From: Bacteroidia bacterium
GTDB lineage: Bacteria > Bacteroidota > Bacteroidia > Flavobacteriales > Flavobacteriaceae
NCBI GenBank assembly: GCA_030429955.1
Contig: JAUIGO010000002.1
Span: 1-64,000, forward strand
Direction of reading: 5' to 3'
Length of the DNA: 64,000 bases
Shown: piece by piece, positions 1 through 64,000 of the stretch
How the letters are laid out: every line of letters begins with the position of its first letter
Position numbering within the stretch: position 1 is the first letter of the stretch
Program-made: the position numbers and the translations under genes
Notes under the pieces: model-generated
Seen by the model: the letters and a program-made list of their open reading frames with translations, nothing else
The model's database searches: none
What the model was told of the DNA's origin: nothing

Positions 1-399
1 GTAACTATCCAATAACCTAAAGAGTTGTAAGCATTCTGCATGTACTTCTGTTAATGCATTATACAAGGGCACTTCGTTTACTGTGCCATATTCACAAATC
101 GATTTTGCATCACTCTTATCGGTTTTTGCTTTTGCTAGTTTCATCTGAATAAAACGTTTTACAGACAATGGATTTACTACAGATACCAATACGTTGTTTT
201 TATGTAAAAACTGTGCTAACCTATAATGATAATAACCTGTAGCTTCCATAACGACTAAAGCTTCTTTTGGCAGCTTTTTTAATAGCCCATTAAACCCTTT
301 GGCTTCATTAACTAATTGAAAATGACCTGTCGTTTCACTGTAAACATCAAATACACTTTTACTAATGTCGATACCATAAATTTTTTTATCTTTAGTCAT
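1..399 (-). mobile_element. IS110-family transposase, N-terminal part (cut by window edge)
   Basis: Reading leftward from the ATG at 399, 133 codons stay open to the window edge. The protein starts MTKDKKIYGIDISK, where the first Asp would be the first acidic residue of the RuvC-like DEDD domain. It continues with VVMEATGYYHYRLAQFL and SVVNPLSVKRF and reaches KTDKSDAKSI, all hallmarks of the DEDD_Tnp_IS110 domain. IS110 enzymes recombine circular element DNA with a target, guided by an RNA made from the element's own non-coding end. The C-terminal serine domain and the other element end are outside the window, so I cannot say whether the copy is intact. Family assignment is secure; activity is unknown. 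Confidence 0.9.
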
Positions 400-590
400 A
401 AGAACTGAATTTTGGAAAGAACAGATGCTACTCACATTTCAACAACTTGAAAACGAGATCTAGGTCTCACAGAACTGAACGAAGTTTAAGTAGTAAAAGA
501 GAGAGGATTATCAATGTTGCCGAAGTCTATTTGCTTCACCGTGTATACTAACCTTATTTCTCTCTTTTGTTCTTTCTGATTAATACTTAA
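400..590 (-). ncRNA. Candidate IS110 bridge (guide) RNA region
   Basis: This stretch lies directly upstream of the transposase start, has no open frame, and is where IS110-group elements encode their bridge RNA. A perfect 10-bp stem (495-504 AAAAGAGAGA with 559-568) closes a 54-nt internal loop, large enough to be a guide loop. The exact RNA ends, the element boundary (probably 570-600) and the guide bases cannot be fixed without a second copy. The position follows known IS110 organisation; the RNA itself is inferred. Confidence 0.5.
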
Positions 591-599
591 ATTTAGTGA

Positions 600-693
600 A
601 TTACAAACTTAAGGCGTGTATAGCGAATGAGGCGCAACTATGGCTCTCCGTGAGGCGCGCCTCACTACGCCATACACAGTGGACATTACAAAC
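600..693. repeat. Imperfect palindrome bounded by 9-bp direct repeats
   Basis: Arms 616-635 and 657-677 are near-complementary (GTGTATaGCG...TGAGGCGC against its inverted copy). The palindrome is bracketed by identical 9-mers ATTACAAAC at 600-608 and 685-693. It is much more GC-rich than its surroundings. The direct repeats resemble a target-site duplication of a small non-autonomous element, and the structure also resembles recombination sites of gene cassettes. It lies just upstream of the lipoprotein gene at 710. Confidence 0.55.
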
Positions 694-709
694 AATATAA
701 AAACCGAAA

Positions 710-1912
710 ATGAAAAAAAACTTTCTACTACTGATTTTAATCATTTGCATAACATCTTGCAAGAACGAAAACACAATAGCCGAATTAGGAAAAACAGTAC
801 CAAACTACAAATTCAGTAATATTTTAAATAGCAAACAAAGTCAAATATCATTAAACGATTTAAAAGGAAAACCTGTCATTTTAGAATTTTGGGCGACTTG
901 GTGTGGCCCTTGTATTCCTGCAATGAAAAAACTAGATAGCCTAAAAAATCAATTTGGAGATAAAATTGAAATCATTACTATTTCACATGAAAATCAACAA
1001 CGTTTAGAACAGTTTATAAAAAACTCTCAAACATCATTACGAGTTGTTTCAGATACAACTCATAAAAAAAACTTCAAATATAAAGTAATTCCTCATTCCA
1101 TTATCATAGATAAAAATGGAGTTGTAAGAGCAATTACAAGCCCAAAAAATATTAACGAAGAAGTCATTAAAAATCTCATTTTCGATAATAAAATCGATTT
1201 AGAGATAAAGGATGATTTCTACATCAACCCAAACTTGGAAGTTGAAACAATAAATACTATTGCTAACAATGATTATACGATTGCACTAAAGAGTTATGAC
1301 CAAGAAAAAAGAGGTGGTTTTGGACTTTTAATAGATTCGGAGGGTAATATAAATGGTGTCGATATGTGGAATAGTACAATTCCAAGACTTTATCAGACTC
1401 TATTTGGTATTGCATCTCCGAGTAGAATGATTTTTAAAGACAGTTTGAGTGAGAAAGACTTTCCTTACAAGAAAGAACATCAATATAATTTTATGATTCA
1501 AGTTTCAGATAAATATCAACAAAAATGGAGAGAAATTGGAATTGAATTTCTCAATGAAAATTTTGATGTTAATGCCAAAATGGGAGTCGATTCTCTAGAA
1601 TGTTATGTACTAAAAAATGTGGACAGGACAATTAAACCATCAAAATCTGAATCGCCCGAGTTTATGTTTATGGGTACAATTCTAAAAACTAAAAAAATTA
1701 AAATGTCAAAATTAGCTGAGTATTTAGAAAACTTCACACCAATTCCTGTTTTGGACAAGACAGATTTGAATGGCGAATACGACATTGATTTGGAATGGAA
1801 AGCTGAAGATCCGAAAACAATGCATTCTGAATTGAAAAAATTTGGGCTGGAATTAATCAGAGCAGAAGAAAAATTACCAGTCGAAATAATGGAAATTTAT
1901 AAAAAACAATAA
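710..1912 (+). CDS. TlpA-like thioredoxin lipoprotein with C-terminal DUF3738 domain
   Basis: A 400-residue protein with a lipoprotein signal (hydrophobic stretch then ITSC, lipidated Cys17), so it should be anchored in a membrane and face the periplasm or outside. Residues about 25-160 form a thioredoxin/TlpA domain with the redox motif WATWCGPC. The C-terminal half matches the TIGR03435/DUF3738 pattern (YVLKNVDRTIKPS, then VLDKTDLNGEYDIDLEWKA), which is of unknown function. TlpA proteins reduce disulfides of exported proteins; the substrate here is not evident. The gene is alone, sits between two long palindromes and beside an IS110 element, and may have been acquired. Domain calls are good; the role is open. 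Confidence 0.82.
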   Translation: MKKNFLLLILIICITSCKNENTIAELGKTVPNYKFSNILNSKQSQISLNDLKGKPVILEFWATWCGPCIPAMKKLDSLKNQFGDKIEIITISHENQQRLEQFIKNSQTSLRVVSDTTHKKNFKYKVIPHSIIIDKNGVVRAITSPKNINEEVIKNLIFDNKIDLEIKDDFYINPNLEVETINTIANNDYTIALKSYDQEKRGGFGLLIDSEGNINGVDMWNSTIPRLYQTLFGIASPSRMIFKDSLSEKDFPYKKEHQYNFMIQVSDKYQQKWREIGIEFLNENFDVNAKMGVDSLECYVLKNVDRTIKPSKSESPEFMFMGTILKTKKIKMSKLAEYLENFTPIPVLDKTDLNGEYDIDLEWKAEDPKTMHSELKKFGLELIRAEEKLPVEIMEIYKKQ

Positions 1913-1919
1913 ATACTGT

Positions 1920-2050
1920 TGCCAACAATAGCTATAAGTAATTGCTTGTTCCCGCCTACTTCTGAAAATCCGTGAGGATTTTCAGTTTGGTGTATACTTG
2001 CAAAATTCAGTGATAACCCACGCAACTACTCATAGCCGAGACCGTTAAAC
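1920..2050. repeat. Long imperfect palindrome, attC-like
   Basis: Outer arms 1931-1945 (GCTATAAGTAATTGC) and 2022-2036 pair at 13 of 15 positions. Inside is a perfect hairpin, CTGAAAATCC 1962-1971 with 1976-1985 around GTGA. The block ends in GTTAAAC (2044-2050), which fits the integron attC core GTTRRRY; the matching 5' core (TGCCAAC, 1920-1926) fits only 5 of 7 positions. The length of about 131 bp is within the attC range. It begins 8 bp after the stop of the lipoprotein gene. A strong transcription terminator is a simpler alternative for the inner hairpin alone. Confidence 0.5.
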
Positions 2051-2056
2051 GAAACT

Positions 2057-3502
2057 CTAAAAACTACAACTCGTAATTTCAGTAACACGTAGTGTGTTTA
2101 CCATCCCTTTATCTTGTATTGGCATGGCTGCCAAGCTAATAAGCATATCGCCTACTTCAAGATAGCCTTTTTGGCAAGCAATGGCGTTTACATCTTCAAT
2201 GGTTTCGTCTGTACTTACAAACCTATCATAATAAAATGCCTTAACTCCCCAAAGTAAGCTAAGTTGCGTTAATATACGTTTGTTGGACGTGAATACTAAA
2301 ATATGGGCTTGTGGTCGCCATGCAGAAATCTGAAATGCTGTATAACCACTATTGGTCAATGTAGAAATAGCTTTCGCGTTAATTTCATTGGCCATATTAG
2401 CAGCATGATAACAAATAGCTTTTGTGATATAACGATTGGTGCGAATGTGAGGTGGAGATTGAGGCACTTTAATAAGTGGTGAGTCTTCAACACTTTCTAA
2501 AATACTACTCATTTTCTCAATCACTTGTACAGGATAATTACCTACAGAAGTTTCGCCAGACAGCATAACTGCATCAGCACCATCCATCACAGAATTGGCA
2601 ACATCATTCACCTCAGCACGTGTTGGTGTTAAACTGGTAATCATTGATTCCATCATTTGAGTTGCAATGATTACAGGGATTCTGGCACGTTTAGCCCTAA
2701 GCACTAATTGTTTTTGAATTAATGGTACTTCTTGCGCAGGAATTTCAACACCTAAATCACCGCGAGCCACCATTAAACCATCGCAATACGCTACAATTTT
2801 ATCGATATTTTCAACAGCTTCAGGCTTTTCTATTTTAGCAATGATCGGAATTTTATGGTCGCTATGTTCTTTAATGATGTCTTGAAGCTGCATTAAATCT
2901 TCAGCATGTCTTACAAAGGATAATGCTAACCAATCTACTTTTTGCCCAATGGCAAAAATGGCATCTTCAATATCTTTTTCTGTAAGTGCAGGTTGTGATA
3001 TGTTGGTGTTAGGTAAATTAACGCCTTTTTTCGATTTTAATGGTCCTCCTTGAATAACACGTGCTTTAACTTCAGTCTTTTGGTCAGATGAAACCACTTC
3101 AAAAATCAATTTCCCATCATCCAACAAAATACGTTCTCCTGGTTTTGCATCTTGAGGAAAATTATCATACGTCATATAAACACGCTTTTTGGTTCCCATA
3201 AACCGTTTGCCTGTAGCAAATATGATTTCATCACCTTTATTTACCACAACTTCCTCTTTCATTGTGCCAACTCTCAATTTTGGCCCTTGTAAATCGCCTA
3301 AAATTGCTGCATTGTAACCAAATTCTTCGTTGAGTTCTCTAATTGTTTTGATGCGCTTTTTTACATCGCTATAATTAGCATGCGAAAAATTGATTCTAAA
3401 CACGTTTACACCTGCTTCCAACATATCCTTTAATATTTCTTTGGTGCTAGTTGCTGGTCCTAGAGTGGCTACAATTTTGGTCTTTTTTCTGTGTATTGGC
3501 AT
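2057..3502 (-). CDS. pyk: Pyruvate kinase
   Basis: Catalyses the last step of glycolysis, phosphoenolpyruvate plus ADP to pyruvate plus ATP, in the cytoplasm. The 481-residue length is normal. Visible signatures are FRINFSHANYSD near the N-terminus, IPIIAKIEKPEAVENI with the catalytic Lys, MVARGDLGVEIP, and IATQMMESMI. The C-terminal regulatory domain is present (from about residue 350). The start ATG overlaps the stop of the upstream IPExxxVDY gene by one base (TAATG), so the two are translationally coupled at the end of the acpP-fabF-rnc operon. Confidence 0.97.
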   Translation of the reverse strand: MPIHRKKTKIVATLGPATSTKEILKDMLEAGVNVFRINFSHANYSDVKKRIKTIRELNEEFGYNAAILGDLQGPKLRVGTMKEEVVVNKGDEIIFATGKRFMGTKKRVYMTYDNFPQDAKPGERILLDDGKLIFEVVSSDQKTEVKARVIQGGPLKSKKGVNLPNTNISQPALTEKDIEDAIFAIGQKVDWLALSFVRHAEDLMQLQDIIKEHSDHKIPIIAKIEKPEAVENIDKIVAYCDGLMVARGDLGVEIPAQEVPLIQKQLVLRAKRARIPVIIATQMMESMITSLTPTRAEVNDVANSVMDGADAVMLSGETSVGNYPVQVIEKMSSILESVEDSPLIKVPQSPPHIRTNRYITKAICYHAANMANEINAKAISTLTNSGYTAFQISAWRPQAHILVFTSNKRILTQLSLLWGVKAFYYDRFVSTDETIEDVNAIACQKGYLEVGDMLISLAAMPIQDKGMVNTLRVTEITSCSF

Positions 3503-3984
3503 TAATTGAATATTAAATTGTTTTTTGATTTTAAAGTTGTTGTATCAACATCATATATAGTAACTACTTGTGGTATTTTTTGAATGCTATTGATAATATG
3601 CTTAATATCTAAATTACTGTTATCATTCTCTATTTTAAGAAAATAATTTACTCTTTTATATTCTGGTATTAGGTTATAAATCTTGATGACTTTTGATGAT
3701 GCATCAAACAATGAGCCTGTACTTACAAGACTATCTTCTTCTTTCTTACAGATATTTGAAACCAAGCTCCACATTGTTTCGTGTTCCTTATCTTCCCATT
3801 CATAAATTGAATATGAGGCTGATGTGTACTCAAAATCTAAATCAGCTTTATCTCGTTTTAAGTTAATGTTTAAAAACTGGTTTAAAAGATAGGCTAACCG
3901 ATAATCTTCCAAATCACAATGAATGGCTAATAACGAGTAAGCCTCATCATAGAATTCATCAACAAGTAACTTGTGTATTGCCAC
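3502..3984 (-). CDS. IPExxxVDY family protein
   Basis: A 160-residue protein with the family landmark LIPEYKRVNYFLKI in its C-terminal half. It belongs to a Bacteroidetes-restricted family of unknown function found between rnc and pyk. There is no ATG at the front. Family members begin with a short sequence like MAIHKLL, which fits GTG at 3984 (giving MAIHKLLVDEFYDEAYSLL); TTG at 3990 is the alternative. The conserved coupling to pyk suggests co-expression with glycolysis, but no activity is known. Confidence 0.85.
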   Translation of the reverse strand: MAIHKLLVDEFYDEAYSLLAIHCDLEDYRLAYLLNQFLNINLKRDKADLDFEYTSASYSIYEWEDKEHETMWSLVSNICKKEEDSLVSTGSLFDASSKVIKIYNLIPEYKRVNYFLKIENDNSNLDIKHIINSIQKIPQVVTIYDVDTTTLKSKNNLIFN

Positions 3985-4004
3985 AATCAAAATATTATTA
4001 ATTG

Positions 4005-4012
4005 TAAATATA
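4005..4012 (-). promoter_or_regulatory. Weak -7 promoter element for the IPExxxVDY-pyk pair
   Basis: TATATTTA on the minus strand matches TAnnTTTG at 7 of 8 positions and lies about 20 bases before the proposed start, in the 100-bp gap after rnc. It would allow IPExxxVDY-pyk transcription independent of the upstream operon. Confidence 0.35.
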
Positions 4013-4093
4013 ACATTTTGCTATCATTAAATATAGGCTTTAGGTTATTCTTAACCTTAAATTTAAACCCTTATACTTTAAGTAATAACAAGT

Positions 4094-4834
4094 TTAGAAA
4101 GCTCTTGATATTTTATTCTGAAACGCAAAAAAAGCACGTTTTGAAGCCTTTTCTTCTGCTTTCTTTTTAGAAGTTGCCCTTGCCTTTGCAACAATTTTAT
4201 TATTGATAGATAGCTTTACTGAAAAATGTCTGAGTTCATCGTTTCCTGTATCTTCATATACATGATAATCAAAGGTCTTTTTTTCTTTTTGGCACCATTC
4301 AATTAAAAGACTTTTATAGCTTATTACTTTACCTTCAAGTTGTTCAATATCAACATGAGGAATTATAATTCTATCATAAATAAATTTTTCGCAATAGTCG
4401 TACCCTTTATCAAGGTAAATGGCTCCAACTAAAGCTTCAAAGAGGTTGCCGTGAATATTATTGCCAAAATTATCTACTGGGATTTTGCTTTCAACCAAAT
4501 CAATAAGATTTAAATCTTTTCCAAGTTCATTTAAATGCTCACGACTCACTATTTTGGAGCGCATTTTTGTTAGATAACCTTCATCACCTTCTGGTACTTC
4601 ATTATACAAATGCGAGGCTATAACAGCACTCAACATAGCATCGCCAACAAACTCCAAACGCTCATAATTAATTGGTGTGCCATCTTTATCACGAATATTC
4701 ATGGAACGATGCGTGAATGCCTTCTCGTAGTAACTCATATTACTAGGCTTGTAACCAACTATATTTTTAATTTGAATAAAAAAATTCCCGTTTCTTTCAG
4801 AACGGGAATTAAGTATGTTACGAATGAAATTCAT
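4094..4834 (-). CDS. rnc: Ribonuclease III
   Basis: A double-stranded RNA endonuclease that processes rRNA precursors and antisense duplexes. It is 246 residues long, typical of the family. The signature NYERLEFVGDAML carries the metal-binding Glu/Asp, and NLFEALVGAIYLD carries the second acidic pair. A dsRNA-binding domain follows from about residue 168 (YKSLLIEWCQKEKK to KKKAEEKASKRAF). The start is 7 bp behind the fabF stop, so it is in the acpP-fabF operon, the usual Bacteroidetes arrangement. Confidence 0.96.
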   Translation of the reverse strand: MNFIRNILNSRSERNGNFFIQIKNIVGYKPSNMSYYEKAFTHRSMNIRDKDGTPINYERLEFVGDAMLSAVIASHLYNEVPEGDEGYLTKMRSKIVSREHLNELGKDLNLIDLVESKIPVDNFGNNIHGNLFEALVGAIYLDKGYDYCEKFIYDRIIIPHVDIEQLEGKVISYKSLLIEWCQKEKKTFDYHVYEDTGNDELRHFSVKLSINNKIVAKARATSKKKAEEKASKRAFFAFQNKISRAF

Positions 4835-4841
4835 TCAGTAA

Positions 4842-6092
4842 TTAATCTAATTTTTTGAATAATACACAAGCATTGTGTCCGCCAAACCCAAAGGTATTGC
4901 TCATGACTACTTTAACATCTCTTTTTTGTGCCTTATTCAAAGTTAAGTTTAATTCCGGATCTATGTTTTCATCTACTGTTGTGTGATTTATTGTTGGAGG
5001 CACAATACCATGTTCCATTGCAAGAATGGAAGCTATGGCCTCTATAGCTCCAGCAGCACCTAACAAGTGACCTGTCATAGATTTAGTTGAATTGATATTT
5101 ATGTTTTTAGCATGATCTCCAAAAACTTCTGTAATCGCTTTTAGTTCTGCAACATCACCCAAAGGTGTGGATGTACCATGTGTATTGATATGATCTACTT
5201 CTTGAGGTGAAACACCTGCATTTTCTAAGCAATTTTTCATCACTGCAATAACACCAATCCCTTCTGGATGAGGAGCAGTCATGTGATATGCATCAGACGA
5301 CATTCCGCCTCCTAATACTTCAGCATAAATTTTTGCGCCTCTTGCTTTTGCGTGCTCATACTCTTCAAGAATAATTGCTCCAGCACCTTCTCCTAACACG
5401 AAACCATCTCTGGTTGCGTCAAAGGGTCTAGACGCTGTTTCAGGACTTTCGTTTCTTGTTGAAAGTGCGTGCATAGCATTAAAACCTCCCATTCCAGCAA
5501 TGGTTACTGCTGCTTCACTTCCACCAGTTACAATAACATCACAATGTCCTAAACGTATATAGTTTAAAGCATCAATCATTGCATTTGCAGAGGAAGCACA
5601 AGCGGAAACCGTTGTGTAATTAGGTCCCATAAAACCATGTTTGATGGAAATATTCCCAGGAGCAATATCTGCAATCATTTTTGGGATAAAGAATGGGTTG
5701 AATCTTGGTGTACCATCTCCAGCAGCGAAGTTTAATACTTCTTCCTGAAAAGTTTCCAAGCCTCCAATTCCTGCTCCCCAAATAACACCTACTCGTAATT
5801 TATTTACTTTGTCTAAATCTAACTTAGCATCTACAATGGCTTCGTCTGAAGCCACCATAGCATACTGTGTAAATTTGTCCATTTTACGAGCTTCTTTCCT
5901 ATCAAGAAAATCTGTAGGCTCAAAGTTTTTTAATTCGCAAGCGAATTTCGTCTTGAACTTTTCAGTATCAAAATAGGTTATTGGAGCAGCACCGCTTTTC
6001 CCACTAATAAGAGCATTCCAATATTCATCTTTGGTATTCCCTATAGGAGTAAGTGCACCTAAACCAGTAACTACAACTCGCTTTAAATTCAT
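4842..6092 (-). CDS. fabF: 3-oxoacyl-[acyl-carrier-protein] synthase II
   Basis: Condenses malonyl-ACP with acyl-ACP in fatty acid elongation. The 416-residue thiolase-fold protein shows the catalytic Cys in TVSACASSANAM, the first His in INTHGTSTPLGD, the Lys/His region KSMTGHLLGAAGA, and the C-terminal NTFGFGGHN. It begins 15 bp after acpP, whose product is its substrate carrier. Confidence 0.97.
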   Translation of the reverse strand: MNLKRVVVTGLGALTPIGNTKDEYWNALISGKSGAAPITYFDTEKFKTKFACELKNFEPTDFLDRKEARKMDKFTQYAMVASDEAIVDAKLDLDKVNKLRVGVIWGAGIGGLETFQEEVLNFAAGDGTPRFNPFFIPKMIADIAPGNISIKHGFMGPNYTTVSACASSANAMIDALNYIRLGHCDVIVTGGSEAAVTIAGMGGFNAMHALSTRNESPETASRPFDATRDGFVLGEGAGAIILEEYEHAKARGAKIYAEVLGGGMSSDAYHMTAPHPEGIGVIAVMKNCLENAGVSPQEVDHINTHGTSTPLGDVAELKAITEVFGDHAKNININSTKSMTGHLLGAAGAIEAIASILAMEHGIVPPTINHTTVDENIDPELNLTLNKAQKRDVKVVMSNTFGFGGHNACVLFKKLD

Positions 6093-6107
6093 AAAATAAA
6101 CTGTTAT

Positions 6108-6341
6108 TTATTTTGCGGCTTCAATATATGATATTGCTTGACCAACTGTTGCAATGTTTTCAGCTTGATCATCTGGAATTTGGATATCGAATTCTTTTTC
6201 GAACTCCATTATTAATTCTACAGTGTCTAATGAATCTGCTCCTAAGTCGTTTGTGAAGCTAGCTTCAGTTACAACTTCGTTTTCATCAACACCTAATTTG
6301 TCTACGATAATCGCTTTTACTCTTGATGCAATGTCTGACAT
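6108..6341 (-). CDS. acpP: Acyl carrier protein
   Basis: A 77-residue acidic helical protein carrying growing acyl chains on a phosphopantetheine attached to the Ser of [12 protein letters not shown] (about residue 38). It is the first gene of the leftward operon acpP-fabF-rnc-IPExxxVDY-pyk, so the carrier and its condensing enzyme are made together. Confidence 0.97.
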
Positions 6342-6371
6342 AATCTTTAATTTTAAGTTTTAATTAGTGTG

Positions 6372-6379
6372 CAAAAATA
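6372..6379 (-). promoter_or_regulatory. -7 promoter element of the acpP operon
   Basis: TATTTTTG on the minus strand, a full match to TAnnTTTG, lies 31 bases before the acpP ATG. It lies in the divergent gap between acpP and purN. No clear TTG -33 element is visible at the right distance. Confidence 0.6.
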
Positions 6380-6521
6380 AAAAACTTTATTTTAAAACGC
6401 ACTTTTACAATAAAAATGTGAATGTAATTTAAGGATTTTAACTTGAAGAATTTTATTTTGTGTCTAATTGTTAATAATTATTCTTTTTTTTGTTGAATAA
6501 TCATAACATTATAATCTGTAA

Positions 6522-7085
6522 ATGAAACATATTGTAATTTTTGCTTCCGGAAGTGGAACTAATGCTGAAAATTTAATTAAGTTTTTTCACAACAGAGATA
6601 ATGCTTCTGTTATTCAGGTATTGACTAACAATCCTCATGCCAAAGTTTTGGAGCGATGTAAAAAATTGAATGTTAGCGCTTTATCCTTCAATAAAACCGC
6701 TTTCTATGATACTGATCATGTGTTATATCTTTTAAAATCCGTTAAACCAAATTTAATAGTGTTGGCTGGCTTTTTATGGAAGTTCCCTGAAAATATTATT
6801 GCTGAATTCCCAAATAAAATAATAAATATACATCCAGCTTTATTGCCAAAATATGGTGGAAAAGGCATGTATGGCATGCATGTGCACAAAGCTGTTGTTG
6901 TTAATAAAGAAAAAGAAAGTGGTATTACAATTCACTATGTAAACGAAGATTATGATGAAGGCGCTATCATTTTTCAGGCAAAATGTGATGTTTTAGCTTC
7001 AGATTCAGCCCAAGATGTTGCTGAAAAAATTCATGAATTGGAAATGGAGCATTTTCCTAAAGTTGTGGAAGAATTATTAAAATAA
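6522..7085 (+). CDS. purN: Phosphoribosylglycinamide formyltransferase
   Basis: Transfers a formyl group from 10-formyltetrahydrofolate to GAR, the third step of purine synthesis. The 187-residue protein has the N-terminal IVIFASGSGTNAENLI phosphate-binding segment, the catalytic Asn/His segment INIHPALLPKYGGKG, and the late HYVNEDYDEGAIIFQ with the catalytic Asp. It is transcribed divergently from acpP. Confidence 0.95.
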   Translation: MKHIVIFASGSGTNAENLIKFFHNRDNASVIQVLTNNPHAKVLERCKKLNVSALSFNKTAFYDTDHVLYLLKSVKPNLIVLAGFLWKFPENIIAEFPNKIINIHPALLPKYGGKGMYGMHVHKAVVVNKEKESGITIHYVNEDYDEGAIIFQAKCDVLASDSAQDVAEKIHELEMEHFPKVVEELLK

Positions 7086-7096
7086 TTAGCAAGTTA

Positions 7097-7116
7097 CACT
7101 GAGCGCAGTCGAAGTG
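7097..7116. repeat. Short intergenic inverted repeat
   Basis: The sequence CACTGAGCGCAGTCGAAGTG is an imperfect palindrome of a kind scattered in flavobacterial intergenic DNA. Only one copy is seen in this window. It stands 12 bp after the purN stop and just before a REP-like hairpin. Confidence 0.4.
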
Positions 7117-7142
7117 CTTACGAAAAAAAACTTAAATTAAAG

Positions 7143-7167
7143 AGATTCCTGCCTTGGCAGGAATGAC
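7143..7167. repeat. REP-like hairpin, copy 1
   Basis: Nearly perfect inverted repeat ATTCCTGCC (7145-7153) and GGCAGGAAT (7156-7164) followed by GAC. It shares the pattern GTCATTCCTG...CAGGAATCT, read in inverse orientation, with the copies at 8965, 26611 and 29434. It ends 5 bp before the next start codon. Confidence 0.7.
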
Positions 7168-7172
7168 AAAAA

Positions 7173-7814
7173 ATGGCTAAAAAAAAGAAAAAATACTATA
7201 CAGTCTGGAAAGGACATCACAAAGGCGTTTTTGAGTCTTGGGATGATTGCAAAGCGCAGATAAAAGATTTTGAAGGAGCTCAATACAAATCTTTTGAAAC
7301 TTTTGATGCTGCCAAAAAAGCGTTAAAAGGGAATTACAAAGACTTTATTGGAAAAGGTAAAAAATTCAATAGTGAGCTATCTGAAGCTCAGCTTAAAAAA
7401 ATAGGACAGCCTAACTTTAACTCCATTTCAGTTGATGCTGCCTCAAGTGGAAATCCAGGGAAAATGGAATATCGTGGTGTAGACACCAAAACCAAAAAAC
7501 AATTGTTCAAACAAGGTCCTTTTGAAGAAGGCACCAATAATATTGGAGAATTTCTAGCCATTGTTCATGGCCTTGCATTTCTAAAGCAACAAAACAGCAA
7601 TCGCATTATTTACACAGACTCCAAAACAGCCATAAGTTGGATAAATAAAAAAAAATGTAACACGAAACTTGAACGTTCAGAAAAAAATAAAACTCTTTTT
7701 GAGCTAGTAGATCGTGCTGTAACTTGGTTAAAAACCAATAACTACTCAACAACCATAGTAAAATGGGAAACCAAAGCTTGGGGAGAAATTCCTGCAGATT
7801 TTGGGAGAAAATAA
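7173..7814 (+). CDS. rnhA: Ribonuclease HI with N-terminal viroplasmin/hybrid-binding domain
   Basis: Degrades the RNA strand of RNA-DNA hybrids. Of 213 residues, the first 50 form a viroplasmin-type hybrid-binding domain (YYTVWKGHHKGVFESW, then YKSFETFDAAKKAL). The catalytic domain follows with the four acidic residues seen in ISVDAASSGNPG, NNIGEFLAIVHG, IIYTDSKTAISW and IPADFGRK. This two-domain form is standard in Bacteroidetes. Confidence 0.92.
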   Translation: MAKKKKKYYTVWKGHHKGVFESWDDCKAQIKDFEGAQYKSFETFDAAKKALKGNYKDFIGKGKKFNSELSEAQLKKIGQPNFNSISVDAASSGNPGKMEYRGVDTKTKKQLFKQGPFEEGTNNIGEFLAIVHGLAFLKQQNSNRIIYTDSKTAISWINKKKCNTKLERSEKNKTLFELVDRAVTWLKTNNYSTTIVKWETKAWGEIPADFGRK

Positions 7815-7840
7815 ATTCGCTTTTTACTTCTTAAAAAACG

Positions 7841-7848
7841 TATATTTG
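7841..7848 (+). promoter_or_regulatory. -7 promoter element of the PfkB kinase gene
   Basis: TATATTTG, a full TAnnTTTG match, lies 21 bases before the ATG at 7870. It supports the choice of that start over an upstream in-frame start that would overlap the RNase H gene. Confidence 0.65.
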
Positions 7849-7869
7849 CAGCAAATTTTAAACGCTTAT

Positions 7870-8796
7870 ATGAGCAAATTAGTGATTGTTGGTACTGTAG
7901 CCTTTGATGCTATTGAAACCCCTTTTGGAAAAACAGATAAAATACTTGGAGGCGCTGCTACTTTTATTGGCTTGGCTGCCTCACAGTTTAAGCTTGATGC
8001 TGCCATAGTTTCGATAGTTGGAGGTGATTTTCCTAAAGAATATTTAAATCTGCTTTCCAAAAGAAACATTGATATTTCCGGAATTGAAGTTGTTGAAAAC
8101 GGAAAAACATTTTTCTGGAGTGGTAAGTATCACAATGACATGAATTCACGCGATACGTTAGCAACCGAGTTAAATGTACTAGCAGACTTTAATCCAGTAG
8201 TTCCAGAAGATTACAAAGATGCTGAAGTGCTTATGCTAGGTAACTTACATCCAATGGTACAAATGAGTGTGTTAGACCAAATGGAAACAAAACCTAAATT
8301 GGTTGTTCTTGATACCATGAACTTTTGGATGGACAATGCACTTGAAGACCTTCATAGAGTTATTAAAAGAATAGATGTCATTACCATAAATGATGAAGAA
8401 GCAAGACAGCTAACTGGAGAATACTCTCTAGTTGTCGCAGCCAGGAAAATTCAAGAAATGGGACCTAAATATGTAGTGATAAAAAAAGGTGAGCATGGCG
8501 CTTTATTGTTTCATAATGATAATGTATTCTATGCACCAGCTTTACCGCTTGAAGAGGTGTTTGATCCAACAGGAGCAGGTGATACTTTTGCTGGAGGGTT
8601 TGCTGGATATATAGCGAGAACTGAAGACACATCGTTTGAAAACATGAAAAACGCGGTTATTTATGGCTCAACGTTAGCATCGTTTTGTGTGGAGAAATTT
8701 GGCACACAACGTATGATAAATTTGAAAGCTGACGAAGTCCATAAACGTTTGCAACAGTTTAAAAATTTGACACAATTTGAAATCGTTTTAGATTAA
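7870..8796 (+). CDS. PfkB-family sugar/nucleoside kinase
   Basis: A 308-residue ribokinase-fold kinase that phosphorylates a small hydroxyl substrate with ATP. The N-terminal segment MSKLVIVGTVAFDAIETPFG and the GG motif (KILGGAATFIGLAAS) bind substrate. The C-terminal signature DPTGAGDTFAGGFAGY holds the catalytic Asp and anion hole. The same frame is open further upstream, but the family N-terminus and the promoter at 7841 fix the start at 7870. The substrate cannot be read from the sequence. Confidence 0.88.
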   Translation: MSKLVIVGTVAFDAIETPFGKTDKILGGAATFIGLAASQFKLDAAIVSIVGGDFPKEYLNLLSKRNIDISGIEVVENGKTFFWSGKYHNDMNSRDTLATELNVLADFNPVVPEDYKDAEVLMLGNLHPMVQMSVLDQMETKPKLVVLDTMNFWMDNALEDLHRVIKRIDVITINDEEARQLTGEYSLVVAARKIQEMGPKYVVIKKGEHGALLFHNDNVFYAPALPLEEVFDPTGAGDTFAGGFAGYIARTEDTSFENMKNAVIYGSTLASFCVEKFGTQRMINLKADEVHKRLQQFKNLTQFEIVLD

Positions 8797-8884
8797 TTAT
8801 TAATTTAAAGAAAAATGGCTTTTAAACGATTCTATATGACCCATAAAAATCAAATATTAAATACATATAAAATAGAATTATCAT

Positions 8885-8918
8885 AAAAAAACGCGCTCTA
8901 AATTGGAGTGCGTTTTTT
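8885..8918 (+). terminator. Intrinsic terminator
   Basis: Stem 8889-8898 (AACGCGCTC part) pairs with 8906-8915 through one G-T wobble around a 7-nt loop, followed by a T run. It ends transcription of the PfkB kinase gene. Confidence 0.8.
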
Positions 8919-8964
8919 AATTAGAATAAAACTTCAATATGCTTACATATTGAAACCTTAAAAT

Positions 8965-8990
8965 TGTCATTCCTGTAAAAACAGGAATCT
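8965..8990. repeat. REP-like hairpin, copy 2
   Basis: GTCATTCCTGT (8966-8976) and ACAGGAATCT (8981-8990) form a 9-10 bp stem. The same family occurs at 7143, 26611 and 29434. The stem carries compensating changes relative to the other copies (GT/AC instead of GC/GC). Confidence 0.7.
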
Positions 8991-9004
8991 AAACTAAACA
9001 AAAA

Positions 9005-10903
9005 ATGAGTGACGCTTTAAAACACGAGTGTGGTATTGCTCTTATTAGGCTTTTAAAACCTCTTGAGTATTACAAGGAAAAATATGGTACAGCATTTTAT
9101 GGTGTAAACAAAATGTACCTTATGATGGAAAAACAGCACAATCGTGGTCAAGATGGTGCTGGTTTTGTAAGTATAAAGCTTGATACCAAGCCTGGTGAAC
9201 GATATATAAGCAGAGTACGCTCAATTGCTCAACAGCCTATTCAGGATATTTTTGCTCAAATTAATGAGCGTATTAATAAAGAATTTATGGAGCATCCTGA
9301 ATATGCTTCAGATGTTACGCTACAAAAAAAACATATTCCTTATATAGGCGAATTACTTTTAGGTCACGTACGCTATGGCACTTTTGGGAAGAACAGTGTT
9401 GAAAGCGTTCATCCTTTTTTAAGACAAAATAACTGGATGCATAGAAATTTAATTCTAGCAGGTAACTTTAATATGACCAATGTTAAACAGTTGTTTAAAA
9501 ACCTTGTTGATTTAGGACAACACCCAAAAGAGTATACAGACACGATTACCATCATGGAAAAAATTGGTCACTTCTTAGATGATGCAGTCAGTAAAGTATA
9601 TAAAGATTTAAAAAAAGAAGGTTATAGTAAAAATGAATGTTCGCCTTTAATCGCAGAACGCTTAAACGTTGCTAAAATATTGCGCAGAGCAGCAAAAAAT
9701 TGGGATGGTGGCTACGCAATGGCTGGTTTATTAGGTCATGGCGATTCGTTTGTGTTGAGAGATCCAGCAGGAATTAGACCAACTTATTACTATAAAGATG
9801 ACGAAATAGTCGTAGTAGCATCAGAGCGACCTGTAATTCAAACGGTTTTTAATGTTGATTTTGATGATGTAAAAGAACTAGATCCAGGACATGCGATTAT
9901 TACAAAAAAATCAGGGGAAATTTCCATTAAAAAAATCCTTGAACCTTTAGAAAGAAAAGCTTGTTCGTTTGAACGTATCTATTTTTCAAGAGGAAGTGAT
10001 GCCGAAATTTATAAGGAACGAAAACTTTTAGGAAAACTGATCATGCCCAAAGTTTTGGAGTCTATAGACAATGACATAAAAAATTCGGTTTTTTCATATA
10101 TCCCAAATACAGCTGAAACATCCTTTTATGGAATGATAGAAACCGTTGAGGATTTTCTAAATAAGAAAAAAACAGATGCCATCCTTAAAGGTAAGCGTGC
10201 TCTTTCTTCAGAAAAAGTAACAGAAGTACTTTCGCAAAGACCACGAATTGAAAAAATTGCCATTAAAGATGTAAAACTTAGAACCTTTATTACAGAAGAC
10301 AGTAGTAGAGATGATTTAGTGGCTCACGTTTATGACGTTACTTATGGTGTTATAAAACCAACCGATAACTTGGTTATTATAGATGATAGTATTGTAAGAG
10401 GTACTACACTTAAAATGAGTATTCTTAAAATGCTTGACCGTTTAAAACCTAAGAAAATAGTTGTTGTCTCTTCGGCACCTCAAATTAGATATCCTGATTG
10501 CTATGGCATTGACATGGCTAACTTAGAAAGTCTTATCGCATTTAGAGCAGCATTAGAATTACTAAAAGATAATAATAAGTATCACCTTGTTGAAGAGGTA
10601 TATAATAAATGTAAAGCTCAAATAGATTTGGACGATGTAGAAGTGCAAAATTTCGTAAAAGAAATTTATGATCCATTTACAGATGATGAAATCTCAGATA
10701 AAATTGCTACTCTGCTCAGTAACGAAAATATAAATGCCGAAGTAAAACTAATTTTCCAAACAGTTGATAACTTGCACAAAGCATGTCCGAAAAATTTAGG
10801 CGATTGGTATTTTACTGGCAACTATCCTACCTCAGGTGGTAACCGCGTAGTTAATAGAGCATTTATTAATTTTTACGAAGGGAATAAGGAACGTGCATAT
10901 TAA
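9005..10903 (+). CDS. Amidophosphoribosyltransferase-like protein (PurF homologue)
   Basis: 632 residues, longer than the usual 470-510 of PurF. An N-terminal class II glutamine amidotransferase domain starts MSDALKHECGIAL, with the nucleophile candidate Cys9 preceded by a short leader, then NRGQDGAGF and GHVRYGTFG. The phosphoribosyltransferase domain carries the PRPP loop VIIDDSIVRGTT at about residue 460. About 130 extra residues follow. PurF makes phosphoribosylamine from PRPP and glutamine. Bacteroidetes carry this long form as a conserved paralogue beside the standard purF, so the assignment to purine synthesis is plausible but not certain. Confidence 0.85.
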   Translation: MSDALKHECGIALIRLLKPLEYYKEKYGTAFYGVNKMYLMMEKQHNRGQDGAGFVSIKLDTKPGERYISRVRSIAQQPIQDIFAQINERINKEFMEHPEYASDVTLQKKHIPYIGELLLGHVRYGTFGKNSVESVHPFLRQNNWMHRNLILAGNFNMTNVKQLFKNLVDLGQHPKEYTDTITIMEKIGHFLDDAVSKVYKDLKKEGYSKNECSPLIAERLNVAKILRRAAKNWDGGYAMAGLLGHGDSFVLRDPAGIRPTYYYKDDEIVVVASERPVIQTVFNVDFDDVKELDPGHAIITKKSGEISIKKILEPLERKACSFERIYFSRGSDAEIYKERKLLGKLIMPKVLESIDNDIKNSVFSYIPNTAETSFYGMIETVEDFLNKKKTDAILKGKRALSSEKVTEVLSQRPRIEKIAIKDVKLRTFITEDSSRDDLVAHVYDVTYGVIKPTDNLVIIDDSIVRGTTLKMSILKMLDRLKPKKIVVVSSAPQIRYPDCYGIDMANLESLIAFRAALELLKDNNKYHLVEEVYNKCKAQIDLDDVEVQNFVKEIYDPFTDDEISDKIATLLSNENINAEVKLIFQTVDNLHKACPKNLGDWYFTGNYPTSGGNRVVNRAFINFYEGNKERAY

Positions 10904-10956
10904 CGAAAAAATTGGTTTTTAATCATTTAATCTATAAAAAAAGACCTTTAAACTAG

Positions 10957-10994
10957 AAAAAATGCATTTCATCTAATATTTATGCATTTTTTTT
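10957..10994 (+). terminator. Intrinsic terminator of the PurF-like gene
   Basis: AAAAAATGCAT (10957-10967) pairs with ATGCATTTTTT (10982-10992), a 14-nt loop between, and the T run continues. It lies 54 bp after the stop codon and just upstream of the first small RNA promoter. Confidence 0.65.
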
Positions 10995-11005
10995 AAAAAT
11001 ACGTC

Positions 11006-11013
11006 TACTTTAG
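11006..11013 (+). promoter_or_regulatory. -7 promoter element of small RNA copy 1
   Basis: TACTTTAG fits TAnnTTTG at 7 of 8 positions. It lies exactly 250 bp before the corresponding element of copy 2, at the same distance from the conserved RNA start. Confidence 0.55.
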
Positions 11014-11018
11014 TAAGA

Positions 11019-11090
11019 CCATAACATAAGTAGGTTAAGTTCATGGTAGATTTGGGGCAAAAAAAGGTGAACTCTTGTTCACCTTTTTTT
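11019..11090 (+). ncRNA. Candidate small RNA, tandem copy 1
   Basis: About 72 nt, beginning CCATAACATAAGTAGG shortly after a -7 element and ending in a terminator hairpin: GGTGAAC (11066-11072), loop TCTT, GTTCACC (11077-11083), T run. Its first 47 bases are almost identical to copy 2 at 11269 (one change). There is no ribosome site or meaningful open frame. The unit has promoter, conserved body and terminator, so an independent small RNA is the best reading. It may belong to a known flavobacterial RNA family, which I cannot test. Confidence 0.7.
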
Positions 11091-11255
11091 ATGCATTAAA
11101 CTTTGTATTTTAGTCCTTTAAATTTATTTTAAAACACTTCTAATTCTTCTGAATTTCGCTAATAGTCTAAACTTATGGCATTTCATTAAAATAACCCTTA
11201 GACTAATTTATGGGTATTTTGTCTAATAAATTTAATTATTAACGTTGTACACTGT

Positions 11256-11263
11256 TATATTTG
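11256..11263 (+). promoter_or_regulatory. -7 promoter element of small RNA copy 2
   Basis: TATATTTG, a full match to TAnnTTTG, ends 6 bases before the conserved CCATAACATAAG start. No TTG is found at the usual -33 distance. Confidence 0.65.
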
Positions 11264-11268
11264 ACTCA

Positions 11269-11338
11269 CCATAACATAAGTAGGTTAAGTTTATGGTAGA
11301 TTTGGGGCAAAAAAGGTGGACATCTGTTCACCTTTTTT
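11269..11338 (+). ncRNA. Candidate small RNA, tandem copy 2
   Basis: About 70 nt, repeating copy 1. The terminator stem is GGTGGAC (11315-11321), loop ATCT, GTTCACC (11326-11332). Relative to copy 1, one A-U pair has become G-U, so the stem is kept while the sequence changes. The loop and T run also differ slightly. The RNA ends 23 bp from the convergent stop codon of the superoxide dismutase gene. Function is unknown. Confidence 0.7.
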
Positions 11339-11361
11339 ATTTTAAAAACCTCAGAGTTATA

Positions 11362-11970
11362 TTACTTTGCTTGAGCGTAACGCCTTTCTACTTCGTTCCA
11401 GTTAATTACCTTAAAGAACGCTTCAATATAATCTGGTCGTCTGTTTTGGTAGTTTAAATAATAAGCATGCTCCCAAACATCCAATCCTAAAATTGGTGTT
11501 CCACCACAAGTTACTCTAGGCATTAATGGATTGTCTTGATTAGGTGTAGAACACACTTCAACTTTTCCACCTTTGTGCACACATAACCAAGCCCAACCTG
11601 AACCAAACTGAGTAGCTGCAGCTTTACTAAAAGCGGCCTTAAAATCATCTACAGATCCGTAAGCAGATATAATTGCATCTTTTAATTCGCCTGACAAATA
11701 ACCTTTGTCTTCTGGATTCATTACGTCCCAAAATAAGCTATGATTATAAAATCCGCCTCCATTATTTCTTACTGCTGCATTGCTCATATCCAAGTTTGAA
11801 AGAATATCTTCAATAGATTTTCCTTCATTACTAGTTCCTGCTATTGCGTTGTTTAGGTTGTTTGTGTACCCTTGATGATGTTTTGTATGATGGATTTCCA
11901 TTGTACGTGCATCAATATGAGGTTCTAAAGCATCATAAGCATATTGTAATTTCGGTAATTCGAAAGCCAT
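11362..11970 (-). CDS. sodA: Superoxide dismutase, Mn/Fe type
   Basis: Converts superoxide to hydrogen peroxide and oxygen. A 202-residue protein, normal for the family, with metal ligands in [24 protein letters not shown] and [20 protein letters not shown]. The GGGFYNH and [10 protein letters not shown] segments resemble the manganese type rather than the iron type, although metal choice cannot be proven by sequence. No signal peptide, so cytoplasmic. It is convergent with the small RNA pair and divergent from the AddA-like gene. Confidence 0.95.
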
Positions 11971-12005
11971 AATATTTTGTTTTTTATGTTAGTATTTATT
12001 TTACC

Positions 12006-12013
12006 CAAATTTA
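12006..12013 (-). promoter_or_regulatory. -7 promoter element of sodA
   Basis: TAAATTTG on the minus strand, a full TAnnTTTG match, 36 bases before the sodA ATG, in the gap shared with the divergent AddA-like gene. Confidence 0.6.
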
Positions 12014-12082
12014 CAATAAAGGATTATAAATAGTCTTAATAAGTTATTAAGATTACTTATTTTGGTATAAAATTTTTCTTTT

Positions 12083-15000
12083 TTGAACACATCATCGTTT
12101 TACATTTATAATGCATCTGCTGGAAGTGGAAAAACCTATTCGCTTGTAAAAAACTATTTAAAGGTTTTACTACAATCTAAACAGCGAGAACCTTTTAAAA
12201 ACATATTGGCAATAACATTTACCAATAAAGCTGTTGCCGAAATGAAAGAACGTATTATTGATGCTTTAAAAGAATTTTCTAGTCCATCAATACTCAATAA
12301 TGATAACTCTATGTTTGGTGAACTGTGTAAAGAGTTAAATGTACAACCCGAACAGCTTCATCAGAGATCAAAAGAATTGCTTTATGGTATTTTAAAAAAT
12401 TATGCTGCTTTTGATGTATCAACCATTGATAAATTTACCCAAAAAATAATAAGAACATTTGCATTTGACCTTAATTTACCATTGAATTTTGAAGTGGAAT
12501 TGGACTCAGAGGCTATTTTAAACAAAGCTGTTGATAACTTAATTTCACGTACTGGTTCAGAAAAACAACTCACCAAATTATTGGTTGACTTTGCTATTGA
12601 GAAAATTGAAGATGATAAAAGTTGGGATGTTGCCTATGACTTTAATAAAATATCAAAACTACTAGTCAACGAAAACGACATTCCATATTTGGAGGCATTA
12701 AAAGACAAAACATTAGATGATTTTAATGCTCTAAAAAAGCATTTAAAAAATGAACTTAAGGCTACAGAAACCCAAATTGTTGAAACCGCCAACAACACTC
12801 TTAGTTTAATTTCTGAATGTGGTTTAGAGCATTCTGATTTTTCAAGAAGGACTTTGCCTAATCATTTTATTAAAGCATCTCTTTTAGATTTGAATCGATT
12901 GTATGATAATAAATTAGAAGAAAATCTTGCTGATAGAAAAAACATCTACAATAAAACTTTAGATGGTGTTTTGGCTCAAACTATCGAAGCTATATTGCCA
13001 GAACTAGAGGTCAATTATCTAAATTTAAAACAGTTAGTATATCATCATAAATTTCTTTCTAATTTTTATAAAAACATTACACCATTATCAGTCTTAAACC
13101 TTATCAATCAAGAACTTAATCTCATAAAAGAAGAACAAAACACCATATTGATTTCTGAATTCAATACCATTGTAAGCAATGAGGTGAAAAACCAACCTGC
13201 ACCTTTTATTTATGAACGTATTGGTGAAAAGTTCAAACATTATTTTATTGATGAATTTCAGGACACCTCACAAATGCAGTGGTCAAATTTAATTCCGCTT
13301 ATTGGGAACGCTTTATCAGGTGAAAATGCAAGCGTAATGCTGGTAGGTGATGCCAAACAAGCCATTTATAGATGGCGAGGCGGAAAAGCAGAACAGTTTA
13401 TTGATCTTTTCAACCAAAATAAAAATCCATTTAACATAAATATTGAACTTAAAAGTTTAGACAACAACTATAGAAGCGCTGAAGCTATAATAGATTTTAA
13501 CAATTCGTTTTTTGAGCATCTTTCCAGCGTTGTTTTTAGTCAAAAAGAACATAAAGACCTTTACCTAAACAGTAAACAAAATGTCATTTCAAAGTATAAA
13601 GGCCTTGTAAATATTTCCTTCTTGAACATTACAGATGATGAGGGTCGAGATAATATATATCCAGAACAAGTACTCGCACAAATAAAGCAGTGTGTCGATC
13701 TTGGTTATAGTTATAGTGATATCTGTATTTTAGTACGAAAAACCAAAGAAGGCATTGCCATTGCCAACTACCTCAGCGATAACCATATTGATATTGTATC
13801 ATCAGAAACCTTAGCTATTGAACGATCTTCCGAGGTGAATTTTATAGTTGCTTTGCTTCATTACTTATTGAATCCAAGCAATCAGGAATTCAAGATTAAA
13901 GTTTTGAGCTTTTTGGCTGATAAACTGAACATTTCAAATAAGCATGAGTTTTATACAAAACACATTAATCTTGAAATTGATGCTTTTTATAAAAGTATTT
14001 ACGATTATGGCATAAACTTCAATACAAACGAGGCGCTTCAGCTTCCTGTTTATGAATTGGTTGAAACCATTATTTACAAATTTGATTTAGTTGAAGGATC
14101 TAATGCTTATATACAGTTTTTTCTTGATTTTGTGTTCAATTTTTCTAATAAACATTCTTCAAGCATTTCAGATTTTTTAGCTCATTATGAACAGAAAAAA
14201 GATAAGCTAAAAATTACATCCTCAGATGATAACCAAGCGGTTAAAATCATGACCATTCATAAATCCAAAGGGCTTGAGTTCCCCATTGTTATTTTCCCGT
14301 ATGCAGATATTGATATCTATAGAGAAATTGAACCAAAAGTTTGGTTTTCTTTAGATGAAAAAGCATTCTGTGGTTTTTCAGAAACACTTTTAAGCTACAG
14401 TAAGGACATTGCTGAGTTTGGAGAACAAGGCCTTGGCATTTACAGTGCACATCAAGCGGAATTAGAACTTGATAATATGAATCTGCTATATGTTGCACTA
14501 ACGCGAGCCGTAAATCAGTTATATATTATTAGTAGCGTGAACTTTGATGCTAAAGGCATCTTGAAAGTTAATGAAAAACAATATTCTGGTTTGTTCATAA
14601 ACTATCTACAAAATATTGGCGAATGGGATAACCATAAATTGAGCTATTCTTTTGGCGAAATAGAAAAAGCAAACATAGAACTTGTTTCTAAAGAAGTTAA
14701 TTCTGCACATAACCGTTTTATTTCAATTCCTAAGAAGGAACACAACATAAATATCTTAACAAAAGCAGGTTTACTTTGGGATACTAGCCAAAAAGAAGCT
14801 ATAGAAAAAGGCAATTTATTACATGAGATCATGGCCCAAATTAAAACAAGTAATGATATTGACATTGCGCTAACTTCTTTTTTAATTTCTGGTATTATAA
14901 ATAATGAACAACATACTAATTTAAAAGAAATGGTGAGCTCTATAGTGTTTCACCCAAAACTAGAATCTTATTTTTCCAAAGATTATACCATTTACAATGA

Positions 15001-15223
15001 ACGTGATATTATTACTAAAAATGGTATTATATTAAGACCTGACCGTTTATTAATTAACAACAAAAAGGAGGTCGTCATCTTAGATTATAAAACTGGTAAG
15101 CCAGACAACAAACATACACAGCAACTACAAATTTATCAAGATGCGTTGGAAGCAATGAGTTTTTCAGTAATCAAAAAAATTCTTATATATGTTGATGAAC
15201 AATTACTAATAAAAGAAGTTTAA
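12083..15223 (+). CDS. AddA-like UvrD-family helicase-exonuclease
   Basis: A 1046-residue protein that should unwind and cut DNA from double-strand ends for recombination. It has Walker [12 protein letters not shown] (residues 10-20), motif [16 protein letters not shown] (about 387), [27 protein letters not shown], and [16 protein letters not shown]-terminal RecB-type nuclease follows (RPDRLL then [10 protein letters not shown], about residue 1000). There is no ATG at the front: the start is TTG at 12083, supported by the closeness of Walker A. Its probable partner is the AddB-like nuclease at 18003; kbl and ompA lie between them. Confidence 0.9.
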
Positions 15224-15228
15224 ATTTG
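15221..15228 (+). promoter_or_regulatory. -7 promoter element of kbl
   Basis: TAAATTTG overlaps the stop codon of the AddA-like gene (15221-15223) and lies 14 bases before the kbl ATG. This suggests a separate transcript for kbl with a very short leader. Confidence 0.55.
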
Positions 15229-15242
15229 CAAAAAAAAATATC

Positions 15243-16436
15243 ATGTACGGAAACATAAAAGAACATTTACAAGCAGAATTAAAAGATATAAAAAAGAACG
15301 GTCTATATAAAGAAGAACGCATTATAACCTCAGCCCAAGGAGCAGAAATCACTTTAAACACAGGTGAAACTGTTTTAAATTTTTGTGCAAATAACTATTT
15401 AGGGCTTTCTGCACATCCAGAAGTTATACAGGCTGCCAAAGACACCATGGATACTCATGGTTTTGGTATGTCTTCAGTAAGATTCATTTGCGGTACTCAA
15501 GACATTCATAAAGAGCTGGAGCAAAAAATCGCCGATTTTTACCAAACAGAAGATACCATTTTATATGCAGCAGCTTTTGATGCCAATGGTGGTGTTTTTG
15601 AGCCTTTATTAGGTGCCGAAGATGCCATTATTTCAGACTCATTAAATCATGCTTCTATAATTGATGGTGTTCGCTTGTGCAAAGCAGCAAGATATCGCTA
15701 CAATAATAATGATATGGCAGATCTTGAAAAACAACTTCAAGATGCCAATGCAAACGGAGCACGCTTTAAAATAATAGTAACCGATGGTGTTTTTTCTATG
15801 GATGGTATTGTAGCGTCTTTAGATAAAATATGTGATTTAGCAGATAAATACGATGCTTTGGTTATGATTGATGAATGTCATGCAGCTGGATTTATAGGAA
15901 AAACAGGCAGAGGAACATTAGAAGAAAAAAATGTCATAAATAGAATTGACATAATTACTGGCACTTTAGGCAAAGCCCTTGGAGGAGCAATGGGAGGCTA
16001 TACAACAGGCAAAAAAGAAATTATAGATATGTTGCGACAACGCTCCAGACCATATTTATTCTCAAACTCTTTGGCGCCAGCAATAGTTGGAGCTTCCATA
16101 AAAGTTTTTGATCTATTGGCAAATGACACCTCTTTAAGAGATAAGTTAGAATGGAATACCAACTACTTTAAAAAAGGTATGAAAGGCGCTGGTTTTGATA
16201 TTGTTGATGGTGATTCGGCCATTGTGCCAGTTATGCTTTATGATGCTAAACTATCACAAACAATGGCAAATATGCTATTAGAAGAAGGTATTTATGTGAT
16301 TGGATTTTTCTTTCCTGTCGTTCCTAAAGAAAAGGCAAGAATACGTGTGCAATTATCAGCAGCTCACGAAAAATCACATCTAGACAAGGCTATAAATTCG
16401 TTTATTAATGTTGGGAAACGCTTGGAAATAATTTAA
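15243..16436 (+). CDS. kbl: Glycine C-acetyltransferase (2-amino-3-ketobutyrate CoA ligase)
   Basis: A PLP enzyme that cleaves 2-amino-3-ketobutyrate with CoA to glycine and acetyl-CoA in threonine breakdown. The 397 residues match the family. Key segments are [15 protein letters not shown], the cofactor-stacking [22 protein letters not shown] with the PLP Asp and His, and the Schiff-base Lys in [16 protein letters not shown] threonine dehydrogenase gene is not next to it. It begins 19 bp after the AddA-like gene. Confidence 0.94.
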
Positions 16437-16484
16437 AATCTATCTAAACAGCCCAATTTTCTTAGAAAAAAGGCAATATTTTTC

Positions 16485-16492
16485 TATATTTG
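16485..16492 (+). promoter_or_regulatory. -7 promoter element of ompA
   Basis: TATATTTG, a full match, about 68 bases before the ATG at 16561, implying a leader of roughly 60 nt for this probably abundant outer membrane protein. Confidence 0.6.
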
Positions 16493-16560
16493 TCTTTGTT
16501 AATAACATTTAACAACTTACTTTTGCTTACAATTAACACTTAAAAATTAAATTTTTGAAT

Positions 16561-17928
16561 ATGAAAAATCTTAGCAGATTAATGTTCGCTATGTTGCTGG
16601 TAATTGGATTTAGCAACGCAAACGCACAAGACAATAACAATCCTTGGCAGTTTAGTTTTGGGATCAATGCTGTTGATCTTTATCCTGTTGGAGAAGATGC
16701 GCCACTTGGTGATTACTTTGATGAATTCTTCAATGTAAACGATCACTACAATGTTTTACCTTCTTTATCAACTTTTACAATTTCCAAATACTTAGGAGAA
16801 AATTTCTCTTTTGGTGTTGGTGGATCTGTAAATAAAATTCGTAAAATCGGTGACGCTACAAGCGATCGTGATTTATCTTACTTTGCTGTAGATGGTACTG
16901 TAAAGTACAATTTAGGCCCAGTATTAAACTGGAGTAAATTTCAACCACACTTAGGTGTTGGTGGTGGTTACACTTGGGTTAACAAAATTGGAGCCGGAAC
17001 ACTTAACGGTACATTTGGTTTAAGCTACTGGATTAATGAAAATTGGGGATTAGTTGCGCAATCAACTTACAAACACTCATTTGAAGATTATTTAGCCACA
17101 CATTTTCAACACTCTGTAAGTGTTGCTTTTAACTTTGGTGGAAAAGACACTGATGGTGATGGTGTATACGATAAAGATGACGCTTGTCCGGAAGTTGCTG
17201 GTTTAGCAGCATTTAATGGTTGTCCAGATTCTGATGGTGATGGTATCGAAGATTCAAAAGATACTTGTCCTAATCAAGCTGGTTTAGCTGAATTTAATGG
17301 TTGTCCAGATTCTGATGGCGATGGTGTTTCAGATAACAATGACAACTGTCCTAATACACCTGGTTTAAAAACTTTAGCTGGTTGTCCAGATGCTGATGGC
17401 GATGGTATTGCTGATGGTAATGACAACTGTCCTAATGAAGCAGGTCCTGCGGCTAACAATGGTTGCCCTTGGCCAGATTCTGATGGTGATGGTGTTTTAG
17501 ATAAAGACGATCAATGTCCTAATGAAGCTGGAACTGTTGCAAACAACGGTTGTCCAGAAATTAACCCAACTGTAGAGGTTATGGATACTTTAAATGAGTA
17601 TGCTAGAACTATATTATTTGATACTGGAAAAGCAACTTTCAAAAAAGAAACTGATCCTGTATTAAAAGCAATGACAGCTATCTTTAAAGAATATCCTAAA
17701 GCAAGCTTTACAATTGAAGGTCATACTGATAGTGTTGGTACTGAAAAATCTAACCAAATATTATCTGAAAGAAGAGCAAACGCAGTAAAAGATTACTTAG
17801 TTGCTAATGGTATTAGCGATGATCGTTTAAGTGCTGTTGGTTATGGAGAAGCAAGACCTATTGATGATAATAGTACAAGAGCTGGTAGAACAAACAACAG
17901 ACGTGTTGAGGTTAAACTTAACGACTAA
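16561..17928 (+). CDS. OmpA-family outer membrane protein with thrombospondin type-3 repeats
   Basis: A 455-residue exported protein: signal peptide of about 23 residues ending NANAQ, an N-terminal beta-barrel-like domain to about residue 195, then five calcium-binding type-3 repeats (DSDGDGIEDSKDTCP pattern, each ending NGCPD or similar), and an OmpA peptidoglycan-binding domain (TIEGHTDSVGTEKSN, then NNRRVEVKL). It should tie the outer membrane to peptidoglycan. The ATG at 16561 is preferred over a TTG six bases earlier. A strong terminator follows, so it is a single-gene unit. Confidence 0.93.
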   Translation: MKNLSRLMFAMLLVIGFSNANAQDNNNPWQFSFGINAVDLYPVGEDAPLGDYFDEFFNVNDHYNVLPSLSTFTISKYLGENFSFGVGGSVNKIRKIGDATSDRDLSYFAVDGTVKYNLGPVLNWSKFQPHLGVGGGYTWVNKIGAGTLNGTFGLSYWINENWGLVAQSTYKHSFEDYLATHFQHSVSVAFNFGGKDTDGDGVYDKDDACPEVAGLAAFNGCPDSDGDGIEDSKDTCPNQAGLAEFNGCPDSDGDGVSDNNDNCPNTPGLKTLAGCPDADGDGIADGNDNCPNEAGPAANNGCPWPDSDGDGVLDKDDQCPNEAGTVANNGCPEINPTVEVMDTLNEYARTILFDTGKATFKKETDPVLKAMTAIFKEYPKASFTIEGHTDSVGTEKSNQILSERRANAVKDYLVANGISDDRLSAVGYGEARPIDDNSTRAGRTNNRRVEVKLND

Positions 17929-17959
17929 GTTATTGTAACCACTTTTAAAAAATAAGATT

Positions 17960-17990
17960 AAAAACGCTGAGATAATATCTCAGCGTTTTT
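17960..17990 (+). terminator. Intrinsic terminator of ompA
   Basis: ACGCTGAGAT (17964-17973) pairs perfectly with ATCTCAGCGT (17977-17986) around AAT, flanked by A and T runs. It lies 12 bp before the next start codon. Confidence 0.9.
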
Positions 17991-18002
17991 TATTTTTATC
18001 TA

Positions 18003-20762
18003 ATGACAAGTTTTATAAAAAATGTATTAGAAGATTTAAAAAAAAAGAACTCAGATTTTTCAAAACTTGTGTTTGTTTTACCTAGTAAACGTGCTGGTGT
18101 TGTATTAAAAAATGAGCTTTCCAATCTTAAAAAAACAACATTTTTTGCTCCAGACATTTTAAGTATTGAAGCGTTTGTTGAAGAACTTTCAAACTTAAAG
18201 TCAATACAAAATATAGAACTCCTTTTTTTGTTCTATAAAATTTACAAAGATAATACTGAAAAGGAATATCAAGAACCTTTCGATTCGTTTTCAAAATGGG
18301 CACAAATAATATTACAGGATTTTAATGAAATTGACAGGTATTTAATAAATACTGAAAGTATTTTTGATTATTTAAATGAAATTCAAAAAATAAATGCCAA
18401 TCATTGGTCTATTGAAAAAAATCAAACAGAATTTACTAAAAGATATCTAAAGTTCTGGTTAAAACTCAACCAATACTATACTGATTTTTCAAACTTGCTA
18501 ATAAATTTGGGTGTTGGATATCAAGGTTTAATATATAGGGAGGCCGTTGAAAATATTGAAAACTATATACAATCCAACCAACCCAAGCAACATGTTTTTC
18601 TTGGATTCAATGCCTTAAACACTGCCGAATCTAATATTATACAAGAATTACTTGAAAATGAAATGGCATCTATTTATTGGGATATAGATGTTGAATTTAT
18701 AAATTCTAAAATCCATAGCGCTGCTCACTTTATTAATTCACATAAAACAAAGTGGAATTATTATAAAACAAAATCTTTTAATTGGGTTTCCAGTAATTAC
18801 AAAACAGAAAAAAATATTGAAATTATTGGTGTGCCTCAAAATATTGGCCAAGCCAAAGTAATTGGCGAACTACTTTCTGATTTAAAAGAAAAGAAAAATC
18901 TTGCCGATGCAGCAGTAGTTTTAGGTGATGAGACGCTTTTAATTCCTATTCTGAATTCATTACCTAAAAACATTGGTGCGCTCAATATAACAATGGGGTT
19001 TCCCTTAAAAGACACGCCTTTAACTTCTTTATTTGAGCAATTGTTTATAATGCATTCACAAAATGAGTCTTCGTTTTATTTTAAAGATGTTATTTCCATA
19101 GTATCGCATCAATACATTCGTCCTTTATTTAAAATTTTGGATAAAGATGAAGCTTCTGAGTTAATAAAACATATCCAACAGAATAATTTAGTTTTTGTTT
19201 CTGAATCAAAATTGCTTTCGATTTCAAGTAAAAATAAACCTATAATTTCATTACTATTTGGTAATTGGAACAACCAACCAAAAACAGCTATCTCAAATAT
19301 TCTACGTATAATAATTTCAATTAAAAACAGCTTTGAATCAAAGAAAGAAAATGCTTTGGCTTTGGAGTATTTATATAGGTTTAATGAGGTTTTTAATATG
19401 CTTTTTGAGTTAAATTCAAAACATAACGCTATTACATCCATAAAAATATTACAAGGTTTATTCAGGGAACTTGTATCTTCTGAAACGCTAGATTTTAAAG
19501 GAGAGCCTTTAAAAGGATTACAAATAATGGGAATGTTGGAATCAAGAGTTCTAGACTTTGAAACCGTTATTATCTCTTCAGTAAATGAAGGAATTTTACC
19601 ATCAGGAAAAAGCAATAATTCATTTATTCCCTTTGATGTGAAATTAGAAAAGGGTTTACCAACTTATGCTGAAAAAGATGCTGTTTATACTTATCATTTT
19701 TACAGATTGCTACAACGTGCAAAAAATATATTTATCATTTATAATACAGAAGTTGATGCTCTGAATGGAGGTGAAAAAAGTAGATTTATCACACAACTAG
19801 AAATTGAAGGTATTCATAAAATAAAGCAGAAATTTATAAGTCCTAAAACACCAAAAATTGAAACAAAACCTAATATTATTTCAAAAAACGAAGCGATTAT
19901 TTCCAAACTCAAAGATATTTCCGCTAAGGGTTTTTCACCTTCATCATTAACATCTTACATCAGAAATCCGATAGATTTCTATTATGAAAAGGTTTTAGGC
20001 ATTAAAGAAACTGATGATGTAGAGGAAATTGTAGCTGCAAACACTTTGGGAACCATTATACATAATACTCTTGAGGGTTTTTATAAACCCTTGGAAGGAA
20101 GCAATCTTAATGTTGAATTGATAAAATTGATGATTTCTAGAATTGATGCTAGTGTAGAACATCATTTTTTGGATATTTACAAACAAGGTGATATTAAAAG
20201 TGGCAAAAACCTTATTATTTTTGAAATTGCCAAACGATACGTGTTTAATTTTTTAAACTTAGAAATAGATGCTTTAAAAGAAGGTAACACCATAAAAATT
20301 ATTAGCATTGAATCTGACTTAAATATTCCTATTGAGATAAGCGAATTAGGTTTTCCTATTCGGTTAAGGGGAAAAGTAGATCGTGTAGATGAGTACAATG
20401 GTACCACTAGAATTATAGATTATAAAACCGGAAAAGTAGACCAAAACAAGGTGCAACTTGAGCATTGGGAAGATGTAATTACTGATTATGACAAATACAG
20501 TAAAAGTTTTCAGGTATTATGCTATGCATTGATGATAAATAATGAAGCTCGAATTAATGATAATACTGAAGGAGGTATTATCTCGTTTAAAAATTTAAGT
20601 TCAGGTTTTATAAAGTTTTATAAGCTAGATAGAGAGGGTGGAAAATTGCAAAAAAATTCAAATATCAATCAAACCGTTTTAAATGCTTTCTCTCAAGAGC
20701 TTAAGAAGCTGATTTTAGAGATTTTTGATCCTAAAATAGATTTTATTGAAAAAGAAGCTTAG
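18003..20762 (+). CDS. AddB-like PD-(D/E)XK nuclease
   Basis: 919 residues. The N-terminal part has a degenerate helicase fold beginning with FVLPSKRAGVVLKNEL, as in AddB proteins that lack a working Walker A. The C-terminal RecB-type nuclease shows RGKVDRVDEYNG and TRIIDYKTGKVD (about residues 785-815). AddB enzymes of Firmicutes carry cysteines for an iron-sulfur cluster here; this protein has YIRNPIDFYYEKVLG with no Cys, so no such cluster is expected. It probably works with the AddA-like protein at 12083 in double-strand break repair. Confidence 0.82.
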   Translation: MTSFIKNVLEDLKKKNSDFSKLVFVLPSKRAGVVLKNELSNLKKTTFFAPDILSIEAFVEELSNLKSIQNIELLFLFYKIYKDNTEKEYQEPFDSFSKWAQIILQDFNEIDRYLINTESIFDYLNEIQKINANHWSIEKNQTEFTKRYLKFWLKLNQYYTDFSNLLINLGVGYQGLIYREAVENIENYIQSNQPKQHVFLGFNALNTAESNIIQELLENEMASIYWDIDVEFINSKIHSAAHFINSHKTKWNYYKTKSFNWVSSNYKTEKNIEIIGVPQNIGQAKVIGELLSDLKEKKNLADAAVVLGDETLLIPILNSLPKNIGALNITMGFPLKDTPLTSLFEQLFIMHSQNESSFYFKDVISIVSHQYIRPLFKILDKDEASELIKHIQQNNLVFVSESKLLSISSKNKPIISLLFGNWNNQPKTAISNILRIIISIKNSFESKKENALALEYLYRFNEVFNMLFELNSKHNAITSIKILQGLFRELVSSETLDFKGEPLKGLQIMGMLESRVLDFETVIISSVNEGILPSGKSNNSFIPFDVKLEKGLPTYAEKDAVYTYHFYRLLQRAKNIFIIYNTEVDALNGGEKSRFITQLEIEGIHKIKQKFISPKTPKIETKPNIISKNEAIISKLKDISAKGFSPSSLTSYIRNPIDFYYEKVLGIKETDDVEEIVAANTLGTIIHNTLEGFYKPLEGSNLNVELIKLMISRIDASVEHHFLDIYKQGDIKSGKNLIIFEIAKRYVFNFLNLEIDALKEGNTIKIISIESDLNIPIEISELGFPIRLRGKVDRVDEYNGTTRIIDYKTGKVDQNKVQLEHWEDVITDYDKYSKSFQVLCYALMINNEARINDNTEGGIISFKNLSSGFIKFYKLDREGGKLQKNSNINQTVLNAFSQELKKLILEIFDPKIDFIEKEA

Positions 20763-20772
20763 TTATTCATGC

Positions 20773-20808
20773 TAAAAAAGCTCGCCTTCGCACAAGGCTT
20801 CGGCGAGC
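20773..20808 (-). terminator. Terminator downstream of tRNA-Ala
   Basis: GCTCGCC (20780-20786) pairs with GGCGAGC (20802-20808), with an inner GCCTT/AAGGC pairing possible. Reading leftward, the stem is followed by a run of T, so it ends the tRNA transcript. Confidence 0.75.
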
Positions 20809-20813
20809 GAAAG

Positions 20814-20887
20814 TGGAGAAGATCGGGCTCGAACCGACGACCTCTTGACTGCCAGTCAAGCGCTCTAGCCAACTGAGCTACATCCCC
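20814..20887 (-). tRNA. tRNA-Ala(GGC)
   Basis: 74 nt on the minus strand. The anticodon stem CTTGA/TCAAG encloses loop CTGGCAG, anticodon GGC, decoding GCC/GCT. The acceptor stem has the alanine identity pair G3-U70. The T arm has loop TTCGAGC. One T-T mismatch occurs at acceptor position 6-67. CCA is not encoded. It has its own terminator. Confidence 0.93.
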
Positions 20888-20893
20888 AAAATT

Positions 20894-21688
20894 TTACTTC
20901 ATCCCGCTCAACACCAAAACAGGTCTTGGACTATGAAAGTCTTTCTTTAAAATAGTGTTTTTCTCCCATTTTTTAGTGAAGAAACCTCGTTTACGCCTTA
21001 CTACACACAACATATCGGGATCGTTAGATTTATAATGTTCCAGAACACCTTGAAACGTTGTTGCATTCTCAGTTTTTGTTATGTCACTTACGATGCTTTT
21101 TAATTTGTCATTCACATCAAAATCACCTTCATTATAATAGGTCGTTTTTACCAACAATAAGTTTACAGTAGCTTTAAATTGTTCTTTTATGTCTACCAAT
21201 GGTTTTAAAACACCCTTCTTCTTTATGATAGCAGATTTAACTGCAAATAATATTTTAGTAATTGGTTTAAATGTATATCCTTCTGGAACTATTAAGGCAG
21301 GAATTTGTGTTTGTTTGATGATTTTTCCAGAAGTTTTACCTAAAAATACTTCGTCTTTAACTGAAGTTGTTCTCGGCTCTATTAAAATTAAATCGATGTC
21401 TGCTGCCTTACATGCTAATTCTAAGGTGTCTATTAAATCACCTTTTAGCACTTTTACAATAACCTCAACGCCTTTAGTGTCTATTTTAGATACTAACTTC
21501 TTTAAATGCTCTTTGCTTTCTCTTTCTAAAATATGATCCACTTTAATCATAGTTCCTGCTTTTGTATATACATTGTAAACTTGCACAATGTAAAGCTTTG
21601 CATTAAACTCTTTGGCAAAATCAACTGCATATTGCAAATGACTTTTTACGTTTTTTGACGTACCTACAGGAACTAAAATATTCTTCAT
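20894..21688 (-). CDS. Universal stress protein, tandem UspA-type
   Basis: 264 residues, consistent with two fused Usp domains. The first starts MKNILVPVGTSKNVKSHLQYA and ends LGKTSGKIIKQTQIPALIVPEG, the second begins at about residue 150 (ITKILFAVKSAII) and is more diverged. Usp proteins are cytoplasmic nucleotide-binding proteins linked to stress survival. ATG at 21688 is chosen over a TTG six bases earlier. The stop lies 6 bp from the tRNA-Ala 5' end on the same strand. Confidence 0.85.
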   Translation of the reverse strand: MKNILVPVGTSKNVKSHLQYAVDFAKEFNAKLYIVQVYNVYTKAGTMIKVDHILERESKEHLKKLVSKIDTKGVEVIVKVLKGDLIDTLELACKAADIDLILIEPRTTSVKDEVFLGKTSGKIIKQTQIPALIVPEGYTFKPITKILFAVKSAIIKKKGVLKPLVDIKEQFKATVNLLLVKTTYYNEGDFDVNDKLKSIVSDITKTENATTFQGVLEHYKSNDPDMLCVVRRKRGFFTKKWEKNTILKKDFHSPRPVLVLSGMK

Positions 21689-21729
21689 ATTCAAAATTTT
21701 AAAGACTAAATTTACTGAAAATTATACTG

Positions 21730-21737
21730 CAAAAATA
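21730..21737 (-). promoter_or_regulatory. -7 promoter element of the stress protein gene
   Basis: TATTTTTG on the minus strand, full match to TAnnTTTG, 42 bases before the ATG. Confidence 0.55.
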
Positions 21738-21769
21738 AACATTAATAATAATAAGTTCTAAAAAGAATT

Positions 21770-23104
21770 TTGAACACTACAATTACTTTAAAACATATTA
21801 ATAAACTGGCCATTCCTGCTTTGATTTCTGGAGTTTCCGAGCCTATTTTATCGTTAACAGATGCTGCCATTGTTGGAAATATTGAAGTAAATGCGACCGA
21901 ATCATTAGCTGCTGTTGGTATTGTAACTACATTTTTATCAATGCTTATTTGGGTTCTTGGTCAAACACGTAGTGCTATTTCTTCACTTGTATCACAATAT
22001 TTAGGAGCTAATAATCTGGACGCTATTAAATCACTTCCTGCACAAGCTATTTTTATTATCACCTCATTAAGTATATTGATAATTATTACCACGTATCCTT
22101 TTGCGACCTCTATTTTTAAACTTTATAATGCCTCAAATTTAATATTGGATTACAGTGTAGATTATTATAAAATTCGTGTTTTTGGGTTCCCATTTACCCT
22201 TTTCACAATTGCTGTTTTCGGAACCTTTAGAGGGCTTCAAAACACCTATTATCCAATGCTTATAGCAATTGTTGGTACAATTGTCAACATTGTTTTAGAT
22301 GTTGTTTTGGTTTATGGTGTTGATGGATTAATACCTGCTATGAATATTAAAGGAGCGGCTTATGCTAGCGTTTTTGCACAACTCATTATGGCTGTTTTGT
22401 CTGTTTATTACTTATTAAGAAAAACCGAGATTTCGCTAAAACCGACGTTTCCTTTTAACAAAGAAATAAAGAATTTCACATTGATGATTTTTAATTTATT
22501 TATCAGAACAATAGCCTTGAATGTTACCTTATACTTCGCAAGTGCATTTTCAACAAGTTATGGTAAAGAATACATTGCAGCCTATACAATAGCAATTAAT
22601 CTATGGTTCCTTGGTGCTTTTATTGTTGATGGTTACTCTAGTGCTGGAAACATCCTGTCTGGAAAACTTTATGGTCAGAAAAACTATAAAGCGCTCGTTC
22701 AATTGAGTAACAAGCTCATCAAATATGGTATATTTTTAGGGATTACTATTGCAATCATTGGTGGTCTTTTATATTATCCTATTGGAAATATATTCACTGA
22801 TGATCCCGAAGTTCTGAATCAGTTTTACAATGTGTTTTGGATTGTTTTAGCGATGCAGCCATTTTGTGCGCTTGCCTTTATTTTTGATGGTGTATTTAAA
22901 GGTCTTGGCAAAATGAAGTATTTAAGGAATGTCTTATTATTTTCAACTTTCGTTGTTTTTGTGCCCATTCTGTTTTGGTTAGATGCCTTAGATTATAAGT
23001 TATATGCTATTTTTGTTGCAATGACTTTCTGGATTATCGCCAGAGGATTGCCATTAATCATAAAATTTAGAAAACAATTTTTATCACTCTCACAAAAGAT
23101 GTAA
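21770..23104 (+). CDS. MATE family efflux transporter
   Basis: A 444-residue inner membrane protein with about 12 hydrophobic helices in two MatE halves (LAIPALISGVSEPILSLTDA at the front, and the second half from about residue 230). MATE proteins export cationic drugs and metabolites in exchange for sodium or protons. The likely start is TTG at 21770, because no ATG precedes the first helix. Substrate unknown. Confidence 0.9.
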   Translation: MNTTITLKHINKLAIPALISGVSEPILSLTDAAIVGNIEVNATESLAAVGIVTTFLSMLIWVLGQTRSAISSLVSQYLGANNLDAIKSLPAQAIFIITSLSILIIITTYPFATSIFKLYNASNLILDYSVDYYKIRVFGFPFTLFTIAVFGTFRGLQNTYYPMLIAIVGTIVNIVLDVVLVYGVDGLIPAMNIKGAAYASVFAQLIMAVLSVYYLLRKTEISLKPTFPFNKEIKNFTLMIFNLFIRTIALNVTLYFASAFSTSYGKEYIAAYTIAINLWFLGAFIVDGYSSAGNILSGKLYGQKNYKALVQLSNKLIKYGIFLGITIAIIGGLLYYPIGNIFTDDPEVLNQFYNVFWIVLAMQPFCALAFIFDGVFKGLGKMKYLRNVLLFSTFVVFVPILFWLDALDYKLYAIFVAMTFWIIARGLPLIIKFRKQFLSLSQKM

Positions 23105-23126
23105 TTTTAACTTAATTATATTATTT

Positions 23127-23300
23127 ATGGTATTAGCAACAATAATCCAAGATGTTGAAATCGAAGAAAAAATAAAAAACGCTCCTGATAGTAGTTATGA
23201 GATTGGCGTTTTCATTGGTTCAATGTTACCTTTTGTAGTTTTAGTCGTTATTGCCTATTTAATCTATAGGCATCACAAGAACAAAATAAAAAACGAATAA
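23127..23300 (+). CDS. Small single-pass membrane protein, 57 aa
   Basis: ATG at 23127 opens 57 codons: an acidic N-terminal part (DVEIEEKIKNAPDSS), one hydrophobic helix (IGSMLPFVVLVVIAYLIY) and a basic tail (RHHKNKIKNE), giving an inside-positive C-terminus. It follows the MATE gene by 22 bp on the same strand and is followed by another tiny membrane protein. I do not recognise a family. The clean amphipathic layout argues against chance. Confidence 0.6.
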   Translation: MVLATIIQDVEIEEKIKNAPDSSYEIGVFIGSMLPFVVLVVIAYLIYRHHKNKIKNE

Positions 23301-23318
23301 CCTTAATCTTTTATAATT

Positions 23319-23393
23319 ATGAACAGAATCTTTTTAATACTAGCAATCGTTTTAATAATTATCTATTTTTATAATAAATACAAGAGACGCTAA
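23319..23393 (+). CDS. Tiny membrane peptide, 24 aa
   Basis: ATG at 23319 encodes MNRIFLILAIVLII then YFYNKYKRR, a short hydrophobic helix with a basic tail. Its stop touches the stop of the convergent oxygenase gene (23394). It could be co-transcribed with the MATE gene and the 57-aa protein. Only the composition supports it. Confidence 0.45.
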   Translation: MNRIFLILAIVLIIIYFYNKYKRR

Positions 23394-24035
23394 TTACCTT
23401 GTTTTTAGCCAACCTGTAATGCTCATTCGTTGTTTGTTTACAGGTTTAACCTCGTGTTCAATAATCTGACTTTCAAAAATAACAACACGACCTGGAAATG
23501 GATAAATAACTTTTTCTGTTTCCTCTCCATTTTCGTTTAAATACAAAACCAATTCACCTCCATTTTCTGGCAACCAACCATCTTCATTTAAATAACACAC
23601 AATAGATAGTTTACGCCTGTCATCATTTTGAAACGTATCAATATGCCTCTTATAATAAGTGCCTTCAGGATATAAGGCATAATGAAATTCTTTATGTATA
23701 ATACCTAAAAAGCAGGTTTTGTTTAAATAATTTATAAGGTTGTTTATCTTGTTAAAAAATAACGATTCAGCTTTGTTGGCTTTTAGTTCATCTATCCATA
23801 GAATAACATCACCGCGAATCGATTTTACAATAATCTCGTTAACACGATTCCCAATAGCCGCTTTTTTAAACGCATCTTCTTCATGCTTTTCAATTAATGA
23901 TTGTCTCAACAAAGAAACTTCTTCATCTGTAAAAAAATCCTCAACAATACAATATTGTTGCGCTAAAATATTCTCTATAATACGCTCGTATTGAGGGTTT
24001 TCTATAAAAGGAATTTCTTCAAATAGCTGATTCAT
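23394..24035 (-). CDS. 2-oxoglutarate/Fe(II)-dependent oxygenase, prolyl-hydroxylase type
   Basis: 213 residues. The iron-binding HxD...H triad is visible as HIDTF and later IIEHEVKP, with the 2-oxoglutarate-binding Arg in KQRMSITGW. A DSBH core surrounds it (KLSIVCYLNEDGW, GELVLYLNENG). Such enzymes hydroxylate proteins or small molecules; the substrate is unknown. ATG at 24035 (MNQLFEEIPF) is chosen; an upstream TTG would put the promoter inside the gene. Confidence 0.88.
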   Translation of the reverse strand: MNQLFEEIPFIENPQYERIIENILAQQYCIVEDFFTDEEVSLLRQSLIEKHEEDAFKKAAIGNRVNEIIVKSIRGDVILWIDELKANKAESLFFNKINNLINYLNKTCFLGIIHKEFHYALYPEGTYYKRHIDTFQNDDRRKLSIVCYLNEDGWLPENGGELVLYLNENGEETEKVIYPFPGRVVIFESQIIEHEVKPVNKQRMSITGWLKTR

Positions 24036-24062
24036 AATTAGCGTCAATAACTTAAAAGCGCG

Positions 24063-24070
24063 CAAATGTA
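24063..24070 (-). promoter_or_regulatory. -7 promoter element of the oxygenase gene
   Basis: TACATTTG on the minus strand, full match, 27 bases before the ATG at 24035. Confidence 0.6.
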
Positions 24071-24083
24071 ATCTAAAAAGCAA

Positions 24084-24109
24084 TTGCTTTTACAAAATGA
24101 ATATCTTTG
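24084..24109 (+). promoter_or_regulatory. Promoter of queD-lpxH
   Basis: TTG at 24084 and TATCTTTG at 24102-24109, 15 bases apart (slightly short of the usual 17-23). The start codon follows 18 bases later. Confidence 0.55.
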
Positions 24110-24127
24110 CACTGAAAATGAATAGCA

Positions 24128-24580
24128 ATGAGCAATATTAGAATTACAAAACAGTTCTCTTTTGAAACTGGTCATGCGCTTTATGGTTACGATGGAAAGT
24201 GTAAAAATGTTCACGGTCATAGTTACCGTTTGGATGTTACAGTAATTGGAAAACCCATCTCAGATAACTCTAATGTGAAATATGGAATGGTGATTGATTT
24301 TGGCGATTTAAAAAAAATTGTGAAAGAAGAGATTGTTGATGTATTTGACCATGCTACGGTTTTCAACAAAAACACACCACATGTTGAACTGGCTAAAGAA
24401 CTTGAAAGTAGAGATCATAATGTGTTGCTTGTTGATTATCAGCCAACCAGTGAAATGATGGTGATTGATTTTGCAGAAAAAATAAAAACTCGCCTCCCAA
24501 AAAATATTGAATTATTCTCTCTAAAACTCCAAGAAACCGCAACCAGTTTTGCTGAATGGTTTGCAAGCGATAATGAATAA
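24128..24580 (+). CDS. queD: 6-carboxytetrahydropterin synthase
   Basis: Converts 7,8-dihydroneopterin triphosphate to 6-carboxytetrahydropterin in queuosine synthesis. 150 residues, with zinc-binding His in ETGHALYGYDGK and VHGHSYRLDV, the catalytic Cys in GKCKNVHGH, and a late DHATVFN segment. Related PTPS enzymes differ mainly by the Cys context, so queD is likely but not proven. It overlaps lpxH by 8 bases. Confidence 0.88.
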   Translation: MSNIRITKQFSFETGHALYGYDGKCKNVHGHSYRLDVTVIGKPISDNSNVKYGMVIDFGDLKKIVKEEIVDVFDHATVFNKNTPHVELAKELESRDHNVLLVDYQPTSEMMVIDFAEKIKTRLPKNIELFSLKLQETATSFAEWFASDNE

Positions 24581-25343
24581 AGCCACTCACATAAAAGTTC
24601 CGGAAGGAAAGAAAATCTATTTTTCTTCAGACAATCATTTGGGTGCGCCAACTCAAAAAGAGTCGCTTCCTCGTGAGAAAAAATTTGTGGCTTGGTTAGA
24701 TGAAATTAAAGACAATGCTGCTGCTATATTCCTTTTGGGCGATTTGTTTGACTTTTGGTTTGAATACAAAAAAGTAGTACCTAAAGGTTTTACAAGAACT
24801 TTAGGAAAACTAGCTGAAATTTCAGACTCTGGTATTCCTATTTACTATTTTGTTGGCAATCACGATTTATGGATGAATGGCTATTTTGAAGAAGAACTCA
24901 ACATTCCTGTGTTTCACAAACCACAAGAGTTTTTCTTCAACCAAACTTCTTTTTTAATTGGTCATGGTGATGGCTTAGGTCCAGGTGATAAGGGTTACAA
25001 ACGCATGAAAAAAGTATTTACAAACCCATTTAGTAAATGGTTGTTTCGTTGGCTGCATCCCGATTTAGGTGTGCGCTTAGCACAATACATGAGCGTTAAA
25101 AACAAGTTGATTTCTGGTGATGAGGATGAAAAATTCTTAGGTGAAGATAAAGAATGGTTAATACAATATTGCAAGCGTAAACTTCAAGAAAATCATCGCG
25201 ATTATTTTGTGTTTGGACACAGGCATTTACCTTTGGAAATCGATTTAGAACCCAATTCAAAATACATCAATTTAGGTGATTGGATAAGCTATTACACTTA
25301 TGGTGTGTTTGATGGTAAAAAAATGGAGTTAAAAAAGTACTAA
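24573..25343 (+). CDS. lpxH: UDP-2,3-diacylglucosamine diphosphatase (LpxH-type)
   Basis: Hydrolyses UDP-diacylglucosamine to lipid X in lipid A synthesis. 256 residues of calcineurin-fold metallophosphatase: FSSDNHLGAP, FLLGDLFDFWFEY, FVGNHDLWMNG, IGHGDGLGPGDKGYK and FVFGHRHLP hold the metal ligands. The start is ATG at 24573 inside the end of queD; an in-frame start 24 bases upstream would overlap more. Convergent with the MFS gene, stops overlapping by 4 bp. Confidence 0.88.
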   Translation: MNKATHIKVPEGKKIYFSSDNHLGAPTQKESLPREKKFVAWLDEIKDNAAAIFLLGDLFDFWFEYKKVVPKGFTRTLGKLAEISDSGIPIYYFVGNHDLWMNGYFEEELNIPVFHKPQEFFFNQTSFLIGHGDGLGPGDKGYKRMKKVFTNPFSKWLFRWLHPDLGVRLAQYMSVKNKLISGDEDEKFLGEDKEWLIQYCKRKLQENHRDYFVFGHRHLPLEIDLEPNSKYINLGDWISYYTYGVFDGKKMELKKY

Positions 25344-26608
25344 TCGTCTTTCTCGTGCTCTTCTAAATCTTTGGTTAAGTCTAATTTTCTAAACGAAGGT
25401 GACACAATTCCAGTTGTGACTACAGTAATCAATGTCATAGTTCCGCCAAAAACCACTGCTGTTACTGTTCCCATTAGTTTTGCAGTCAAGCCACTTTCAA
25501 AGGCTCCTAACTCGTTTGATGAACCAACAAACATTGAATTTACTGATGCGACGCGACCTCTCATATTATCAGGTGTTTTGAGTTGTAAGATGGTTTGGCG
25601 AATAACCATTGACACACCATCTGTAACTCCGCTAAAGAATAGCGCAACCACAGAAATCCAGAATATTGAAGAAAGACCAAACACAATAATACAAACTCCA
25701 AAACCAAAGATCGCTCCCAGTAATTTCATTCCTGCATTTTTACTTATTGGAATATAGGCTGTGACAAGCATGGTCAAAAAAGCACCAACAGCAGGAGCAG
25801 CACGTAACACGCCAAACCCTTCACTTCCAACTTTTAAAATGTCTTGTGCAAATATTGGTAAAAGCGCTACTGCGCCACCAAATAATACGGCAACCATATC
25901 TAAGGTTAGCGCTCCTAATATAGCTTTGGTTTTATAAACAAAACGAATCCCTTCTTTCAAGCTTTGAAGAACAGGCTCACCGATTTTTGGATTTAGAATT
26001 GGTTTTTTAGAAATCCTTAATAGGTTGATTAATGCTAAAAACGAAAATCCAACAACCACACAAAGTGACCAATGCACACCAATCCAAGCAATAGATAGTC
26101 CTGCTACAGCTGGTCCAATAACTGATGCTACTTGCCATGTAGAGCTACTCCAAGTAGCAGCATTTGGATATAATTTTTTAGGAACAATTAAAGCAATTAA
26201 CGAAAATACTGTTGGCCCAATAAAGGCTCTGACCAAACCACCACAAAATACAAAAAAGTAAATGCCATATAAAATGGTTTGGGTTGACCAACCTTCAACA
26301 ACTTTTGGCCACGTTAATAAAAACAACCCTAAACTAATTATGGTAAATCCAATGATGCACTTAATTAAAAGTGTGCGCTTTTCTTTTTGATCAACAATGT
26401 GTCCTGCAAATAATGCCATGCCAACTGCTGGAATCACTTCCATGAGACCAATTAATCCAAGCGACCAAGGATCTTTTGTTATAGAATACACTTCCCATTC
26501 TATGATAATAAATTGCATAGACCATGCAAAAACCAAGGCAAAACGGACTAATAAAAATATGTTGAATTCTTTAATTCGTAAGGCTGCGTAAGGGTCTTTT
26601 TTTGCCAT
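25340..26608 (-). CDS. MFS transporter
   Basis: 422 residues with about 12 transmembrane segments, resembling the enterobactin-exporter-like MFS group (GLIGLMEVIPAVGMALFAGHI, DGVSMVIRQTILQLKTPDNMRGRV). The substrate is unknown. The frame stays open to an ATG at 26638, but that extension is the translation of a REP-like hairpin (26611-26635), so ATG at 26608 (MAKKDPYAALRI) is the real start. It follows recJ. Confidence 0.87.
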   Translation of the reverse strand: MAKKDPYAALRIKEFNIFLLVRFALVFAWSMQFIIIEWEVYSITKDPWSLGLIGLMEVIPAVGMALFAGHIVDQKEKRTLLIKCIIGFTIISLGLFLLTWPKVVEGWSTQTILYGIYFFVFCGGLVRAFIGPTVFSLIALIVPKKLYPNAATWSSSTWQVASVIGPAVAGLSIAWIGVHWSLCVVVGFSFLALINLLRISKKPILNPKIGEPVLQSLKEGIRFVYKTKAILGALTLDMVAVLFGGAVALLPIFAQDILKVGSEGFGVLRAAPAVGAFLTMLVTAYIPISKNAGMKLLGAIFGFGVCIIVFGLSSIFWISVVALFFSGVTDGVSMVIRQTILQLKTPDNMRGRVASVNSMFVGSSNELGAFESGLTAKLMGTVTAVVFGGTMTLITVVTTGIVSPSFRKLDLTKDLEEHEKDD

Positions 26609-26610
26609 AT

Positions 26611-26635
26611 CTATTTCCTGCGAAGGCAGGAATCT
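26611..26635. repeat. REP-like hairpin, copy 3
   Basis: ATTTCCTGC and GCAGGAATCT form the same hairpin as at 7143, 8965 and 29434. It fills the 29-bp gap between the recJ stop and the MFS start. Confidence 0.7.
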
Positions 26636-26637
26636 CA

Positions 26638-28326
26638 TTATTTAATATCTCTCAATTTCAATTGTAACGATACCTTTCCTTGCCAATGATTTTCATCAAC
26701 AGAATAGACTGCTTTAAACTGTTTTCTATTTGATATAACATCCAACTTATCTCCTAAACCAAACCCTATACAAACTAGTTTTTCTTTTCTAGTCTGGGTT
26801 ACAGTAATCCGTAAATGCTTGTCATCATCTCCAACACATTTGCCATAACCTGTATCTTTTAAGCTATCGGTCATAAAAATAGGTGTCATGTTTCCTGGTC
26901 CAAAAGGTGCAAATTGTTTAATAATTCGCCATAGCTTATCGTTTACTTGAGGTAAGTCAATTTGCATATCAACTTTAATCTCAGGCGTCAATAAGGATTT
27001 GTCAATAGTTTTTGAAACCTCATCTTCAAACGCTTGTTTAAAGGCTTCGTAGTTTTCTTCTTTTAAGGTTAAGCCAGCGGCATATTTATGACCTCCAAAT
27101 TGCTCAATATGTTCTGAGCAAGCTTCCAAAGCATTATATACATCAAACCCAGAAACCGAGCGTGCCGAAGCTGCTAACTTATCGCCACTTTTTGTAAATA
27201 CCAAGGTTGGCCTGTAATAGGTTTCTGTTAATCTGGAAGCAACAATACCTATCACGCCTTTATGCCAATCTTCTTGATAAACCACAGTTGTAAAACGCTC
27301 TTGTTCATTTTTAACTTCAATTTGTTGAAGCGCTTCTTCAGTAATTTGTTGATCTGCTTCTCGTCTGTCTGTGTTAAACGTTTCAATCTCTGCAGCATAC
27401 TCCTCTGCCAATTTTATATTGGTTTCAGTTAGCAAAGCTACTGCGTGATTGCCATGCTTCATTCGTCCTGCTGCATTGATTCTTGGAGCAACGATAAACA
27501 CAACGTCTGTTATAGTAAGTTCTTCTTTCTTAACTTGATTGATTATTGCTTTTATTCCTGGTCGTGGATTTGAGTTGATGACTTGCAACCCAAAATAAGC
27601 CAATACTCTATTTTCGCCTGTAATAGGTACAATATCTGCACCAATTGCTGTGGCCACCAAATCTAAGTACTCAGCTAAATCTTCAGTAGGTTTTCCTTCA
27701 TTTTGAGCTAATGCTTGTATGAGTTTAAATCCAACTCCACAACCACATAATTCTTTATAAGGATACTCACAATCGTCTCGTTTTGGGTCTAAAATTGCGA
27801 CAGCATCAGGTAAGTTTTTTCCAGGTCTGTGGTGATCACAAATGATAAAATCAATGCCTTTTTCTTTGGCATAAGCTACTTTATCAACCGCTTTTACACC
27901 GCAATCGAGAGCAATGATGAGTGAAAAATCATTGTCATGAGCAAAATCAATCCCTTGATACGATACACCATAACCCTCTTCATATCTGTCAGGAATATAG
28001 GTAGCTACATTTTCTGTTCTTGTTTTTAAATACGACGACATTAGTGCCACAGAAGACGTTCCATCCACATCATAATCGCCAAACACCAAAATATTTTCAC
28101 CATGAAGAATTGCAGTTTCGATTCGTAAAACTGCTTTATCCATGTCTTTCATTAAAAATGGATCGTGTAAATCACTTAAACTTGGTCTGAAAAACGTTTT
28201 TGCAGCTTCATAAGTTTCAATACCTCGCTGTAACAACAAAGTTGCCACAACATCATCAACTTGAAGTGCTTTTTTTAGGGTTGCTACTTTCGTAGCTTCA
28301 GGTTTAGGTTTAAGCGTCCAGCGCAT
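26638..28326 (-). CDS. recJ: Single-stranded-DNA-specific exonuclease RecJ
   Basis: A 5'-3' exonuclease on single-stranded DNA acting in recombination and repair. 562 residues with the DHH motifs VFGDYDVDGTSSVAL, ALDCGVKAVDK and FIICDHHRPGK, the DHHA1 segment AASARSVSGFDVYNALE with GGHKYAAG, and a C-terminal OB-like domain. Start ATG gives MRWTLKPKPE. It follows osmC by 21 bp on the same strand. Confidence 0.96.
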   Translation of the reverse strand: MRWTLKPKPEATKVATLKKALQVDDVVATLLLQRGIETYEAAKTFFRPSLSDLHDPFLMKDMDKAVLRIETAILHGENILVFGDYDVDGTSSVALMSSYLKTRTENVATYIPDRYEEGYGVSYQGIDFAHDNDFSLIIALDCGVKAVDKVAYAKEKGIDFIICDHHRPGKNLPDAVAILDPKRDDCEYPYKELCGCGVGFKLIQALAQNEGKPTEDLAEYLDLVATAIGADIVPITGENRVLAYFGLQVINSNPRPGIKAIINQVKKEELTITDVVFIVAPRINAAGRMKHGNHAVALLTETNIKLAEEYAAEIETFNTDRREADQQITEEALQQIEVKNEQERFTTVVYQEDWHKGVIGIVASRLTETYYRPTLVFTKSGDKLAASARSVSGFDVYNALEACSEHIEQFGGHKYAAGLTLKEENYEAFKQAFEDEVSKTIDKSLLTPEIKVDMQIDLPQVNDKLWRIIKQFAPFGPGNMTPIFMTDSLKDTGYGKCVGDDDKHLRITVTQTRKEKLVCIGFGLGDKLDVISNRKQFKAVYSVDENHWQGKVSLQLKLRDIK

Positions 28327-28347
28327 AAATCAATTTTAAATAAATTC

Positions 28348-28770
28348 TTATTTATGATGATAATGGATTTCGGTATCTAGCTTAGCAAACTGACGAAACA
28401 TTTCCATAACACCACAGTATTTTTCAACCGAAAGATCTACTGACTTTTTAATTTTTTTCTCGTCTAAATCTTTTCCATAAAAATGATAATCCAACTTTAC
28501 CTTGTGATAATATTTAGGATGTTCTTCGGTTAACTCTCCAGTAACCTCCATTTTAAATTCATAATCGGTCACTTTCATTTTGTCCAATACAGACACAACA
28601 TCAAGTCCAGTACATCCTGCAAGAGCCGATAGCATTAAGGCTTTAGGTGACAGTCCAAAGCGCTCGTCACTTCCTTCTACACTAGTGTCCATCATTAAAG
28701 TTTTTCCGCTTGGGTTGTCAGATTCAAATGTCATTCCGCCTTTCCATTCTGTGGTAATTTTATTTGTCAT
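28348..28770 (-). CDS. OsmC family protein
   Basis: 140 residues of the OsmC/Ohr fold, a group that includes thiol peroxidases acting on organic hydroperoxides. The central ALAGCTGLDVVSVLDKM carries the first active Cys. The second Cys is in VEKYCGVMEMF. Cytoplasmic. Divergent from a carboxymuconolactone-decarboxylase-like gene with an AhpD-type CxxC, so the two may serve a common peroxide response (inference). Confidence 0.9.
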   Translation of the reverse strand: MTNKITTEWKGGMTFESDNPSGKTLMMDTSVEGSDERFGLSPKALMLSALAGCTGLDVVSVLDKMKVTDYEFKMEVTGELTEEHPKYYHKVKLDYHFYGKDLDEKKIKKSVDLSVEKYCGVMEMFRQFAKLDTEIHYHHK

Positions 28771-28800
28771 ATCTAAAGAATTTTTTGTTTATTGATAGTT

Positions 28801-28808
28801 CAAAAATA
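28801..28808 (-). promoter_or_regulatory. -7 promoter element of the osmC-recJ group
   Basis: TATTTTTG on the minus strand, full match, 30 bases before the OsmC ATG. No other promoter is seen before recJ. Confidence 0.55.
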
Positions 28809-28826
28809 CCAATAAAAAAACAGACT

Positions 28827-29429
28827 ATGCCACTAGTAACACCATTATCAGCAGACCATGATTTAGAAACCAAAGAATTAGCCGAATTCTTTAATGAAAC
28901 ACTTGGTTTTTGCCCAAATTCGGTGTTGACCATGCAACGTCGTCCTGCTATATCCAAAGCATTTATTAACCTCAACAAAGCTGTAATGGCCAACGAAGGT
29001 CGTGTAACGTCTGCCTTAAAACGTATGATAGCTTGGGTGAGTAGTAACTCAACTGGTTGTAGATATTGTCAAGCACATGCTATTCGAGCTGCAGAACGTT
29101 ATGGCGCCGAACAAGAACAGCTAGACAACATATGGGAATACAGAACACATCCAGCTTTTAATGAGGCTGAGCGTGCTGCTCTCGATTTTAGCTTGGCTGC
29201 ATCAATGGTGCCTAATGCAGTTGATGAAAACATTAAAAAACGACTTTATGAATATTGGGATGAAGGCGAAATTGTGGAGATGTTAGGTGTGATTTCACTT
29301 TTTGGCTATCTCAATCGTTGGAACGATAGTATGGGAACCAGCATTGAAGAAGGCGCTGTTGAAAGCGGTGAGCAATACTTGGGAAAACATGGTTGGAATG
29401 AAGGCAAACACAATGGTTCTCAATATTAA
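28827..29429 (+). CDS. Carboxymuconolactone decarboxylase / AhpD-like protein
   Basis: 200 residues, all-helical CMD fold. The segment TGCRYCQAHAIRAAERYG has the CxxC...H arrangement of AhpD-like peroxidase partners, so a redox role is more likely than ring decarboxylation. ATG at 28827 (MPLVTPLSADHDLE) is chosen over an in-frame start 63 bases upstream that would run into osmC. Confidence 0.85.
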   Translation: MPLVTPLSADHDLETKELAEFFNETLGFCPNSVLTMQRRPAISKAFINLNKAVMANEGRVTSALKRMIAWVSSNSTGCRYCQAHAIRAAERYGAEQEQLDNIWEYRTHPAFNEAERAALDFSLAASMVPNAVDENIKKRLYEYWDEGEIVEMLGVISLFGYLNRWNDSMGTSIEEGAVESGEQYLGKHGWNEGKHNGSQY

Positions 29430-29433
29430 ATTT

Positions 29434-29458
29434 GTCATTCCTGCTACTGCAAGAATCT
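29434..29458. repeat. REP-like hairpin, copy 4 (degenerate)
   Basis: GTCATTCCTGC is followed by GCAAGAATCT, so one stem position (A for G) no longer pairs perfectly. The ends are as in the other copies at 7143, 8965 and 26611. Confidence 0.65.
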
Positions 29459-29467
29459 GAATAACTT

Positions 29468-29497
29468 AAAACCTTACTAGAAATAGTGAGGTTTTTT
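29468..29497 (+). terminator. Intrinsic terminator
   Basis: AACCTTACTA (29470-29479) pairs with TAGTGAGGTT (29484-29493) around GAAA with one wobble, then a T run. It ends the AhpD-like transcript. Confidence 0.85.
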
Positions 29498-29741
29498 TGT
29501 GTAAAATATCTCGAAAAACACACTATTAAAGAGTTTTCAAAAAAGAGAATTTTAATGTCCTTTTTTATGATTTCATTTCAATCTACATTTACTCCTAATA
29601 AAGTTAGCAGTTGAATTTCATGTCTTAAAGTTTTTTGAGGCATTGAATTAGTTTAGCCAAACAAACAAAAGCTGACATTTGAACCACGTCACAACGGGAT
29701 TAATTCAAGTGATTTAGATTAGCCTTTAAATAATAGTAAAT
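29498..29741. other. Intergenic region, no feature recognised
   Basis: About 240 bp of AT-rich DNA before a small open frame. I see no open frame of note, no clear TAnnTTTG motif, and no strong hairpin. Confidence 0.5.
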
Positions 29742-29918
29742 ATGGAAATTTATTTAAAATGGTTGGCTTTGGCTGTAATTCTTAACTCGATTGGAATTCG
29801 TAACATTCTACAAATATTCTTTTTAAGAATCTTTTACCCAAAAGCTACCATAAAAGATGTTGAAAATTTTATTAAAGAAACCAAAGTCAAGTTTGTCTTT
29901 ACTAAATTATGGAAGTAA
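29742..29918 (+). CDS. Small protein, 58 aa, hydrophobic N-terminus
   Basis: ATG at 29742 opens 58 codons: MEIYLKWLALAVILNSIG then a helix-like [15 protein letters not shown] and a charged second half (ATIKDVENFIKETK). Its tail overlaps the stop region of the convergent glycosylase gene by 12 bases. I do not recognise it. Composition suggests a small membrane-associated protein. Confidence 0.45.
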   Translation: MEIYLKWLALAVILNSIGIRNILQIFFLRIFYPKATIKDVENFIKETKVKFVFTKLWK

Positions 29919-30479
29919 TATGGTTACTTTTTTCTTTAACTCAGGCACAACCTCAACCTCAAACCAAGGGTTCTTTGTTAACCAAAATCGATTCCGTGGC
30001 GAAGGATGTGGTAATGGGAAATAGCTTGGTAAATACGCTTTATAATTGGCAACCGTTTCAGTTAAGGTTCTTTTTGCTTTATCCTTTAAGTAATAATTCT
30101 GTGCATACATGCCTATAAGAATCACTAATTCAACATTTGGCATAAAATCAAATAAGGCTTGATGCCATTGAGGTGCGCATTCTGGTCGTGGTGGTAAATC
30201 GCCACTTTTTCCTTTTCCTGGGTAACAAAATCCCATTGGTACAATAGCAAATTTGGTTTCGTTATAAAAATCTTCATCAGAAACATTGAGCCATTTACGC
30301 AATTGCTTTCCACTAGCATCGTCCCAAGGAATTCCAGAGTTATGGACTTTAGTTCCTGGTGCTTGACCAATAATGACAATTTTTGAATCTGGATGTGCAG
30401 ATACGACAGGTCGTGGACCAAGTGCTAAATGTTTAGAACAAATAGTGCATTGTCTAATATTGTGAAGTAAATCATTCAT
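29907..30479 (-). CDS. Uracil-DNA glycosylase family protein
   Basis: 190 residues. Motif A appears as VIIGQAPGTKVHNSGIPWDD and motif B as FPLPHPSPRNRFW, the water-activating and DNA-intercalating loops of the UDG superfamily (GQAPG/HPSPRN type). CTICSKHLALGPRPV near the N-terminus has two Cys, but a full iron-sulfur set is not seen. Such enzymes remove damaged bases; specificity is not predictable. ATG at 30479 is chosen over a TTG nine bases earlier. It lies 5 bp after the AAA ATPase gene. Confidence 0.83.
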   Translation of the reverse strand: MNDLLHNIRQCTICSKHLALGPRPVVSAHPDSKIVIIGQAPGTKVHNSGIPWDDASGKQLRKWLNVSDEDFYNETKFAIVPMGFCYPGKGKSGDLPPRPECAPQWHQALFDFMPNVELVILIGMYAQNYYLKDKAKRTLTETVANYKAYLPSYFPLPHPSPRNRFWLTKNPWFEVEVVPELKKKVTILLP

Positions 30480-30484
30480 ACTAA

Positions 30485-31678
30485 TCAATATAAAAACCCA
30501 AAAACATATAAGGGTATTACATTAAGGCTTCCCACTTCCATATCATCCCTTACAATATAGCCATTTTTAACGTCCTGTATTTGTTTTGCTGTTTTCCCTT
30601 TGCCTCCAATTTCAAAAGTGTAGGTTTTGTCAATTATAAAATCGCCTTTATCAGCTAAATGAATATCGTGTAAATTCTTCATTTGGTTGGCAAAAAAGGT
30701 TTCTCTTATCGTTCCTATTTCTGAGTTTTGTTTTCCCAATGCATAGACCAAGTTTGTATTGTTTAAATACAATTTTTCAGGTTTGGTCAATGCTCCTACG
30801 CCTTTTGTGGGTTTAAACAACTCCATAACCAAATCGGCTCTATTTAATAGTTTAATAGCATTTAACAAAAACCCTCTGGACATTCCCAAGCGTTCGCTTA
30901 ATTTTGAAATATTAGGCGTAAAAGGTGCGCTTTGGGCAATTGCAACTAATAGTTTTTTTACTTTTCGGCTATCCTCATACGTCATGTTTTCTACTGCACT
31001 TAAATCAATTTCCAAAATCAAATTGATTATCTGACTTAATTTAATCGCATAACTTTTTTTGTTTTCCAAATAAAAAGGATAAGCTCCATGTTTTAAATAA
31101 TCTTCAAACGCTTTTATTGGAGATGGAATTTTATTTTTAATGTCTTGTGCTATAAACTTATGGTTATTTAATAATTCCTTTAATGTGATTTTAGGAATTT
31201 CGATGCCTTTTTCAAAGAGAATATACTCTCTAAACGACAGTTCTTTTAAATGATACGTTACTGCTCTTCGGCTTAAATCGGATTCTCCTTTATAGATTTC
31301 TAAAATTGAAGAAGATGTAAATACTGTTTTTAACTTAGGAAACTGGTCGTATATAAGTTTGAGTTCCCTTGACCAGTTTGGGTATTTATGAACTTCATCT
31401 AAATACAAATGTGTTCCTCCTCGCAGCACAAACTCTTTGGCTAATGATAATAATGTGTTGTCTAAAAAATATAGATTATCTAAAGAAACATATAATGGCT
31501 CCGCTTCTTTTGAAAGTTTAAATTTTATATGCTGAAATAAAAGCGTGGTTTTTCCAGAGCCTCTTGCTCCTTTTATCCCTATTAACCTATTGGTCCAATC
31601 TATTTCGGATAATAGGTAGCGTTCCTTTTTGGAAAGGCTAGTTAAAAGTTGTTCTTGGGTTTCAAATAAGCTATCCAT
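30485..31678 (-). CDS. AAA ATPase, COG1373 type (AAA_14 with DUF4143-like C-terminus)
   Basis: 397 residues. Walker A GIKGARGSGKTTLLFQH (about residue 35), Walker B HLYLDEVHKYPNW (about residue 92), sensor TVFTSSSILEI. The C-terminal part has a helix-turn-helix-like stretch (ISKLSERLGMSRGFLLNAI) and ends in a PD-(D/E)XK-like region (FIIDKTYTFEIGGKGK). Members of this group are widespread, often mobile, and of unknown role. It may be co-transcribed with the downstream glycosylase gene. Confidence 0.82.
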   Translation of the reverse strand: MDSLFETQEQLLTSLSKKERYLLSEIDWTNRLIGIKGARGSGKTTLLFQHIKFKLSKEAEPLYVSLDNLYFLDNTLLSLAKEFVLRGGTHLYLDEVHKYPNWSRELKLIYDQFPKLKTVFTSSSILEIYKGESDLSRRAVTYHLKELSFREYILFEKGIEIPKITLKELLNNHKFIAQDIKNKIPSPIKAFEDYLKHGAYPFYLENKKSYAIKLSQIINLILEIDLSAVENMTYEDSRKVKKLLVAIAQSAPFTPNISKLSERLGMSRGFLLNAIKLLNRADLVMELFKPTKGVGALTKPEKLYLNNTNLVYALGKQNSEIGTIRETFFANQMKNLHDIHLADKGDFIIDKTYTFEIGGKGKTAKQIQDVKNGYIVRDDMEVGSLNVIPLYVFGFLY

Positions 31679-31765
31679 AATTGTTTGGTTTTAAAAACCA
31701 AAATATGAAAAAATGTTTGTTTCAAACAACAACAATGACATTTTTTTGTTCTTTATAAAAAACAA

Positions 31766-32440
31766 TTATTTGATTTTCCCAGCAACTATTATCACTATTT
31801 CACCTTTAGGTGGTTTGCTTGTGTAATGCTCTAAGACCTCTTTAGCAGTTCCTCTTATGGTTTCTTCATAGAGTTTTGTGAGTTCTCTAGATACCGAAAC
31901 TTGTCTGTCCTCACCAAAATACTCACAAAAGTTAGAGAGTGTTTTTAAGAGTTTATGCGGACTTTCGTAAAAAATGATGGTTCTGGTTTCTTCTGCCAAT
32001 ATTAAAAGTCGTGTTTGACGTCCTTTCTTTACAGGTAAAAATCCTTCAAATACAAATTTATCGTTAGGTAAACCACTATTCACCAAAGCTGGAACAAAAG
32101 CTGTGGCTCCTGGAAGGCAATCCACTTCAATGTTGTTTTCAATACAAGCTCTTGTGAGTAAAAATCCAGGATCTGAAATGGCTGGAGTTCCAGCATCGCT
32201 GATTAATGCTATTGTTGTTCCGCTTTTTAACTTATTAATTAATCCTTCAACCGTTTTGTGCTCATTGTGCATGTGATGCGATTGTGAAGGTGTAGCAATA
32301 TCGAAATGCTTCAATAATTTACCTGAAGTACGCGTGTCTTCGGCAAGAATTAAATCGACTTCCTTTAAAACCTCAATGGCTCTAAACGTCATGTCCTTAA
32401 GATTTCCAATTGGTGTTGGAACGATGTAGAGTTTACTCAT
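31766..32440 (-). CDS. rsmI: 16S rRNA (cytidine(1402)-2'-O)-methyltransferase
   Basis: Methylates the ribose of C1402 in the ribosomal decoding centre using SAM. 224 residues, tetrapyrrole-methylase fold: LYIVPTPIGNLKDMTFRA at the N-terminus, LAEDTRTSGKLLKHF, and ALISDAGTPAISDPGF. ATG at 32440 (MSKLYIVP) fits the family better than ATG at 32452. It is 24 bp behind the 248-aa gene. Confidence 0.94.
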   Translation of the reverse strand: MSKLYIVPTPIGNLKDMTFRAIEVLKEVDLILAEDTRTSGKLLKHFDIATPSQSHHMHNEHKTVEGLINKLKSGTTIALISDAGTPAISDPGFLLTRACIENNIEVDCLPGATAFVPALVNSGLPNDKFVFEGFLPVKKGRQTRLLILAEETRTIIFYESPHKLLKTLSNFCEYFGEDRQVSVSRELTKLYEETIRGTAKEVLEHYTSKPPKGEIVIIVAGKIK

Positions 32441-32464
32441 AATATTTTCCATGAAAATGGAAAT

Positions 32465-33211
32465 CTAATCAAACTTACTTTCAATGATTTCCATGAAGCG
32501 TTCTTCAAATTCAGTTTTTCCTTCCCAATGGTTATAATCTGGTTTGATAATGTTTTGAATTAAAGTATTGGCTTCTTCATAGGTTGAAGATGTGTTTATT
32601 TGAGAAAGAACACGCTCGTAATCTTCACTTTTACCATCAAAAAGATGTTTTATAAAAGCTAACTTATCATTAAGTCCAATAGCAAAACCGTCCCTTTTTA
32701 GTTTATCGTTCAATGATTTTTTATCATTATCTGTTTTGCGTTTAATTGCTTCAGCTAGTGGCTCAAAAACTGGCATTTCTTGAAAATCTGCCACTAATTC
32801 TTCCAATTCATTCTTTTTTGTTTTGCCATTTGGTATTACAGACTCTACCATGGCATCTACAGCGTGTGTTTCTTCAGGCATTTGAGCGACCATGTCTTTT
32901 ATTTTTTCCATCACTGGCTCAAAAATGCCATCATCTTCAGAATCATCTACATTTACATAAATCTGGTCTTCAACTTCAATGGTATCGCTTACTTTGTTGT
33001 TAAACGTTCTTTCCATAGTATCAAAAAAAGATGTACCACTTCCAATGGTTGGCATATCATCTTCAAAATTGTCTTGGGCAAATTTTAAAACAGTTAATTT
33101 TTCATATAGTTGAGCAACTTCAGCATGTAATCTGTTAACATCTTCCTTGCCTTTCAATTTTAGAATCCTGTGCGCAATGCTAATTAAATCTGATTCCAAT
33201 TTCTTCTTCAT
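32465..33211 (-). CDS. Conserved hypothetical protein, 248 aa
   Basis: Soluble, acidic. The N-terminal half is helical (LISIAHRILKLKGKEDVNRL, LHAEVAQLYEKLTVLKFA), the middle is rich in Asp/Glu and probably flexible, and the C-terminal part (IGLNDKLAFIKHLFDG to EERFMEIIESKFD) looks like a folded helical domain. I recognise it only as a protein commonly seen in Flavobacteriia. It is the first gene before rsmI on the same strand. Confidence 0.75.
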   Translation of the reverse strand: MKKKLESDLISIAHRILKLKGKEDVNRLHAEVAQLYEKLTVLKFAQDNFEDDMPTIGSGTSFFDTMERTFNNKVSDTIEVEDQIYVNVDDSEDDGIFEPVMEKIKDMVAQMPEETHAVDAMVESVIPNGKTKKNELEELVADFQEMPVFEPLAEAIKRKTDNDKKSLNDKLKRDGFAIGLNDKLAFIKHLFDGKSEDYERVLSQINTSSTYEEANTLIQNIIKPDYNHWEGKTEFEERFMEIIESKFD

Positions 33212-33251
33212 AACTTTTAAATTTTATGCAATTTAGGTTTTTGATTTTTAA

Positions 33252-33259
33252 TAAATTTG
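33252..33259 (+). promoter_or_regulatory. -7 promoter element of tdk-alr
   Basis: TAAATTTG, full match to TAnnTTTG, 53 bases before the tdk ATG. Confidence 0.55.
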
Positions 33260-33312
33260 CTTCACCTTTATAGAAACGAAAGTTTACTTCGTTTTAGTGT
33301 TAAATTTACGAA

Positions 33313-33960
33313 ATGTTTCTCGAAAATACAGTAAATCATAAAGAACAATTTGGATGGATTGAAGTCATCTGTGGATCAATGTTTTCTGGTAAAACAGAAG
33401 AATTGATACGACGATTGAAGCGTGCTCAATTTGCAAAACAAAAGGTCGAAATTTTTAAACCTGCAATTGATGTGCGATATGACGAAGACAAAGTGGTGTC
33501 TCATGATGCCAACGAAATCCGTTCAACTCCAGTTCCAGCAGCTGCAAACATTCCTATTTTGGCAGATGGTTGCGATGTGGTTGGTATTGACGAAGCCCAG
33601 TTTTTTGATGATGAAATTGTAAGAGTTTGTAATGACTTAGCCAATAAAGGTGTTCGTGTTATTGTTGCTGGTTTAGACATGGATTTTAAAGGCAACCCCT
33701 TTGGCCCAATGCCAAACCTTATGGCAACAGCAGAATACGTGACCAAAGTACATGCAGTGTGCACAAGAACAGGAAATTTAGCGCAATACAGTTATAGAAA
33801 AGCCAAAAGTGATGATTTGGTTTTGTTAGGTGAAGTTGAGGAGTATGAGCCATTAAGCAGGGCAGCCTATTATAAGTCCATGCTCAGAGATAAAGTAAGA
33901 AACATCAAGGTTAATGAAGCTGAAGAAATCTCTCCTAAACTAAAAACAGGAAATGGCTAA
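33313..33960 (+). CDS. tdk: Thymidine kinase
   Basis: Phosphorylates thymidine for salvage. 215 residues of the type II family: Walker [20 protein letters not shown], Walker [11 protein letters not shown] with the catalytic Glu, and a lasso-domain segment [14 protein letters not shown] where zinc binds in the family. It overlaps alr by 8 bases. Confidence 0.95.
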
Positions 33961-35059
33961 AACTCAAGAAACCATTTTAGAAATTGATTTAGGTGCACTT
34001 GAGCATAATTATAATCATCTAAAATCAAAACTTCAAGAAAATACTAGATTTTTAGCTGTAGTAAAAGCATTTGCTTATGGGAGTGATGCTGATAAAATTG
34101 CGCTACATCTGCAAAACTTAAATGTTGATTATTTTGCAGTAGCTTTTACTTCTGAAGGTGTTGCACTTCGTGATGCTGGCATTACAAAACCGATTCTTGT
34201 ATTGCATCCTCAACCAGTAACGTTTAAAACAGTTATTGACCGTTGTCTGGAGCCAAGTCTTTATAATGCCAAAGTTTTAAACGAGTTTTTGGATGTTGCC
34301 AAAGCGCAAAACCAGGAAAACTATCCAGTCCATATTAAGTTTAATACTGGACTAAATAGATTGGGATTCTGGGAAAATGATGTTGATTATATTGTTTCAA
34401 AATTAACGGAGAGCAATGCTTTGTATGTAAAGTCTATTTTTTCACATTTAGCTGCAAGTGAAGATTTAAATGAGCAAACGTTTACTAAAGCCCAAATTTC
34501 AAACTTCAAATCCATAGCTGAAAGCTTCACAAAACAAATTGGTTATAAACCATTATTGCATATATGTAATACATCTGGTGTTTTAAATTATCCTGAAGCG
34601 CATTTAGATATGGTGAGATGTGGTATTGGCTTGTATGGTTTTGGAAACTCAGAAAAAGAAAACAAAAACTTAATTCCTATTGCTTCATTAAAATCAATCA
34701 TATCTCAAATTCATAAGATTGAAAAAGGAGAGACTGTTGGTTATAATAGGGCTTATAAAAGTGCAGATTTAAAAAAAATCGCAACCATTCCAATTGGTCA
34801 TGCTGATGGCTTGGGCAGGCAATATGGAAACGGAAAAGGATTTGTTTATGTGAATGACACAAAAGCATTTATAGTAGGCAATGTTTGTATGGATATGATT
34901 ATGATAGATATTACAAATATTGAATGTAAAGAAGGTGACGAAGTTGTAATCTTTGACAAAAACCACACAGCCGAAGATTTAGCAAGTGCTTCAGAAACGA
35001 TTTCTTATGAATTGATTACTTCCATTTCACGACGAATTAAACGGAAATTTTCAAATTAA
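33953..35059 (+). CDS. alr: Alanine racemase
   Basis: Makes D-alanine for peptidoglycan with PLP. 368 residues; PLP Lys38 in [12 protein letters not shown], where the family usually reads VKANAYG. The catalytic Tyr of the C-terminal domain is in [10 protein letters not shown], with [11 protein letters not shown] and [10 protein letters not shown] near the active site. Translation is coupled to tdk through the 8-base overlap. Confidence 0.95.
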
Positions 35060-35128
35060 GTTTAAGTTTTTTTTAACACTTAAGTTTTTTCGCTATTTTT
35101 AACCCACTAATAACTAATACATTAAATT

Positions 35129-35530
35129 ATGCTTAAAGAATTCAAAGAGTTTGCCATGAAAGGCAATTTGGTTGATATTGCCGTAGCCTTTGTAATGGGT
35201 GCTGCTTTCAACAAAATAGTGTCTTCCTTTACAGGTGGAATTGTATCACCTTTAATTGGGTTAGTCTTTAAATCAGATTTTAAAGATCAAAAAATGATTT
35301 TACAGGAAGGTGTTCTTGATGAAGCTGGAAATATGACTGGAGAAGTTGCCTTGATGTGGGGAGAATTCCTAACTAATCTTATTGATTTTATTATTGTTGC
35401 TTTTGTAATGTTTATGGTTATAAAAGGAGTAAATAAAATGAAGAAAAAAGAAGAGCCTGCTCCTGAAGCTCCAGCTGGACCTTCAGATAATGATCTATTA
35501 GCTGAAATTAGAGATCTTCTTAAAAAATAA
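35129..35530 (+). CDS. mscL: Large-conductance mechanosensitive channel
   Basis: 133 residues, two transmembrane helices (DIAVAFVMGAAFNKIVSSF and FIIVAFVMFMVIKGVNKM) and a short charged C-terminal helix (DNDLLAEIRDLLKK), the standard MscL layout. It opens under membrane tension to release solutes on osmotic downshock. A TATTTTTA sequence at 35094-35101 may be its -7 element. Confidence 0.95.
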   Translation: MLKEFKEFAMKGNLVDIAVAFVMGAAFNKIVSSFTGGIVSPLIGLVFKSDFKDQKMILQEGVLDEAGNMTGEVALMWGEFLTNLIDFIIVAFVMFMVIKGVNKMKKKEEPAPEAPAGPSDNDLLAEIRDLLKK

Positions 35531-35546
35531 TTGTCTTTTTTAGAAT

Positions 35547-35580
35547 TAAAAAAACCACTCTTTAAATGAGTGGTTTTTTT
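35547..35580 (+). terminator. Intrinsic terminator of mscL
   Basis: AACCACTC (35553-35560) pairs with GAGTGGTT around a 7-nt loop, with A run before and T run after. Confidence 0.85.
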
Positions 35581-35602
35581 ATGCCTTTCTATTTTTATTA
35601 TC

Positions 35603-35610
35603 TACTTTTG
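35603..35610 (+). promoter_or_regulatory. -7 promoter element of asd
   Basis: TACTTTTG, full match, 20 bases before the asd ATG and just after the mscL terminator. Confidence 0.6.
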
Positions 35611-35630
35611 TTTTTCAAATTTTAGGTCTT

Positions 35631-36620
35631 ATGAGAGTAGCTGTAGTTGGCGCAACAGGAATGGTTGGTCAAGTTATGTTGAAAATTTTGGAAGAAAGAA
35701 ATTTTCCAATAAGTGAATTAATACCTGTTGCTTCAGAACGAAGTGTGGGAAAGGAAATTAGTTTCAAAAACAACAATTATAAAGTTGTTTCTCTTCAAGA
35801 TGCTGTTAACGCAAAACCTGATATCGCATTATTTTCGGCTGGAGGAAGCACGTCTTTGGAATGGGCTCCAAAGTTTGCTGAAGTTGGAACTACTGTAGTT
35901 GATAATTCTTCTGCTTGGCGAATGGATCACACCAAAAAGCTCATCGTTCCAGAAATAAATGCGAATACACTTACCAAAGAAGACAAAATTATTGCAAACC
36001 CAAACTGCTCAACCATTCAAATGGTTTTAGTATTAGCGCCTTTGCACTCAAAATATAAAATTAAACGTTTAGTCATATCCACCTATCAATCTATTACTGG
36101 AACTGGAGTTAAAGCTGTTAAGCAGTTAGAAAACGAGTTGGCTGGAGTAAAAGGAGAAATGGCCTATCCTTATCCAATTCATCAAAATGCACTGCCTCAC
36201 TGTGATGTTTTTGAAAATAATGGCTATACCAAAGAAGAAATGAAATTGGTAAGAGAAACACAGAAAATTCTTGATGATAGAACTATTGCTGTGACTGCAA
36301 CTGCAGTGCGAATTCCAACTGCTGGAGGTCATAGTGAATCTGTAAATATTGAGTTTGAAACTGATTTTGATGTAAACGAAGTAAGACAAATACTAAATAA
36401 TACTGAAGGTGTGACTGTTCAAGATAATCCAGATGTAAACGTTTATCCTATGCCAATTTATGCCAATGGAAAAGATGATGTTTTTGTTGGAAGAATTAGA
36501 AGAGACGAATCTCAACCTAACTCCTTAAATATGTGGATTGTTAGTGACAATTTAAGAAAAGGCGCTGCAACTAATGCTGTTCAGATTGCCGAGTATTTAT
36601 CGGCAAAAAACCTACTTTAA
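35631..36620 (+). CDS. asd: Aspartate-semialdehyde dehydrogenase
   Basis: Reduces aspartyl phosphate to the semialdehyde at the branch to lysine, threonine, methionine and diaminopimelate. 329 residues, NADP-binding VAVVGATGMVGQVML at the N-terminus, catalytic Cys in ANPNCSTIQMVL, and substrate-binding RIPTAGGHSESV. Single-gene unit between mscL and a cytochrome lipoprotein. Confidence 0.96.
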   Translation: MRVAVVGATGMVGQVMLKILEERNFPISELIPVASERSVGKEISFKNNNYKVVSLQDAVNAKPDIALFSAGGSTSLEWAPKFAEVGTTVVDNSSAWRMDHTKKLIVPEINANTLTKEDKIIANPNCSTIQMVLVLAPLHSKYKIKRLVISTYQSITGTGVKAVKQLENELAGVKGEMAYPYPIHQNALPHCDVFENNGYTKEEMKLVRETQKILDDRTIAVTATAVRIPTAGGHSESVNIEFETDFDVNEVRQILNNTEGVTVQDNPDVNVYPMPIYANGKDDVFVGRIRRDESQPNSLNMWIVSDNLRKGAATNAVQIAEYLSAKNLL

Positions 36621-36742
36621 TCTATATTTTAAAATTTATCTTCATTATCTGAACATCTTATATAGAATTTTTTGCATTATAACTAATTAATTCTTAGAGC
36701 ATTTGAGGTTTTGTATATATTAGCTTTCCAAATTTCCTATAA

Positions 36743-37837
36743 ATGTTTAAGACATATACCTATAAGTCACTTGCGCTAATTTTTGCATTAGTTCTGATAG
36801 CCTCATGTACAAAAGATGATGGTTATACAGACATTGAAGCTCCAAAAATTTCTCCAGTTACTTTAGATTTATCAACTGTACCTTATGAAACTCTCTCTGA
36901 ATATAATTTTTTTGAGGGTAACATGGCTGATTTAAACCCTGTTTATGGTGTTCTTCCTTACAAAATCATCAGTAGTCTTTTTATTGATTATGCAAACGCT
37001 AAAACATTTGTTTGGATGCCAAAAGACTCAACAGCCATCTATGTAAATGATTATTCTGTTTTAGATTTTCCAACTGGATCTGTTTTGGTAACTACCCATT
37101 ATTTTGAAAATGTCCTTCCTGATAATACTGCTAAAATGATTGAAACTCGATTACTTATAAAGAAAGAGAGTGAATGGATCATGGCAAATTATAAATGGAA
37201 CGAACAACAAACAGAAGCGACATACACTACTGAAGGCAGTTTTGTAAATGTTGACTTGTTACATGACAATACAGAAAAAAATGTTACTTATAAAATACCT
37301 AATTATAGTGAATGTTTTACATGCCATAACAAATCAGATGTTATTGAGCCCATTGGTACTAAACCACAAAACTTAAATAGCAAACTGATGTTCAATGATG
37401 GTTTAAAGAACCAGCTTAAAAAATGGGTTGAGTTTGGATATTTAGAAGATAATTTACCAGCCAATATCGTTTCAGTAGTTGATTGGCAGGACGAGTCGCA
37501 ACCACTTGATCTTAGAGTAAGATCTTATTTTGATATCAATTGTGCTCACTGTCATTCAAATGATGGATATTGTAATTATGCTTCCATGCGATTTGAATTC
37601 AATAAAACTGCAGACATAAGTAATCTTGGTGTCTGTGTAGAGTCTGTTTTCTATATAAACCCAACTATCTCACATGTTGTGAAACCTGGTGTTCTGGAAA
37701 GATCTGCTCTATATTTTAGGATGAACTCAACAGAAGATCAATATAAAATGCCAATTATTGGCAGAGTACAAAAACACGATGAAGGCTTAACATTAATTGA
37801 AGAATGGATTAATTCACTTAGCACTGACTGTAATTAA
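36743..37837 (+). CDS. Diheme c-type cytochrome lipoprotein, TIGR03806 (HNE_0200/SO2930) type
   Basis: 364 residues with a lipoprotein signal (LVLIASC), so surface- or periplasm-facing. The N-terminal domain (LSEYNFFEG, then PYKIISSLFIDYANAKTF) matches the TIGR03806 family. Two heme sites CxxCH are present: CFTCHN (about residue 196) and CAHCHS (about residue 269). It could carry electrons for an outer-membrane or extracellular reaction, but the partner is unknown. The next gene, a secreted ASPIC/FG-GAP protein, starts 28 bp later and is probably co-transcribed. Confidence 0.82.
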   Translation: MFKTYTYKSLALIFALVLIASCTKDDGYTDIEAPKISPVTLDLSTVPYETLSEYNFFEGNMADLNPVYGVLPYKIISSLFIDYANAKTFVWMPKDSTAIYVNDYSVLDFPTGSVLVTTHYFENVLPDNTAKMIETRLLIKKESEWIMANYKWNEQQTEATYTTEGSFVNVDLLHDNTEKNVTYKIPNYSECFTCHNKSDVIEPIGTKPQNLNSKLMFNDGLKNQLKKWVEFGYLEDNLPANIVSVVDWQDESQPLDLRVRSYFDINCAHCHSNDGYCNYASMRFEFNKTADISNLGVCVESVFYINPTISHVVKPGVLERSALYFRMNSTEDQYKMPIIGRVQKHDEGLTLIEEWINSLSTDCN

Positions 37838-37865
37838 AAAAAGGCTATTAATAAACCAATATATT

Positions 37866-39923
37866 ATGAAAAGAGTAGTACTAATTTTATTTGCTATAGC
37901 AATTATACCTATAGTTTCTTTTGCGCAAACAAGTTCAGATACTTGTGCTAATGCCAATAACGCAACACCTATTTCTGGTCCAGGTGTTTTTAATATTTCA
38001 GATGTAAATGGAACAGCGCCTTCTACTATTTGTAGTGGTGGTACATCTGTTGCACAAAACGGTGAGTGGTACAGATATATACCCTCAGCAAATTATTTTG
38101 TTACTGTGAGTTCCAATCTATCACAAAATAGTGGCAAAGATACAAGAGTACAAATATATTCAGGTTCTTGTGGAAGTCTACAGTGTGTTGCTGGGAATGA
38201 TGATGTTGGTGGTTCAAACTTTTTATCGAGTACAACTTTTAGCGCTCAAGCTGGTGAAACCTATTATATTGCTTGGGATAATTATTGGAATCCTAGTAGT
38301 CCTTTTGGATTTGATTTTGAACTAAGTGAAACCATTATACCTCCTACAGTATCGTTTACAACTGCTACAATCTCGGCTCCTGGAATTGATAGAGGAGCTG
38401 TTGATATGAATGGTGATTCTTTAGATGATATAGTTTCTATTACTTCTTCAATTATTACAGTTAATTACCAACAAACCAATGGTACCTTCAATAAAGTAAG
38501 CCATTCATTAACTGGAGGCATTTATACTGCTGGATGGAGCATGGCTGCTGGAGATTTTGATAGAAATGGCTATAACGATTTGGTGTATGGCAATAGTGAT
38601 GGAGCGCATGTGGTAAAAGCAAAAGCTGGCGGAAATGGCTACGAAATAGCTGCTACAAGCCATAGTATTTTTACACAACGCACCAATTTTGTCGATTTTG
38701 ACAACGATGGTAACCTAGATGTTTTTCTTTGTGATGATACTGCTCCAAACGAGTATTTCATTAACAATGGCTCAACTCTAACTTTATGGGAAGGTGATGA
38801 CCCTGGAGCTCCTATTGCTGGAGGTTTAGGTGTTTACTCTTCTGGCGGAAACTATGGCTCCGTATGGGTAGATTATGATAGTGATGGTGATGCAGATTTG
38901 TTTATTGCAAAATGTGGAGGTTTAGAAGAAAGAAGAAAAAATCAATTATTCAGAAACAATGGAAACCTTTCCTTTACTGAGGTAAGTATTGCTGCAAACA
39001 TGAATGACCCTTTGTCAACTTGGTCTTCAGCCTGGGGAGATTATGATAGTGATGGTGATATGGATTGCTTTGTTGGCTCTTCTCTTACATTAGAACCTCA
39101 TAAACTTATGCAAAACAATAACGGTGTTTTTGCTGATGTTACGGCAAGCTCTGGTTTAGATGTTTTTACCGATAAAGGTCATGAAAACCAACCGTTTGAT
39201 TTTAACAATGATGGCTATATAGATATCTATTCAAACGGAAATATTCTTATCAATGATGGTGACGGAACCTTTACAATTCTTTCATCTGGTATACCTCAAG
39301 AAGGTGCCGTTGGAGACTTAAATAACGATGGTTTCTTGGATGTTTTTAATGGCTTAATTTACTACAATGATGGCAACTCGAATAATTGGCTAAAAGTATG
39401 TTTAACAGGTACAAATAGTAACATAAATGGCATTGGAGCGAGAATTGAGGTAAGCAGTCCAAGCTTTAATAATAGCTCTTCAAAAAAAGCTCAAATAAGA
39501 GATGTAAGAAGTGCTGAAGGTTTTGCATATATGAGTTCTTTAAATTCACATTTTGGCTTGGGTACAGACACTTCAATTAATACTGTTACTGTTTATTGGC
39601 CTTCTGGAACTGTTGATGTTGTTGTTAATCCATCAATTAACGATACACTATGTATTACAGAAGGAGAGACTTTAAGTTTAGAATCAACCCTTGAAAATGA
39701 TTTGATTTTATATCCAAACCCTACTAAAGGATTGCTTAATCTTAATGCAAATTATGGTTTTGAAAATGCCATTTTTTCGGTATTTGATATAACAGGTAAA
39801 CGTGTTTTAAATGACCGATTTAACTCTAACACTATCGATGTTTCAGAATTAAGTTCTGGAAATTACATTTTAAGGGTTATAAATAATGGTGTTATTAAAA
39901 CCCAAAAATTTATCAAGCAATAA
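37866..39923 (+). CDS. Secreted FG-GAP/ASPIC-UnbV repeat protein with T9SS sorting domain
   Basis: 685 residues. A signal peptide ends FAQ at about residue 20. An N-terminal beta-domain comes first (to about 160), then several FG-GAP/VCBS calcium-binding repeats (DYDSDGDADLFIAKC, DFNNDGYIDIYSNG), an ASPIC/UnbV segment (NGIGARIEV then VYWPSGTVD), and a C-terminal type A sorting domain (LYPNPTKGLLNL ... FDITGKRV ... SGNYILRV). It should be exported by the type IX system. ATG at 37866 is chosen because it gives a proper signal peptide; the in-frame start at 37797 overlaps the cytochrome gene. Its ligand is unknown. Confidence 0.88.
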   Translation: MKRVVLILFAIAIIPIVSFAQTSSDTCANANNATPISGPGVFNISDVNGTAPSTICSGGTSVAQNGEWYRYIPSANYFVTVSSNLSQNSGKDTRVQIYSGSCGSLQCVAGNDDVGGSNFLSSTTFSAQAGETYYIAWDNYWNPSSPFGFDFELSETIIPPTVSFTTATISAPGIDRGAVDMNGDSLDDIVSITSSIITVNYQQTNGTFNKVSHSLTGGIYTAGWSMAAGDFDRNGYNDLVYGNSDGAHVVKAKAGGNGYEIAATSHSIFTQRTNFVDFDNDGNLDVFLCDDTAPNEYFINNGSTLTLWEGDDPGAPIAGGLGVYSSGGNYGSVWVDYDSDGDADLFIAKCGGLEERRKNQLFRNNGNLSFTEVSIAANMNDPLSTWSSAWGDYDSDGDMDCFVGSSLTLEPHKLMQNNNGVFADVTASSGLDVFTDKGHENQPFDFNNDGYIDIYSNGNILINDGDGTFTILSSGIPQEGAVGDLNNDGFLDVFNGLIYYNDGNSNNWLKVCLTGTNSNINGIGARIEVSSPSFNNSSSKKAQIRDVRSAEGFAYMSSLNSHFGLGTDTSINTVTVYWPSGTVDVVVNPSINDTLCITEGETLSLESTLENDLILYPNPTKGLLNLNANYGFENAIFSVFDITGKRVLNDRFNSNTIDVSELSSGNYILRVINNGVIKTQKFIKQ

Positions 39924-39950
39924 TATATTGGTTTATGTTTTCTTGATTTA

Positions 39951-39978
39951 AAATTCGCTTCTTTGAGGCGAATTTTTT
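39951..39978 (+). terminator. Intrinsic terminator of the T9SS cargo gene
   Basis: AAATTCGC (39951-39958) pairs perfectly with GCGAATTT (39968-39975) around a 9-nt loop, then a T run. It overlaps the promoter of the next gene. Confidence 0.8.
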
Positions 39979-39991
39979 TATTCTATTTTTG
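39963..39991 (+). promoter_or_regulatory. Promoter of the ABC ATPase gene, inside the preceding terminator
   Basis: TTG (39963-39965), 18-base spacer, TATTTTTG (39984-39991): a complete TTG-N17-23-TAnnTTTG promoter. The TTG lies in the terminator loop. The start codon at 39996 falls where transcription should begin, so the mRNA would be nearly or fully leaderless. Confidence 0.7.
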
Positions 39992-39995
39992 TGCA

Positions 39996-40904
39996 ATGCT
40001 AAATGTAAAAAACATAACTTTTGGTTATAGTAAAACCAATGTACTCAACGGTGTTTCCTTTTCAGTAAATAAAGGTGAACATCTGTCTATAATAGGTGAA
40101 AGTGGTTCTGGTAAAAGTACATTATTAAAGTTGCTTTATGGTGAATACGATTTAAGTGAAGGGCAAATAATATGGAATGAAAAAAAAATACTTGGACCTA
40201 ACTACAATCTAGTTGTGGGTTACGATTTTATAAAATATGTTTCTCAAGAATTTGATTTGATGCCTTTTACGTCTGTTGAAGAAAATGTGGGCAAATTTTT
40301 GTCCAACTTTTTTCCAAAAGAAAAAAAGAATCGTATAAACGAACTCCTTGAAGTGGTAGAACTCGAAGATTTTGCAAAATTCAAAGTTAAAAACTTAAGT
40401 GGTGGTCAAAAACAACGTGTTGCTTTGGCTAGGGCTATTGCTAAAGAGCCAGAGATTATCTTACTTGATGAGCCTTTTAGCCACATAGATAATTTTAAAA
40501 AACAGTCGCTAAGAAGAAAGTTATTTAGGCATCTGAAAGAAAAGAAAATTACATGCATTGTCGCCACACATGATAAAGGTGACGTGCTTGGTTATGCAGA
40601 TTCTATGCTTGTTTTACATAATTCAAAGATAGAAATGTGTGGCAGCCCTCAAACACTATTCACAAACCCGAAAACACCTTTAATTGCTTCTTTTTTTGAT
40701 GAGTTTAATCTTATTGATGATACGATTGTTTATGCGCATCAATTAAAGGTTGTTGATAAATCAGAAATAGAAGTTGTTGTTAAACAATCTTATTTTAAAG
40801 GTCACTACTTCTTAATTGAATCTTTTTTCAATAATGAAATCATCTTTTTTGAACACAGTAACTGTTTGGCTAATAATACCAAGGTTTGTATAGATTTTAA
40901 ATGA
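39996..40904 (+). CDS. ABC transporter ATP-binding protein
   Basis: 302 residues. Walker A GESGSGKSTLLKLLYG, Q-loop YVSQEFDLMPF, signature NLSGGQKQRVALARA, Walker B IILLDEPFSHID, and H-loop IVATHDKGDV are all intact, followed by about 90 residues of a TOBE-like C-terminal part. No permease or binding-protein gene is next to it, so the transported substrate is unknown. The ATG at 39996 is chosen because an upstream in-frame TTG lies inside the promoter. Its end overlaps the convergent gene by 8 bp. Confidence 0.87.
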   Translation: MLNVKNITFGYSKTNVLNGVSFSVNKGEHLSIIGESGSGKSTLLKLLYGEYDLSEGQIIWNEKKILGPNYNLVVGYDFIKYVSQEFDLMPFTSVEENVGKFLSNFFPKEKKNRINELLEVVELEDFAKFKVKNLSGGQKQRVALARAIAKEPEIILLDEPFSHIDNFKKQSLRRKLFRHLKEKKITCIVATHDKGDVLGYADSMLVLHNSKIEMCGSPQTLFTNPKTPLIASFFDEFNLIDDTIVYAHQLKVVDKSEIEVVVKQSYFKGHYFLIESFFNNEIIFFEHSNCLANNTKVCIDFK

Positions 40905-41346
40905 GATGTATAATTTTGAATTTTCTATTTCGGAAAACAATGTTATCATCTACTCTTTTTCCAAGTAAAGCTTGGCTTATTGGAGCTTTAGTAGAAACAG
41001 CATAAAATTTTCGATTATCAACTATTATTTCACCAACTCCTATTGCTAAAAAATAACTAGCCTCTGTTGTAAAAACCACACTTCCTAAACTCACTGTAGT
41101 ATTTGCTTTAGAAATGTCTATTTTTGATAAATGTTCCTCTTGTTTATCAATTTCAGCTAATTGGTTTCCTGCTTTTTCTCGTTCCAACTGAAGCATTGCT
41201 CTTCCAGTTTCATGTTTATCTCCTGCGCTACTTTTGGTTTCGGATTGAAGTGAAGTTTCAATTTCTGAAATTACATTTTCAATAACTAATCTTTTCTTAG
41301 ATATAAAGTCTCTACACACTAAAAACAATTGTTCTTTAAGACTCAC
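40897..41346 (-). CDS. GreA/GreB-like coiled-coil protein
   Basis: 149 residues. An N-terminal helical hairpin (SLQSETKSSAGDKHETGRAM, then REKAGNQLAEIDKQEEHL) is followed by a Gre-type FKBP-like C-terminal domain (VSLGSVVFTTEASYFLAIG, then APISQALLGKRVDDNIVF). Gre factors enter the RNA polymerase secondary channel and rescue stalled complexes. The acidic tip of true GreA is not obvious, so it may be a relative with another role. Such proteins are often mislabelled 3-oxoacyl-ACP synthase. It follows the dehydrogenase gene by 5 bp. Confidence 0.68.
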   Translation of the reverse strand: MSLKEQLFLVCRDFISKKRLVIENVISEIETSLQSETKSSAGDKHETGRAMLQLEREKAGNQLAEIDKQEEHLSKIDISKANTTVSLGSVVFTTEASYFLAIGVGEIIVDNRKFYAVSTKAPISQALLGKRVDDNIVFRNRKFKIIHLI

Positions 41347-41351
41347 AAGTA

Positions 41352-42494
41352 CTAAGAAATTATTTTAGTGGTTTTTTTATAAAACACATTTCTGTCTTCT
41401 AAATACTTTATAAAATAGTTGAAGCACGCTTCATGTTTACCTACAAGTTCTGGTGGAAAAACACCTTTTTCAGTAAACAACCCTTCTAAAAATAAATTAG
41501 CCGCTGCTGTTGCGGTATAGCCTGTAGTTCTTGACATAGAGGCTGTATTGGTTTCTGAGCAATATTCATCGTGAAGATTATAAATAACTTCTTCTATTTG
41601 TCCTTTTTTGTTTTTCCCTTTTACGGTAACTCGCATCACTGTAAGTTCTTCTTCGGTTTCATTAAGTTTCCATTCATTAAACAAAATTTTACTAGTAAAC
41701 TCTAATGGTGAAACTGTTGTTCCGTTCAAATCTATTGGTTGATCGCTAAAAAATCCACTTTCTTTCAGAACTCTTATATATTCAACATGCCCTGGATAGC
41801 GCAAGGTTTTTTCTTTCATATTAGGAATGTGAGGCATCGTGTAAATAATGGATCTTAAACCATCAGAATTAAAAGATTCTAAAGTTCCTACACTATCAAA
41901 CTCAACATATTCACAATCTGTCAATGGTTCCCTTACTATTTCCTTTCCGTTTTCAACATATCTTGCTGGACGAGTGTATTCTTCAATAACATCAACAGGA
42001 GAAAATGGTGCTTTATAACAAAAAGGCCATTTTTTTACTTTTGGTAAACCACCTACCAAGCATTCAAAATCTGTAAGTTCTAATTGTTCGTTATAATAAC
42101 CAAGTATGATATTATCCATGCCTGGAGCAACACCACAATCAACAATTGCTGTGACATTGTTTTCTTTTGCCAAAGCATCAAGCTTCAAAGAATTTTCTGG
42201 AAAAAATGAAATATCAATAACGTTCTTTTTTGCTTCAATAATTGCTCTTAATGTATTGAACCCTAAAAATCCTGGTACTGCACAGATAACCAAGTCGAAA
42301 GGTTTGAGTGTTTCTTTTAATGCATTTATGTTAGTCACATCCAACTGACTTGTTTCAAGGTTTGAACATTTTTGTTTTACTTTATTTAAAGTGTTTAAAC
42401 TTAGGTCTGTTAATGTAACCTTATATTTTTTTGATAAGTCAATTGCCATTGCGCTACCTACCATTCCAGCACCTAGTACTATTATGTTTTTCAT
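41352..42494 (-). CDS. Saccharopine dehydrogenase family protein
   Basis: 380 residues. Rossmann motif IIVLGAGMVGSAMAIDLS, then DLVICAVPGFLGFNTLRAII and IVDCGVAPGMDNII, typical of saccharopine dehydrogenase/carboxynorspermidine-type NAD(P) enzymes. The C-terminal domain is complete. The true reaction (lysine breakdown or another imino-acid step) is not decided by sequence. A structured leader of about 110 nt precedes it. Confidence 0.85.
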   Translation of the reverse strand: MKNIIVLGAGMVGSAMAIDLSKKYKVTLTDLSLNTLNKVKQKCSNLETSQLDVTNINALKETLKPFDLVICAVPGFLGFNTLRAIIEAKKNVIDISFFPENSLKLDALAKENNVTAIVDCGVAPGMDNIILGYYNEQLELTDFECLVGGLPKVKKWPFCYKAPFSPVDVIEEYTRPARYVENGKEIVREPLTDCEYVEFDSVGTLESFNSDGLRSIIYTMPHIPNMKEKTLRYPGHVEYIRVLKESGFFSDQPIDLNGTTVSPLEFTSKILFNEWKLNETEEELTVMRVTVKGKNKKGQIEEVIYNLHDEYCSETNTASMSRTTGYTATAAANLFLEGLFTEKGVFPPELVGKHEACFNYFIKYLEDRNVFYKKTTKIIS

Positions 42495-42605
42495 GATTTA
42501 TAAAATTAAATATTGATTCTGTTAAAAAAAGGATGATAGAAGCGTTATAACCCTGGAATAAAAATCCAAGGCATCTCAGTAGTTTTAATAATACGCTTTT
42601 TTAAC
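42495..42605 (-). promoter_or_regulatory. Structured leader before the saccharopine-dehydrogenase-like gene
   Basis: On the minus strand, -7-like TACATTTA (42619-42612) would start a leader of about 110 nt. An outer stem pairs 42540-42545 with 42593-42598 (AAGCGT/ACGCTT). Inside it, CCTGGA (42552-42557) pairs with TCCA-A-GG (42565-42571, one bulged A) around ATAAAAA. After the structure comes a run of seven T (reading leftward). No known riboswitch class is recognised. Confidence 0.4.
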
Positions 42606-42624
42606 ATGCACTAAATGTATTAAT

Positions 42625-42660
42625 AAAAAAAGCTCCGAAAAAATTTCGGAGCTTTTTTTA
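42625..42660 (-). terminator. Intrinsic terminator of accC
   Basis: AGCTCCGAAA (42631-42640) pairs perfectly with TTTCGGAGCT (42644-42653), flanked by A and T runs. It touches the accC stop codon and could stop transcription in both directions. Confidence 0.88.
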
Positions 42661-44013
42661 TTATTCAACTACTTCTGGTTTCATTACAAAATCTTCCATA
42701 AATTTTGTAGTGTAATTCCCTGCTAAATAGTCTGGATGCTCCATCAATTGTCTATGAAACGGAATAGTTGTTTTAATGCCTTCAATAACAAACTCATCTA
42801 AGGCTCGCTTCATTTTATTAATAGCCTCTTCACGTGTTTGAGCTGTAGTGATAAGCTTAGCAATCATTGAATCATAATTTGGAGGAATACTATAACCTGC
42901 GTAAACATGAGTATCTAAACGGACTCCATGACCTCCAGGTGCATGCAAAGTGGTAATACGTCCTGGTGATGGTCTAAAACCATTAAAAGGATCTTCAGCA
43001 TTGATTCTGCACTCAATAGAATGTAGGTTTGGAGTATAGTTTTTACCTGAAATTGGTACACCTGCAGCCACTAAGATTTGCTCGCGTATCAAATCAAAAT
43101 CAATCACTTGTTCTGTAATTGGATGCTCAACTTGAATTCGAGTATTCATTTCCATGAAATAGAAATTTCTGTGCTTATCAACTAAAAATTCGATAGTTCC
43201 TGCTCCTTCATACTTAATGTATTCTGCTGCTTTTACAGCTGCAAGTCCCATTTTTTCTCTCAACTCATCTGTCATAAAAGGCGAAGGTGTCTCTTCGGTC
43301 AATTTTTGATGACGTCTTTGTATTGAGCAATCTCTTTCTGATAGATGACATGCTCTTCCTGTTGAGTCACCAACAATTTGAATTTCTATATGACGTGGCT
43401 CTTCAATAAGTTTTTCCATGTACATATCGTCATTTCCAAAAGCAGCTTTAGATTCTTGTCTTGCTGAATCCCAAGCTTCTTTTAGTTTCTCTGGTTTCCA
43501 AACTGCACGCATTCCTTTTCCGCCACCTCCAGCTGAAGCTTTTAGCATTACTGGATAACCTGTTGCCTTAGCTACTTTTTCGCACTCTTCATATGATTTT
43601 ATTACGCCATCGCTTCCTGGCACACATGGTACACCTGCGGCTTTCATGGTGGCTTTAGCGTTCGCTTTGTCACCCATTTTATCAATCATTTCTGGTGACG
43701 CTCCAATAAATTTAATATCGTGTTCTGCACATATTTTTGAAAATCTGGCGTTTTCTGATAAAAAACCATAACCAGGATGAATAGCATCAGCATTGGTTAT
43801 TTCTGCTGCTGCAATAATGTTTGATATTTTTAAATAGGATTCGCTACTTGGTGGAGGTCCAATACAAACAGCTTCGTCTGCAAATTTAACATGTAAACTT
43901 TCAGCATCAGCTGTAGAATAAACAGCAACTGTTTTTACACCCATTTCTTTGCATGTTCTAATAACACGAAGTGCTATTTCGCCTCTGTTAGCAATTAATA
44001 TTTTTTTAAACAT
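42661..44013 (-). CDS. accC: Biotin carboxylase subunit of acetyl-CoA carboxylase
   Basis: Carboxylates biotin on AccB using ATP and bicarbonate, the first committed step of fatty acid synthesis. 450 residues, ATP-grasp enzyme: [30 protein letters not shown] glycine loop, [14 protein letters not shown] and [16 protein letters not shown]. Follows accB by 47 bp. A strong terminator ends the group. Confidence 0.97.
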
Positions 44014-44060
44014 AACTTTTAATTTTAAAATTTCAATTCTGAAGTTTCAGAATTAAATGG

Positions 44061-44543
44061 TTATGAAGGATCTACCAAAAATAATGGTTGATCAAATTCT
44101 ACTGGTGAAGAATCGTCAACTAAAATCTTCACAATTGTTCCAGAAACTTCAGATTCAATTTCGTTGAACAATTTCATTGCTTCTATAATACAAAGTACGT
44201 CTCCTTCAGAAATAGACTGACCAACTTCAACAAACAAAGGTTTGTCTGGTGAAGGTTTTCTGTAAAACGTTCCAATAATTGGAGATTTTATAGTAATGTA
44301 TTTTGAATCTGCTGCTTGGCTTGTTGAGGCTTCAACTGCTACAGGTTGTGGCTGAGCTGGTTGTGCAACTGGAGCTGCTTGTTGTGGTATTTGTTGTGAA
44401 ACTGGTATTTGTTGAACTATTGTGGTTTCAGAATCAGATGCCGTCTTGATGGTAATTTTCACATCTTCCATTTCAAGTTTAACCTCACTTGCTCCAGATT
44501 TGGCAACAAATTTGATTAAGTTTTGAATCTCTTTTAAATCCAT
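44061..44543 (-). CDS. accB: Biotin carboxyl carrier protein
   Basis: 160 residues. An N-terminal helical part ([19 protein letters not shown]), a Pro/Ala/Gln-rich flexible linker (about residues 45-75) and a C-terminal biotinyl domain with the biotinylated Lys in [13 protein letters not shown]. It carries carboxybiotin between the subunits. It lies between fabH and accC in the same orientation. Confidence 0.97.
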
Positions 44544-44570
44544 AATTTCAATATTTATAGTTAGTATAGT

Positions 44571-45566
44571 TTAAGAATTATAAGCCCATTTTAAATAAAT
44601 TGAGCCCCAAGTAAATCCGCCTCCAAAGGCAGCAAAAATTAAGTTATCTCCTTTTTTTAGTTGTTTTTCGTAATCGTTTAATAATAACGGTAAAGTTGCA
44701 GATGTAGTGTTGCCATATTTTTCAATATTCATCATTACTTTTTCGCTTTCAAGTTCTATCCTATTGGCTGTTGCGTCAATTATACGCTTATTTGCTTGAT
44801 GTGCTACTAAAAATGCAATATCGTTTTTGGTAAGGTTGTTTCTTTCTAAAATTTTAACTGCAACATCTGCCATATTGAAAACGGCATTTTTAAAAACTGT
44901 TTTTCCATCTTGAAAAACATAATGTTTACCTTCTGCTACAGCTTCAGGTGTTGATGGATATGATGAGCCACCATAAGTTGCTTGTAAAAACTCTCTCCCC
45001 GATCCGTCACTTCTCAAAAGTTCATCCTGAAGGCCTAATCCTTCATGGTTAGGTTCAAATAATACGGCTCCTGCTCCATCTCCAAAAATGATGCATGTTG
45101 CACGATCTTTATAATTTATAAATGAAGAGTTTTTGTCTGCGCCTATAAGTAATACGTTTTTGTAACGACCAGATTCTATATACTTGGCAGCTGTAGACAT
45201 TCCGAATAAAAAGCTTGAGCAAGCTGCTTCAAGATCAAAAGAAAATGCATTTACAGCTCCTATTTGTGTTGCAGTGTATGCTGCTGTTGATGCCGCTTTC
45301 ATGTCTGGAGTTGCGGTAGCAACGATTACCAATTCAATATCTTTTGGGTCAATACCTCTTTTCTTTATTAAATCGTTGGCTGCATTAATGGCAAGAAATG
45401 AGGTTCCTTTGCCTTCTTCTTTAAGGATTCTACGTTCTTTTATTCCTGTTCGTGTAGTAATCCATTCATCGTTTGTATCAACCATTGTTTCTAATATTTT
45501 GTTGGTCAACACATAATCTGGCACATAAGCGCCAACAGCTGTAATGGCTGCGGTTATTTTACTCAT
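44571..45566 (-). CDS. fabH: 3-oxoacyl-[acyl-carrier-protein] synthase III
   Basis: Starts fatty acid chains by joining acyl-CoA to malonyl-ACP. 331 residues; catalytic Cys in DLEAACSSFLFGM, His in FLVAHQANKRIIDA, Asn in YGNTTSATLPL. It precedes accB by 27 bp and is separated from rpmF by a hairpin terminator and a 180-bp gap, so part of its transcription is probably its own. Confidence 0.96.
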   Translation of the reverse strand: MSKITAAITAVGAYVPDYVLTNKILETMVDTNDEWITTRTGIKERRILKEEGKGTSFLAINAANDLIKKRGIDPKDIELVIVATATPDMKAASTAAYTATQIGAVNAFSFDLEAACSSFLFGMSTAAKYIESGRYKNVLLIGADKNSSFINYKDRATCIIFGDGAGAVLFEPNHEGLGLQDELLRSDGSGREFLQATYGGSSYPSTPEAVAEGKHYVFQDGKTVFKNAVFNMADVAVKILERNNLTKNDIAFLVAHQANKRIIDATANRIELESEKVMMNIEKYGNTTSATLPLLLNDYEKQLKKGDNLIFAAFGGGFTWGSIYLKWAYNS

Positions 45567-45697
45567 AATTTTGTATTATCTTAAACAAAAAATGATGAAA
45601 ATTGAGCTAAATTGGTCAAAAACAAGTTGAAAATACTATTTTTTGAACAATTATTGCACAAAATAGGTTGTTTTTGTTTTACAGAAAAATATATCAT

Positions 45698-45722
45698 AAA
45701 AAAAACGCTCACAAGTGAGCGC
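45698..45722 (-). terminator. Terminator after rpmF
   Basis: CGCTCA (45706-45711) pairs with TGAGCG (45716-45721) around CAAG. Reading leftward, a run of eight T follows. It would limit read-through from yceD-rpmF into fabH. Confidence 0.75.
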
Positions 45723-45745
45723 TTTATTGTATGCATGCATAATAG

Positions 45746-45946
45746 TTATGCTGCGTTTTCTTCTTGTGAGTTGTCAATTAACACTTGACCTCTATAGTAA
45801 AGCTTACCTTCGTGCCAATGTGCTCTATGGTATAAATGTGCTTCACCTGTTGTAGGACACGTAGCAATTTGAGGAACAGATGCTTTGTAATGTGTTCTTC
45901 TCTTATCTCTTCTTGTTTTCGAGATTTTTCTTTTAGGATGTGCCAT
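45746..45946 (-). CDS. rpmF: Ribosomal protein bL32
   Basis: 66 residues, strongly basic N-terminus ([20 protein letters not shown]) and the conserved [15 protein letters not shown], the normal bL32 pattern. Only one Cys is left of the possible zinc set. It follows yceD by 8 bp, the common yceD-rpmF pairing; plsX, often next, is absent and fabH follows directly. Confidence 0.96.
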
Positions 45947-45954
45947 TTTCTATA

Positions 45955-46494
45955 TTATTTATCTGTTAATAATTTCTTTAAAGTATTCCATCGAGGATCT
46001 GTTTCCTCATTATCATTTTTTGTGTCTGCGTCTTTTGGACTTAATTCTTCGAGTTTTTTTAGTATTTCTGAATCTAGTGTTCCGTCTATTACTCCTGGAT
46101 GTATAAGTTTAGTTGGAACAGATAACACAATAAGTTCATATATATATTGTGCTACATTAATTTCGTACTCACCATGTGGTATAATAAGTATGTCTTCATT
46201 TTCATCATTATACTCATTTCCAAACTTTACAACCAAATCAAAATCATTATTGATTTCTTGATCATAAGGTTCATTGGTTAAGTCGCAATTAACGTTTACG
46301 GTTCCTGAAACTTTAAAATGCAATTCTAATAATGTGGTTTTTTTATTTAAAACCAGATTAATTTTTAGATCTGCATCATTAAATTCATTGTATTCAAACT
46401 CCTCAAAGAACTTTTTGTCAATATCATACTCGAAATGATGTTCTCCTAACTTTAATCCTATAAATTGAATATTAAACTCTTTCAAAGGCTTCAT
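45955..46494 (-). CDS. yceD: YceD/DUF177 family protein
   Basis: 179 residues. DUF177 hallmarks are the central VNCDLTNEPYDQEI and the acidic NDENEDILIIPHG, then ELIVLSVPTKLIHP. YceD is involved in 23S rRNA precursor metabolism in other organisms. ATG at 46494 is preferred over a GTG six bases earlier. Couples to rpmF. Confidence 0.88.
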   Translation of the reverse strand: MKPLKEFNIQFIGLKLGEHHFEYDIDKKFFEEFEYNEFNDADLKINLVLNKKTTLLELHFKVSGTVNVNCDLTNEPYDQEINNDFDLVVKFGNEYNDENEDILIIPHGEYEINVAQYIYELIVLSVPTKLIHPGVIDGTLDSEILKKLEELSPKDADTKNDNEETDPRWNTLKKLLTDK

Positions 46495-46567
46495 TATCAC
46501 ATTTATTTCGAGCGTGCAAATATATAAAATTTTATTAAGCTTGCATTGGTTATAAACATTTTTTTGT

Positions 46568-47614
46568 TTATATCTTTTGTTCTTGGTTTTTAAGAGGGTT
46601 CTTGGTTAATCTTTTATGAATCTTTCTGTTGTTTACAATCTTGATTCCTGTGAAAAGTGCTTCGCTAAAAGAGCTTGCGTCTGCAATGCCTTTTCCTGCA
46701 ATTTCATAAGCTGTTCCGTGATCTGGTGATGTTCTTACTTTATTCAAGCCTGCTGTAAAGTTAACGCCTTGCCCAAAGGATAGTGTTTTAAAAGGGATTA
46801 AACCTTGGTCATGGTAAGTAGCAACTATGGCATCAAAATTTTTATAATTGTTAGACCCAAAAAAACTGTCCGCAGCATAAGGTCCGTAGACTAGTTTTCC
46901 TGTTTCTCTTATTTTTTTAAGTGCTGGTCTTAAAATGGTGTCATCTTCTGTACCAATAACACCATTGTCTCCAGTGTGAGGGTTTATTCCTAAAACAGCA
47001 ATTTTAGGTTTCCTGATTGCAAAATCAATTTTTAGTGTGCTATATATGGTTTCAATCTTAGATGTAATTAACGCTTCTGTGATATGTGAAGCAATATCCT
47101 TAATTGGAACATGATCTGTTAGTAAACCTACTTTTAGGTTTTCAGTTACCATAAACATCAAGCTTTTTCCTTCCAATTCTTTAGCTAAATAATCTGTATG
47201 CCCAGGAAAATTAAAATCGTTAGATTGTATTGAGTGCTTGTTTATTGGTGCCGTTAAAAGCAAATCAATATTACCGTTTTTAAGCTCTTGAGTTGCGGCA
47301 ATTAGAGATTTTATTGCGTATTCGCCAATTTTAGCATCTTCTTTCCCAAATTCAATGTTTATATTTTCTTTCCAAAGATTTACAACATTAATTTTTCCAT
47401 GGATGGCTTGTTCTGCTTTATGAATAGTGTTAAAATTAATCTCGCTTTTAAAGTGGTTTTTTAAAAAGGAAATTACTTTTGATGATGCAAAAATAATTGG
47501 TGTACAAAACTCTAAGACACGATTATCTTCAAAGGTTTTTAAAATGATTTCGCCACCTATTCCATTAAGATCACCTATTGAAATTCCAACTCTTATTTTT
47601 TCTTCTTTTCTCAT
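46568..47614 (-). CDS. pdxA: 4-hydroxythreonine-4-phosphate dehydrogenase
   Basis: Oxidises 4-phosphohydroxythreonine in pyridoxal phosphate synthesis. 348 residues; VGISIGDLNGIGGEI at the front, metal and substrate His in FPGHTDYLAKEL and YHDQGLIPFK, and SPDHGTAYEIAGKG. The start ATG at 47614 is chosen over a TTG six bases earlier. It heads the pdxA-yceD-rpmF group, with a 73-bp gap before yceD. Confidence 0.95.
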   Translation of the reverse strand: MRKEEKIRVGISIGDLNGIGGEIILKTFEDNRVLEFCTPIIFASSKVISFLKNHFKSEINFNTIHKAEQAIHGKINVVNLWKENINIEFGKEDAKIGEYAIKSLIAATQELKNGNIDLLLTAPINKHSIQSNDFNFPGHTDYLAKELEGKSLMFMVTENLKVGLLTDHVPIKDIASHITEALITSKIETIYSTLKIDFAIRKPKIAVLGINPHTGDNGVIGTEDDTILRPALKKIRETGKLVYGPYAADSFFGSNNYKNFDAIVATYHDQGLIPFKTLSFGQGVNFTAGLNKVRTSPDHGTAYEIAGKGIADASSFSEALFTGIKIVNNRKIHKRLTKNPLKNQEQKI

Positions 47615-47637
47615 CAACAAATGATAATATTAGTTTG

Positions 47638-47659
47638 TAATTTTGCCTGAACAAATTTA
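47638..47659. promoter_or_regulatory. Divergent promoter pair ribE / pdxA
   Basis: TAATTTTG on the plus strand (47638-47645) faces ribE, and TAAATTTG on the minus strand (47659-47652) faces pdxA. They are only six bases apart, so the two polymerases cannot bind together. Confidence 0.55.
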
Positions 47660-47680
47660 GTCAAATAAACTCAGAAAAAT

Positions 47681-48265
47681 ATGTTTACAGGCATCATAGA
47701 AAATTTAGGCGAAATTACCAACCTTGAACGCGTTAACGGAAACTTGAGTATTACAGTAAAATGTGCTTTTACTCATGAATTAAAAATTGATCAAAGTGTT
47801 GCGCATAATGGTGTTTGTTTAACTGTTGTAAGCATTAATGACTCAGAATATACTGTTACAGCTATTGATGAAACTTTGAAAAAAACATGCCTTGGTGAGC
47901 TAAACAAAAATGATATTGTCAACCTTGAAAGAGGCATGAAGTTAGGTGATAGGCTAGATGGACATATTGTTCAAGGCCATATTGATCAAATTGGGACTTG
48001 CACAGACATAAAGGAATCTAACGGAAGTTGGATATTCACCTTTAATTATGAAAAATCTTTTGGTAACATCACTATTGAAAAGGGTTCTATAACTGTAAAT
48101 GGTGTTAGCTTAACAGTTATAGACTCAAAAGATAGCGCCTTTAGTGTTGCTATTATTCCTTATACTTTTGAACATACTACTTTCAAGCATATAAGTAAAG
48201 GGAGCAATGTTAATCTGGAGTTTGATGTAATAGGAAAATATGTAAAAAGATTAACAACTGTCTAA
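47681..48265 (+). CDS. ribE: Riboflavin synthase alpha chain
   Basis: Dismutates 6,7-dimethyl-8-ribityllumazine to riboflavin. 194 residues in two lumazine-binding repeats: MFTGIIENLGEI ... VAHNGVCLTVV, then GHIVQGHIDQIGT ... ITVNGVSLTVI. The stop overlaps the convergent PID-CTERM-like gene by 4 bases. Confidence 0.95.
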   Translation: MFTGIIENLGEITNLERVNGNLSITVKCAFTHELKIDQSVAHNGVCLTVVSINDSEYTVTAIDETLKKTCLGELNKNDIVNLERGMKLGDRLDGHIVQGHIDQIGTCTDIKESNGSWIFTFNYEKSFGNITIEKGSITVNGVSLTVIDSKDSAFSVAIIPYTFEHTTFKHISKGSNVNLEFDVIGKYVKRLTTV

Positions 48266-48480
48266 TTGCTAACCTCTTTTGACTTGTTTATTTTAAATGC
48301 CTTATAGGTACCAAAAATTAGTCCTAACACAGCTATAAAAACCACACCTCCATCAATAGGCAGTCCTGGAGGAGGAGGAGGCATTGGTGGTGGTGGATTA
48401 TCAATCCCTTGCGCAGCACATACAAAACTTACTAATAAAAATAAGATTGAGGCTAATTTCAACTTGTTTTGTAATCTCAT
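48262..48480 (-). CDS. Small PID-CTERM-like surface-sorting protein, 72 aa
   Basis: A signal peptide ends CAAQ, then a proline run (NPPPPMPPPPPGLPIDGG), a hydrophobic helix (VVFIAVLGLIFGTYKAF) and a basic tail (KINKSKEVSN). The PIDGG motif, helix and basic tail match the PID-CTERM sorting signal described in Bacteroidetes, thought to be processed by a dedicated protease or exosortase-like enzyme. Apart from the signal there is almost no mature domain. ATG at 48480 is chosen since it begins the signal peptide. No sorting enzyme gene is in this window. Confidence 0.72.
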   Translation of the reverse strand: MRLQNKLKLASILFLLVSFVCAAQGIDNPPPPMPPPPPGLPIDGGVVFIAVLGLIFGTYKAFKINKSKEVSN

Positions 48481-48681
48481 TTGGGCGTAAATGTATGAAA
48501 AAAAGCGAGTTATCAAAACTCAAATGCAAAAAACATCCAAGAAATGCATATTTTATCGATGAAATGTTGTTTTTGTTAACATTTCCCATAAAATCACCCT
48601 CTTTGATTTATAAACGAAATATAAGGTAAAATTATTGAAATTTATTTAAATAAGTTTTAAAATAATTGTTTCAAAAACACA

Positions 48682-48709
48682 AAAACTGATTCATTGCTGA
48701 ATCAGTTTT
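48682..48709 (-). terminator. Terminator that belonged to the interrupted tRNA
   Basis: AAAACTGATTCA (48682-48693) pairs perfectly with TGAATCAGTTTT (48698-48709) around TTGC. It stands 8 bp past the tRNA 3' end. Confidence 0.8.
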
Positions 48710-48716
48710 GCTTTTG

Positions 48717-48760
48717 TGGTCCCACTTGGGCTCGAACCAAGGACCACCTGATTATGAGTC
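48717..48760 (-). pseudogene. 3' fragment of a CAT-anticodon tRNA; probable attachment-site scar
   Basis: The minus strand reads, from 48760, GA, anticodon loop CTCATAA (anticodon CAT), stem TCAGG, variable loop, T stem CTTGG, loop TTCGAGC, stem CCAAG, acceptor half TGGGACC and discriminator A. Nothing upstream (48761-48800) supplies the D arm or the 5' acceptor strand. The complete 3' part with native terminator but no 5' part is what tyrosine-recombinase integration into a tRNA anticodon loop leaves at one end of an element. The original tRNA was Met elongator or Ile2. Confidence 0.85.
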
Positions 48761-49023
48761 GAAATTAGTTTTACCTCTTTTCGCTTCAAACATTTTCATG
48801 CGCCTATTTATCGAATAATTAACACAACTCTATTTGTCATTAACTATCATTTTTTATTAATTATTTGAATAAATGTTTCAGTTCTGTTTCAGTCATTTAG
48901 AAAGAATAATTAGTTTAGTAAAATTGCAATATCCGCAATTTATGTAATACCTAAAAGAGAGCTTAACTTGAAAAGTTTATGTGATTTAGATGGTTCTTGA
49001 ATTAAAAATAAAATTAATTTATG
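48761..49023. other. Non-coding end of the inserted element
   Basis: About 260 bp of very AT-rich DNA between the tRNA fragment and the first island gene. It holds one hairpin (AAATTGC 48921-48927 with GCAATTT 48935-48941). It has no open frame, and no integrase gene is present at this end. Confidence 0.5.
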
Positions 49024-49605
49024 CTACTTATTAAGCTTATACTCCTTTATTTCCGTCAATCTTTCAGAATAAATACCATTAAAGGTTTTAATAAACTGTA
49101 TAGTATTCTTAAAATCATCTCTATTAATAAATACTGGAAAATCTCTAAAGGTAGAAGTGTATACTTTTAAATGATACTTTTCATTTAATCCGTATGCTTT
49201 TGGTGCATAGTCAAAATATTCATCTAAAAAATTGATATAATCTTTTGCTCCTAATTCTTCATTCTTAATTAACCACTCTATTACTTCACTGGGTACATTT
49301 TCTATTGCTTTATAAATAGCCATTTCTTGTTTAAAGTAATTTTCTCTTTTATGTAGCTGAAACAATTTTTCAATAGCCTCATATAAAAACAAGTAAATAC
49401 CTTCTTTGCCTGATGGTTCTGAAGCAGCTGGAAATATTACTCGTTCACCATTAAGTAATATTGTACTTTTATCATCTTCTATTCTTCTAATTTTTAAATA
49501 CTCCTCTTCATATTTCATTAGCCACAACTCAATTTTATCCATTGAAAAAACACCATCAATAGAAAGTGTCTTTAATTCCTTAATAACTTTACTAATACAA
49601 TTCAT
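49024..49605 (-). CDS. Hypothetical protein, 193 aa
   Basis: I do not recognise a family. The sequence is soluble, mixed charge, with many aromatic residues (INFLDEYFDYAPKAYG, YIKTFNG-like end) and no signal or membrane helix. It is the first gene inside the probable element and follows the 328-aa gene on the same strand by 43 bp, so the two may form a unit. Confidence 0.65.
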   Translation of the reverse strand: MNCISKVIKELKTLSIDGVFSMDKIELWLMKYEEEYLKIRRIEDDKSTILLNGERVIFPAASEPSGKEGIYLFLYEAIEKLFQLHKRENYFKQEMAIYKAIENVPSEVIEWLIKNEELGAKDYINFLDEYFDYAPKAYGLNEKYHLKVYTSTFRDFPVFINRDDFKNTIQFIKTFNGIYSERLTEIKEYKLNK

Positions 49606-49648
49606 TTACTAAAACATTAATTACATTAAGTTTAGCTATTGCTTTTTC

Positions 49649-50635
49649 TTAGAGTTTATTCAATATTCCTTCTACTACTTCTCCTGTCCTTTTTATTAAA
49701 ATATAGTCTTGGCTAACTTTTTCTTCAAAATCATTACTTCTTTGATGTGTTTTACTAATTACTAATCCTTTTTCAATCCTTTCATTATTATCATCAAAAA
49801 CATCAATTACAAACTGTAAATAATCATTTTCAAGAAAACTAAAATATCCTTTTTTGTAGTAATATACTTCAGTACCTATTAATTCTAATTCCACTAAATA
49901 CTTATCTAAAATTTCAGAATCAAACCAATTTTCTATCCTAATCTGTTCTCCAAGATAACCTTCAGGGTGATTTTTACCATTTTCATTTGAAAGAATTTTC
50001 AATACAGTTAAAACCTTCTTTTTTAAGTGACTATTATAATCATATTTTCTAAGACGTATAATATGAACATCTTCTTCATAAAAAACTTCCTTTGTTATAG
50101 AATACTGAACATCCTCTTCAATTATCACTTCCTTAGAATTATTATCCATAAACATCCATTTGTGATGAAAATCATCACTAAACTTAAATAAAGGAGCTAT
50201 ATTATAATTATCAGTCTTATTTATAATTACAGTATCAATTATTTTATTATGTTTCCTAGGTGTTAATGACAAATAATCCTCTGTAAATTCTGTGTTCTCA
50301 GAGTTCTTTAATAGCTCATCATGGTGGGTGAAATTACTTTCAACAAGGATTTTTTTGCATAAAATTTGGGTTTCATTATAATAGTCAAATTCTATTAAAT
50401 AATTAAATCTTTCATTGCCTTCTATAGAATAATCATTAATTCTAATTAGTTTACCAGCATCATTATATTCCAAAAAACGCTTTCCTCTTTTTTCAAATGT
50501 CTGGTAAGTGTCATATAAAATTTTATTCTCCTTAGTACTTATACAAGTACCTATTTTATTAAAATCTAAATAGTCTAAATTTGAGTATGGTCTTAAAAAA
50601 GAATCTTCTTTTCTATCAAAAAACTGAAAAAACAT
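49649..50635 (-). CDS. Hypothetical protein, 328 aa
   Basis: No family recognised. The sequence is mostly beta-like and rich in Tyr, Asn and charged residues (GKLIRINDYSIEGNERFNYL, YYNETQILCKKI), which recalls proteins made of short YD-like strands. No signal peptide. ATG at 50635 is chosen over a TTG 24 bases earlier because the -7 element overlaps that TTG. It is divergent from an XRE regulator whose operator-like sites lie in the shared promoter. Confidence 0.65.
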   Translation of the reverse strand: MFFQFFDRKEDSFLRPYSNLDYLDFNKIGTCISTKENKILYDTYQTFEKRGKRFLEYNDAGKLIRINDYSIEGNERFNYLIEFDYYNETQILCKKILVESNFTHHDELLKNSENTEFTEDYLSLTPRKHNKIIDTVIINKTDNYNIAPLFKFSDDFHHKWMFMDNNSKEVIIEEDVQYSITKEVFYEEDVHIIRLRKYDYNSHLKKKVLTVLKILSNENGKNHPEGYLGEQIRIENWFDSEILDKYLVELELIGTEVYYYKKGYFSFLENDYLQFVIDVFDDNNERIEKGLVISKTHQRSNDFEEKVSQDYILIKRTGEVVEGILNKL

Positions 50636-50656
50636 CGTTAACAATTTAAGTTTAAC

Positions 50657-50700
50657 CAAATATATTCATTTATCATTTATGATAACCAATAAGTTATCAT
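50657..50700. promoter_or_regulatory. Divergent promoter with three operator-like half-sites
   Basis: Minus-strand -7 TATATTTG (50664-50657) serves the 328-aa gene. Next to it, TTATCAT (50670-50676) and ATGATAA (50679-50685) form a palindrome with a 2-base centre, and a third TTATCAT lies at 50694-50700. These are the likely binding sites of the XRE repressor encoded at 50735. Confidence 0.55.
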
Positions 50701-50734
50701 AAACAACAACTTTGTTTGTCAAGTAATCATAAAA

Positions 50735-50959
50735 ATGGCAGACAAAAAACAGCTTCAAATTGCTATTGGAAAACGTATTAAAGAGTTGAGAGAACAAAAG
50801 AATATTTCTCAACAAGATGTTGCTGGACTATGTAATATTGAGAAGTCTAACTTTAGTAGATTAGAAGCTGGTAACACAAATCCTACACTATATACTTTAA
50901 GTAAAATAGCTGAACATTTAGGAGTTACCTTAAGTGAACTTGTAGATATTGAAAATTAA
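50735..50959 (+). CDS. XRE-family helix-turn-helix regulator
   Basis: 74 residues, almost only a Cro/CI-type DNA-binding domain: IGKRIKELREQKNISQQDVA, recognition helix IEKSNFSRLEAGNTNPT, then LSKIAEHLGVTLSELV. Such short regulators control mobile or defence genes. It is divergent from the 328-aa gene and probably represses both promoters through the TTATCAT sites. Confidence 0.9.
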   Translation: MADKKQLQIAIGKRIKELREQKNISQQDVAGLCNIEKSNFSRLEAGNTNPTLYTLSKIAEHLGVTLSELVDIEN

Positions 50960-51035
50960 AAACCGCTATTAATATATATCTGAACTTTATTAAAGTTTAA
51001 AATTTAGCTTGATTTTAGGGGGCATATTAACACAC

Positions 51036-51473
51036 TCACATTAACAATTCATCTGCAAAACTTAAGTATCCATTTTTTGATAATATTATATGGTCAATTA
51101 CCATAATGTCTAAATAGTTTCCTGCTTGTTTTAATTTTAATGTTAACTTTTTATCAGCTTCACTAGGTTTTATATTGCCACTAGGATGATTGTGTGCCAA
51201 TATAATACTAGAAGCATTACATTTTAAGGCTACAGAAAATACTAATTTTGCATCTACTATGGTTCCTGAAACACCACCTCTTGAAAGAGGGTAGATTCCT
51301 AAAACTTGGTGATTTCTATTTAACAAAAGCACTTTAAATTCTTCTTGAAATTCTATTAAATGTTTAGACCAACATGAAAGTAAAAGTTCATAAGAATCTT
51401 TACTACTATTAATTTTTATCTTATCTGTATTTCCAGAGGTATAGGAAACTTTGATTTCTTTTATTGCATTCAT
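51036..51473 (-). CDS. RadC-like JAB-domain protein
   Basis: 145 residues, only the JAB metalloprotease-like domain of RadC: GVSGTIVDAKLVFSVALK, then the metal site LAHNHPSGNIKPSEAD and DHIILSKNGYLSFAD. The N-terminal helix-hairpin-helix of full RadC is missing. Short RadC proteins are frequent on mobile elements; their role is unknown despite the old repair label. It follows the 130-aa gene on the same strand. Confidence 0.88.
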   Translation of the reverse strand: MNAIKEIKVSYTSGNTDKIKINSSKDSYELLLSCWSKHLIEFQEEFKVLLLNRNHQVLGIYPLSRGGVSGTIVDAKLVFSVALKCNASSIILAHNHPSGNIKPSEADKKLTLKLKQAGNYLDIMVIDHIILSKNGYLSFADELLM

Positions 51474-51522
51474 AACTAAAAAGTTAAATGCCCAAAACTA
51501 TTAATTCTGGGCATTGGTTAAT

Positions 51523-51915
51523 TTAACTGGTTATAAGAGGATGATTTTTTTCCTGAGCCTTTTCAATACTCAAGAAGTCATCAACAGTAGTTTCACTCAT
51601 ATCAATTCTTTCTGATGGTACTTCTGGTATGTACTCATATCTATGAGATAGTTCAATAATCTCTCCTGTTTCCTTAACAGTAAACGTGTAAGGTTCACAA
51701 GGTTTCTTAACAATCTTTCCAGGTATTTCAGAACCTAAAAGAGCTTTGCATGTTTCTTCATCAAAAGTTGATGTGATTGAAGTTTTCTTTGCAGTTGCAT
51801 AGAAATTACCAGTTGCATTGCTTTTTACTAATTCCACTCCACCTTGAATGATTAAAGCAAAGAAAGTAGAACCATCATCTGATTCTCTTTCTTTATAATT
51901 CATAATTCTTACCAT
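51523..51915 (-). CDS. Conserved accessory protein, 130 aa
   Basis: A beta-rich soluble protein (MNYKERESDDGSTFFALIIQ, NFYATAKKTSITSTFDEETC) of a type I associate with Bacteroidetes mobile regions and RadC neighbours, though I cannot name the family. Two starts are near (MV and, four codons later, MN); I keep the first. It lies 49 bp upstream of the RadC-like gene. Confidence 0.6.
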   Translation of the reverse strand: MVRIMNYKERESDDGSTFFALIIQGGVELVKSNATGNFYATAKKTSITSTFDEETCKALLGSEIPGKIVKKPCEPYTFTVKETGEIIELSHRYEYIPEVPSERIDMSETTVDDFLSIEKAQEKNHPLITS

Positions 51916-52134
51916 GATTTTAAAATTTTTGAGTTGAACAATAAGATTTGAATAACAAAAATTCAGACCATCAGAAAAAGAACAGCTATCACCTTGTTAC
52001 AATTTTATTGACGATAAAAATATTTTGTTATATAAACAAAGGGGTGCGGTTCCCCTTTACTGGAATGAGTGGGGGTGTTGAGCTTGGGGTCAAAAACGCC
52101 TGCACTATTTTAGGTGAAAAATTTTATAAAAATT
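51916..52134. other. Intergenic region with GC-rich hairpin
   Basis: An AT-rich gap interrupted by a sharp GC-rich patch. AAAGGGG (52038-52044) pairs with CCCCTTT (52052-52058) around TGCGGTT, followed by G runs at 52071-52075 and 52086-52089. No T run follows the stem, so it is not a simple terminator. Its job is unknown. Confidence 0.5.
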
Positions 52135-52872
52135 TTATTTTAAAATTAAAGGATCTATCTCATCAGATTTTTTGTTAGCCCATTCTAAATACTTTGTGTA
52201 TTCAATTTCTAAATTATCTGAAGTAAATGATTTAGCTTTGTAAGCTTTAAGGTAAGAACGAATGATATTTGCAGTATTATGATTTTCGGCATCTGCCAAT
52301 AATTTATTAAACTTGGCTTCTTCAATAACTTTTTGTCTAACTATTTCTTCTTCAATTTTTCTTTGGGCTTCTTTTTTTTCTTCTTCAATTTTCTGCCGCT
52401 TACGTAATTCAGCCCATCTTTTACTATCTTTTTCTACATAGTCATAGATTCTATGAAGATAATCTTCTAAACGTTTGGTTTTTTTATCAATCCAACCTTT
52501 ACGTGCGTAACTGCCTACTTGAAATTCAAGTTTATTACTCTTCTCATAGGTATTTCTTGAATAACTCGATTCATCATCTTTAATACGCTTCCTAAAATAC
52601 TTTTGTCTTAAATTTATTTCCGTTAATTGACCATACATTTCAATATGGCATCGTTGATACTCAAACTTGATACTGTGATTGTTTTCTTCAAGTTTTTTTA
52701 TCAACATATCCATGAATTTCAAGGCTCTACGCCTTAATTTTGGTTCGGTACGAATTGGTAAAAATACACCATTAAATTTTCTCCATTCATCCCAGCTAAC
52801 ATGCTTTAATTTATCCAATCTTTCTAATTCTATTTTGGTTTTTTGAACAAGTGGATGATAATAAGTACGCAT
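52135..52872 (-). CDS. Coiled-coil accessory protein, 245 aa
   Basis: The N-terminal half has KLRRRALKFMDMLIKKLEEN, a pattern seen in a conserved but uncharacterised protein of plasmids and integrative elements that often sits near RadC or recombinases. The middle has a long charged helix, about residues 150-185, rich in Glu, Lys and Arg (RKRQKIEEEKKEAQRKIEEE). No enzymatic motif is visible. Alone between two gaps. Confidence 0.65.
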   Translation of the reverse strand: MRTYYHPLVQKTKIELERLDKLKHVSWDEWRKFNGVFLPIRTEPKLRRRALKFMDMLIKKLEENNHSIKFEYQRCHIEMYGQLTEINLRQKYFRKRIKDDESSYSRNTYEKSNKLEFQVGSYARKGWIDKKTKRLEDYLHRIYDYVEKDSKRWAELRKRQKIEEEKKEAQRKIEEEIVRQKVIEEAKFNKLLADAENHNTANIIRSYLKAYKAKSFTSDNLEIEYTKYLEWANKKSDEIDPLILK

Positions 52873-53022
52873 AACTATATTTATTTAAAAATAGTCAAGC
52901 TACTTTAATCAAAAAATCATGTGATATTTTTTTTAAGTTTTTATAATCATTAGATTTATACTCTCCCTATATGTTATTAATTAATAAGTTATAAAATTTC
53001 ATTAATCTAATTACAATCTCTA

Positions 53023-54246
53023 ATGAAGGAAGATAGTGCTAAAGGTCCAGGTTCAGGATATATATTTCAATTTGAAATAGCTCTTCTTGAGCTTTCAAAG
53101 TTGAAGCCTAATGAGTCAATTACAATTGAAAAAATTGACGATGTTGGAAAAGAAGATGAAAATGGAACTTATACCCTTACGGTTCAAGCAAAACATAGTA
53201 TTACTTCAACAAATAAAACTTTTGGGAATACTTCTCTTGATTTATGGAAAACTCTAAATATTTGGGTTTATAAAGTTGAAAAAGGAATACTAAATGAAAG
53301 AAACATATTTAGAGCAATCACAAATGTAAATATTCCAAATAATTCGATAGTAAGGGATTTTAATAATAATAATTTTAAAGAAAACATCCAATTAATTGAA
53401 AAATTATTAGAAACTCAAAAAACTAAAAGAGACAATAAATTAAATGACGGAAAAAAGGCTAAATCTATAATTAAAACAATTGATTTAATAGAAAAGGTTT
53501 TAGAAAAAAAGGGCTATTTAAAAATTGTTCTTGAAAATTTTGAATATCAAGAAAATTTTAAAATCGAAGATGATTTTTATAATGAAATTCATTTAAGCTT
53601 TTTAGCTAATAACAATGAGAAAGAAGAAATATATCATCGATTTTACGGTTGGATTATTCAAAAGTCAAAAGAACAGTGGTGTAATGACCGTGAAGCATTA
53701 TTCTCAAAAGAAGATTTTGAAAGAAAGCTTCAAATGATTCTAAAAAACCATAAGCTAATTAATGCAATTTTTAGAAGTAAAAAGAGACTTGAAGATTCAC
53801 AAAAAATTAATGTTGATAATAAAAGAGACGATTTATATATTAGACAATTAATAGATATAAATAGGAATGATGAAATTAAGGAAGAAATAATAAAAGAAGC
53901 CATTCTTGATTTCATCCTGTGCGACATTGAAATTACTCATCACATCGTACATAACAAGTATTTAACAAAAAATGATTTTGAAGATTTTGAAGAAAGATGT
54001 TTCCAAAAATGGAAAGAAGTTAGGAGAAAACATATTATTAAAAATGCTAATGACTACAATGATGATGAATTAAATGAATTGTCCATAAAAATATGTGATG
54101 AAATTCTAACCGAAGTTAAACTAAATTTTCAAGAACTCCTTCAATTTGATGATACAAACAAGTACATTCAAAATGGCACGTTTTTGAACTTATCAAATAA
54201 ACCGAAAATCGGTTGGAATCCTAATTGGAAAAATATTTATAAATGA
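53023..54246 (+). CDS. ABC-3C system effector with N-terminal REase-like domain
   Basis: 407 residues. The first 60 look like a restriction-endonuclease-fold active site: AKGPGSGYIFQFEIALL (helix with Gln16), Glu36 and Asp39/Asp40 in TIEKIDDVG, and Gln55-Ala-Lys57 in VQAKHS, as in Cap4/DUF4297-like nucleases. The remaining 340 residues are helical and correspond to the C-terminal domain that links effectors to ABC-3C systems. Its stop overlaps the middle-component start by four bases (ATGA). The nuclease call rests on motif pattern; the system call rests on the neighbours. Confidence 0.75.
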   Translation: MKEDSAKGPGSGYIFQFEIALLELSKLKPNESITIEKIDDVGKEDENGTYTLTVQAKHSITSTNKTFGNTSLDLWKTLNIWVYKVEKGILNERNIFRAITNVNIPNNSIVRDFNNNNFKENIQLIEKLLETQKTKRDNKLNDGKKAKSIIKTIDLIEKVLEKKGYLKIVLENFEYQENFKIEDDFYNEIHLSFLANNNEKEEIYHRFYGWIIQKSKEQWCNDREALFSKEDFERKLQMILKNHKLINAIFRSKKRLEDSQKINVDNKRDDLYIRQLIDINRNDEIKEEIIKEAILDFILCDIEITHHIVHNKYLTKNDFEDFEERCFQKWKEVRRKHIIKNANDYNDDELNELSIKICDEILTEVKLNFQELLQFDDTNKYIQNGTFLNLSNKPKIGWNPNWKNIYK

Positions 54247-54755
54247 ATTCAGACAGCGATCTAAACCTATTTGATATCCTTCAAAATAATGCGTTGGGAA
54301 CTGTTGCTTTACATAGTTTCATTTTAGGATATACGAGAGTTAAAATAGGAAAGAAAGATAAAATCTTAGAGCCTTCAATTGACTTTTTGTTTTATGTATT
54401 ACCTATTGTTTATGGAGAATCTTCTTTAAACTCCTTTAAATCTTCATACGAACTCTATACCGCTATTACCAAAGACAAAAGTTTAAGTCTTGGTTTACAA
54501 GAGAGAGCTGAAAAAATGAAGAAGCAAACTCTGGACTCTTTGAATCTTGGTTTTAGTAAAAAATTATTCACTCTTAATATTGAAGAATATACGATTGGCT
54601 TGGATAAAAATTATAACAACTCAAGTATTCTAAAATCAATGAAGTTTAGTAATTCATTTTATAACGATGTTTATAGAGCATCATACAGACTTGGTAATAT
54701 TTTTGCAAAAAAAGACACCAAAATGCTACAATTAAAACTTAATATAAGATTTTGA
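54243..54755 (+). CDS. ABC-3C system middle component
   Basis: 170 residues, helical, beginning with a short acidic tail then [23 protein letters not shown] and [19 protein letters not shown], ending [22 protein letters not shown]. This matches the layout of ABC-3C middle components, small proteins always found between effector and ATPase. It probably bridges the two. One base separates its stop from the ATPase start. Confidence 0.78.
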
Positions 54756-54756
54756 A

Positions 54757-56781
54757 ATGAACTTAACTATTAAAAATATTATTCTATATCCAGTTGATGA
54801 AGATAAAAAACCACGGATAATTCCTTTTTCTGAAAGTGAAGTAAATGTAATTACTGGTTATAGTAAAAGAGGAAAATCTTCAATTATAGAGATAATTGAT
54901 TATTGTTTGGGAAATAGTGAGCCAAATATACCAATTGGATTGATAAGAAATTTAGTTAAGGTATTTGCGATTAAAGTTAATATAAATGCGACTGACTATT
55001 TTATTGGAAGAGAAAGCCCTGGAGATTCAGGTAGGAGTTCAGACGTTTTTTACTTTGTTGAAATTCTAAAAAAAGGAGAATATTCAGAGCTTAACACAAA
55101 CCATTGGATGAAAGATTCAGATAAGTTTCGAATTAATAGAGAATCTCTTGTTTCTATTTTAAATTATGAAGGTAAATTTCAAAACATTGAAGAATCTGTT
55201 TATTCAGACAAAAAAATTACTGTGAGTTTTAGAAGTACCAGTTCATTTCTATTTCAACCTCAAAATATCATAGCCAATGGGAACACCATTTTTTATAAAA
55301 CTGATTCATTCTATAACATAGATAGATTAAAGACTTTCTTTCCTTTAGCTTTAGGCTATAAATCTTATGAATTAATTATTTTAAAAGAACAAATTGATTT
55401 TTTAGAAAATGAAGAAAGAAAAATACAATCTAAAATTGAAGATTTACAAAGTAGGTATGAAAACTGGCAATCTGAATTATATGAATATTACAGTGAAGCA
55501 ATAAGCTTGGGTTTAACAAAAAATGATATTAATATAAATAGTTCAAATGTTGATTTAATTAAAAAAGAGATTGAGCAAGTAATTTTTAATGCGCGTAATG
55601 AAAAACTATATGTTGAAGGTTCTGGTTTAAGATATTCAGAAAAATTAAATGAACTTGAATCTGAAAGGACTGTTATGATTAGAAAATTAGGAGAACTTAA
55701 AACAGATCTTAATAAAATTTTAAAGTTTGAATCAACAAAAACTGTATACTTTGAAACTGTTACCAATGAAGTAGAGAATCGATTAAAACCAATAGATTGG
55801 TTTTTAAGCAAAAAAGGTGAAAACATATGCCCTTTTTGTGACTCTAAATCGGATACGGCATTGCATAACTTACAGTTATTAAGAGAAGCCAGAGATAATA
55901 ATAGACTATTAATAAGAGGTAAGGAATCAGATAGCTTGTCGTTTGAAAAAGAAAAGTCTGAATTGAAAAGGTCAATTAGAATTCAAGAGAGACAAATTGT
56001 AGAGTTTGATAAAAACATTAACTTGTTGGTTGATAAAAAAGTTTCTCATCAAAAGTCTTATCAGAAAGTCTATGAGTATGTTGGTAAAGTTTCAAATTTT
56101 ATTACTAACCTTCCAACAGTAGACAATAAGTATAATCAAGGGCTTACAAAAATTCAAATTGAATTATCGACAAAAAGAAAAAAACTTAATAAACTTAAAA
56201 AACAATTTGATAAAGATTTCACTTTATCAAAAGTGACGAAATCAATCAAAACATACGTTGATTTATTACCAATTGAAAACAGAAAATTCTGTAATGTTCT
56301 ACTTGACCCAGATAAGTATTTGGGAATTAAAGTAGAAGATAAGAAAAATAAAACTTCAACATTTTTAAACAAAATAGGAAGTGGTTCAAATTACATGTGT
56401 TATCACTTGGCTACAATGCTTGGGTTACATGAATATTTTCACAAGTTAAATGAAGTAAATAAAATAAATTATGTCCCATCATTTTTAATTCTCGACCAAC
56501 CCAGTCAAGTATATTATCCTGAAAGAAAAGAAGGTAAATTGAAACTTACTGAAGAAGAGTCAGAAGATTTAATTAATACAAAAAAAATATTTGAAGTATG
56601 TTCAAAGTTTATAGAAAGAACTAAGAATAAAGTTCAAATAATAATTTTGGAACACGCCTCAAAAGAAACATGGAAAGGAGTCAAAAACATTAATTTAGTT
56701 GAGGAATGGAGAGGGAAAGAAATCGACGGAACTTTTTCAGATGATTATAATGCTTTGATTCCTAAGGATTGGTTATATTAA
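54757..56781 (+). CDS. ABC-3C ATPase (DUF3732, SMC/Rad50-like)
   Basis: 674 residues. Walker [10 protein letters not shown] at 34-42; a long coiled coil from about 200 to 520 with a CPFC motif near residue 360 that resembles a Rad50 zinc hook; an ABC-signature-like [20 protein letters not shown] near 545; Walker [15 protein letters not shown] near 580, the DUF3732 hallmark; and a late IIILEHAS. Such ATPases are thought to sense nucleic acid or invasion and to switch on the effector. Convergent with hsdR, overlapping its end by 9 bp. Confidence 0.87.
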
Positions 56782-59739
56782 ATTTATTTTATCATATACA
56801 ACTTTTGCCAAGTATTTAAAAATAATGGCATCTGCTAACTTTTCATTAGTTAGCATTTTTTCAGTTGTATCATTATTGGAATCCATTCTGTCTATGAATT
56901 GCTTTATAGACAAATCTCTTAAACTTCCTTGCAAAAAGTTTTCAAATGTGTTATTCTTTGCCTGTTTGATAATAGTTTCGTTGGCTGCCAAGTCTAAACC
57001 TATTTGGTCAAAAAATAATTTGTCAGCTTCTGTAAATTCTGTACCAAGTCTATCGTTAATTTTTTCAATAATTTCCATTAAGGTAGCTTCTTCCTCTTTT
57101 GCCTTTCTTAATCCAGCGTCTGAAGCAGGTTGTAGTCCGTATTCTTCTTGATGCTCTAATGCCAAATTATTTTCACCTATTTTCTGCAAACGATAATAAT
57201 CTAAAGCTACTTCATCGGACAGTTTAAAACGCTCTTCAAATGTTTGTTTAGGCAGTTTATTTAATAAGAGTTTGCCGTATGCAAATAGCTTTTCAAGGTT
57301 CTCATCAGAAAAAGGCATTATTTGACTTAAAAAAGCATACGCTTTAATAAAACTATCTAATGTATGCTTGAAGTCATCTTGTAGTTCTTCTGTATTTAAT
57401 GCTTTATATCTGTCAACGGCAGGGTCAATGTAAGCATTTAAAAGAGCATGTGTTTTTTTGTTATGTAAATTTGACTGTTCATAATAAGCAGACACGAAAT
57501 TATCAACTTCTGTATCCCAAATTATTTGAGCTTCATCGAGCTTGTTTTTTAAATCGTATAACCTATTAGGGTCTGAAACTTGACTAACCGTAGTAAGCTC
57601 ATAAAAAGGCTGGAAAGAATCAATTATTTCTTCTTCCTCATTTGCAAAATCAAGAACAAACGTATCTTCTTTTCCAGGATGCATTCTATTTAACCTTGAT
57701 AAAGTTTGTACAGCCTTAACCCCTGATAGTTTTTTATCTACATACATTGTATGTAACAATGGTTGGTCAAATCCTGTTTGATACTTCTCGGCTACTAATA
57801 GTATTTGATATTCATCAGAATTAAATTTATCTGGCAGTTCTTTTTCTGCAAAACCATTTAATTTGGCTTCAGTAAGCTCTTCATCAAGTCTTTCAGGGTC
57901 TTTTACTTTACCTGAAAATGCAACTAATGCTCTTATATCTGTATAGTTATTATCTTTAATATATCTATTGAATTCAAAAAAGTATCTTACAGCATGTAGT
58001 CGTGAGCTTGTAACTACCATAGCTTTTGCTTTACCACCTATTTTTTTAGAAACTACTTGTCTGAAATGCTCGATTATTACTTCAGTCTTTTGAGCTAAAT
58101 TATATGGATGCAACGATAAAAATCTTGCTATCGCTCTCGATGCTTTTTTCTTGTTAACCTTTGGGTTATCTTCAATATTTTTTGAAACCTTAAAAAAGGT
58201 TTTATATGTCATATACTTTTTTAACACATCCATAATAAACCCTTCCTGTATAGCTTGTCGCATTGAGTATAAATGGAAAGGTTTTGGAATACCTGTTTTG
58301 TCAGGTGTGCCAAATACTTCTATTGTTTTTGGTTTTGGAGTAGCTGTGAAAGCAAAGAAACTCAAATTTGGTTGTTTGCCTCTTGCTTCCATAGATTTTC
58401 GAATAATATCTTCAGTAGTATCTTCTTCTGATGGTTCAGCCGTAGCAAGAACTTCCTTTAGTTTTTTACTGGCTTCACCACCTTGAGAGCTATGAGCTTC
58501 ATCTACTATAATAGCATAGTTCCTGTCTGGTAGATTTTTAACTTCATCTAAAACAGCAGCAAATGGAAATTTCTGTAATGTTGTGATAATGATACTTGAG
58601 CCACTTTGAATAGTTTCGGCAAGTTGAGTACTTGATTTATCTATTCTTTGAACAACACCTTGTTTATGTTCAAACTGATAAATTGTATCTTGTAATTGCT
58701 TGTCTAAAACCCTACGGTCGGTTATTACAATAATGGAATCAAATACCTTTTTATCTGATGAATTGTGTAAACTAAACAAGCGGTAAGCCAACCAAGCAAT
58801 TGAATTTGACTTTCCAGAACCAGCAGAGTGTTGTACTAAATAATTATGTCCAGAACCATTCAATTTAGAAACTAAAGCTAATTTTCTAACGACATCTAAT
58901 TGGTGGTAACGAGGGAAAATGATTTTTTCCTTTGAATACTTTTTACCTTTTTGTACAAACTCTTCTTTTTGTAAGTGAATGAACTTTCCAATAATGTCAA
59001 TTAAACTATCTTTTTGCCAAATCTCTTCCCAAAGGTAGGCTGTCTTATAACCATTGGAATTTGGCGGATTTCCTGCACCATTATTGAACCCTTTGTTAAA
59101 CGGCAGGAAAAATGTCTTTTCTTTTTTAAGTTCTGTGGTTAAATATACTTCATCAGTATCTACTGCAAAGTGAACTAATGCACCGCGCTTAAATTTAAAG
59201 ATGGTTTCCCTTGGGTCTCTATCTTCAATAAATTGCTTTTTTGCATTATCAGTATTCTGCTTGGTGAATTGATTCTTTAACTCAACAGTTACAACAGGTA
59301 GTCCATTTAAAAACAAAACCATATCGATTGAGTTTTCATTCTTATGGCTGTATTTTACTTGCCTTGTAGTAGATAAGATATTTGTGTTATATAATTTCTC
59401 TGTGTCTGGATTTAAAGAAGTTTCTGGTTTAAAATATGCAAGTTCAAAATGAACTCCCATATCAGTAAATCCTTTTCTTATAACAGTTAATGCACTTTTT
59501 TGTTCAAGCTCTTTATTTAAACGTAATAATAGTTTTGTTTCTGTGTCAGCTCTATGAATACTTTCTAACTTATCCCATTTTTCAGCTTGACTTTTCTTTA
59601 AAAATGTAAATAGTTTGTTGGTATCAATGGCAAAGTCTTTATTAAAATCTAACGGACTACCTTTTATATATCCATGCTTTAATAATACTTCTTCAATTGC
59701 ATCTTCAAATGCCAATTCTGTATGAATGGGTTTTTTCAT
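56773..59739 (-). CDS. hsdR: Type I restriction enzyme, R subunit
   Basis: Translocates and cuts unmodified DNA. 988 residues: nuclease domain with Asp139 and Glu153-Leu-Lys155 ([10 protein letters not shown] then VVTVELKNQ), SF2 motor with Walker [19 protein letters not shown] (about residue 300), DEAH box [12 protein letters not shown] (about 415), motif [15 protein letters not shown], and motif VI region [13 protein letters not shown]-terminal helical domain follows. The enzyme looks intact. The last gene of the hsd operon. Confidence 0.95.
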
Positions 59740-59745
59740 TATTGA

Positions 59746-60288
59746 TTAGTTTAGGAACTGGTCTCTTAATCTTTCTATCAATTCTTCAACGTATTCTTTT
59801 AAAACTATAAAGTTAACTTCATCAAGTTGTAATAGAATACGTCTTTCATTTATTAAGAAATCATAATATTGACCTAACTCTACACCAAAATCTTCGCTTG
59901 TAGTTAATTTAAAATAAGGTACATGTCCACCTCTGTATCCCTCTAAAAGGATATAGTTTAAATCTCTAACCAACATAGCGTATAACTCATTTGGTATATT
60001 TAAATCATTTCCTGTGTCCAAAAGAAATTGTCTTGGTTTGCCATTCATTTCTCTAATATAAATAGCTAATTGGTCAACCATTCTTGACCTAACTTCTGTA
60101 CTGTGTCTCTTATCTTCAATTTCTGTAAGTTGGGCTGAAAGGTTTTCCAATTCAACTAAAGCAGTTTCCAATTCTGCTTCAAAATCCTGACGCTCCTTAT
60201 CATTCGACCATATTTGGACGTATATTTTAAGGTCTCGAATTCTATTTTCTAAAGCTAAATATTGATTATATAATTCTATTTCATTCAT
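59746..60288 (-). CDS. Coiled-coil protein between hsdS and hsdR
   Basis: 180 residues. The first 85 are a charged helical stretch (YNQYLALENRIRDLKIYVQI, ELETALVELENLSAQLTEIE), then a helical C-terminal domain (LLDTGNDLNIPNELYAML, GVELGQYYDFLINERRILLQ). No enzyme motif. ATG at 60288 begins just after the hsdS stop; an earlier in-frame ATG at 60339 overlaps hsdS. Seven bases separate it from hsdR. I do not recognise the family; the position suggests a subunit or regulator of the type I complex. Confidence 0.7.
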   Translation of the reverse strand: MNEIELYNQYLALENRIRDLKIYVQIWSNDKERQDFEAELETALVELENLSAQLTEIEDKRHSTEVRSRMVDQLAIYIREMNGKPRQFLLDTGNDLNIPNELYAMLVRDLNYILLEGYRGGHVPYFKLTTSEDFGVELGQYYDFLINERRILLQLDEVNFIVLKEYVEELIERLRDQFLN

Positions 60289-60289
60289 T

Positions 60290-61630
60290 TTAATCAGTGA
60301 TTTTATCTCTAACATCAATTTTGCCTGTAACGGCTTCATAAATCAATGCTTGTTTGTACTCTTTTAATAGTTCTATTTCATCTAATATTAAAGAAACATT
60401 AGTCTTTATAGATTTAAGTTTTTGTTCAATATACGAAACAATACTTTTTTGTTCTTCTTTTGGTGGTATTGGAATTACCACATCTTTAAAAGCTGAAACA
60501 CTTAAACCAAATCGAGTAATACCTCTTGCGGAAATTTCAAAATGAGCATTTAATTTACTTGACCTCATTAGATTAAAAATATAAGAACCAAGTATATCAC
60601 TATCAAATGCTCTAATTAAAGTAGTATGATAACCAAGTACAGTATCATCAAAATCTTCAATTACCAATGCAGGTATTCCAATATCATCAGGTGATTCTGA
60701 ATCCTTCGTAGCCAGAACATCTCCAATTCTCAATTTAAATTTTTCAATTTGGTCATTTGATGCGGTCGCTTTCATAAAGTCTAAATCTTTATGTATGTAA
60801 TCATTATTATAAACATCCATATAGTTACATAGATAGACTTCTTTTTCTTTGTCTTTGGACTTCTTGTCTATATTACTTGGAAAAACGTCAGCAACATATT
60901 TTAATTTTTTATAATTCCAATGTTTGGGAATGCTTCCTAACCATTCAACACCTGTTTCTTTAAGCTCTGTATTATTATCAAGACCTTTGGTGACGGCATT
61001 ATTAATGATGGCTTGTTTTTCTTCTTCGTAGAGTTGTATTAATTGTTTTTTATCTGAAATGGATTGGTCTATTTCTTTAGTTTTTTTGTCAAGGAAGTCA
61101 ACAATTTTATCTTGTTCTTCAATTGGAGGACATGATAATTTTAAAGATTTGATAATATCTTGACTTATATTAGGCTGTCCGCCCCCAAAACTTAAATTTA
61201 TAATATCCTTTCTGATTGCTAAAAGGTGATAATAAATGAATTTATTTAAAAATAGTTCGTTATCCGATAATACACAACAAGCTTGATTGGTAGTTGAATC
61301 AATTTTTAAAATACCAAGTTTTCCAATAGTCGCACCATACATTGCCATTACTATCGAACCTTTAGGATAGTTTTTTAGTGTAGAATAATCCTCTATGGCT
61401 TTTGGGGTGATTTTTTTGGAAGTATTATAAATATAACTATCATTCAAATCTCCAGTTAAAAGCCAATTTATTGTACCATTTTTATAATATTCATCTTTAC
61501 CAGATTTCGGTGTAGTGCCACTACCTATAAGTTTAATACTTCTGCTTAACTTTCTTGCTTCCCAATGCTCTGGCAAGTTTGATAACCAAGATACGTTTGT
61601 ATCTTTATATTTAGGATAAGGTTTAATCAT
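60290..61630 (-). CDS. hsdS: Type I restriction enzyme, specificity subunit
   Basis: 446 residues with the usual two target-recognition domains. The first starts WLSNLPEHWEARKLSRSIKL, the second WLGSIPKHWNYKKLKYVADV (about residue 225). Each ends in a conserved helix (IEEQDKIVDFLDKKTKEIDQ and KEEQKSIVSYIEQKLKSIKT). It decides the sequence that HsdM methylates and HsdR attacks; the site cannot be predicted. ATG at 61630 overlaps the stop of the upstream gene by one base. Confidence 0.93.
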   Translation of the reverse strand: MIKPYPKYKDTNVSWLSNLPEHWEARKLSRSIKLIGSGTTPKSGKDEYYKNGTINWLLTGDLNDSYIYNTSKKITPKAIEDYSTLKNYPKGSIVMAMYGATIGKLGILKIDSTTNQACCVLSDNELFLNKFIYYHLLAIRKDIINLSFGGGQPNISQDIIKSLKLSCPPIEEQDKIVDFLDKKTKEIDQSISDKKQLIQLYEEEKQAIINNAVTKGLDNNTELKETGVEWLGSIPKHWNYKKLKYVADVFPSNIDKKSKDKEKEVYLCNYMDVYNNDYIHKDLDFMKATASNDQIEKFKLRIGDVLATKDSESPDDIGIPALVIEDFDDTVLGYHTTLIRAFDSDILGSYIFNLMRSSKLNAHFEISARGITRFGLSVSAFKDVVIPIPPKEEQKSIVSYIEQKLKSIKTNVSLILDEIELLKEYKQALIYEAVTGKIDVRDKITD

Positions 61631-63354
61631 TATTCCCAAATTTTTAAAGCAGTATCGGCTAAATCTGTTGCTCTGTCATCTATGGCAGCTTCATTCCAAG
61701 CATCCAACTTTAAGTAATCGGTAGTAATGGTTAGCATACCGTATTTATCCAATAGCTTTCTTTTTTTAGTCCATGAAGCATTACGCATTTTGCTATTAAG
61801 TTGTTGGGTTACAAGTGTAAGATTCCCCATAGTTTTTAACTTACGGTTTCTTTTAGCTTTGTCATCATCATTCATTCCAGATACTCGCCAATTTGCTTCC
61901 CATTTTTTAGGCATCATATGTTCAACCGAATAGCTTTCTAAACTTAATTTAGTTACAGAACTATATGCATTATCCAATTTGTATAATGCTATTATAAAAA
62001 GTATTTCTCTGGCAAATTTGTTATACAGATAATTATTATAAAAAGCATCTTTAAAATCAGCATCATTAGGGAAACGGTTGCTGTCTTCAGTGAATTCGAC
62101 TAATTTTTCTTCAAACACTTCAGAATCTAAAGTCTTTTCTTTCTTTAAATCGTTTACAAATTGAATAAAGAATCTGTTGTAGTTTTTGGTTGTTAATTTA
62201 CAAACTAACCTACGTACCAAATAACTCTCTAATACTTCCAATATGTCTAAACGCTCATCACCATCATCTACATTAGCATAAATAAAAAGCAGAAGAGGAT
62301 AAACCGTAGTTATTTCCAAAAATTCAATGACATGGAAAACTCTTTTTTCTGTTTCCTTAAATGCAATTTCATTAATAGTTTTACTGGTTGGAAAATTTCT
62401 GTAAGTGGTAGCTGTGAGTTTTAAACGTTTAAGAAATTCGAGCTTATCTTTTGATGTTTTATTTTTAAGATAGTTTTTGTACTCATTGAACAGCTTATCT
62501 AATCGCACTTCGTTTCCTGTTTCTACAATTAGAAAACAATAGAGCAGCAACTCCAAGTTAGTACGTGGAATTCTACCAGAAGTCTTTTTATCATTCCAGA
62601 ATTCAATATCTTCTTCTTCTTCTTCAAAAATACTATACCATAAATCTTCATAGTGCGGCTGTAAATCTTTATCTCTAAAAATGAAGTTCTTCAACAACTC
62701 CGAAATAGTAAGCCTAACCCCTAAAGAATTGATGGTGTCGAATATTTCTTGCTCGTCATCTTCTTCATTTAAGAACATAGCAATCACAGGTAATTTTCTT
62801 AATAATACTTGTGAATATGTGTCTCTTTCGGCATCAGTTAAATCATTAAAAGCATCAAAAAAGTAATGGTATGCCTGATTTATAGAATTATCATGTAAAG
62901 GTACTTTTTCACCATCGGCAAGAATTTTCATTACTTCTTGAAAATAAGGAGCATCTGTTTTACTATGCTCAATACGAAGATATTTCTCATCTCTGTTATC
63001 AGTAAATTGTATATATGATAATAGGTTTTTCTTTAAGTTTTCGTATTCTCCTTTAGCAGTATCAGCAAGAGCTTTAAGCATAATTGCAATTGTTGTTAGT
63101 CTTTGTTGTCCGTCAATTAATTGCAATGCTTGTACGTTAAAATTATTATGCTTTAAGGGTTTGGTAATAATAGTTCCAATAAAGTGTTCACTGTTTTTAT
63201 TATTGGTATGAGCTTCAACTTCATCTTGAAGATGCTCTAAAAGAAGCTCCCAGTTTTCTTCATCCCAGACATAACTTCGCTGAAAAAAAGGGATTTCATA
63301 TTGATAATTATTCTGAAAAAAAGACAGTAAAATTTCTTTATTAGCACTTTGCAT
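61630..63354 (-). CDS. DUF262/DUF1524 protein (GmrSD-like nuclease) inside the hsd operon
   Basis: 574 residues. The DUF262 domain has IPFFQRSYVWDEENWELLL (about residue 17) and LQLIDGQQRLTTIAIML (about residue 78), the ParB-like NTPase signature. The DUF1524 domain near the C-terminus has the HNH-like YSVEHMMPKKWE (about residue 478) and KTMGNLTLVTQQLNSKM. Both halves of a GmrSD-type type IV restriction enzyme, which attacks modified DNA, are thus present in one chain. It lies between hsdM (1-bp gap) and hsdS (1-base overlap), so it is part of the operon. Confidence 0.88.
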   Translation of the reverse strand: MQSANKEILLSFFQNNYQYEIPFFQRSYVWDEENWELLLEHLQDEVEAHTNNKNSEHFIGTIITKPLKHNNFNVQALQLIDGQQRLTTIAIMLKALADTAKGEYENLKKNLLSYIQFTDNRDEKYLRIEHSKTDAPYFQEVMKILADGEKVPLHDNSINQAYHYFFDAFNDLTDAERDTYSQVLLRKLPVIAMFLNEEDDEQEIFDTINSLGVRLTISELLKNFIFRDKDLQPHYEDLWYSIFEEEEEDIEFWNDKKTSGRIPRTNLELLLYCFLIVETGNEVRLDKLFNEYKNYLKNKTSKDKLEFLKRLKLTATTYRNFPTSKTINEIAFKETEKRVFHVIEFLEITTVYPLLLFIYANVDDGDERLDILEVLESYLVRRLVCKLTTKNYNRFFIQFVNDLKKEKTLDSEVFEEKLVEFTEDSNRFPNDADFKDAFYNNYLYNKFAREILFIIALYKLDNAYSSVTKLSLESYSVEHMMPKKWEANWRVSGMNDDDKAKRNRKLKTMGNLTLVTQQLNSKMRNASWTKKRKLLDKYGMLTITTDYLKLDAWNEAAIDDRATDLADTALKIWE

Positions 63355-63355
63355 T

Positions 63356-64000
63356 TTAATCTATAATATTGGTTATTGATTTATGTGTTTTGTTTTCTAA
63401 TTCCAGAATATCCTTACGGATTTCTTTCAACGACCGCAGAGGTTTATATTCATAGAATTCACTATTGAAATTGATTTCATAACCCACTTTGGTTTTAGAC
63501 TTATCAATCCATGCATCTGGAACATGAGGCAGAACCTCTCTTTTAAAATATTTAGTAATATCTTCTTTTAAAGGAATATTTTCATAATCACGCAGTTTTG
63601 TGTCCGCCTTCGGTTTTCCCTTTTTGTCTTTAACTACTTTCTCATTTTTAATTAAAGGTCTATCAACGGTGATTTTATAATAGCCAAAGTCTTGATTATC
63701 ATAAATTTTTGAAACTCCATTGTTTTCAAATTCACCGTAGATTTTGGCAATTTCCTCAATATTTGACTGTGATATATAGTTTCGTTTATTATTAAGACTT
63801 TTTTTCATTTTCTCATAAATATCCACAGCATTTATGAGTTGTATTTTGCCTTTACGGTGCGGTTCTTTTTTATTGGTAACAATCCAAATATATGTTCCTA
63901 TCCCAGTATTGTAAAATAGCTGCGTTGGCAAAGCTATAACACCTTCTAACATATCATTTTCAATAATCCATTTTCTGATGTCTGATGGTCCACTACCAGC
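63356..64000 (-). CDS. hsdM: Type I restriction enzyme, M subunit, C-terminal part (cut by window edge)
   Basis: 215 codons are open to the right edge. The visible part has SGPSDIRKWIIENDMLEGVI, then LPTQLFYNTGIGTYIWIVTN, which are the late conserved segments of HsdM N6-adenine methyltransferases, and ends in a helical tail (LRSLKEIRKDILELENK). The SAM-binding and NPPF catalytic motifs lie outside the window. The stop is one base before the DUF262 start. Confidence 0.93.
   Translation of the reverse strand, partial: AGSGPSDIRKWIIENDMLEGVIALPTQLFYNTGIGTYIWIVTNKKEPHRKGKIQLINAVDIYEKMKKSLNNKRNYISQSNIEEIAKIYGEFENNGVSKIYDNQDFGYYKITVDRPLIKNEKVVKDKKGKPKADTKLRDYENIPLKEDITKYFKREVLPHVPDAWIDKSKTKVGYEINFNSEFYEYKPLRSLKEIRKDILELENKTHKSITNIID

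Follow-up and report, generated by a model that had tools for sequence, protein, structure and literature searches.

The gap between purF and sodA in the stretch of DNA analysed here (64,000 nucleotides, referred to as the window) carries two short and nearly identical units one behind the other, which raises the question of whether they are RNA genes and, if so, on which RNAs their products act. Post-transcriptional control is almost unexplored in Flavobacteriaceae; the literature searched yielded only one sRNA with a deletion phenotype, Rfp18 (PMC9723704). Based on comparison with related genomes, the two units are proposed to be sibling copies of one trans-acting base-pairing sRNA, which would block the mRNA of a small protein, be titrated by a sponge RNA and share one transcription factor with both; we assign this reading a probability of about 0.7. 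Such an sRNA, together with its candidate target in trans and a likely antagonist, would open a way into the study of how sRNAs work in Bacteroidota and would lead to a conserved small protein that is new, and the near-invariant 5' half of the sRNA spans the whole family, including Flavobacterium, Winogradskyella and Algibacter.

The twin units and their conservation

Unit 1 (11018..11090) and unit 2 (11268..11338) both lie on the forward strand and score 95.9 and 90.6 bits, respectively, with a covariance model of the family (R1); both show pair covariation and an unpaired linker. Compared over 71 nt each (11018-11088 and 11268-11338), the units start 250 nt apart and share 83% ungapped identity, and their first parts, described as near-identical in the initial annotation, differ at one position within the first 41 nt (TTCATGG/TTTATGG). 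Each is composed of a 5' hairpin (11018-11047 and 11268-11297), a linker or seed (11048-11058, AGATTTGGGGC, and 11298-11308) and a terminator hairpin ending in a T run (11059-11090 and 11309-11338). The terminator stem measures 14 bp in both units, with a complementarity of 100% in unit 1 (11059-11072/11077-11090) and 93% in unit 2 (11309-11322/11325-11338), and the change from GGTGAAC/GTTCACC to GGTGGAC/GTTCACC is indeed the pairing-preserving A-U to G-U exchange that had been pointed out. Hardly any dinucleotide shuffle folds as well as the units do (z about -3.6 for one unit and about -3.7 for the other), and fold computation in the genome that contains the window gives the bases of the linker AGATTTGGGGC as 0.94-1.00 unpaired. 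No conserved ORF overlaps either unit, in agreement with the view that no peptide is encoded.

Each unit begins 12 nt downstream of a TAnnTTnG-type promoter -7 box, TACTTTAG at 11006..11013 for unit 1 and TATATTTG at 11256..11263 for unit 2 (both on the forward strand). The equal spacing of the boxes claimed earlier holds, but the strict TAnnTTTG form does not hold for unit 1, whose box is an AG variant. The profile over 156 distinct units places TAnnTTnG at -12..-5, with TA at -12/-11, TT at -8/-7 and G at -5 (T-8 98%, T-7 96%, A-11 90%). Further upstream, an element with enriched positions C-44, A-42..-39 and T-36..-34 precedes most units, and a degenerate version of it, GTATTTTGTCTAATAAATTT, is present before unit 2 (11214..11233, forward strand). 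With its own promoter box and terminator, each unit looks like a separate transcription unit, and the sequence bears out the two small RNA genes that had been proposed.

The element was detected with a 96-nt query in most family members among the relatives first searched. As the initial annotation had anticipated, it proved to be conserved with covariation: model R1, built from 33 sequences, found the sRNA in 164 of 199 Flavobacteriaceae genomes, a set with one genome per genus apart from the window's genus. In a sample of 296 Bacteroidota genomes the same model found it only in members of Flavobacteriaceae, although such large scans use stricter filters and weak relatives outside the family may escape them. 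Carriers include species of Flavobacterium, Winogradskyella, Algibacter, Xanthomarina, Lacinutrix, Mangrovimonas and Psychroserpens, with one to six copies per tandem array. In the model-fitted alignment used for pair counts (A2), both partners change in 15 of the 21 base pairs and 99.0% of the cells are paired, an alignment of this kind being biased towards the structure of the model; slid-alignment controls reach at most 55%. Both helices covary; in the terminator, compensated changes occur freely, in contrast to the near-invariant first ~47 nt. The word CATAAGTAGGTTAAG is found in 100 of 103 units, and the linker has two common forms, GATTTGGGGC and AGATTTGGGG.

The array is flanked on the left by purF (amidophosphoribosyltransferase, 9005..10903, forward strand) and on the right by the convergent sodA (Mn/Fe superoxide dismutase, 11362..11970, reverse strand). 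At 152 loci with sRNA units, PurF was present in 138, SodA in 129, both in 123 and at least one in 144. The twin-unit observation is confirmed far beyond chance, because most Flavobacteriaceae genera have the sequence at this one locus. The vicinity of sodA had led to the suggestion of a regulatory role, for example in stress or metal use, but no support was found for an involvement in superoxide or metal stress: the link to sodA is one of positional synteny only, and no complementarity of the sRNA to sodA was found. In some genomes, extra single copies with diverged terminators were also observed outside the purF-sodA array (L049, L067, L051, L052 and L053).

A complementary leader in trans

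Apart from the array, the window's genome has a single strong match to the sRNA, on contig C108. The possibility that it is another sRNA with the same-sense motif was ruled out, as the reverse strand encodes a protein of ~41 aa and the matching sequence proved to be the leader of its gene, in antisense to the sRNA. The gene is convergent with a peptide-type ABC ATPase gene, and their stop codons overlap. Among 33 sequences of the small ORF, pN was 0.196 and pS 0.561 (pN/pS 0.35), and pN was lower than pS in 528 of 528 pairs, which was not so in the other two frames; judged by this substitution pattern, the ORF is coding and under clear purifying selection. No match to the small protein was obtained in Pfam or NCBIfam. 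In a profile search at E<=0.01, 85 of 198 genomes were positive for it, and 70 strong cases were read in detail. The protein has an amphipathic C-terminal helix (moment 0.5-0.6) and is not strongly hydrophobic (best 19-residue KD mean 0.35-0.93).

The predicted leader pairing exceeds 30 bp and spans the start codon. In the window's genome, nt 7-44 of unit 1 are predicted to pair with the leader through 36 nt, including one run of 32, at -55.5 kcal/mol. The exposed GATTTGGGG had been put forward as a seed for mRNA pairing; conserved complementary partners were found in trans, and the pairing region is larger than that seed, for in the window's genome it takes in the linker and also the 5' hairpin over its 3' half. 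Leaders hold up to four sRNA-complementary stretches, located near the presumed transcription start, over the ribosome-binding region, in several genomes at AACCTACTTATG with the start codon, and in the codons for NLPE. Over 70 leaders the sRNA core gave a mean of -38.0 kcal/mol against -18.8 for dinucleotide shuffles, with 65 leaders beating all 60 shuffles, and there was no pairing enrichment in the neighbouring control windows of these leaders (z = -0.03). Sequence comparison shows that complementarity of the sRNA to the translation start of this unlinked mRNA is conserved, and that its leader is complementary to both the near-invariant 5' hairpin and the unpaired linker AGAUUUGGGGC. In one genome (G003, L057), an insertion of ~57 nt with a TGCCCA...TGGGCA inverted repeat was observed between the pairing site and the start codon of the small ORF.

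Across 25 genomes the 13-mer CCCCAAATCTACC matched only sRNA genes, the small-protein locus (13 times) and one place elsewhere, and its reversed control gave 0 matches. The loop 12-mer AACCTACTTATG was rejected as a general seed, having about one non-sRNA match per genome, nearly the same as its reversed control. Genome-wide searches with GCCCCAAAT and CCCCAAATCT gave mostly intragenic matches and no clear regulon. As a separate observation, CCCCAAATCTACC or a near match lies just past the stop codons of two genes in two different genomes (L307, ~600-620, reverse strand; L064, ~988), and the C-termini of the two gene products resemble T9SS sorting domains.

All 70 protein-positive genomes are also sRNA-positive (hypergeometric 4e-8, shared ancestry ignored), and ~94 of the 199 sampled genomes have the sRNA without a detected small protein. 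These latter genomes would suit a different division of roles, in which the small-protein mRNA is mainly a decoy that soaks up the sRNA and the real targets are other mRNAs paired through the linker only. The two to four sites in several leaders fit such a decoy, as does the survival of sites beyond the ORF: in G002 (L055) the ORF is lost and two 37-nt site repeats are kept, and in G008 (L065) the ORF is frameshifted and the antisense sites are kept. Weak single candidates for other targets also exist, such as a gene for a predicted secreted protein on contig C73 of the window's genome, with GCCCCAAATCT 18 nt before its ATG (L078, ~1501-1518). Nevertheless, the ORF is under clear purifying selection, its start codon holds the strongest pairing, and the 13-mer matches in the 25 genomes gave no second conserved mRNA target, so that we consider a mere decoy rather unlikely.

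The family-wide near-invariance of hairpin and linker exceeds what most pairing seeds need, and the conserved 5' domain could instead be a site for an RNA-binding protein (e.g., an RbpB-like RRM protein), with complementarity as a secondary feature. This is very unlikely, since the partner RNAs bear the reverse complement and not the same sequence, and the leader complementarity is far above shuffles. It is likewise highly improbable that the sRNA copies are antitoxins silencing a small toxic peptide, as in a chromosomal type I toxin-antitoxin pair. The size of the protein, its amphipathic helix, the long pairing over the start codon and the several antitoxin-like copies resemble such a pair, but the peptide is only moderately hydrophobic and single-copy, and the sRNA lies at purF-sodA and the ORF elsewhere beside the peptide-type ABC gene, neither antisense nor adjacent. 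Both loci occupy conserved positions without mobile context, and many genomes have the sRNA with no detected protein. Tandem copies, and terminators that could also serve the convergent sodA, would be compatible with terminators or selfish repeats devoid of RNA function, but the chance of this is negligible in view of the two covarying helices, the promoter boxes, the invariant unpaired linker, the family-wide synteny and the conserved antisense partners.

A probable sponge and a shared upstream motif

Besides the mRNA as predicted target of the sRNA, a second complementary RNA was reached through coincident matches to anti-loop and anti-linker words. It is a structured RNA of ~82 nt with its own TAnnTTTG-type box and terminator, located in the intergenic space that separates an ECF-sigma gene from an MsbA-like ABC-transporter gene, a position conserved in the loci inspected. 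Its 5' start is (CTT/GA)AACCTACTTATG or a close variant, and the loop of its first hairpin displays the anti-seed, (U)CCCCAAAU. The anti-seed CCCCAA[AG] is present in 46 of 50 of these RNAs, and CCCAA(A/G) is repeated in 28 of the 50, usually in the terminator loop. At E<1e-4, a covariance model (R3) detected the RNA in ~52 genomes, that of the window among them (C29:16763-16843, 1.4e-6). Changes on both sides were found in 18 of 20 pairs; the stems vary but the loop word stays the same, as would be required of a sponge. Its complementarity to the sRNA is modest (mean z -2.0; best duplex in the window's genome -18.6 kcal/mol): 14 of 50 beat all 60 shuffles and 30 of 50 are within 3 of 60 shuffles, a weaker result that is expected because the loop words are short. 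As this energy test is weaker than that for the mRNA, the function is one that we infer, and the RNA is probably a sponge titrating the sRNA.

Sponges are known for sRNAs of Enterobacteriaceae, such as SroC for GcvB and the chbBC leader for ChiX, and are mostly mRNA-derived fragments. The RNA described here resembles them in its conservation, in its complementarity to the seed of an sRNA and in the titration of that sRNA expected from it, whereas it is predicted to be stand-alone, with its own promoter box and terminator and the anti-seed in hairpin loops.

All 52 sponge-positive genomes carry the sRNA (hypergeometric 7e-6), and 49 of them also carry the small protein, with three sponge-only genomes, G002 among them (Fisher 5e-26); both values ignore shared ancestry. 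In a pattern search of 150 Flavobacterium genomes the sponge arrangement was absent apart from a single pattern match (G566); the sRNA loop variant in this genus is CATTAGTAGG. Since the sRNA (164/199) is more widespread than the protein (70) or the sponge (52), and Flavobacterium has it without the sponge arrangement, further targets must exist, and the small protein cannot be the sole reason for the existence of the sRNA. The GCCCCAAATCT-bearing gene on C73 is a candidate for such a target, as a weak single case.

The three RNAs have an upstream motif in common, CGATnAAATGCAT. It precedes 50 of 50 sponge genes in a single orientation at ~-55 or -75, 66 of 70 small-protein mRNAs (score >=9/12; 65 in the opposite orientation) and 45 of 72 first sRNA units in relatives (score >=10; minus orientation, mostly -55/-75). 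In the window it is found upstream of unit 1 at 10962..10974, as ATGCATTTCATCT on the forward strand and AGATGAAATGCAT on the reverse strand, which is the orientation of the match, and 20 bp downstream there is an incomplete second copy, ATGCATTT (10982-10989). Such a weaker second copy at a spacing of 20-21 bp is clearest at the sponge and the mRNA; this spacing resembles that of LytTR-type sites. Only two sites in the window's genome match CGATNAAATGCNTATTTTT exactly, the sponge promoter and the small-protein promoter.

Known RNA families and the proposed circuit

With Rfam 15 at curated scores, the sole match in the 64-kb window was a tRNA (gene at 20814-20887, reverse strand); neither flavo-1 nor any other family matched the sRNA, and seven loci carrying the sponge or the mRNA gave no match either. 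The lack of an Rfam match, which the initial annotation had named as a supporting result, is borne out. flavo-1 (RF01705) is likewise a flavobacterial RNA motif, yet the window does not match it, nor does the sRNA region at E up to 10. Matches to FopS and STnc that appeared at E up to 10 reflect terminator resemblance only.

Among the multicopy sRNA families described in the phylum, that of FopS and GibS (RF04319) from Bacteroides comes closest, and its working mode is similar (PMC11697453). These sRNAs bind near start codons and block translation (PMC11697453), and they share with the window sRNA a length of ~65-70 nt, multiple copies, a common 5' part, own promoters and a terminator hairpin. 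However, the covariance scores against the family are 22.2 bits and, for unit 2, 15.6 bits, far below the gathering score of 56. The copies of FopS are scattered and act on SusC-type PUL mRNAs, whereas the window sRNA is arranged in tandem at one locus, is predicted to pair over more than 30 bp with a small-protein mRNA and has a probable dedicated sponge RNA. Rfp18 of Flavobacterium psychrophilum is likewise a Flavobacteriaceae sRNA, conserved in its genus, for which a base-pairing mode of action has been proposed; its description gives at least three stem-loops, the third being the one predicted to pair, and metalloprotease targets (PMC9723704). By this description it differs from the window sRNA, which has two stem-loops and is predicted to pair via hairpin and linker; Rfp18 or another Rfp RNA may be the Flavobacterium homologue. 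Within the reach of a limited open-literature search, the sRNA is likely to be new in Flavobacterium.

The same limited search found no description of the circuit, and the sRNA, the small-protein messenger and the probable decoy RNA point, taken together, to a circuit of RNA control that has not been described before. Pairing of the sRNA with the leader would block translation initiation of the small-protein mRNA, and the paired mRNA would probably be exposed to RNase III-type cleavage. Less certainly, the sponge would titrate the sRNA, as one of its hairpin loops presents the anti-seed CCCCAAAU, which often recurs in the terminator loop. One transcription factor probably sets the balance of the three RNAs, because the sponge, the mRNA and most sRNA arrays have the motif, with copies 20-21 bp apart. 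For example, the factor might induce mRNA and sponge together, in which case the small protein would be made only once the sRNA pool was buffered.

More tentatively, and with somewhat less than even confidence, the whole may be a family-wide module of tandem siblings, stand-alone sponge and small-protein mRNA under one factor with LytTR-like 20-21-bp sites, working as a feed-forward switch and possibly tied to surface functions or gliding. If so, one signal would give rise to the target, its silencer and the decoy of the silencer. In one genome (G196, L374, ~1500-1640), CGATnAAATGCAT was also observed ~140 bp ahead of a gene with a beginning similar to that of a GldK-type gliding/T9SS lipoprotein, hinting that the same putative factor might also govern gliding or secretion genes.
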